NCBI GenBank assembly: GCA_937944395.1
Contig: CALDYW010000121.1
Location: 1-33,342, forward strand
Direction: 5' to 3'
From: an uncultured Paracoccaceae bacterium
Lineage (GTDB): Bacteria > Pseudomonadota > Alphaproteobacteria > Rhodobacterales > Rhodobacteraceae
DNA length: 33,342 bases
This document shows positions 1 through 33,342 of the stretch, piece by piece (position 1 is the first letter of the stretch; each line of letters starts with the position of its first letter). Below the pieces are notes generated by a model. That model ran no database searches, had not been told where the DNA came from, and was given only the letters and a program-made list of their open reading frames with translations. The position numbers and the translations under genes are program-made.

Positions 1-1
1 A

Positions 2-147
2 GGGGCGGACGCGGGGCGCACGTCGGGCGCACATGGGGCGGACGCGGGGCGCACGTCGGGCGCACATGGGGCGGACGGAGGGGCGGACGGAGGGGCGGAC
101 GGCGGGGCGGACGGCGGGGCGGACGGCGGGGCGGACGGAGGGGCGGA
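2..147. repeat. Nested tandem repeats: two perfect copies of a 33-bp unit (2-34, 35-67), then about six copies of a 12-bp unit GGGGCGGACGGM (68-139) plus a partial copy
   Basis: Direct reading: ggggcggacgcggggcgcacgtcgggcgcacat x2, then ggggcggacgga/ggggcggacggc units. The array may extend beyond the window edge. Confidence 0.9.
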
Positions 148-257
148 GGCTGCTGCGCGGCCCCGGCCCGGGCGCGGCGCGGCGTTTGCCGGTTCCCCCC
201 TCCGGACCTCTGCCCTATGCTCGGCCCGCTGCCGCAGGCAAACGCAGGGGGGAGGCG

Positions 258-665
258 ATGCCGCCTGAGATCCGCAAGGGGTTCCGCCAGCTTCTCGACG
301 AGGCGGCGGCGCTGGTCGAGACCCTGCCCGTGGCCGAGGCCCTGCCGCTCCACGGCGATCCCGCGGTGCTGTTCGTGGACCTGCGCGACCCCCGCGAGCT
401 GCAGCGCGAGGGCAGGATCCCCGGCGCCTTCCACTGCCCGCGCGGCATGCTCGAGTTCTGGATCGACCCCGACAGCCCCTATGCCAGGCCGCAGTTCCAG
501 CAGGACCGGCGCTTCCTGTTCTACTGCGCTTCCGGCTGGCGCTCGGCGCTGGCCGCGCGCACGGCACAGGAGATGGGGCTGGCGCCGGTTGCGCATCTCG
601 GCGGCGGGTTCTCGGCCTGGAAGGCCGCGGGCGGGCCGGTCGAGTTCCCGCCGCCGAAGGGCTAG
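258..665 (+). CDS. Rhodanese-like domain protein
   Basis: ATG at 258 preceded by ggggggaggcg RBS. MPPEIRKGFRQLLDEAAALVETLP...VLFVDLRDPRELQREGRIPGAFHCPRGML...FLFYCASGWRSALAARTAQEMG...LGGGFSAWKAAGG; the rhodanese active-site Cys loop CASGWRS is present. Confidence 0.9.
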   Translation: MPPEIRKGFRQLLDEAAALVETLPVAEALPLHGDPAVLFVDLRDPRELQREGRIPGAFHCPRGMLEFWIDPDSPYARPQFQQDRRFLFYCASGWRSALAARTAQEMGLAPVAHLGGGFSAWKAAGGPVEFPPPKG

Positions 666-759
666 GCGCGGCGCGGCATTGCCTCGGGGCCGGAAATCGT
701 GTCAGATGCCGCAACGGCGTTCCGTCATCCGGAATGCTGCGCGACCAGGGGAGGGTTGC

Positions 760-1323
760 ATGACCGCACCGGGCACGATCCCGCCGCCGCCGGTCAACCC
801 GGACGACCCCGGCCTGCCCGCCGCGATCCGCGCGGCCGCCGCGGCCGAGATCGCCCGTGCCGGACGGCTTACCAACATGAAGGCGGTGCTGCTCCATTCG
901 CTGCCCGCCTTCCGGGTCTTCGCCGCCGTGCTGCCGCTCAAGGACCGGCTGCGCGCGGCGCTGGGCGCCCGGGCAGTCGATGTCTATTCGCACGCGATCT
1001 CCGAGGGCACCGGCTGCCTGCTCTGCTCGCTCTACTTCGTGCGGGCGCTGCGCGGCCACGGCGTGGACCCCGCGGACTTCGCTCCCACGCCTGACGAGGC
1101 GCTCTTGACCGAGCTCGGCCACCACCTCGCCGCCGTCCGGGGCGAGGGGCCGCCGCCGCCTGCGGTCGCGGCGCTGGCGGCGCGCCACGGTGCGCAGGTC
1201 GCGGTCGAGGCGGTGGCCTACGGCGCGGCGATGGTGGCGACCAACCTTCTGAACACCGCGCTCGGCATTCCGATCGACGACGACCTGGCGCCGTTCCGTG
1301 CCGCGGCCACGGATGCCGCCTGA
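760..1323 (+). CDS. Carboxymuconolactone decarboxylase/AhpD-like protein (putative)
   Basis: ATG at 760 with gggagg upstream; MTAPGTIPPPPVNPDDPGLPAAIRAAAAAE...AISEGTGCLLCSLYFVRAL contains a CxxC motif in a CMD-like helical context. Confidence 0.55.
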   Translation: MTAPGTIPPPPVNPDDPGLPAAIRAAAAAEIARAGRLTNMKAVLLHSLPAFRVFAAVLPLKDRLRAALGARAVDVYSHAISEGTGCLLCSLYFVRALRGHGVDPADFAPTPDEALLTELGHHLAAVRGEGPPPPAVAALAARHGAQVAVEAVAYGAAMVATNLLNTALGIPIDDDLAPFRAAATDAA

Positions 1324-1335
1324 CCGGGCACCGGC

Positions 1336-2661
1336 GTGGAGCCCCATCCCGACGCCTTCGCGGGCCCCGCCCCGGCGCTTCCGGCGGCAGCCGATGTCGC
1401 CATCGTCGGCGGCGGCATCGCGGGCGTGTTCGCGGCGCTGTTCCTCGCCCGCCGCGGCCTGCGCGTGGTGCTCTGCGACAAGGGCCCGATCGCCGGCGAG
1501 CAGTCGGGCCGGAACTGGGGCTGGTGCCGGCAGACCCTGCGCGACCCCGCCGAACTGCCGCTGATCGCGGCGAGCCTCAGGCTCTGGGACGACCCGGCGA
1601 CCACCGCCGGCCATGCCACCGGCTTCCGGCGCACCGGCATCGCCTATCTCGCCGCCACGGCCGAGGACGAGGCGCGGCACGCGGCCTGGGCCGAGGCGGC
1701 GGCCCCGTTCCAGACCGGTTCGCGGCTGATCGACCCGCGCGCGACCGCGGCGCTGCTGCCGCAGGCCGCACGCCGCTTCCGCGGGGCGCTCTACACGCCC
1801 GGCGACGGCGGCGCCGAGCCGGCGCGGGCGGTGCCGGCCGCCGCCCGCGCGGCCGCCGAGGCCGGGGCGGCGATCCTGCCCTTCTGCGCGGTGCGGGCGC
1901 TGGACACCGCCGCCGGGCGGGTCGCCGGGATCGTCACCGAACGCGGGCGGATCTCCGCGCCGGCGGTGCTGGTCGCTGCCGGGGCCTGGTCGCGCCGCTT
2001 CCTCGCCCCGCTCGGGATCGACCTGCCGCAGGCTCAGGTGATGGGCTCGGTGATGCGCACGGCGCCGGTCGCCGGAGCGCCTGCGCTCTCGCTCGCCGGG
2101 CCGCGCTTCGGGTTCCGGCCGCGCGCCGACGGCGGCTACACGGTCGGCCAGGCGGGGGCGACGATCCTCGACATCCTGCCCGACAGCCTTGCGCTGCTGC
2201 CGGCCTTCCGCCCTGCCTGGGTGCGGGAATGGCGCAGGCTGCGCCTGCGGCTCGGCCGGCGGTTCCTCGAGGAGGCCCGGCTGCCCCGGCGCTGGAGCCC
2301 CGACGGCCCCTCGCCGTTCGAGGCGGTGCGGGTGCTCGACCCGACGCCCTCGCGGCCGATCCTCGACGAGGCGGCGCGCGAACTGGCCCGGGCCTTCCCC
2401 GCCTTCGCGGGGATGCGGGTGCTCGCGCGCTGGGGCGGGATCATCGATGTCACCCCCGACCAGTTGCCGGTGATCTCCGCGGTCGCGCGGCTGCCCGGGC
2501 TCTGGCTGGCCACCGGCCTGTCCGGCCACGGCTTCGGCGTCGGCCCCGGCGTCGGCCACCTCGCCGCCGACCTGATCGCCGGCCGCGCCCCGCTGGTCGA
2601 TCCCCTGCCCTTCCGCTGGGACCGGTTCGCGCAACGCCCGCGGGTCAGCCCGACAGGATGA
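1336..2661 (+). CDS. FAD-dependent oxidoreductase (D-amino-acid oxidase/glycine-oxidase-like fold)
   Basis: N-terminal dinucleotide-binding motif DVAIVGGGIAGVFAALFLARRGLRVVLCDKG; C-terminal GLWLATGLSGHGFGVGPGVGHLAADLI typical of the DAO family. GTG start. Confidence 0.85.
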   Translation: MEPHPDAFAGPAPALPAAADVAIVGGGIAGVFAALFLARRGLRVVLCDKGPIAGEQSGRNWGWCRQTLRDPAELPLIAASLRLWDDPATTAGHATGFRRTGIAYLAATAEDEARHAAWAEAAAPFQTGSRLIDPRATAALLPQAARRFRGALYTPGDGGAEPARAVPAAARAAAEAGAAILPFCAVRALDTAAGRVAGIVTERGRISAPAVLVAAGAWSRRFLAPLGIDLPQAQVMGSVMRTAPVAGAPALSLAGPRFGFRPRADGGYTVGQAGATILDILPDSLALLPAFRPAWVREWRRLRLRLGRRFLEEARLPRRWSPDGPSPFEAVRVLDPTPSRPILDEAARELARAFPAFAGMRVLARWGGIIDVTPDQLPVISAVARLPGLWLATGLSGHGFGVGPGVGHLAADLIAGRAPLVDPLPFRWDRFAQRPRVSPTG

Positions 2662-4126
2662 GCTCGGCCGCCCGGGAACCGACGGCCATGCAGCTCGCCG
2701 CGGTGTTGACGCTGACCTGGCTCGGGAACACCGAGGCATCGGCCACCCGCAGTCCCGCGATCCCCCGCAGCTTCAGGTCGGGGGTCAGGGGGGCGGCCGG
2801 GTCGGACCCCATGCGCACCGTCCCGCAGGGGTGATAGTCGGTCGAATGGGTGCGGCGGACGAAGTCGGCCAGCGCCTCGGAATCGCGCAGCTCCGGCCCG
2901 GGGGCGACCTCGGTCAGCCCCCAGCCGGCGAAGGCCGGCATCGCGGAAAGGCGCCGGGCCAGCGCGATGCCTTCGAGCACCCGCGCCATGTCGGCGCCCT
3001 CGGGGTCGGTGAAGTATCCGGGCTCGATCACCGGCGGCGCCCCCGGATCGGGCGAGGCCAGGCGCACCCGGCCGCGGCTCTTCGGGCGCAGCAGGTTGAC
3101 CAGCGCGCTGAATCCCTCGGTCACCGCCGGCCAGCCCGCCGGCACGGTGTAGCGGTTGAAGCCGGTGGTGCCGAGGTGCAGCTGGACATCCGCGAAGGGT
3201 TCGGCCGGATCGAGCCGGGCGAACAGGCAGGACGACCAGTTCCAGGGATCGAGCCGCGCCGGGGCGCGCGCGGCGCGCCAGTTCACCCCGGCGTCCGCAT
3301 GTTCCTGCAGGCCGGCGCCGACGCCGGGCAGGTCGGCGACCACCGGCAGACCGAGCGCGCGGAGCTCGGCCGCCGGGCCGATGCCCGAGAGCCACAAGAG
3401 TTTCGGCGTGTTGAACGCTCCGCAGGCGAGCACGATCTCGCGCGCCGCCTCGGCCCGCCGGCCGCCCCCGGCGACCGCGACGGCGCGGCGGCCCGCGACC
3501 TCGACGCGCTCGACCTCCCATCCGGTGACGATCTGCAGGTTGGGCGGCGGGCGGCTCGCCGGATCGAGCCAGACCACCGCCGCCGACTGGCGGAGTCCGC
3601 CCCGCGCATTCAGCCTGAGCCAGCCCACGCCCTCGGCGAAGGGCCGGGCGAAATCGACCTGCGGGAAGCCCGCCTGGACGCAGGCCTCGATCCAGGCCCG
3701 CGCCGCCGGGTCGTCGGGCGCGAAGGGCTCGACCGGCATCGCCGCGGCGAGCCAGTCGAGCGCGGGCGCCATGGCGGCGGCGTCCCAGCCGGTCGCCCCC
3801 TCGGCCGCCCAGCGGTCGAGGTCGGAGGCCGGCGGCAGGAACCAGATGCAGGTGTTGGTCGAGGTCGAGCCGCCCAGAACCTTCCCGCGGGGGTGGGCAA
3901 GCCGCCCGGGCACGCCGCTGCGGGCCACCGAATAGCCGAAGTCGTAGGCCGAACCGATCAGCGCGTCGTAATCGGCGAGCCGGCGGATGCGCGGATCGGC
4001 GGTATCGGGCGGTCCGGCCTCGACCAGCAGGACGCGGCCCGCCTGCCCCTCGGCCAGGCGCCGCGCCAGCACCGCGCCCGCGGCCCCCGAGCCGACGACG
4101 ATGTAATCCGCCCGCAGGGTCTCCAT
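2645..4126 (-). CDS. GMC-family oxidoreductase (choline dehydrogenase-like)
   Basis: METLRADYIVVGSGAAGAVLARRLAEGQAGRVLLVEAG...PRGKVLGGSTSTNTCIWF...CGAFNTPKLLWLSGIGP...DYHPCGTVRMGSDP...VADASVFPSQVSVNTAASCMAVGSRAAELI; classical GMC motifs. Confidence 0.93.
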   Translation of the reverse strand: METLRADYIVVGSGAAGAVLARRLAEGQAGRVLLVEAGPPDTADPRIRRLADYDALIGSAYDFGYSVARSGVPGRLAHPRGKVLGGSTSTNTCIWFLPPASDLDRWAAEGATGWDAAAMAPALDWLAAAMPVEPFAPDDPAARAWIEACVQAGFPQVDFARPFAEGVGWLRLNARGGLRQSAAVVWLDPASRPPPNLQIVTGWEVERVEVAGRRAVAVAGGGRRAEAAREIVLACGAFNTPKLLWLSGIGPAAELRALGLPVVADLPGVGAGLQEHADAGVNWRAARAPARLDPWNWSSCLFARLDPAEPFADVQLHLGTTGFNRYTVPAGWPAVTEGFSALVNLLRPKSRGRVRLASPDPGAPPVIEPGYFTDPEGADMARVLEGIALARRLSAMPAFAGWGLTEVAPGPELRDSEALADFVRRTHSTDYHPCGTVRMGSDPAAPLTPDLKLRGIAGLRVADASVFPSQVSVNTAASCMAVGSRAAELILSG

Positions 4127-4130
4127 CCCG

Positions 4131-6149
4131 CTACTCCGCGGCCCGGGCGAAGCGCCGGCCCGCCGCCGGCGCAAGGTCTCCGGCGAGGGCCGCGACCTCC
4201 TCGGGGCGGGTGCGGCGGCCGGCGGCGAGACGCGCGCCGATCGTCTCGACGAGCCGCCGGTAGAGCGCCTGCCGCGCGGCGAGCGGCAGGGGCGCCACCG
4301 CGGCATCGATCGCCGCGTAGAGCGCATCCGGCCAGTCGGCGTGATGGCGCGTGCGCGCGGGTCCGAAGTCGAAGGCGGGGGGCTCGGTCCAGCCGCGCGC
4401 GGCGCGGATCGCGGCGCGGGCGGCTGCGGTCGCGGCGGCGTCCGCGCCGCCGTCGGCATCGAGGATCACGCCGTAGACCTCGGCCGCGGTGGCCCGCGAC
4501 ACCAGCCCGTTCGCCACGTCCTCGGCCACTGTCGCAGCCGGGCGCTCGAGCGGATCGCCGAAGCCGCCGCCGCCCTGGGTGCCGATCCGCAGCACGTCGC
4601 CGGGGCCGAGTTCGAGCACATCGATCTTGCCGATGTCGCGCGCGGCCGGGGTGTCGGGATTGAGCAGCGTGTATCCCGTCGCCCCCGGCGCGCCGCCCAT
4701 CCGGCCCGGCGGCGGGAAAAGGTAGCGCTCCATCGCCCGGCTGGTGACGGTGGCATAGGGGGCGTCCACCTCGAACTCGATCTCGATCCCGCAGCCGCCG
4801 CGGAACCGCCCCGCCCCGCCGGAGTCGGGCCTGAGGCCGTAGGCGCGCACCAGCACCTCGGGCATCTCGTGCTCGAACACCTCGGTCGGCACGTTCTTGA
4901 GGAAGTTCAAGAGAACCATGGTGCCATCCACGCCGTCGTCCACCGGCCGGCCGCCCGAACCGCCGACGATCGGCTGGATCACCGACACCCGCGACCCGCC
5001 CCGGGCAAGGTCGGGCACGGCGATGAGCAGGATCGACCCCTGCCCCGAATCGGTCGCCGGGAACTCCATCGGCACCGCCTGGGCGAGCGCGCCGATCACC
5101 GCGTCGGTCACCTTGTGCGAGGTGGCATAGCGCACACCGCAGGCGGCGCCGGGCTCGGGGTTCAGGATCGTGCCGCGCGGCGCGATCACCTTCATCGGCC
5201 GCACGAGGCCGGCGTTGTAGGCCACGCCCGGATCCTGCGTGCAGATCCAGTTGACCAGCGCAGTGATCAGCATCCAGTGCCCGTCGCGCCCGAACGTGGG
5301 GAGGTTCAGCGCCGCGCGCACCTGCGGCGCGGTGCCGGTGAAGTCGAGCAGAAGCTCGCCCCCCTTCACCGTCACCGCGACCGCGACCCGGACCAGCCCC
5401 TGGCCGACCATGTCGGCCTCGAGGAAGTCGGAGAAGCGGTAGGTGCCTTCGGGCACCCGGCCGATCACCCGGCGCGCCTGCCCCTCGGCATAGGACAGAA
5501 GGTCGTCCATCGCCGTTGCGATGACGGGCGCGCCGAACCTTTCCAGCAGCTCGTGCACCCGCCGTTCGGCCAGATCGAGCGCGGCCAGGCAGGCCTTCAT
5601 GTCGCCCCAGTTCTGCTCGGGGGTGCGGGTGTTGACGAGGAACAGATCGAGCAGCTCGGCATCGAGCTTCCCGGCCCGATAGAGCCGCCGCGGCGGCACC
5701 CGGATCCCCTCCTGATGGATCTCGGTCGAGGACGGCGCGATCGAGCCCGACACCCGCCCGCCCACATCGGACATGTGGATGAAGGTCCAGGCCCAGCACA
5801 CCAGGCGGCCGGCGTGGAACACGGGCTTCCACAGGAACACGTCCGACAGATGCGTGACCATGCCGCCGGTCGCCTCGGGGTCGTTCGACAGGAACACGTC
5901 GCCTTCGGCCGGATCGGCGCTCAGCGCGATGGCCTGCGCCATCGGCATCCCGATCATCATCAGCACGCCGTAGCGGCGCGAGGCCGCGAAGACCTCGCCG
6001 CCCGGGGTGACGAGGACGGTGCCGTAGTCCTGCGTCTCCTTCACGAAAACCGTGTGCGCGGTGCGGAAGAGCACTTGCGCCATCTCGTCGGCGACCGCCT
6101 GGAAGCGGTTGGCGAGGATCTCGAGCGTGACCTTGTCCACCGCGCTCAC
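4131..6149 (-). CDS. Hydantoinase B/oxoprolinase family protein (HyuB-like)
   Basis: VSAVDKVTLEILANRFQAVADEMAQVLFRTAHTVFVKETQDYGTVLVTPGGEVFA...DVFLSNDPEATGGMVTHLSDVFLWKPVF; GTG start at 6149 overlaps the upstream HyuA stop (GTGA). Confidence 0.92.
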   Translation of the reverse strand: MSAVDKVTLEILANRFQAVADEMAQVLFRTAHTVFVKETQDYGTVLVTPGGEVFAASRRYGVLMMIGMPMAQAIALSADPAEGDVFLSNDPEATGGMVTHLSDVFLWKPVFHAGRLVCWAWTFIHMSDVGGRVSGSIAPSSTEIHQEGIRVPPRRLYRAGKLDAELLDLFLVNTRTPEQNWGDMKACLAALDLAERRVHELLERFGAPVIATAMDDLLSYAEGQARRVIGRVPEGTYRFSDFLEADMVGQGLVRVAVAVTVKGGELLLDFTGTAPQVRAALNLPTFGRDGHWMLITALVNWICTQDPGVAYNAGLVRPMKVIAPRGTILNPEPGAACGVRYATSHKVTDAVIGALAQAVPMEFPATDSGQGSILLIAVPDLARGGSRVSVIQPIVGGSGGRPVDDGVDGTMVLLNFLKNVPTEVFEHEMPEVLVRAYGLRPDSGGAGRFRGGCGIEIEFEVDAPYATVTSRAMERYLFPPPGRMGGAPGATGYTLLNPDTPAARDIGKIDVLELGPGDVLRIGTQGGGGFGDPLERPAATVAEDVANGLVSRATAAEVYGVILDADGGADAAATAAARAAIRAARGWTEPPAFDFGPARTRHHADWPDALYAAIDAAVAPLPLAARQALYRRLVETIGARLAAGRRTRPEEVAALAGDLAPAAGRRFARAAE

Positions 6150-8203
6150 AGCCGTTCCCCGATCAGGTTGGCGTGGTCGTCCACGGTCAGGCGGAAGCCC
6201 TCGGGCACCCAGGTCGTGGTGTCGTACTGCTGGACGATCAGGGGGCCGTAATGCGTTTCGCCGGGCACCAGCGCCTCGCGCCGGTGCACCGCCGCCTCGA
6301 CGAAGCGGCCCCGGTCGTGCACGCGGCGCAGGTGCGCACCGGCGGGCCGCGTCCCCGCCGGGTCCGAGCCGAAACGGATCGGCGGGCGGGGAAGCTCGCC
6401 CACGATCTGCACCCGTGCCTCGACGAGGCGCAGGGGCTTGCCGCGCTCGGCCCGGCCATAGACCCGGTCGTAGCGGTCGTGGAACCAGCCTGCGATGGCC
6501 TCGCGCGTCGGCGCCCCGGCCGGGAACGGCACGTTGAGCTCGAAGGACTGCCCGACATAGCACAGGTCGGCCGAGCGGATCAGGTGCACGGCGGCGAGCG
6601 TCACCCTCTCGGACTCCAGCCAGGCGCGCGCCTCGGCCTCGAGGCCGGCATAGAGCAGGGCAAGGGCGGCATCGTCGAGCGAGTCGAGCTCGGCCCAGAC
6701 CGTGCGCACGAAATCGGCGCGCAGGTCGGCCACGAGGCAGCCCAGCGCGCAGAGCGTGCCCGGTGTCGGGGGCACGATCACCCTGCGGAACGGAAGGTCG
6801 CGGGCCAGCAGGAAGCTGTGCGTCGGCCCCGCCGCGCCGTAGGCGACCAGCGCGCAGTCGCGCGCCTCGGCGCCGCGGCGGGCAAGCTGGGGCACAAGCC
6901 CCGAATAGATGTTCGCGGTCGCGATCGACAGGATCGCCTCGGCCGCCGCGTGCAGCGGCAGGCCCACCCGTTCCCCCACCGCCGCGACCGCCCGCGCGGC
7001 CGCCTCCGCATCCAGCCGCATCCTGCCGCCCAGGAACCCGTCGGGATCGACGATGCCCGAGACCACATAGGCATCGGTCACGGTGGCCTCGGTGCCGCCG
7101 CGGCCGTAGGCGGCGGGACCGGGCACCGACCCGGCCGAGCGCGGCCCGACCTTCAGCACGCCCGCCGCGTCGGTCCAGGCCAGCGACCCGCCCCCCGCCC
7201 CGATCGCCGAGACGTCGATCGCCGGCATGATCACCGGAAAGTCGCCCACGGTGTTCTCGGAGGAATAGGGGATCGCCTCGCCCACCACCGCGACATCGAC
7301 CGAGGTTCCCCCCATGTCGAGGGTGACCAGCATCCCCTCGCCGGCCTGCCGGCCGACATGGGCCGCGCCGATCACCCAGGCCGCCGGGCCGGAGAGCAGC
7401 GTCTCGACCGGCCGTGCCGCCGCCGCCTCGAGGCTCGTCACCCCGCCGTTCGACTTGGTCGAGAACACCCGCGCGGTCAGCCCGGCGACAGCGGTGCGCG
7501 CGCGCAGCGTGCCGAAGTAGCGCTTCATCCTTCCGCCGACATAGGCGTTCATCACCGTGATCAGGAAGCGTTCGTATTCCCGCTGCTGCGGCCAGATCTC
7601 GGACGAGGTGCAGACGTAGATCCCGGGATGGTCGGCGGCGATGGCGGCGCGCGCGGCCTGCTCGTGGGCGGGGTTGCGATAGGCGTGCAGGAAGCAGACC
7701 GCGATCGCGCGGATCCCCCGCGCCACCAGGTCCGCCGCCTCCGACCGCACCGCGCCAAGGTCGAGCGGCACCAACACCGTGCCGTCGGCCAGCACGCGCT
7801 CGTCCACCTCGCGCACGTTGCGCCGGGGCGTCAGCGCCACCGGCTTCGGCACAAAGAAGTCGTTGGCTTTCGGCAGCCGCAGGCGGCGCAGTTCCAGCAC
7901 GTCGCGGAAACCGCGGGTGGTGATCATCCCCACCGCCTCGCCCGTGCGCTCGAGCAGCGTGTTCACCGCGATGGTGGTGCCGTGCGAGAAGAAGCCGATG
8001 TCGGCGGGTTCGATCCCCTGCAGCCGGCGGAGTTCGGCCAGGCCCTCGAGGATGGCCTCTTCGGGCTCGGGCGTCGAGGGCACCTTGAGGGCATGCGCCC
8101 GGCCGGTCGCCTCGTCGAGGATGAGGAAATCGGTGAAGGTGCCGCCGATGTCCACGCCCAGCCGGAACGGACCGGACGCGCGCGGGGGACTGTCGAGACT
8201 CAT
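6146..8203 (-). CDS. Hydantoinase A/oxoprolinase family protein (HyuA-like)
   Basis: FRLGVDIGGTFTDFLILDEATGRAHALKVPSTP...LVTLDMGGTSVDVAVV...DVSAIGAGGGSLAWTDAAGVLKVGPRSAGSVPGPAAYGRGG; characteristic HyuA ATPase-fold motifs. Confidence 0.95.
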   Translation of the reverse strand: MSLDSPPRASGPFRLGVDIGGTFTDFLILDEATGRAHALKVPSTPEPEEAILEGLAELRRLQGIEPADIGFFSHGTTIAVNTLLERTGEAVGMITTRGFRDVLELRRLRLPKANDFFVPKPVALTPRRNVREVDERVLADGTVLVPLDLGAVRSEAADLVARGIRAIAVCFLHAYRNPAHEQAARAAIAADHPGIYVCTSSEIWPQQREYERFLITVMNAYVGGRMKRYFGTLRARTAVAGLTARVFSTKSNGGVTSLEAAAARPVETLLSGPAAWVIGAAHVGRQAGEGMLVTLDMGGTSVDVAVVGEAIPYSSENTVGDFPVIMPAIDVSAIGAGGGSLAWTDAAGVLKVGPRSAGSVPGPAAYGRGGTEATVTDAYVVSGIVDPDGFLGGRMRLDAEAAARAVAAVGERVGLPLHAAAEAILSIATANIYSGLVPQLARRGAEARDCALVAYGAAGPTHSFLLARDLPFRRVIVPPTPGTLCALGCLVADLRADFVRTVWAELDSLDDAALALLYAGLEAEARAWLESERVTLAAVHLIRSADLCYVGQSFELNVPFPAGAPTREAIAGWFHDRYDRVYGRAERGKPLRLVEARVQIVGELPRPPIRFGSDPAGTRPAGAHLRRVHDRGRFVEAAVHRREALVPGETHYGPLIVQQYDTTTWVPEGFRLTVDDHANLIGERL

Positions 8204-8219
8204 GCCAGGCGCCTGTGGA

Positions 8220-9215
8220 TCAGGACGGGTCGCGCGGACGGCGGCCGAGGAGCTGGTAGAGCCGGTGCTCGCGCCGCATCATCTCGTGGGCGTCGTTCTC
8301 GGCCATGACCTCGTCCACGGCCCGCAGGTTGGCCTGCTTCTGCGCCTTGAGCGCACGGTAGAACGACCCGTCCTTGATGTTGCTCAGCATCTTTCGCATG
8401 CCCTCGAGCGTCGCGTCGCGGTCGAAATACTGCTTCGACCAGACGAGATGCCCGAACTGCGCGGTCTGCGAGGCGCGCTTCATCCGCTCGAAGGCGCCGA
8501 GGTCGCGTCCGTATTCGGCCCATTTCACCCCCTCGCCCGAGGCGTAGAGGTCAAGCATCACCGCCTCGGGCGAGCATCCCGCCTCGACCAGGGCCTCGTA
8601 CATGGCGCGAAGGGCATAGAGTCCGGGCTGATGCTCCTCGAACAGGTCGATGATCGTCTCCTCCTCGAACGAGGACATCAGCACGCCCATCTTCGTCGAG
8701 CCGATCCCCTTGGCGATGCCGAGGCAGCGGGCGAGCGCGGTCCCGGTGGCGTCCTGGTGGACCGCGATCAGCGAGGGGAAACCGCGCCCCTCGAGGAAGG
8801 TGGCGCGCACCCCCTCGCCCAGCATCCGGGGCGCGACCATCACCACATCCACATCCGCCGGCGGCACGATCTCCTTGAAATGGATGTTGTATCCATGCGC
8901 GAAGGACAGCAGGTCGCCCGCCTTCAGCGAGGGCCGGATGGCCGTTTCGTAAACCTCGGGCTGGCTGTCGTCGGAAGTCAGGATCAGCTTGACCGGCGCC
9001 TGCGCCGCCGCCTCGGCGATCGGCAGCACCGTCCAGCCGTCGGCACGGGCGGTCTCGGCAAAGCCGTCCTCGATGTTGCCGACCACGACGTCCACACCGT
9101 TGTCCCTGAGGTTCAGGGCCTGGCTCCGGCCCTGGTTGCCGTATCCTAGGATCGCGACCCGGCCGCCCGAGATCGTCGCGAGGTCGGCGTCGGCGTCGAA
9201 GTAGAAGGTGCTCAT
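8220..9215 (-). CDS. Ketol-acid reductoisomerase-like protein (divergent IlvC paralogue; function uncertain)
   Basis: MSTFYFDADADLATISGGRVAILGYGNQGRSQALNLRDNGVDVVVG...SFAHGYNIHF...VDVVMVAPRMLGEGVRATF...IAVHQDATG...SFEEETIIDLFEEH. IlvC fold recognisable, several catalytic motifs altered. Start at 9215 chosen over 9239 because the latter overlaps a palindrome/promoter. Confidence 0.85.
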   Translation of the reverse strand: MSTFYFDADADLATISGGRVAILGYGNQGRSQALNLRDNGVDVVVGNIEDGFAETARADGWTVLPIAEAAAQAPVKLILTSDDSQPEVYETAIRPSLKAGDLLSFAHGYNIHFKEIVPPADVDVVMVAPRMLGEGVRATFLEGRGFPSLIAVHQDATGTALARCLGIAKGIGSTKMGVLMSSFEEETIIDLFEEHQPGLYALRAMYEALVEAGCSPEAVMLDLYASGEGVKWAEYGRDLGAFERMKRASQTAQFGHLVWSKQYFDRDATLEGMRKMLSNIKDGSFYRALKAQKQANLRAVDEVMAENDAHEMMRREHRLYQLLGRRPRDPS

Positions 9216-9230
9216 GCGTCGGGAACCCGG

Positions 9231-9259
9231 TTGTTTCATAATCTGAAAGTCCGTATCAT
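9231..9259 (+). promoter_or_regulatory. Candidate sigma70-type promoter TTGTTT-N17-TATCAT with an embedded 15-bp dyad TTTCA-N5-TGAAA
   Basis: -35-like ttgttt 9231-9236, 17-nt spacer, -10-like tatcat 9254-9259, dyad 9234-9248, in the divergent intergenic region between the IlvC-like gene and the sarcosine-oxidase-like gene. Confidence 0.5.
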
Positions 9260-9315
9260 CCTATAGAACGACCCGGCGAAGGGCAAGGGTCTGCCGCGAG
9301 GGACCGGTCGGGGCG

Positions 9316-10470
9316 ATGCGCGAGGGGTTCGAGGCGATCGTGCTGGGGCTCGGGGGGCTCGGAAGCGCCGCGGCCTGGCGGCTGGCGGTCCGCCTCGGCG
9401 GGCGGGTGCTGGGACTTGAGCAGTTCGCCCTCGGGCATCGGCGCGGCGAGTCGGGCGACCGGTCGCGGATCATCCGGCTGACCTACCACACCCCGGGCTA
9501 TGTGCGGCTGGCACGGGCCGCCTACGCCGCCTGGGCCGAGGTCGAGGCGGCGGCCGGGGCGCGGCTTGTCCACCGCACCGGCGGGCTCGACATCTTCCCG
9601 GCCGACAGCCCGCTGCGGCCCGAGCCCTACGTCGCCGCGATGACGGCCTGCGACGTCGCCTTCGAGCGCCTCGACGCCGCCGGGGCGATGCGGCGCTTCC
9701 CGCAGTTCCGCCTGCCGGAGGATGCCTGCGCGCTCTGGCAGCCCGACGGTGGCCTGGTGACGGCCGAGCACGCCACGGCAGCGCACCAGCGCCTGGCCCG
9801 CGCCGCCGGCGCGACGCTGATCGACCGGATGCCGGTGACCGGCCTCGCGCGGCGGGACGACCTCTGGCAGGTCGCCACGGCGGCCGGAACCTTCCGCGCG
9901 CCCCGGCTCGTCGTGGCGGCGGGTCCATGGACGAACCGGGTGCTGGGCTGGCTGGGGCTGTCGCTGAAGCTTGCCGTGGTGCGCGAGCAGGTGGCGCATC
10001 ACCGCGCCGACCCGGCCGAGGCCTTCGCCCCCGGCCGGTTCCCGGTGTGGATCTGGATGATCCCGGCCAACTTCTACGGCTTTCCGGCGATGGCCGGCCC
10101 GGGCGTCAAGGTCGCCAAGGACCGCTTCGCCCCGACCGACCCCGACCGCGCCGAGCCCGACACGGACGCCGCCCATGCCGCAGGCGTGGCCGGTTTCCTC
10201 GCCCGCCACATCCCCGGCGCCGCCGGCCCGGTGCTCGAGGCGCGCACCTGCGTGCAGACGCTGACCCCCGACGACGACTTCGTGCTCGACCACCTGCCGG
10301 AGACGGCGGGGACGGCTGCGGTCGCGGTTGGTGCCGGGCATGCCTACAAGTTCGCCGCCCTGATCGGCGCGATCCTTGCCGACCTTGTGCTCGATGGCGG
10401 AAGCCCTCTCGACCTCGCGCCGTTCCGGTTCGACCGGCCCGGCCTGGATGCCAGATGTTCCACTTGTTGA
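9316..10470 (+). CDS. Monomeric sarcosine oxidase/N-methyl-L-tryptophan oxidase-like FAD enzyme
   Basis: EAIVLGLGGLGSAAAWRLAVRLGGRVLGLEQFALGHRRGESGDRSRIIRLTYHTPGYVRLARAAY...LEARTCVQTLTPDDDFVLDHLPE; the Cys in TCVQTLTPD matches the position of the covalent-FAD Cys of MSOX/MTOX. Confidence 0.88.
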   Translation: MREGFEAIVLGLGGLGSAAAWRLAVRLGGRVLGLEQFALGHRRGESGDRSRIIRLTYHTPGYVRLARAAYAAWAEVEAAAGARLVHRTGGLDIFPADSPLRPEPYVAAMTACDVAFERLDAAGAMRRFPQFRLPEDACALWQPDGGLVTAEHATAAHQRLARAAGATLIDRMPVTGLARRDDLWQVATAAGTFRAPRLVVAAGPWTNRVLGWLGLSLKLAVVREQVAHHRADPAEAFAPGRFPVWIWMIPANFYGFPAMAGPGVKVAKDRFAPTDPDRAEPDTDAAHAAGVAGFLARHIPGAAGPVLEARTCVQTLTPDDDFVLDHLPETAGTAAVAVGAGHAYKFAALIGAILADLVLDGGSPLDLAPFRFDRPGLDARCSTC

Positions 10471-10601
10471 AAGCCTATTCCAAATCCTGTCATTTTGGCG
10501 TAGCCTCCGACCTCGCCAGCCGGGTCGCCGCGCGCCAAGCGGAACGTGCCGGATCGCAACGGCGAGCCCCCCGCGCGGGGGCCGAAACAGGGAGTGACCG
10601 A

Positions 10602-12155
10602 ATGCCCATGAAACTGCTTCCGCCGCTTTCGCGCCGCGGCTTCCTGCAGACCTCCGCCGGGGCGGTGGCCTTCGGTGGTGCCACCCTGTCGCTGCCTGGC
10701 ATCGCCCGGGCACAGAGCAAGGTTCTGCGCATCGCTTCGGGCGAAGCCGACAGTGCCGCGGCCACGATGGACCCCGCGAAGAACCTGGCCGACCCCGATT
10801 CGGCCCGCATCGCGCTGGCCTTCGAGCGCCTCGTCGTGCTCGATCCGAACTTCACCCCCACGCCGCAGCTCTGCGAGAGCTGGGAGACGAACGAGACCGG
10901 CGACGTCTGGACGTTCCGCCTGCTCCGGGGCGTGAAGTTCCACGACGGCAGCGAGATGACCGCCGCCGACGTGGTGTTCAGCTACCGCCGCCTGGTCGAT
11001 CCCGACGTCGGCTCGCCCGCTGCCGCGTCGCTCGCCATGCTGCCGATGGACGGCATCGAGGCGGTGGACGATCACACCGTGCGCTTCCGCCTGACGTCGC
11101 CGGTGGTCGAGTTCCCGCAGCTCATCGCCACCCGCTTCACCTACATCGTGAAGGCCGGCCAGTCCGACGACGACCTGCGCACCCGCGGTATCGGCACCGG
11201 CCCCTACCGGGTCGAGCGCTTCGTGCCCGGCGAGGAGCCGGCGGTGTTCGTCCGCCACGACGGCTATCGCCGGCCTGGCCTGCCCAAGGTGGACCGGGTC
11301 GAGCTGCGCTCGATCCCCGATTCGGCGGCGCGCATCGCCGCGCTCCGCGCCGGGCAGATCGACATCAACTGGGATCTGCCGCGCGTCGGCATCGAGGTGC
11401 TCGAGGACGACCCGAACGTGCGGGTGATCCGCACCCGCTCGCCTTTCGTCATGACCATGTCGATGTGGACCGACACCCCGCCCTTCGACGACGTGCGCGT
11501 GCGCATGGCGATGAAGCTGGTGGTGGACCGCGAGGCGATGCTGCAGCTGGTGCTCGGCGGGCGCGGACAGCTCGGCAACGACAACCCGGTTGCACCCTGG
11601 GTGCGCTATGCGATCGACGCCCCGATCCGCGAGCGCAACATCGACGAGGCGCGCCGGCTGCTGGCCGCGGCCGGCCACGGCAACGGGCTCGATGTCGAGC
11701 TCTACACCTCGGACACCGTGTTCGGCTTCGTCGAGATGGCCACCGTCTATCAGTCGATGGCCGCCGAGGCGGGCATCAACGTGAAGATCAACCGCGCCCC
11801 GGCCGACGACTACTGGTCGAACGTCTGGCTCAAGGTGCCGTTCATGTGCTCGTCCTGGTCAGGCCGGCCGGCCGACGACGCGCTCTCGGTCGCCTACCTG
11901 TCGGAGGCCGACTGGAACGAGACCCGCTGGAAGAACCCCGAGTTCGACGCGGCGATCTTCGAGGCAAGGCGGACGGTGGACGAGGCCGCGCGGACCGCGC
12001 TCTACCACAAGGCCCAGCACCTGCTGCGCGACGAGGGCGGCGCGATCATCTCGATGCATCCCGACGCGATGGCGGCGGTGCGGTCGAACATCTCGGGCTG
12101 GTCGCTGCATCCGCAGCAGTTCAGCAAGGACTTCTCCGAGGTCGAGATCGCATGA
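10602..12155 (+). CDS. ABC transporter substrate-binding protein, DppA/OppA family, with Tat-type signal
   Basis: MPMKLLPPLSRRGFLQTSAGAVAFGGATLSLPGIARAQ (SRRGFLQ Tat motif), followed by ...LAFERLVVLDPNFTPTPQLCESWETNETGDVWTFRLLRGVKFHDGSEMTAADVVFSYRRL, an SBP family 5 signature. Confidence 0.95.
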   Translation: MPMKLLPPLSRRGFLQTSAGAVAFGGATLSLPGIARAQSKVLRIASGEADSAAATMDPAKNLADPDSARIALAFERLVVLDPNFTPTPQLCESWETNETGDVWTFRLLRGVKFHDGSEMTAADVVFSYRRLVDPDVGSPAAASLAMLPMDGIEAVDDHTVRFRLTSPVVEFPQLIATRFTYIVKAGQSDDDLRTRGIGTGPYRVERFVPGEEPAVFVRHDGYRRPGLPKVDRVELRSIPDSAARIAALRAGQIDINWDLPRVGIEVLEDDPNVRVIRTRSPFVMTMSMWTDTPPFDDVRVRMAMKLVVDREAMLQLVLGGRGQLGNDNPVAPWVRYAIDAPIRERNIDEARRLLAAAGHGNGLDVELYTSDTVFGFVEMATVYQSMAAEAGINVKINRAPADDYWSNVWLKVPFMCSSWSGRPADDALSVAYLSEADWNETRWKNPEFDAAIFEARRTVDEAARTALYHKAQHLLRDEGGAIISMHPDAMAAVRSNISGWSLHPQQFSKDFSEVEIA

Positions 12156-13114
12156 GGTCAGCCCCGCTGCTGCGGCTGCTGGCGACGCGCGTCGTCCTGG
12201 CAGCCCTCAGCCTGCTGGTGGTGTCCGTCGTCATCTTCTGGTGCGTCGAGATGCTGCCCGGCGACACGGCCCAGCGCATGCTGGGCCGCGACGCCACCCC
12301 CGAGGCGCTGGCGCGCCTGCGCGCCGAACTCGGCCTCGACCGGCCGGCCGCCGAGCGCTACGGGCTCTGGCTTGCGGCGACGCTGTGGGGCGACCTCGGC
12401 CAGTCGATGGTGGCCGACCGGCCGGTGGCCGACTGGGTGGCGGGGCGCGCCGCGAACACGCTGACGCTCGCGGGCTTTGCGCTGGCGATCTACATCCCCC
12501 TTGCGCTCGCCCTGGGCCTGCTGTCGGCGGCCTTCCGCGGCCGGCCGCTCGACCAGGCGATCTCGGTCGCGGTGCTGCTCGGGATGTGCGTGCCCGAGTT
12601 CGTCACCGGCCTCCTGCTGGTGTCGGTGTTCGCGATCACGCTCGACCTGTTCCCGCCGCTTGCGCTGATCGACCAGGCGCAGGACCTCGGCGACCTTCTT
12701 CACATCCTGTTCCTGCCGGCGCTGACGCTGGCGATCGCGATGACCGCCTATGCCGTGCGGATGATGCGCGACAACCTGATCGAGGTGCTCGAGTCGCCCT
12801 ATGTCCGTCTGGCCACGCTGAAGGGCCTGCCGCGGCGCCAGGTGCTCCTGCGCCATGCGTTGCCGAACGCGCTGGGGCCGGCGGTGAACGTCACCGCGCT
12901 CAACATCGCCTGGCTGATCGGCGGCATCGTGGTGGTGGAGACGGTGTTCAACTTCCCCGGCATCGGGCGCCTGCTGATCGATGCGATTTCGGTCAAGGAC
13001 GTGCCGGTGGTGCAGGCGGTCGCGCTGCTCCTGACCGCGCTCTACATCCTGACCAACCTCCTCGCCGACATCGTGGTGATCGTTCTGAACCCGCGGCTGC
13101 GGGCGGGGGCGTGA
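12152..13114 (+). CDS. ABC transporter permease (DppB-like)
   Basis: MRSAPLLRLLATRVVLAALSLLVVSVVIFWCVEMLPGDTAQRMLGRDATPEALARLRAELGLDRP...VRMMRDNLIEVLESPYVRLATLKGLPRRQVLLRHALPNALGP; 4-nt ATGA overlap with the upstream gene. Confidence 0.95.
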   Translation: MRSAPLLRLLATRVVLAALSLLVVSVVIFWCVEMLPGDTAQRMLGRDATPEALARLRAELGLDRPAAERYGLWLAATLWGDLGQSMVADRPVADWVAGRAANTLTLAGFALAIYIPLALALGLLSAAFRGRPLDQAISVAVLLGMCVPEFVTGLLLVSVFAITLDLFPPLALIDQAQDLGDLLHILFLPALTLAIAMTAYAVRMMRDNLIEVLESPYVRLATLKGLPRRQVLLRHALPNALGPAVNVTALNIAWLIGGIVVVETVFNFPGIGRLLIDAISVKDVPVVQAVALLLTALYILTNLLADIVVIVLNPRLRAGA

Positions 13115-14017
13115 ATGGCGGCCGCGGCCGAGCACGCCCCCCCGACCGCCGCACCGGCCGCCGCACCGGCCCGGCGCCGGCCGATGGCCGAGGCCTGGGC
13201 GCTGATGCCGGCTTCGGGCAGGGTCGGGCTGGCCATGCTCGTCGTCTATGCCGCGGTCGCGCTCACCGGGCCCTGGTGGGCGCCCTTCGACCCCGGAAAG
13301 ATCGCCGCCGGTCCGCCGCTGTCACCGCCTTCCGCGCGTCATCTCGCCGGAACCGACGCGCTGGGACGCGACCTGTTCAGCCGCGTCGTCCACGGCACCG
13401 GCGCGGTGATGTGGATGTCGCTGTCGGCGACCGGTCTGGCGGTGCTGGCAGGATCGCTGGTCGGGCTGGTGACCGGCTACCTGCGCGGCTGGATCGACGA
13501 GATCGTGATGCGCCTTGCCGACATCATGATCTCGATCCCGCCGCTGATCATCGCGGTCCTGGTGATCGGCGCCTTCGGCAACAGCCAGACGGTGGTCATC
13601 CTGATCGTCGCCCTCCTGTTCGCGCCGCGGGTCGCGCGCGTCGTGCGCGCCGCCACGCTCGGCATCGTCACCGAGGACTATGTCACCGCCGCGGTCCTGC
13701 GCGGGGAAAGCGCGCTCGGGATCGCGGTGCGCGAGCTTCTGCCGAACGTCACCGGAACGGTGTTCGTCGAGTTCGCGATCCGCTCGGGCTTTGCCATCAT
13801 GTTCATCGGTGCGCTCGGGTTCCTCGGCTTCGGCGCGCCGCCGCCGACGCCCGAATGGGGGGTGATGATCAACGAGGGCCGCAGGACGATCTCGGCCGCG
13901 CTCTGGCCGGTGCTGGCGCCGGCGCTCGCGATGGCCGGGCTGGTGCTGGCCATCAACCTGTTCACCGAGGGGCTGGCGCGGGTGATCGGCCGCTCGCCGG
14001 GCCCGGCGACCCATTGA
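13115..14017 (+). CDS. ABC transporter permease (DppC-like)
   Basis: LAGTDALGRDLFSRVVHGTGAVMWMSLSATGLAVLAGSLVGLVTGYLRGWIDEIVMRLADIMISIPPLIIAVLVIGAFG...FLGFGAPPPTPEWGVMINEGR. Confidence 0.95.
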   Translation: MAAAAEHAPPTAAPAAAPARRRPMAEAWALMPASGRVGLAMLVVYAAVALTGPWWAPFDPGKIAAGPPLSPPSARHLAGTDALGRDLFSRVVHGTGAVMWMSLSATGLAVLAGSLVGLVTGYLRGWIDEIVMRLADIMISIPPLIIAVLVIGAFGNSQTVVILIVALLFAPRVARVVRAATLGIVTEDYVTAAVLRGESALGIAVRELLPNVTGTVFVEFAIRSGFAIMFIGALGFLGFGAPPPTPEWGVMINEGRRTISAALWPVLAPALAMAGLVLAINLFTEGLARVIGRSPGPATH

Positions 14018-14023
14018 CCGCCC

Positions 14024-15007
14024 GTGACCGCGCCGGCGCTTTCGATCGAGGGGCTTTCGGTGGACTACCGCGCGATCGCGGGGCCCTGGGTGAACGTGGT
14101 CAGCCGCGTCTCGCTGACCATCGGACCGGGCGAGATCCTCGGGCTCGCGGGCGAGTCGGGCTGCGGAAAATCCACCATCGCCTCGGTGGTCCTCGGCGAG
14201 CGCCCGGCCGGGCGACGGGTGCGCGAGGGGCGTGTGCGGGTCGCGGGCACCGACATCCTGCAGCTCGCTCCCCGCGACCTTCAGCCGCTGCGCGGCCGGA
14301 GGCTCGCACTGGTGCCGCAGAACCCCTCGCAGAGCCTCTCGCCCGGCATGCGCATCGGCCGGCAGGTGGCCGAGGTGCTCGAGGCGCACGGGGCCGCGCG
14401 CGGGGCCGAGGCCGAGCGCCGCGCCGCGGGGCTTCTGGCCGAGGTCGGCCTGCCCGACCCCGAGAGGCTGGCCCGGCGGCTGCCGCATCAGCTGTCGGGC
14501 GGACAGCAGCAGCGGGTGGTCCTGGCGATGGCGCTGGCCTGCCGGCCGGCGCTCGTGGTGCTCGACGAACCCACGACCGGCCTCGACGTGACCACTCAGG
14601 CGCGCATCCTCGAGCTTCTGGCCGACCTGCGCGCGCGCCACGCCGTGGCGATGCTCTACATCAGCCACGACCTGGCGGCGCTGGCCCAGGTCTGCGACCG
14701 CATCGCGGTGATGTATGCCGGCGAGATCGCCGAGACCGCCCCCGCGGCCGACCTCTTCGCGCGCCCGCGCCATCCCTACACGCGGGGACTGATCGCCTCG
14801 GTTCCCCGGCTCGACCGCCCCCCCGACCCCGCCGCGGCGCTGCGCGGCGTGCTGCGGCGCGAGGTGCTGCCGACCGGCTGCCGTTTCGCCCCGCGCTGCC
14901 CGGCGGCCGAACCCGTCTGCGCCACAGAGCCGCAGCGGCTGGACGCCGCCGCGCCCGGTCATGCCGTCGCCTGCCGACGCTGGCGCGCGCTGGAGCCCGC
15001 CGCATGA
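14024..15007 (+). CDS. ABC transporter ATP-binding protein (DppD-like)
   Basis: Walker A GLAGESGCGKSTIAS, signature LSGGQQQRVVLAMALACRP, Walker B LVVLDEPTTGLD, C-terminal oligopeptide-type RFAPRCPAAEPVC motif. GTG start. Confidence 0.95.
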   Translation: MTAPALSIEGLSVDYRAIAGPWVNVVSRVSLTIGPGEILGLAGESGCGKSTIASVVLGERPAGRRVREGRVRVAGTDILQLAPRDLQPLRGRRLALVPQNPSQSLSPGMRIGRQVAEVLEAHGAARGAEAERRAAGLLAEVGLPDPERLARRLPHQLSGGQQQRVVLAMALACRPALVVLDEPTTGLDVTTQARILELLADLRARHAVAMLYISHDLAALAQVCDRIAVMYAGEIAETAPAADLFARPRHPYTRGLIASVPRLDRPPDPAAALRGVLRREVLPTGCRFAPRCPAAEPVCATEPQRLDAAAPGHAVACRRWRALEPAA

Positions 15008-16027
15008 CGCCGCCGCTGGCCGAGGTCCGGGGCCTTGCGGTTCGCTACGGCGGCGGGCGGTTCGGGCGCGCGGGGTTCCTGGCCGTCAGCGGGGTGGATC
15101 TCGAGGTCGGCCGGGGCGAGACCCTCGCGCTGGTCGGCGAATCGGGCTCGGGGAAGTCGAGCGTCCTGCGCGCGCTGGCCGGGCTGCTGCCGGTTGCCGC
15201 CGGCCGGCTGGTCTTCGAGGGACAGGACATCACCGCGACCCTCGGGCGCCGCCCCGCGCGGCTCAGGCGCGAGATGCAGGTCGTGTTCCAGAACCCGGAC
15301 GGTTCGCTCAACCCCCGCCACGAGATCGCAACCATCCTCGGCCGCCCGCTGGCCGCCTTCCACGGCCTTCGCGGCGCGCGCGCGCGACCGCGCGGCCGAG
15401 CTTCTGGCAACGGTGCGGCTCGATCCGGGCTACCTCGGCCGCCGGCCGGGCGAGCTGTCGGGCGGCGAACGCCAGCGCGTGGCCATCGCGCGGGCGCTGG
15501 CCGCCGAGCCGCGGCTGATCCTCTGCGACGAGGTGCTGTCGGCGCTCGACGTCTCGGTGCAGGCGGCGATCGTGGCGCTCCTGCGCGAGCTGCAGGCGTC
15601 GCGGGCGCTCGCCTATCTCTTCATCTCGCACGATCTTGCAACCGTGCGCTGGCTTGCGCACCGGGTGGGGGTGCTCTACCGCGGCGAGATCTGCGAGACC
15701 GGCCCGGCGGCGGCGCTGTTCGCGCCGCCGTTCCACCCCTACACCGAGATGCTGCTGGCGGCGGTTCCGCGGATCGGAGGTCGGGCCGGCACCCTGCCGG
15801 CCGGCACGGCCGCAGCCGCGCCCGCCGCGGGCGGCGTGGTGGCACGGGGCTGCCCTTTCGCCGCACGCTGCCCCCGCCGCATCGGCCCGGTCTGCGACCA
15901 CGAGGCGCCCCCCCTCAGGTCCGCCGGCCCCGGCCATGCCATCCGCTGTCACATCCCGCCGCCCGAGCTGGCCCGCGCGCAGGCGGCGCCGGCGGCCGGC
16001 CAGTCCGAAGGAGCTGCCGTTCCATGA
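15004..16027 (+). pseudogene. ABC transporter ATP-binding protein (DppF-like), split by an apparent frameshift in a GC-dinucleotide run near 15374-15386
   Basis: 5' part (frame of 15004): MTPPLAEVRGLAVRYGGG...ALVGESGSGKSSVLRALAGLL...MQVVFQNPDGSLNPRHEIATILGRPLAAFHGLRGARA. 3' part (frame of ORF 15035..16027): RDRAAELLATVRLDPGYLGRRPGELSGGERQRVAIARALAAEPRLILCDEVLSALD...RGCPFAARCPRRIG. Walker A and signature/Walker B lie in different frames. Confidence 0.85.
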
Positions 16028-17226
16028 CAAAGTCCCGCCCGCGCCGGCTGACGACCTCGGCGCGCATCGACCTGGCCGCCGTCGTCGGGATGCCGCCCTA
16101 CGCGCGCACCGCGATCGGAACCAAGAAGGGCTGGCGGCACACCGCCTTCCACCCTGTCACCGCGCCGCGGGCCCGGGAATGGAAGCTGCACAACGGCTAT
16201 CTCAAGCCCAACCGCTTCACCGACCCGGTCGAGGAATACTGGGCGATGCGCCGCTGCGCCGGGCTCTGGGACGTGACCGGCGAGGAGGTGATCGAGATCT
16301 CAGGCCCCGAAGCGCTGGCGGTGATGGACGAACTCGTGCCGCGCGACCTTGGCCGGCTGGCCGACGGGATGAGCCTTTACTGCGTGCTCTGCTACGACCA
16401 TGGCGGAATCGTCGAGGACGGGATCCTGGTGCGCTTCTCGGCGGACCGGCTGTGGTGGGTCGGCGGCCCGGCGCCGGCCGAGGAGTGGATCTATGCCCAT
16501 TCCCGGGGGCGCGCGGTGACGGTGCGGAGCTTCCACGAGGAGATCCATGTGGCGAGCTTGCAAGGCCCCGCCTCCCGCCGCCTGCTTGACCCGCTGGCCG
16601 GAGGGGCGGTGGCGGCCCTGCCCTTCTTCGGCGCCGTCGAGACGCGCCTGTGCGGCGTGCCGGTCACCATCACCCGCACCGGCTACACCGCCGAACTCGG
16701 CTACGACATCTATGTGTCCGTTGCCGAGGGGGCGGGCCTGTTCGCCGCCCTCTGGGAGGCGCTCGAACCGCAGGGGGTGGCGCTCTGCGGCAGCCGCGCG
16801 CTCGACCTGCGGCGCACCGAGGCGTCGATCCTGAACATCGGCCAGGAGTTCGACTTCCGCGTGACCCCGCTCGAGATCGGGCTCGACCGCATGATCAACT
16901 GGCACAAGCGCCCGTTCCGCGGCCGCGCGGCGCTGGCGCGCCAGAAGGCTGAAGGGGTGCGCCGCCGCCTGGTCGGGCTGCGGCTTGCCGACGACCGTGT
17001 GGCGGTGCCGGGCGAGGCGGTCGTGCAGGACGGCCGCAAGGTCGGCGAGGTCACCACCGGAAACTGGTCGCCCGCGCTCGATGCCAGCATCGCGATCGCC
17101 ATGGTCGCGGCGGGGGCGGACGCGCCCGGCACGCGGCTCGAGATCGCGATGGAGGAGGCGCCGGCGGCGGCGCGGGTGGTGCCGATGCCCTTCCTCGACC
17201 CGGAACGGAGGCTGTCGAAGGCATGA
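16024..17226 (+). CDS. GcvT-like aminomethyltransferase/THF-dependent demethylase family protein
   Basis: HNGYLKPNRFTDPVEEYWAMRRCAGLWDVTGEEVIEISGPEALAVMDELVPRDL...CYDHGGIVEDGILVRFSADRLWWVGG...TRTGYTAELGYDIYV...GSRALDLRRTEASI; GcvT domain architecture. Confidence 0.88.
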   Translation: MTKSRPRRLTTSARIDLAAVVGMPPYARTAIGTKKGWRHTAFHPVTAPRAREWKLHNGYLKPNRFTDPVEEYWAMRRCAGLWDVTGEEVIEISGPEALAVMDELVPRDLGRLADGMSLYCVLCYDHGGIVEDGILVRFSADRLWWVGGPAPAEEWIYAHSRGRAVTVRSFHEEIHVASLQGPASRRLLDPLAGGAVAALPFFGAVETRLCGVPVTITRTGYTAELGYDIYVSVAEGAGLFAALWEALEPQGVALCGSRALDLRRTEASILNIGQEFDFRVTPLEIGLDRMINWHKRPFRGRAALARQKAEGVRRRLVGLRLADDRVAVPGEAVVQDGRKVGEVTTGNWSPALDASIAIAMVAAGADAPGTRLEIAMEEAPAAARVVPMPFLDPERRLSKA

Positions 17227-17993
17227 GCGGGCGTTTCATGGACAAGGTGGCGCTGATCGTGGGCGGCGCCGAGGGCATGGGCGGGGCCACGTCCGAGCGC
17301 CTCGCGGCCGAAGGCGCGCGGGTCTGGGTGATCGACCGCGCGGGCGACGCCGCCGAGGCGCGCGCGGCGTCGATCCGCGAGGCCGGGGGCCACGCGCGGG
17401 CCGTCGCGGCGGATGCCACCGACGAGGCGGCGATGGCGGCGGCGGTCGCGGCGGCGGTCGCCGCCGAGGGGCGGATCGACGTTCTGGTGGCGATCGCCGG
17501 CGGCAGCCGCGCCGGCCGGGTGGCCGACCTTCCGGCCTCCGAGTGGGACCGGCTCTACCGGCTGAACGTCACCGCCACCGCCACCGCCTGCCGGCTGGTG
17601 TTGCCGGCGATGCGCGCCGCCGGCGGCGGCGCCATCGTCACCATGTCGTCGATCTCGGGCCTGCGCGGCGACCCCGGCTGGGGCGCCTACAACGCCGCCA
17701 AGGCCGCGGTCATCAGCCTGACGCAGACGCTTGCCTGGGAAGAAGGGCGCCACGGCATCCGCGTCAACGCGGTCTGCCCGGGGCCGATCGCCTCGGCGCG
17801 GATGCTCGCCTCGCTCGACGATCCGGGCTTCGCCGCCCGCTACGACGCGGCCTGCGCGATCGGCCGCATGGGACGGCCCGAGGAGGTCGCGGCGGCGATC
17901 GCGTTCCTGGCCTCGGACGAGGCGGGCTTCGTCAGCGGCGCGCATCTGGTGGTGGACGGCGGGCTGACGGCCCGCACCGGCCAGCCGGTCTGA
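17223..17993 (+). CDS. SDR-family NAD(P)-dependent oxidoreductase
   Basis: VALIVGGAEGMGGATSERLAAEGARVWVIDR...MSSISGLRGDPGWGAYNAAKAAVISLTQTLAWEEGRHGIRVNAVCPGPI...FVSGAHLVVDGG; YxxxK and C-terminal VDGG motifs. Confidence 0.95.
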   Translation: MSGRFMDKVALIVGGAEGMGGATSERLAAEGARVWVIDRAGDAAEARAASIREAGGHARAVAADATDEAAMAAAVAAAVAAEGRIDVLVAIAGGSRAGRVADLPASEWDRLYRLNVTATATACRLVLPAMRAAGGGAIVTMSSISGLRGDPGWGAYNAAKAAVISLTQTLAWEEGRHGIRVNAVCPGPIASARMLASLDDPGFAARYDAACAIGRMGRPEEVAAAIAFLASDEAGFVSGAHLVVDGGLTARTGQPV

Positions 17994-18017
17994 GGCGGGG
18001 CGGAGGGCGCAGGGCGA

Positions 18018-18084
18018 CGGATCCGGGCGACCCGGCCCGACACGGACCGGGCAGAGGTCGCGGCTTCCCTTTCGCCCGGATCCG
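18018..18084. repeat. Perfect 13-bp inverted repeat (18018-18030 / 18072-18084) with a nested 9-bp imperfect hairpin (18031-18039 / 18043-18051)
   Basis: cggatccgggcga ... tcgcccggatccg are exact reverse complements; inner cccggcccg-aca-cggaccggg has one mismatch. Located between the SDR stop and the IclR start. Confidence 0.85.
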
Positions 18085-18119
18085 GCCTAGGCGAAGCCCC
18101 GAGGACAAACGGAGGGCGC

Positions 18120-18938
18120 ATGGAGACCACCGTCGTCAAGGGCCTGAAGGTGATCGAGGCGCTCGCCGCCGGCGGCGGGCAGTCGAGCCTTTCGGATATC
18201 GCCCGCAGCTGCGCGATGACCAAGTCGAACGCGCATCGCCTGCTCAAGACGCTCGAGGACTGCGGCTGGGTCCGCCGCGACCCCGCGACCCGCGGCTATG
18301 CGCTGACGCTCCGGCTGTGGTCGCTCGGCGCGCGCGCGCTGCACGGCATGGACCTGCGCGCGGTCGCCGCCCCGCATCTGCGCCGCCTCGCCGAGGCCAC
18401 CGGCGAGTCGGTCCACCTCTCGGTGCTCGAGAACGGCGAGGCCGTCTACATCGACCGCGCCGAGAGCGCCGAGATCGTGCGCGCCTATATCCGCGTGGGC
18501 GACCGCGCGCCGGCCTGGGCGGTGGCGACGGGTCGGGCCATGCTGGCCTTCGCGCCCGAGCCCGAGATCGCCGCCGCGCTGGCGCGCCTCGAGGCCTTCA
18601 CCCCGAACACCCCCGCCGATCCCGCGGCGCTCCGGCGGAAGCTGGCCGAGACCGCCCGGACCGGCATCGCGATGACCTTCGGCGAGTGGAAAGCCGGCGT
18701 CATCGGCATCGCCGCCCCGGTGATGGGCCCCGACCGCAGGCCGGTCGCCGGGGTCGGGATCGCGGGGCCCGAGGCACGGATGCAGCGCGCCGACCGCGAG
18801 GCCCAGATCGCCGCCGTGCGGAGCTGCGCCGAGGCGATCGCCCGCGACCTCGGGCTCCTGCCCGCGGCCGCAGCGCCCGCCGACCCCGACGGCGACCCGC
18901 AGTCCGACCGTCCAGCAGGGGAACGCCGCCATGGATAG
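18120..18938 (+). CDS. IclR-family transcriptional regulator
   Basis: KGLKVIEALAAGGGQSSLSDIARSCAMTKSNAHRLLKTLEDCGWVRRDPATRGYALTLRLWSLGARAL (wHTH), then the IclR effector domain ...GESVHLSVLENGEAVYIDRAES...VATGRAMLAFAPE. Confidence 0.95.
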   Translation: METTVVKGLKVIEALAAGGGQSSLSDIARSCAMTKSNAHRLLKTLEDCGWVRRDPATRGYALTLRLWSLGARALHGMDLRAVAAPHLRRLAEATGESVHLSVLENGEAVYIDRAESAEIVRAYIRVGDRAPAWAVATGRAMLAFAPEPEIAAALARLEAFTPNTPADPAALRRKLAETARTGIAMTFGEWKAGVIGIAAPVMGPDRRPVAGVGIAGPEARMQRADREAQIAAVRSCAEAIARDLGLLPAAAAPADPDGDPQSDRPAGERRHG

Positions 18939-20124
18939 ACGCAACGCCCCGCCCGGCTTCGCGACGCGGGCGATCCATCTGGGCTACGATCCGGCCACCG
19001 CCGAAGGCGCGCTGACGCCACCGATCTACATGACCTCGACCTACGCCTTCGAAAGCGCCGAGGCGGGCGGCGAGATGTTCGCGGGACAGCGCGCGGGTTA
19101 TGTGTACGGCCGCACGAAGAACCCGACCCAGACGCTGCTCGAGGCGCGGATGGCCAGCCTCGAGGGTGCCGAGGCGGCGCTCGCGCTGGCCTCGGGGATG
19201 GGGGCGATCGCCGCAACCGCCTGGTCGCTGCTCGCCGCGGGCGACCGGGTGGTGATCGACCGGACGCTCTACGGCTCGACCTATGCCTTCTTCACCCAGG
19301 GCCTCGTGCGCTATGGCGTCGAGGTCGCGGTGGCCGACCTGACCGACCCGGAGGCAACCGCCGAGGCGCTCCGCCCCGGAACCCGGATGGTCTATTTCGA
19401 GACCCCGGCAAACCCGAACCTGCGGGTGATCGACATCGCCGCGGTCGCGGCCGCCGCCCGCGCCGGGGGCGCCGCGGTGGTGGTGGACAACACCTTCGCC
19501 ACGCCGGCCCTGCAGCGCCCGCTCGAGCACGGCGCCGACCTCGTGCTGCATTCTGCGACGAAGTATCTGGGCGGGCACGGCGATCTTCTGGGCGGGATCG
19601 TTGCCGGCCGGGCCGAGACGATCGCCCGCATCCGCGGCACCGGCCTGCGGTGGATGACCGGCGCCACCCTGTCGCCGCTCAATGCCTTCCTGATCCTGCG
19701 CGGCCTCAAGACGCTCGAGCTCAGGATGGAGCGGCACTGCGCCGCCGCGACCCGGCTTGCCGCGCTGCTGGCCGGGCATCCCGCGGTGGCGCGCGTGGCC
19801 TACCCGGGTCTGGCCGAAGGCGCGGCGGCCGATGTCGTCCGGCGGCAGATGGCCGGGCACGGGGGACTTGTGGCCTGCGAACTGCGCGGAGGGATGGCGG
19901 CAGGGCTCAGGGTGATGAACGCGCTCCGGCTCGTCACCCGGGCGGTCAGCCTCGGCGATGCCGAAACGCTGGTGCAGCACCCCGCCAGCATGACCCATGC
20001 CGCCTATCCGCCCGAGGAGCGCGCCCGCCACGGCATCACCGACGGGCTGATCCGCTTCTCGGTCGGGCTGGAGACGGTCGAGGACATCCTCGCCGATGTG
20101 ACGCGGGCGCTGGACGCCGCGTAA
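18931..20124 (+). CDS. Cys/Met metabolism PLP-dependent enzyme (methionine gamma-lyase/cystathionine gamma-synthase family)
   Basis: GFATRAIHLGYDP...GYVYGRTKNPTQTLLEARMASLEGAEAALALASGMGAIAATAWSLLAAGDRVVIDRTLYGSTYAFF...VVVDNTFATPALQRPLEHGADLVLHSATKYLGGHGDLLGG; PLP Lys in SATKYLGGH. Confidence 0.95.
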   Translation: MDRRNAPPGFATRAIHLGYDPATAEGALTPPIYMTSTYAFESAEAGGEMFAGQRAGYVYGRTKNPTQTLLEARMASLEGAEAALALASGMGAIAATAWSLLAAGDRVVIDRTLYGSTYAFFTQGLVRYGVEVAVADLTDPEATAEALRPGTRMVYFETPANPNLRVIDIAAVAAAARAGGAAVVVDNTFATPALQRPLEHGADLVLHSATKYLGGHGDLLGGIVAGRAETIARIRGTGLRWMTGATLSPLNAFLILRGLKTLELRMERHCAAATRLAALLAGHPAVARVAYPGLAEGAAADVVRRQMAGHGGLVACELRGGMAAGLRVMNALRLVTRAVSLGDAETLVQHPASMTHAAYPPEERARHGITDGLIRFSVGLETVEDILADVTRALDAA

Positions 20125-20127
20125 GGC

Positions 20128-21225
20128 CTATCCCAGCGCCGCCAGGATCGCCGGAACCAGCGCCGCGCCCAGGGCCATCGAGCGCGCGGGCGACCAGCCC
20201 TGCGCGGGATCCGGCCTGAGGTCGTGATCACCCGAGGGCAGTTCCAGCGTCAGCGCGGCTGCGCCCAATTCGGCGGCGACCCAGCCCGCGCACTGGTGCG
20301 CCTGATCGGCGGGATCGGGCGGCGCGGCATAGGGATAGCGGCGCTCGGACTGGAAGTCGGGCGTGGCGTCGGCCAGCGCCGCCTCGAACCGCGCGCGCGC
20401 CGCGATCCGGGCGGCGCGCCCCGGCGGCGGACCGTCGGCGGGATCGAGATAGGGATAGGGCAGCTCGAAATCGGTGTGCAGGTCCAGAACCAGCGCCGGC
20501 CGGCGGCCAAGCATCGCGGCGCGCAGGGTCTCGACTTCGGCACAGGCGCCGGGACAGGCCCAGGAACGGTTGGGATCGACCCCCGCGGCATTGGCGCGCA
20601 GATTGCCCAGACGCGCCCCGTCGGGGTTGGCGAGCGGCACCACGAACACGCGCGCCCGGGCGCGCAAGGCCGCCGCGGCGGGGTCCGAGCGGTTCGCGAG
20701 GCGCCGCAGCAGACCCTCGGCGCACCAGCCGGCCGGCGGCTCGCCGCCGTGCTGTCGGGCCAGCACCCAGACCGGCAGCGCACCGGTTCCGGCCGCGACG
20801 CGCGAAATGTCCCGGCCCTGCGGCGAGCGCCCGAGCGAGCCCACCTCCGCCACCCCTGCGGCGGCGAGGGCGCGAAGGAGCCGCTCGAGGTCGGCCGCGG
20901 TGTGCGGCACCGTCAGCGCGTAGTCGGCCCGCCCCCCCGCATGGCGGAAACAGGGGCCGGCAGCGGAAGGCCGCATCGGGATGCGCCGCCAGCGGCCGCC
21001 GCGCGGGCGCATCGCAACGCCCTGGTGCCGCCAGCCGGCCGGATAACTGCTGGCGTCGGCGCCCGCGAGCAGGATGTCGCCCGCCGGCCCCTCGGCCCGG
21101 ATGTGGAACCACTGCGCGGACCCCGTGCCGGGATCCGGGCGCAGGCCGAAGGCCGCTGGACCCTCCGCAGCCGCCGGCAGGGGCAGGCCGTTGCCGTCCT
21201 CGGGCGCGGGGCGGATCACGATCAT
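20128..21225 (-). CDS. M14-family zinc carboxypeptidase
   Basis: LPVWVLARQHGGEPPAGWCAEGLLRRL (HxxE Zn ligands), VFVVPLANPDGARLGNLRANAAGVDPNRSW, LDLHTDFELPYPYL (third His ligand), ALTLELPSGDH (catalytic Glu). Confidence 0.88.
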   Translation of the reverse strand: MIVIRPAPEDGNGLPLPAAAEGPAAFGLRPDPGTGSAQWFHIRAEGPAGDILLAGADASSYPAGWRHQGVAMRPRGGRWRRIPMRPSAAGPCFRHAGGRADYALTVPHTAADLERLLRALAAAGVAEVGSLGRSPQGRDISRVAAGTGALPVWVLARQHGGEPPAGWCAEGLLRRLANRSDPAAAALRARARVFVVPLANPDGARLGNLRANAAGVDPNRSWACPGACAEVETLRAAMLGRRPALVLDLHTDFELPYPYLDPADGPPPGRAARIAARARFEAALADATPDFQSERRYPYAAPPDPADQAHQCAGWVAAELGAAALTLELPSGDHDLRPDPAQGWSPARSMALGAALVPAILAALG

Positions 21226-21371
21226 GCCAAAGCCATGCCCGCCTGCGCGCGGCAGGGCAAGACCGCCCGAAGCAAGCGGCGGCGGTTGCGGCGGCGGTTG
21301 CGGCCCGAAGGGTGGCGGGGCATAGTCCGGTCGGGCCCGGTCGTCGCCGTGTCGCCCACCCCGGACCGCCG

Positions 21372-22493
21372 ATGACCTCGACTCCGCCCCCTGACCAGCC
21401 CGGCATCGCGCGCCTGCGCCGGGCCGAACCCGGCGGCGCGGCGACCGTCGCCCTGGTGATGATCGCCTTCGCGGTCGTGCTGTTCCTGCTGGTTCAGGCG
21501 CGCTTCCTGCTGACCTCGCTGGTCACGGCGATCATCCTCTTCTCGCTGATGAGCGACGCCATCGACATGATCGCGCGGCTGCGTGTGGGGCCGATGCACG
21601 TTCCGAAATGGCTGGCGAGCCTCGTCGCGCTGGCGCTGGTGTCGGGCCTCCTGCTGATGCTGTCGGCGGTGATCCTGTCGCAGGTCAACACCGTCGTGAC
21701 CGTCACGCTGAGCTACACCGACCGCTCGCTTGCCGCGATCGCGGGGCTGTTCGGCTGGATGGGCGAGGGCGTCGAGGCAGCGGTGCTCGACGCGATGCGC
21801 TCGGTGGACATCTCCGCCTACCTGCGCGCAGGCGCCGGCCGGGCCGGCAGCCTTCTGTCGGCGACCATCCTGGTGATCATCTTCGTCACCTTCCTCTTCG
21901 TCGAGAGGATCTGGTTCCGCGCCAAGCTGATCGCGCTCTACGGCAGTCTCGAGCGGGCCGAGCGGGCGGGCCGGATCATCGGAACGATCATGCGCCGGGT
22001 GAACCGCTACCTCCTGGTCAAGGGGGCGGTCAGCGCGCTGACCGGTGCGGTGATCTATGTGCTTGCCCGGGTCTTCGGGCTCGACCTGGCGCTGCCGCTG
22101 GCGATCCTGACCTTCGTGCTGAACTTCATCCCCTCGGTCGGGTCGATCGTGGCCACGGTGATGCTGGGCCTCGTGGCCTGGATCCAGCTCGGCGATTCGG
22201 GCGCGGTGATCGCGCTGTTCGTGCTGGCCGGCGCGGTGCAGTTCCTTCTCGGCAACATCCTCGACCCGATGCTCATGGGCCGGGCGCTGCAGCTGTCGTC
22301 CTTCGGGATCATCATCTCGCTCGCCTTCTGGGGCGCGGTCTGGGGCATTCCGGGGATGTTCCTGTCGGTGCCGATGATGGTGGCGGCGCTGATCGTCAGT
22401 TCCGAGACCCCGGGCTTGCGCACGCTTGCGGTGCTCTTGTCGCGCGACGGCCACCCGCGGGCCGAGGCGGCCGGCGACGCGCCGCCGGCCTGA
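21372..22493 (+). CDS. AI-2E family transporter/permease
   Basis: Multi-TM protein with ALPLAILTFVLNFIPSVGSIVATV...NILDPMLMGRALQLSSFGIIISLAFWGAVWGIPGMFLSVPMM, the AI-2E transporter signature region. Confidence 0.93.
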   Translation: MTSTPPPDQPGIARLRRAEPGGAATVALVMIAFAVVLFLLVQARFLLTSLVTAIILFSLMSDAIDMIARLRVGPMHVPKWLASLVALALVSGLLLMLSAVILSQVNTVVTVTLSYTDRSLAAIAGLFGWMGEGVEAAVLDAMRSVDISAYLRAGAGRAGSLLSATILVIIFVTFLFVERIWFRAKLIALYGSLERAERAGRIIGTIMRRVNRYLLVKGAVSALTGAVIYVLARVFGLDLALPLAILTFVLNFIPSVGSIVATVMLGLVAWIQLGDSGAVIALFVLAGAVQFLLGNILDPMLMGRALQLSSFGIIISLAFWGAVWGIPGMFLSVPMMVAALIVSSETPGLRTLAVLLSRDGHPRAEAAGDAPPA

Positions 22494-22501
22494 CCGGGGC
22501 G

Positions 22502-22545
22502 CCCGCGCCCCGCCCGCGCCCCACCCGCGCCCCACCCGCGCCCCG
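22502..22545. repeat. Four tandem copies of an 11-bp unit CCCGCGCCCCR between convergent genes
   Basis: cccgcgccccg cccgcgcccca cccgcgcccca cccgcgccccg read directly. Confidence 0.85.
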
Positions 22546-22619
22546 CCCCGGCCGACGGCACCGCACGGGCACCCTTGCGCTTGCCCGATGTTGCCGGGCG
22601 AGGGCGGCCTGCGCCGCGT

Positions 22620-23342
22620 TCAGCCGTCGAGCGCGATCGCCACGCGGCGGTTCTGGCGGCCCTTGCTCTCGATCTTCGTCACGAGAACCCGGCCGATCTC
22701 GGCGGTGCGGGCGACATGGGTGCCGCCGCAGGGCTGCAGGTCCACCGTCTCCTCGCCGGCGCCGATCCGCACCAGCCGCACCCGCCCCTCACCCTGGGGC
22801 GGCGCGACCCGCATGGTCTTGACGAGGCCGGGATTGGCGGCGAGGCCGGCATCGTCGATCCAGTCCTCGGTCACTGCGAGGTCGCGGTCGATCAGCGCAT
22901 TGAGCGCCTCCTCGATCGCCTCGCGCGGGGGCGGGGGCGCGTCGAGCGCGAAGTCGAGCCGCCCCCGGCCGGGGCCGATCTGACCGCCCGTGACCGGGTG
23001 CGGCAGCACCACCGACAGCAGGTGCAGCGCGGTGTGGATGCGCATGTGCAGATGCCGCCGCGGCCAGTCGAGCCGCTGCACGAGCGCGCTGCCGCGCGGC
23101 GGCAGGACCGCGGGCGCGGCCGGAACCAGCACCACCGCCCCGCCCTCGCCCTTGACGGCGGTGGCGATCTCGATCGTACCGCCCTCCCAGTCGATCCAGC
23201 CCGAGTCGCCCGGCTGCCCGCCGCCCGCGGGGTAGAACACCGAGGCCTCGGGCACCAGCCCGCCCTCGGGGGTGAGCGCGGCCAGGCGGGTCTCGGCGCG
23301 GGCGGCGTAGGGGTCGGCGCGGTAGAGCGGCAGGACGGTCAT
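22620..23342 (-). CDS. AlaX-type alanyl-tRNA editing protein
   Basis: FYPAGGGQPGDSGWI, MRIHTALHLLSVVLPHPVTGGQI (HxxxH), DLQPCGGTHVARTAEIG (CxxxH): AlaRS editing-domain zinc motifs. Confidence 0.93.
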   Translation of the reverse strand: MTVLPLYRADPYAARAETRLAALTPEGGLVPEASVFYPAGGGQPGDSGWIDWEGGTIEIATAVKGEGGAVVLVPAAPAVLPPRGSALVQRLDWPRRHLHMRIHTALHLLSVVLPHPVTGGQIGPGRGRLDFALDAPPPPREAIEEALNALIDRDLAVTEDWIDDAGLAANPGLVKTMRVAPPQGEGRVRLVRIGAGEETVDLQPCGGTHVARTAEIGRVLVTKIESKGRQNRRVAIALDG

Positions 23343-26143
23343 GGCTGGGGCTCGGGCAGGTCGATGTCCTCGGGATGATGCAGCCGCGGATCGGGCGGGC
23401 CCTCGGGCGGCGGCGCGGGCTCCGGCGGGGATGCGGGCGCGGCCGCAGCGGCGCCGCCGAGCCCCGCCCCGGCCACCGCGGCCGCCAGTGCCTCGGGGTT
23501 CCTGAGCCAGAGGTCGCGCTGGGCGAAGGGGATCTCGATCCCCTCCTCGGCGAAGCGGCGGGCGATCTCGTGGTTCATCTCCGACCGGGTGCTCAGCGAG
23601 AAGTTCACGTCGCGCAGGATCGCCCGGATCTCGAACTCCAGCCCGTCGGCCCCGAAGCCCATGAACAGGACCAGCGGCTTGGGGCTGAGGGTGACGAGGG
23701 GATGCGCCTCGGCCACCTCGCGCAGCACGCGCTCGACCTTGCGGGTGTCGCTGCCGTAGGCGACCTGGACCTTCAGGATGATCCGCCCCGTCAGGTTGCC
23801 GCGGGTGTAGTTCGTCACCACGCCCGAGATCAGGTCCGAGTTCGGCACGATCACGTCGGTGCGGTCGAAGGTCTCGATCCGGGTCGAGCGCACCGAGATG
23901 TCGCGCACATAGCCCTGCCGGCCGTTGACCTCGATCCAGTCGCCCTCGCTCACCGGGCGCTCGATCAGCAGGATCACGCCCGAGACGAAGTTCGACACGA
24001 TGTTCTGCAGCCCGAAGCCGATGCCGACGGACAGCGCCCCGGCAACGATGGCGAGCGAGGACAGGTCGATGCCGGCCGAGGTGATGGCGACGATCGCGGA
24101 CAGCACGATCCCGAGGTAGCCCACGCCCGAGACCACCGCGTTCTGGCCGCCGGGGTCGAGCCGGGTCTTGGGCAGCACCGAAGTCTTCAGCGCCCCCTGG
24201 ATCAGCCGGGTGATCAGGTAGCCGAGCGCGAAGACCACGGCGAAGGTCACGAAATCGGCGGGCGCGATCCGCGTCTGGCCGAAGGTGAATCCCTCGCGCG
24301 CGCGGGTCCAGAGTTCGGTCAGGTCCGAGGTGCGCGCACCCCAGATCAGCGCAAGCACCGGCAGCGCGGCCAGCGTCAGCGCGAACCCCACGAGGACCGG
24401 GACAAGCGCTTCCTCCTCGTCCTCGCCGCGGCCGGTCAGCAGCGCATAGAGGTCGGCCACCAGCCGCTGCAGGATCGCGAGGAAGGCGAACAGCGCCAGC
24501 GACAGGGCCGCCGGGAAGGTGAGGAACCGCGCCGCGGTATGATAGCCGGCGACGGCGAGCAGCGGTCCGAGCAGCCCCAGAACGATGACGGCACGGCCGA
24601 TCAGCAGCATGAGGCGCGCGCGCGTGCTGGGCTCGCCGCCCTCGCTCGCGGCACGTGCCGCCCGGATCAGGATCTGCCCGAGCCGCACGAGGATCAGGCC
24701 GCCCGACAGGAACAGCGGGAAGCTCAGCACCACGCGCGCCGCCTGCGTCGCGCCCTCGTAGGGCACGGTCGCGGCCAGAAGCCCCTGGACGCCGAGAAGG
24801 ACGCCGAGCAGCGTGGCGTAGAACCGTCCCTCGGCCCGCCGCTCCGGGGCGAGCCCGGGCAGCAGCGTCGCCTCCTCGGCTTCGGCGAAGACCTGGCGCC
24901 CGAGCCAGCGCGCGGCGAGAATCACGAAGCCGAGGACCGGCAGGACCGACAGGATCGCGCCCCCCCGGATGCCGACGAGGCCGGTCGAGAAGATCGCGGT
25001 GACCAGCAACACAACCCCGGCATAGGGCAGCACAACCTGCCCGAGCGAGACCAGGAAGGCGAGGACCGCCCGCTTCGCGCGCCGCCCGCCGCTTTTCAGG
25101 AAGCGCCCGGCGAGCGTCTCGCTCCAGTGCCGGCCGCGCCAGATCAGCGTGCCGCCGAGCGCCAGCAGCAGGATGGTCGCGGGAAGGTTCTGCCGCGCCG
25201 CCGCGCGCACCTCGGGGCGCGCCCAGCCCTCGCGCGCCTCGGCGGCGAGGCTGCGGCCCAGATCGGCCAGCACCGCCGCCGCCGCCGCCCAGTTCCTCGG
25301 CACCAGCGGCGAGGGGGCGAGTTCCAGAAGCTCGCTCGTCTGCCGGGCGCGCAGGATCGAATCGATCTCGCGGATCAGCCCGTCGGCGCGGCGGTAGGCC
25401 TCTTCCGCGGCGATCCCGGGCGCCTGAAGCAGCGCGAGCTGCTCGTTGAGCTCCGAGCGCCGCTGCGCGATCTCCGGCGCCTCGACCTCGCCCTCGGCCG
25501 GTGCCGGCCCGAGCGCGGCGATCTGGTTGCGCAGCGTGTCGATGCGCGCGCGGTTGGCACTCTGCGCCGCAAGAAGCCTCTCGCGCCATTCGCTGAGCTG
25601 ACTTCGCAGCTGCTCGAGCGCGAGATTGGTGGTGCGCGGATCCTCGATCAGCTGCTCGGCGAGCCGCGCGAGTTCGTTCCAGGTGCTGTAGTTCGGCGCT
25701 TCGCCCTCGGCCCCCTGACCGATCGCGGTTGCGCTGCCGGTCTCTGCCTCGGCCTGGGTGCCGAGCCACCAGCGCAGCGTCTGGTCGGGCCGGACCGGCT
25801 CGGCCGGCAGCCCGGTTGTCGTGCCGGCGCCGCCGGTGCCGAGCCACCAGCCGACCGACTGCGCCGCGTTGACCGGGCCGCCGCCGGCGCCCCCGGCGCG
25901 CGGCGAGCCCAGCCACCAGGCCACCGACTGCGTGGCCTGCGCGGCCGGCGCCTCGGCCGGATCGCCGCCCGCGCCCAGCCACCAGCCGATCGGGCCCTGC
26001 ACCGGCGGGGCCTGCGTGCCGCCGCCCCCACCCGGGCCGCCCAGCCACCACGACATCGCCCCCTGCGCCCGCACGGCGGCCGGGGCGAGGGCAAGAACGA
26101 TTGCGACGGCCAGCGCCGGCAGGAGCGCCGCGACCGGCCTCAT
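23339..26143 (-). CDS. DUF3772 domain-containing mechanosensitive (MscS-type) ion channel with five N-terminal WWLG repeats
   Basis: Signal peptide MRPVAALLPALAVAIVLALAPAAVRAQ; coiled-coil DUF3772-like region; C-terminal MscS core GALSVGIGFGLQNIVSNFVSGVILLIERPVSEGDWIEVNGRQGYVRDISVRSTRIETFDRTDVIVPNSDLIS. ATGA overlap with cysK. Confidence 0.93.
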   Translation of the reverse strand: MRPVAALLPALAVAIVLALAPAAVRAQGAMSWWLGGPGGGGGTQAPPVQGPIGWWLGAGGDPAEAPAAQATQSVAWWLGSPRAGGAGGGPVNAAQSVGWWLGTGGAGTTTGLPAEPVRPDQTLRWWLGTQAEAETGSATAIGQGAEGEAPNYSTWNELARLAEQLIEDPRTTNLALEQLRSQLSEWRERLLAAQSANRARIDTLRNQIAALGPAPAEGEVEAPEIAQRRSELNEQLALLQAPGIAAEEAYRRADGLIREIDSILRARQTSELLELAPSPLVPRNWAAAAAVLADLGRSLAAEAREGWARPEVRAAARQNLPATILLLALGGTLIWRGRHWSETLAGRFLKSGGRRAKRAVLAFLVSLGQVVLPYAGVVLLVTAIFSTGLVGIRGGAILSVLPVLGFVILAARWLGRQVFAEAEEATLLPGLAPERRAEGRFYATLLGVLLGVQGLLAATVPYEGATQAARVVLSFPLFLSGGLILVRLGQILIRAARAASEGGEPSTRARLMLLIGRAVIVLGLLGPLLAVAGYHTAARFLTFPAALSLALFAFLAILQRLVADLYALLTGRGEDEEEALVPVLVGFALTLAALPVLALIWGARTSDLTELWTRAREGFTFGQTRIAPADFVTFAVVFALGYLITRLIQGALKTSVLPKTRLDPGGQNAVVSGVGYLGIVLSAIVAITSAGIDLSSLAIVAGALSVGIGFGLQNIVSNFVSGVILLIERPVSEGDWIEVNGRQGYVRDISVRSTRIETFDRTDVIVPNSDLISGVVTNYTRGNLTGRIILKVQVAYGSDTRKVERVLREVAEAHPLVTLSPKPLVLFMGFGADGLEFEIRAILRDVNFSLSTRSEMNHEIARRFAEEGIEIPFAQRDLWLRNPEALAAAVAGAGLGGAAAAAPASPPEPAPPPEGPPDPRLHHPEDIDLPEPQP
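25760..26056 (-). repeat. WWLG repeat region: five copies at 22-26-residue spacing in the mature N-terminus of the channel
   Basis: MSWWLGGPGG / IGWWLGAGGD / VAWWLGSPRA / VGWWLGTGGA / LRWWLGTQAE; DNA-level echo (rev) gcccagccaccag. Confidence 0.95.
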
Positions 26144-27174
26144 TGCTCGGCATAGACCTCGGGCAGGCGGCGCGGGGGCACGGCCAGCCAGCGCGGCACC
26201 GGCAGCCCGCGCTCGGCGAGGAACCCGGGGTTGAAGAGCTTCGACTGATAGCGCGTGCCGTAGTCGCACAGGATCGTGACGATCGTGTGCCCCGGCCCCA
26301 TCTCGCGCGCCATGCGGATCGCCCCGGCGACGTTGATCCCCGACGAGCCGCCCAGGCACAGACCTTCGTGCTCGAGCAGGTCGAACACGATCGGCAGCGC
26401 CTCGGCATCCGGAATGCGCCAGGAGAAGTCGGGGCGGAAGCCTTCCAGGTTCGCGGTGATCCGCCCCTGCCCGATGCCTTCGGTGATCGAGCTTCCCGGC
26501 GCGTCCAGCACCCCGGTGGTGTACCAGGCGTGCAGCGCCGCCCCCTCGGGGTCAGCGAGCCCGATCTTCACGCCCTTCGGCTGCAGCGCCATCGCCACCC
26601 CGGCGATGGTGCCGCCCGACCCCACCGCACAGACGAACCCGTCCACCCGCCCCTGCGTCTGTTCCCAGATCTCGGGACCCGTCGTCTCGGCATGGGCCTG
26701 GCGGTTGGCGACATTGTCGAACTGGTTGGCCCAGACGGCGCCGTGGGGTTCGCTCGCCGCCAGCGCCTCGGCCAGCCGCCCCGAGTAGCGGACGTAGTTG
26801 TTGGGGTTGCGGTAGGGGACGGCGGGCACCTGCACCAGCTCGGCGCCGGCGAGCCGCAGCATGTCCTTCTTCTCCTGGCTCTGCGTCTCGGGGATCACGA
26901 TCACCGTGCGGAAGCCCATCGAGGCGCCGACCAGCGCCAGCCCGATGCCGGTGTTGCCCGCGGTCCCCTCGACGATGGTGCCGCCCGGGCGCAGCGCCCC
27001 GCGCGCCACCGCGTCGCGGATGATCCAGAGCGCGGCGCGATCCTTGACCGACTGGCCGGGATTGAGGAACTCGGCCTTGCCGAGGATCTCGCAGCCGGTC
27101 TGCTCGCTCGCCCTCCTCAGCCGGATCAGCGGCGTGCGGCCGACCGCCTCGGCCAGATCGCGAGCGATGTGCAT
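26140..27174 (-). CDS. cysK: Cysteine synthase A (O-acetylserine sulfhydrylase), CysK
   Basis: AVGRTPLIRLRRASEQTGCEILGKAEFLNPGQSVKDRAALWII (PLP Lys), VEGTAGNTGIGLALVGASMGFRTVIVIPETQSQEKKDMLRLAGAELV, VGSGGTIAGVAMAL. Confidence 0.93.
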   Translation of the reverse strand: MHIARDLAEAVGRTPLIRLRRASEQTGCEILGKAEFLNPGQSVKDRAALWIIRDAVARGALRPGGTIVEGTAGNTGIGLALVGASMGFRTVIVIPETQSQEKKDMLRLAGAELVQVPAVPYRNPNNYVRYSGRLAEALAASEPHGAVWANQFDNVANRQAHAETTGPEIWEQTQGRVDGFVCAVGSGGTIAGVAMALQPKGVKIGLADPEGAALHAWYTTGVLDAPGSSITEGIGQGRITANLEGFRPDFSWRIPDAEALPIVFDLLEHEGLCLGGSSGINVAGAIRMAREMGPGHTIVTILCDYGTRYQSKLFNPGFLAERGLPVPRWLAVPPRRLPEVYAEQ

Positions 27175-27223
27175 GGGGACTGCCCTTCCCTTTCTCCCTT
27201 ACTAGGTCGGCCGGCGCGCGAAC

Positions 27224-28357
27224 TCAAGCGCGCCGGCGCAGGTCGGCCCGGTGGCGCGCCAGCATCAGCGCCGACAGGATCAGCGGCGCGTTCTCCGCCT
27301 CGCCCGAGTCGACCAGCGCCATCAGACGGTCGAAGCCGATCAGATGCACGCGGATGTCCTCGTCCTCGTGCGCGGCCCCGTGGATGCCCCCCGCCAGGCG
27401 GTCGGGCAGGTCGGCGATCCCGAGGAAGGAGTAGAGATACTCCACCTTGCCCGCCGGCGAGGGATAGTAGGAGCCGACCGGGATCAGCCGGCCCACCTCG
27501 ACCCCGGCCTCCTCGCGCGCCTCGCGCCTGGCGGCGTCCTGCGGCGTCTCGCCCGGGTCGATCCGGCCCGCCACGGGCTCGAGCGTCCAGGGCCGGGCAT
27601 CGCCGCGTGCGAAGGGGCCGGGGCGGAACTGCTCGATCACCAGGACGCGGTCGCGGGCCGGGTCGTAGGGCAGGACCGTCGCGGCATCGCCCGAGACGAA
27701 CACCGCGCGGTTGACGACCGGGCTCATGCCGCCGCCGAAGCGGCGGAACGACAGGTCGATCTCCTCGACCGCGAAGAACCGGGCATAGGCCTGGGTCCAG
27801 GAGCGAACCGCCACATCGCCGGGCGCCGCGCTTCGGCGCAGTGTCGCCGGTGCCGGCTCGCGCGCCCTGAGCCGCGAGGCGGCCCGCACGAGGATCTGGC
27901 CGTGCCGCCGCGCCGCCGCCCCCGGCGGAAAGCCCTCGGCCAGCCGCAGCACCTCGTCCGCCGCGGCGGTCACGATCGCGGCCCAGTCGCGCTCCCACTC
28001 CGCCCGGACCCAGGCCGGGCCGGGCTCGGACGGTCCCCCGGCCGAGGGCTCGGGCAGGAAGGCCAGCGCCGGCCGCGGCCCGCCGCCGGCCAGCACCTCG
28101 ACCCGGCGGGCGGCGTAACCGAGGCTCGCGGCATAGCGCATCAGCCGCCCGGACGCCCCGCCGCCCGGATCGGCGACCAGAACACCCTCGGCCTCGTCCG
28201 CGGGATCGGGGCAGAGCATCGCCAGCGGCCCGTCAGGCTCGCGGCGCACCGAATGCCCGGGCAGCCGCGCCGGGATGGCTTCGGCCGCGCACCCCAGAAC
28301 CGCCTCCCGCAGCGGCGCATGCCTGAGCATCGCATAGAAGAAGAACGGCAGGCTCAT
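27224..28357 (-). CDS. trgB: TrgB-like protein: N-terminal gamma-glutamylcyclotransferase-like domain plus NUDIX hydrolase
   Basis: N-term FFFYAMLRHAPLREAVLGCAAEAIPARLPGHSVRREPDGPLAMLCPDP; Nudix box GRIDPGETPQDAARREAREEAGVEV; adjacent to TrgA-like and CysK genes. Confidence 0.85.
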   Translation of the reverse strand: MSLPFFFYAMLRHAPLREAVLGCAAEAIPARLPGHSVRREPDGPLAMLCPDPADEAEGVLVADPGGGASGRLMRYAASLGYAARRVEVLAGGGPRPALAFLPEPSAGGPSEPGPAWVRAEWERDWAAIVTAAADEVLRLAEGFPPGAAARRHGQILVRAASRLRAREPAPATLRRSAAPGDVAVRSWTQAYARFFAVEEIDLSFRRFGGGMSPVVNRAVFVSGDAATVLPYDPARDRVLVIEQFRPGPFARGDARPWTLEPVAGRIDPGETPQDAARREAREEAGVEVGRLIPVGSYYPSPAGKVEYLYSFLGIADLPDRLAGGIHGAAHEDEDIRVHLIGFDRLMALVDSGEAENAPLILSALMLARHRADLRRRA

Positions 28358-28409
28358 GGCGCGCTCCACGCAGGCCGCCGGCCGGACACGGATCGGCAAC
28401 GGCCCGCCA

Positions 28410-28865
28410 CTAGCTGAACCGCGCCGCTGCCCAGTTCGCCAGAAGTCCGCCCAGAACCCCGCCCCCGGCCAGAACGATCAGCGTCTCGGGCGACGACAGC
28501 AGGATCCGGCCCTGCTCGATCAGGATCCCGAAGGTGCCGACCAGCGCCTCGGTGATCCCGTCGTAGCGCCGCGCCGTCGAGCGCAGCACCATCTCGCGCA
28601 GGGCGAACAGCAGCATCCCCCAGAACACCATGGTGACCGAGGTGCGCAGTCCGGTACCGGCCGCGCGCACCGCACCCTGGCCGGCGTTCGGACCCATCAC
28701 CAGCCAGCCGCACAGAAGGCCGATCGCCGCCATGATCGGCGAGAACCAGCCGAAGCCGACGGGCTCGGGGAAGGCGGGCTTCAGCACCTCCGCCCCGAGG
28801 AAGCCGACGGCGGCGAAGGCGAGCGCGGCGAAGAGCCGGGCTGCGGTGGGCATCGGAGTGGGCAT
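28410..28865 (-). CDS. trgA: TrgA-family membrane protein
   Basis: TAARLFAALAFAAVGFLGAEVLKPAFPEPVGFGWFSPIMAAIGLLCGWLVMGPNAGQG...VTMVFWGMLLFALREMVLRSTARRYDGITEALVGTFGILIEQGR: TrgA-like small multi-TM protein in trgA-trgB order. Start could also be 28853. Confidence 0.85.
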   Translation of the reverse strand: MPTPMPTAARLFAALAFAAVGFLGAEVLKPAFPEPVGFGWFSPIMAAIGLLCGWLVMGPNAGQGAVRAAGTGLRTSVTMVFWGMLLFALREMVLRSTARRYDGITEALVGTFGILIEQGRILLSSPETLIVLAGGGVLGGLLANWAAARFS

Positions 28866-29023
28866 CGCGGGGCGCGCACCTGGGGTTCGCGGGACAGGAC
28901 CGGGGCGCGAGTGTCTGACGACAGAGGCCCCCGCGCAAGGGGGCAAGGCGGCGATGTCGCGCCGCTGCTGCTCCGGCGCCCCCCGGGGCGACCGGGAAGC
29001 GCCGCCCCGGCGCCCGGGTCGCG

Positions 29024-29085
29024 CCCCCGGGGGATTTCCGGTCCGGAAATATCCTCGGGGGGTGACGGCGCGCCTCCGCGCGCCG
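29024..29085. repeat. Composite palindromic intergenic element: extended imperfect palindrome around ATTTCCGG-T-CCGGAAAT (29034-29050) plus hairpin CGGCGCGC-CTCC-GCGCGCCG (29066-29085)
   Basis: Direct reading; located just 3' of the Cfa-like gene (minus strand) and 5' of trgA. Confidence 0.75.
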
Positions 29086-29122
29086 AGGCGCGCAGACGGC
29101 GCCCCTGCCGCAGCCCGCCGGT

Positions 29123-30334
29123 TCAGGCCGGCCGGCTGACGGTGATCTGCGTCACGTCGCAGTTGCCGTGGGCGAAGGTCGCCGCGCAGGAGGTCAGGTA
29201 GAAGTTCCACATCCGCCGGAACCGGTCGTCGAAGCCCATCCGCGCGACCTCGTCCCAGCGCGCGTTGAAGGCCTCGTGCCAGCGTCTGAGCGTCTGGCTG
29301 TAGCTCTCGCCGAACTCGATCGACCCGCAGAGCGCAAGGCCGGCGCGGTCGATCTCGCGGCGCAGCGCGCCCGGCGAGGGCAGCATGCCGCCGGGGAAGA
29401 TGTATTTCTGGATGAAGTCCACGCTCCGGCGATAGACCTCCCAGCGCCGCTCCTGAACGGTGATGATCTGCAGCGTCGCCCGGCGCCCGGGCCGCAGCCG
29501 CTCGCGCAGGGTGTCGAAGTAGACCGGCCAGTAGCGCTCGCCCACCGCCTCGAACATCTCGATCGAGGCGATCCCGTCGTAGGTGCCGCCCTCGTCGCGG
29601 TAGTCCTGCAGCCGGATCTCGACCCGGTCCGACAGGCCCTCGCGGGCGATCCTCTCGCGCGCGTAGTCGGCCTGCGCCCGGCTGATCGTCAGCCCGGTGA
29701 CGCGCAGTCCCCGCTCCCTGGCGGCGTATTCGGCAAACCCTCCCCAGCCGCAGCCGATCTCGAGCACATGGTCGCCCGGCCGCGCGCCCATCTGGTCGAT
29801 CAGGCTGGCATATTTCTGGATCTGCGCGCGTTCGAGCGGCTCCTGCCCGGTGCGGAACAGCGCCGAGGAATAGGTCATCGTCTCGTCCAGCCACAGCCGG
29901 TAGAAGTCGTTGCCGAGGTCGTAGTGGTGGGCGATGTTGCGCCGCGCCTGGGCGCGGGTGTTGCGACGGAACCAGGCGCGGAAGTTCTCGTAGGCGCGCA
30001 CCAGCGCCAGTCCGGGAAACCCGTCGTAGAGGCCGTCGTTGCCGGCATGGACGAGATCCATGAAGGCCTGCAGGTCCGGCGTGGACCAGCCGCCGTCGAG
30101 GTAGGCCTCGCAGAAGCCGAGGTCGCCCTCGCGGATCAGCCGGGCGAACAGGTCGGGGTCGTGGATCACGAGTTCCGCCACCGGGCCGGGGTTGCGGCCC
30201 TCGGCCCGGAAGCGGCGGCCGTCGGGAAGCACCAGGTCGAGCCGGCCATTCTGGAGCCCCTGCGCCATCTCGAACACCCGCGCGAAATAGCGCGGAAGGT
30301 CACGCTGACCCTTCGTGCTGCTCAGAACCTCCAT
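29123..30334 (-). CDS. Cyclopropane-fatty-acyl-phospholipid synthase family SAM methyltransferase
   Basis: IAHHYDLGNDFYRLWLDETMTYSSALF, HVLEIGCGWGGFAEYAARERGLRVTGLTISRAQADYARERI, SIEMFEAVGERYWPVYFDTLRERLRPGRRATLQIITV...DFIQKYIFPGGMLPS. Confidence 0.95.
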   Translation of the reverse strand: MEVLSSTKGQRDLPRYFARVFEMAQGLQNGRLDLVLPDGRRFRAEGRNPGPVAELVIHDPDLFARLIREGDLGFCEAYLDGGWSTPDLQAFMDLVHAGNDGLYDGFPGLALVRAYENFRAWFRRNTRAQARRNIAHHYDLGNDFYRLWLDETMTYSSALFRTGQEPLERAQIQKYASLIDQMGARPGDHVLEIGCGWGGFAEYAARERGLRVTGLTISRAQADYARERIAREGLSDRVEIRLQDYRDEGGTYDGIASIEMFEAVGERYWPVYFDTLRERLRPGRRATLQIITVQERRWEVYRRSVDFIQKYIFPGGMLPSPGALRREIDRAGLALCGSIEFGESYSQTLRRWHEAFNARWDEVARMGFDDRFRRMWNFYLTSCAATFAHGNCDVTQITVSRPA

Positions 30335-30476
30335 CCCTGCATCCTTCCCGATCCCGTCCGGTCGTCCCCTGCCGGGTGCCCGCATCGCATGCCCCCTCGA
30401 GATAAGGCATGTGCGTCCCCTGTCGAGGGCCGGCGCGCCCGCAGTGCCGCGTTCGATCCCGGCGCCGCCCGCGGCG

Positions 30477-31607
30477 TCAGCAGAACAGCACCAGCGCGCC
30501 CGGATCCCAGGCGACGCGCGTGCGTTCGCCGCGCTCGAGCACCCGCCGGCCGATCAGGTTGCGCATCGAGATGGTCAGCGGCTCCCCGACCCCGTCCAGC
30601 CGCACCCCGTAATAGGTCATGTCGCCGTAATAGGTCACCTCGTCCACGGTCCCGAGCGCGACGCGGCCGCGGTCGGCCTCGCCCTCGAAGAGAATCGTCA
30701 GCGTCTCGGGGCGGAAGCCGACGCTGCCCGCGCCCGCGCGCACCCCGCCCGGGCATTGCTCGGCCGCGATCCGGGCACGCCCGAGGCCCGCGACATCGAC
30801 CGCGATCTGGCCGCCGCCCTCGTCGGCGACCGTCGCCGGCAGGAAGTTCATCACCCCGATGAAATCGGCGACCTGCCGCGTCAGCGGCCGGCGGTAGAGG
30901 TCCTGCGGGCTGGCGAGCTGGGCGATCACGCCCTCGAACATCACCGCGATCCGGTCGGACATGATCAGCGCCTCCTCCTGGTCGTGGGTCACCAGGATGA
31001 AGGTGATCCCGACCTGGCGCTGCAGCTTGCGCAGCTCCGACTGCATCTGCTCGCGCAGCTTCTTGTCGAGCGCCGACAGCGGCTCGTCGAGCAGCAGCAC
31101 CTTGGGCTTCAGGATCAGCGCCCGCGCCAGCGCCACGCGCTGGCGCTGCCCGCCCGAGAGCGCATGCGCCGCCCGCTTGCCGAAGCCCGACAGCCCGACC
31201 ATCTCGAGCGCGGCGGCGACCGCCGCCGCCTTCTCGGCCCTGGGGCGGGGATCGCGGCGCAGGCCGAAGCCCACGTTCTCCTCCACCGTCAGGTGCGGGA
31301 AGATGGCGTAGGACTGGAACACCATATTGGTCGGGCGCTTGTTCGCCGGCACGCCGTCGACATTGCGGCCGTCGATCAGAACCTCGCCCTCGCTGACGTC
31401 CTCGAAGCCCGCGATCGTGCGCAGAAGCGTGGTCTTGCCGCAGCCCGAGGGCCCGAGCAGCGAGAAGAACTCGCCCGCGCCGATGTCGCAACTGATCCCG
31501 CGCAGCGCGTGATAGTCGCCGTAGTACTTGTGCACCCCGCGCAGCTCGATGATCGGCCGGCCGGCCGGCGGCGTGCCGGCCGGATCCTTCTCGGGGATGA
31601 GCGTCAC
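30477..31607 (-). CDS. ABC transporter ATP-binding protein (PotA-like, spermidine/putrescine family)
   Basis: ELRGVHKYYGDYHALRGISCDIGAGEFFSLLGPSGCGKTTLLRTIAGFEDVSEGEVLIDGRNV...MVFQSYAIFPHLTV...LSGGQRQRVALARALILKPKVLLLDEPLSALD plus a TOBE-like C-terminus. Confidence 0.95.
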   Translation of the reverse strand: MTLIPEKDPAGTPPAGRPIIELRGVHKYYGDYHALRGISCDIGAGEFFSLLGPSGCGKTTLLRTIAGFEDVSEGEVLIDGRNVDGVPANKRPTNMVFQSYAIFPHLTVEENVGFGLRRDPRPRAEKAAAVAAALEMVGLSGFGKRAAHALSGGQRQRVALARALILKPKVLLLDEPLSALDKKLREQMQSELRKLQRQVGITFILVTHDQEEALIMSDRIAVMFEGVIAQLASPQDLYRRPLTRQVADFIGVMNFLPATVADEGGGQIAVDVAGLGRARIAAEQCPGGVRAGAGSVGFRPETLTILFEGEADRGRVALGTVDEVTYYGDMTYYGVRLDGVGEPLTISMRNLIGRRVLERGERTRVAWDPGALVLFC

Positions 31608-32416
31608 AGGAAACCTCCGCTGTCCTTGCCGCCTGCGCGCCGGATCCCCTGGCGGCGGAAGTATTCGGCAATCATGAGCAGCAGGATCGACAGCGCCACG
31701 AGGATGGTCCCGAGCGCCATGATCGCCGGCAGTTTGGTGGGGAACCGCAGCTGCGACCAGATGTAGACCGGCAGCGTCGGCTCGGTGCCCGACAGGAAGA
31801 AGGCGATGATGAACTCGTCGAGCGAGATCGTGAACGAGATCAGCAGCGACGAGATGATGCCGGGCATGATCAGCGGCAGCGTGATCAGCCGGAAGGTCGA
31901 GAGCCGGGTCTCGCCGAGGTCGACGGCGGCCTCCTCGAGGCTCCTGTCGAGCGACAGGAAGGCCGAGTTCAGCACCGCGATCGCATAGGGCGTGCAGATC
32001 AGCACATGCCCCATGATGACGGTGAACGAGGTCAGCTTGACCCCGATCTGCAACAGCACGACCAGAAGCGACACCGCCACGATGATCTCGGGCAGCACCA
32101 GCGGCAGCATGATGAAGCCGATGATCCCGGCCTTGCCCGGAAAGGCATAGCGCGTCGCCGCGCGCGCGGCGAAGATGCCGAGGCAGGTGGCGAGGATCGC
32201 CGTGGACACGGCGATGATCAGGCTGTTGCGCACCGCCTGGTGCAGCGCGGGCGTCGTCGTCAGTTCCTCGAACCAGCGCGTCGTGAAGCCGGTCAGCGGG
32301 AAGGCGATGATCGTGGAGTCGTTGAACGCAAACAGCGGCAGCAGAAGGATCGGCGCATAGAGAAAAATCAGGTAGAGCACCGCATAGGCGCGAAAGCCCG
32401 ATCCGCCGCCCCTCAC
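31604..32416 (-). CDS. ABC transporter permease (PotC-like)
   Basis: VRGGGSGFRAYAVLYLIFLYAPILLLPLFAFNDSTIIAFPLTGFTTRWFEELTTTPALHQAVRNSLIIAVSTAILATCLGIFAARAATR...LEEAAVDLGETRLSTFRLITLPLIMPGIISSLLISFTISLDEFIIAFFLSG. GTG start at 32416 overlapping the upstream stop (GTGA). Confidence 0.93.
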   Translation of the reverse strand: MRGGGSGFRAYAVLYLIFLYAPILLLPLFAFNDSTIIAFPLTGFTTRWFEELTTTPALHQAVRNSLIIAVSTAILATCLGIFAARAATRYAFPGKAGIIGFIMLPLVLPEIIVAVSLLVVLLQIGVKLTSFTVIMGHVLICTPYAIAVLNSAFLSLDRSLEEAAVDLGETRLSTFRLITLPLIMPGIISSLLISFTISLDEFIIAFFLSGTEPTLPVYIWSQLRFPTKLPAIMALGTILVALSILLLMIAEYFRRQGIRRAGGKDSGGFL

Positions 32417-33300
32417 GCGCGCACCTTCAGGAAGCGGCGGTTCAGGAACAGGAAGACGAGGCTGACGGCGGTCACGATCAGCATCGCCGAGACCGACAGC
32501 GCCGAGCCGAGCGGGTAGTTGTCGAGCCGCAGATACTGCAGCTGGATGACGTTGGCGATCATCCGGCCCTCCGGCCCGCCGACGAGCTGCGGCGTGACGT
32601 AGTCGCCGATCGTGGGGATGAACACGATCAGCACCGCCGCCACGACGCCCGGCATCGCCAGCGGCAAGGTGACCCGCCAGAAGGTCAGCAGCCGGTTCTC
32701 GCCGAGGTCCTGGGCAGCCTCGAGCAGCGAACGGTCGATCTTCTCGAGGCTGACGAAGATCGGCAGGATCGCGAAGGGCGCATAGGCATGCGCCAGAGTG
32801 ATCACCACCGCGTTGACGTTGTAGAGGATGAAGGTCAGCGGCTCGTCGATGAGGCCCAGCGTCATCAGCGAGGTGTTCACCACCCCGTTGAACCCCAGGA
32901 TCACCTTCCACAGGAACACCCGGATCAGGTAGCTCGTCCAGAAGGGGATGGTGATCAGGAACAGCCACAGCGACTTGCGCGCAGGGCTGACGTGGAAGCT
33001 CACATAATAGGCGACCGGAAAGGCCAGAAGGACGGTGGCGGCCGTCACCGCCATCGAGACATAGAGCGACCGCAGCATCACCTGCCGGTAGAGCGGGTCG
33101 CCCCAGGCCTCGGCGTAGTTGGCAAACGTCGGCGTCCAGATGATCTCGAGATAGCCGTCCGTCAGGAAGGAATAGGTGACGATCGCCGCCAGCGGCACGC
33201 CCAGCATGAGCAGCGCATAGATCGCCGTGGGGCTGACCATCGCGAGGCCGCTCGCCGCCTCGGACCGCCGCCACCGGCCCCACCCGCTGCGTGCCTGCAT
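32413..33300 (-). CDS. ABC transporter permease (PotB-like)
   Basis: MVSPTAIYALLMLGVPLAAIVTYSFLTDGYLEIIWTPTFANYAEAWGDPLYRQVMLRSLYVSMAVTAATVLLAFPVAYYVSF...IDRSLLEAAQDLGENRLLTFWRVTLPLAMPGVVAAVLIVFIPTIGDYVTPQLVGG. Start may be 33309. Confidence 0.93.
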   Translation of the reverse strand: MQARSGWGRWRRSEAASGLAMVSPTAIYALLMLGVPLAAIVTYSFLTDGYLEIIWTPTFANYAEAWGDPLYRQVMLRSLYVSMAVTAATVLLAFPVAYYVSFHVSPARKSLWLFLITIPFWTSYLIRVFLWKVILGFNGVVNTSLMTLGLIDEPLTFILYNVNAVVITLAHAYAPFAILPIFVSLEKIDRSLLEAAQDLGENRLLTFWRVTLPLAMPGVVAAVLIVFIPTIGDYVTPQLVGGPEGRMIANVIQLQYLRLDNYPLGSALSVSAMLIVTAVSLVFLFLNRRFLKVRA

Positions 33301-33342
33301 GCCCCTCACCCGTGCCGACGCGGTCCCCGTGGGAATGAATAC

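Follow-up and report, generated by a model that had tools for sequence, protein, structure and literature searches.

The window, a stretch of 33,342 nucleotides from an uncultured Paracoccaceae bacterium, encodes on its minus strand a ketol-acid reductoisomerase (KARI)-like oxidoreductase followed by HyuA and HyuB (Table 1). The longest reading of the KARI-like frame covers 8220..9239 and specifies 339 amino acids. An internal in-frame ATG at 9215, which was adopted in the preliminary description, gives a protein of 331 amino acids and probably is the true start because its first residues, MSTFYFD, coincide with the N-terminus of most relatives in alignments. The protein contains the N-terminal Rossmann domain KARI_N (Pfam PF07991; 2.1e-58, 197 bits versus a cut-off of 20.6) and the C-terminal knotted domain KARI_C (Pfam PF01450; 2.3e-16, 60.9 bits versus a cut-off of 29.1). 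KARIs were the top PDB matches, all of them, in a structure-based fold search. The window protein has the fold of class I KARIs. The AlphaFold monomer displayed a pLDDT of 82.7 overall and values <50 at residues 236-258, which lie at and after the second metal helix; the active site of KARIs is built between subunits, and the monomer is therefore a poor guide to the metal site.

Table 1. Positions of the genes and motifs in the window that are discussed in the text.
Feature	Coordinates	Strand	Basis
KARI-like oxidoreductase	8220..9215	minus	ORF; both Pfam KARI domains; 15 homologues (69-80% identical); dN/dS far <1
Rossmann motif GYGNQG	9129..9146	minus	Sequence; conserved in alignment
β2-αB cofactor loop NIEDGF, with acidic residues in place of the LRxGSxS phosphate binders	9060..9077	minus	Alignment; PMC5940873
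HGYNIHF, catalytic-His segment, kept	8877..8897	minus	Alignment
APRMLGEGVR (canonical APKGPGHxVR; Lys to Arg)	8805..8834	minus	Alignment; common to Sso-KARI and other APRM-group KARIs
First metal helix ETIIDLFEE, equivalents of E186/D190/E194 kept	8634..8660	minus	Alignment
Second metal helix DLYASGE, with E226D, a two-residue insertion and E230 kept	8532..8552	minus	Alignment
Ser equivalent to S251, kept	8469..8471	minus	Alignment
HyuA, which follows the KARI-like stop codon after 16 bp	6146..8203	minus	Pfam Hydantoinase_A/Hydant_A_N; PDB relatives; orthologue identity
HyuB, start approximate, overlaps the end of HyuA	4131..6170	minus	Pfam Hydantoinase_B (3e-148); PDB N-methylhydantoinase
FAD amine oxidase, divergent, N-methyl-L-tryptophan-oxidase/sarcosine-oxidase type	9316..10470	plus	NCBIfam PRK11259, 308.6 bits > cut-off 257; pathway membership inferred
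GcvT-type folate-dependent aminomethyltransferase	16024..17226	plus	Many related loci have a homologue adjacent to the cassette
SDR dehydrogenase	17223..17993	plus	SDR genes are frequent neighbours
IclR-type regulator	18120..18938	plus	IclR gene adjoins the cassette in several related loci
Methionine gamma-lyase-type PLP enzyme	18931..20124	plus	TIGR01328, 556.9 bits > cut-off 549.7; directly upstream of KARI in L023

The best PDB relatives of HyuA are N-methylhydantoinase and 5-oxoprolinase. The domains present in HyuA and HyuB and the adjacency of their genes place the pair in the ATP-dependent HyuAB hydrolase family. Both proteins match N-methylhydantoinase, 5-oxoprolinase and caprolactamase over their full lengths, and both score below every NCBIfam equivalog cut-off listed. 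On related contigs that reach sufficiently far, HyuA lies immediately downstream of the KARI-like gene in 14 of 14 cases and HyuB follows in 13 of 13, a contiguous and co-oriented arrangement that bears out the HyuAB linkage raised in the preliminary description. The HyuA of the cassette forms its own orthologue group, with 60-64% identity to the HyuA of the window compared to ≤41% for intact paralogues from the same genomes. Genome G070 (L069 7305-9915, G070:C5) is without the KARI-like gene, and its flanking Ald2, TauD and GMC genes are retained around copies of HyuA and HyuB that are split over several frames. This pattern is suggestive of co-loss of the KARI-like gene and HyuAB, bearing in mind that frame breaks in metagenome-assembled genomes (MAGs) can be sequencing errors. 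The open literature contained nothing relevant that we could find on a link between KARI and a hydantoinase or an oxoprolinase, and no description of a KARI-HyuAB module.

Fifteen close relatives (69-80% identity) were recovered among 84,980 species genomes scanned with exact peptide seeds, a procedure by which distant members may be missed. The data are mostly MAGs, and all 15 relatives reside in MAGs that are alphaproteobacterial or are given only as bacterial. A scan of 385 class genomes with the APRM pattern revealed the clade gene in three other genomes, all from one family; matches from another four genomes proved not to be KARIs. In a maximum-likelihood tree, which is unrooted and includes some long branches, the window protein and its relatives (16/16 sequences) were monophyletic with support of 100/100 and so constitute the separate HyuAB-linked clade for which the preliminary description had proposed a phylogenetic check. 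Canonical KARIs split from the APRM group at 100/99 in the same tree. The 'putative ketol-acid reductoisomerase 2' of Saccharolobus solfataricus (Sso-KARI; PDB 6jcv, 6jd2), which is the top PDB sequence match to the window protein (224 bits), branched with the APRM/YASGE group at 96/83. The window protein has the APRM motif, the two-residue insertion and a common branch with Sso-KARI, and belongs to a non-housekeeping branch of the class I KARI fold, namely the HyuAB-linked clade of the APRM/YASGE type. Values for dN/dS of ~0.02-0.38 across six sequence pairs reveal that the KARI-like gene is under purifying selection.

All carriers of the clade gene for which the genome could be checked also possess another KARI. 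The bin to which the window belongs (71.5% complete) includes the first 109 amino acids of a canonical IlvC, with 59% identity to IlvC of Tistrella, at the edge of another contig. In family f34, the clade gene is present in 14 of 16 genomes and a further KARI is found in every one of the 14. Ten of these additional loci were read: nine have intact copies directly beside ilvB-ilvN and the tenth is frame-broken in both ilvB and ilvC. Frame-broken canonical ilvB and ilvC genes were noted at L067 (4782-8214, G432:C14), on a contig that carries an intact cassette, probably as the result of an assembly error. In the near-complete genome G297 the clade gene and the other KARI are located on one contig and a binning error therefore does not explain their coexistence. 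No ilvBN genes were found next to the cassette. The preliminary description had remarked on the non-ilvBN context, had recommended a search for a second ilvC, and had viewed the absence of any other ilvC, combined with proof of KARI activity or rescue of an ilvC mutant, as grounds for abandoning its interpretation; instead, another KARI is present and, in the intact loci read, it is this copy that has ilvBN alongside. The assertion that the window protein is not the housekeeping IlvC thus is backed by the phylogeny, by the conserved HyuAB linkage and by the second, canonical ilvC. The argument for repurposing derives from this genomic context, and the KARI-like gene very probably is a spare copy that was recruited for what would be the breakdown of some nitrogen compound.

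Catalytic and metal-binding positions were compared in a gapped alignment of the 16 clade members, six related sequences and 24 canonical KARIs using P. aeruginosa-type numbering. The motifs GYGNQG, HGYNIHF, FEEETIIDLFEE, APRMLGEGVR and LDLYASGEGVKWAEYGRDLG that were cited in the preliminary description each occur in the window protein. The equivalents of H107, E186, D190, E194, E230 and S251 are invariant in 16/16 clade members. The sole differences among the positions compared are K130R, which is fixed in the clade (16/16) with Lys in 24/24 canonical KARIs, and E226D, which also is present in 16/16 clade members, as the reported replacement of Glu by Asp implied, and is fixed in the HyuAB-linked clade only. 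In contrast, the supposed loss of the second metal-binding Glu was rejected: E230 is retained by all clade members, and was overlooked in a simple alignment as an artefact of two extra residues (FECLHE to LDLYASGE). Metal-ligand roles in class I KARIs have been assigned to D191/E195 and D191/E227/E231 in Sac-KARI (PMC5940873). Judging from these alignments, the clade is predicted to retain a dimetal (Mg2+) site in which a single Glu has become Asp. K130R and E226D are candidate causes of altered chemistry. The alteration of two catalytic positions might also denote a degenerate, non-catalytic KARI remnant, but this is very improbable in view of the purifying selection, the fixation of both changes throughout the clade and the invariance of the other ligands.

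Canonical class I IlvC proteins (such as 4tsk and the ilvBNC-linked copies of the carrier genomes) resemble the window protein in fold, in the Rossmann motif, in the catalytic His and in D190/E194/E230/S251. They are 35-41% identical to it and differ in that the window protein has the K130R and E226D replacements, the two-residue insertion, a shorter segment after the first metal helix, an NADH-type loop and a HyuAB rather than an ilvBN context. Sso-KARI shares with the window protein APRM.GEG, the YASGE two-residue insertion, the FEEE...D...E metal helix and the lack of an RxxSxS loop, whereas it keeps E226, which is Asp in the window clade, and has Ser at the position of the catalytic His (FASGYN compared to FAHGYN). 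The Sso-KARI structure was solved as a dodecamer and the PDB entries include complexes with Mg2+. According to a 2019 JACS report, the enzyme reportedly is active, is bispecific for NADH and NADPH, and binds two Mg2+ ions. As an enzyme with Mg2+ structures possesses both APRM and YASGE, the motif differences alone do not prove that KARI chemistry has been lost. The motif-based case against a KARI is the weaker part of the preliminary description: the changes are real, but do not amount to a dismantling of the dimetal site.

The same motifs in an enzyme reported as a KARI leave scope for activity on acetolactate. The window protein accordingly might be a true ketol-acid reductoisomerase in an accessory role, akin to Sso-KARI, that still acts on acetolactate or acetohydroxybutyrate, with the adjacency of HyuAB reflecting a side step of branched-chain amino acid type. 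Sso-KARI has been cited as a KARI (PMC8615647), the window protein exceeds the cut-off of the NCBIfam ilvC model TIGR00465 (246.5 versus 226.2), and its dimetal site is nearly conserved. However, the protein falls below the cut-offs of two further IlvC equivalogs, PRK05479 and PRK13403, which canonical controls pass along with TIGR00465. Moreover, all checkable carrier genomes have another KARI, which is beside ilvBN where the locus was read, the cassette is devoid of adjacent ilvBN, and the Glu to Asp change is confined to the HyuAB clade in which it is fixed. A genuine KARI of this type thus is unlikely, and we infer instead that the protein acts on a substrate other than acetolactate.

The β2-αB loop in the clade reads NIED, NIDD or NRDD and lacks the Arg/Ser phosphate ligands, whereas canonical copies mostly have LRxGSxS. 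Acidic residues in this loop mark NADH-preferring KARIs (PMC5940873). As the residues that contact the phosphate of NADPH are swapped for acidic ones, the clade enzyme is predicted to prefer NADH over NADPH. BurG is a KARI-family enzyme that is NAD+-dependent, employs two Mg2+ ions, was repurposed alongside a normal ilvC, and acts on a 2,3-dihydroxy acid with no net oxidation (PMC9359912). The protein (PDB 7pcc and others) functions in natural-product biosynthesis, which is a different pathway, is ~35% identical to the window protein, and provides a precedent only. The NADH-type loop, the catabolic context and the BurG example are compatible with a KARI reaction that is run oxidatively as a catabolic step, by an oxidoisomerase or an NAD+-dependent 2,3-dihydroxy-acid dehydrogenase. 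This special case of the oxidoreductase function that is favored below is rather unlikely, as BurG itself performs no net oxidation.

Frequent additional neighbours in the relatives are genes for an SDR dehydrogenase, a GcvT-type aminomethyltransferase, a PhyH dioxygenase and an IclR regulator. MFS, TauD/GBBH-type, class II aldolase and LeuB-type genes are found farther out, with ectoine-hydrolase-like genes in some loci. The window and the related locus L023 both contain GcvT, SDR, IclR and methionine gamma-lyase-type genes, which in L023 run into KARI-HyuA; the window additionally has an N-methyl amino acid oxidase-type gene and an Opp-type transporter. The gene context points to catabolism of a nitrogen heterocycle or an N-methyl compound, and the assignment of a pathway is weak because the neighbours beyond HyuAB differ between loci. 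The combination of HyuAB and the FAD amine oxidase, which suggests nitrogen heterocycle or N-methyl amine chemistry, also would suit a pyrroline-carboxylate-like imine reductase that makes or removes a cyclic amino acid handled by HyuAB as a lactam. Canonical KARIs accept several oxo acids for reduction, and P5C as well: Streptomyces KARIs weakly reduce this cyclic imine and complement proC (PMC4353338). Nevertheless, an imine reductase is highly unlikely as the reduction of P5C by KARI is very low and imine reduction needs no conserved dimetal site.

The explanation that we consider probable is that the window protein is an NAD(H)- and Mg-dependent KARI-fold oxidoreductase of 2-oxo/2-hydroxy acids that operates with HyuAB in the catabolism of a nitrogen compound, probably an N-methylated one. 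Two Mg2+ ions would hold the head of a 2-oxo/2-hydroxy acid, possibly a 2,3-dihydroxy or ketol acid, and hydride would pass between the alpha carbon of the substrate and NAD(H), a transfer known from BurG and from the reductase step of KARIs (PMC9359912). HyuA-HyuB would be the partner of the KARI-like enzyme as an ATP-dependent, ring-opening hydrolase of lactam, hydantoin or 5-oxoproline type, within a pathway that would be both regulated and catabolic.

KARI usually is viewed as a one-reaction family that is a target for antibacterials and herbicides, and its annotation relies solely on homology. The conservation of KARI-HyuA-HyuB as a module in genomes that also have a normal ilvC suggests a second role that is labelled IlvC by current models (TIGR00465), and automatic annotation of the clade gene in valine/isoleucine biosynthesis would be misleading. 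Sso-KARI and the rest of the wider APRM branch may have to be re-examined for their assumed biosynthetic role. A broader proposal, which we offer tentatively and hold to be somewhat doubtful, is that a new catabolic function has arisen on the KARI scaffold, in which an NAD-dependent oxidoisomerase/dehydrogenase and its own HyuAB form an undescribed module, and that the wider APRM/YASGE branch of archaea and bacteria is largely catabolic and misannotated as IlvC. KARI-HyuA-HyuB is a small, directly testable three-gene system in which a new catabolic reaction might be found.

Specific pathways also were considered. No support was found for a homarine pathway. DoeA-like and DoeB-like ectoine catabolism genes lie by the cassette region in several loci only (L028 3436-6069), are under the curated cut-offs, and were treated as a neighbouring island rather than as evidence of an ectoine pathway. 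A pathway of the creatinine/N-methylpyrrolidone type suits HyuAB and the FAD amine oxidase but leaves the KARI-like protein without a role. A ThDP enzyme that surpasses the cut-off for 5-guanidino-2-oxopentanoate decarboxylase is encoded within a few kb of the cassette in L033 (367-2100) and L035 (5590-7674), and an arginase-family gene is present in L030.

Plasmid-borne APRM-type KARIs of Sulfitobacter dubius and Haladaptatus/Halomarina resemble the window protein in the APRM motif and a YASGE-like insertion, but have no HyuAB neighbours, retain E226 and are 39-47% identical to it. These Sulfitobacter and haloarchaeal genes (L039 10004-10987, L041 7992-8987 and L042 7974-9002) are annotated as ilvC and are situated in catabolic-looking clusters with either TRAP transporter, ALDH and glycerate kinase genes or mandelate racemase-type dehydratases. 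An APRM-type relative in Eleftheria terrae (L046 6995-8047) is located in an apparent natural-product cluster between thioester-reductase-domain and FkbH-domain proteins.
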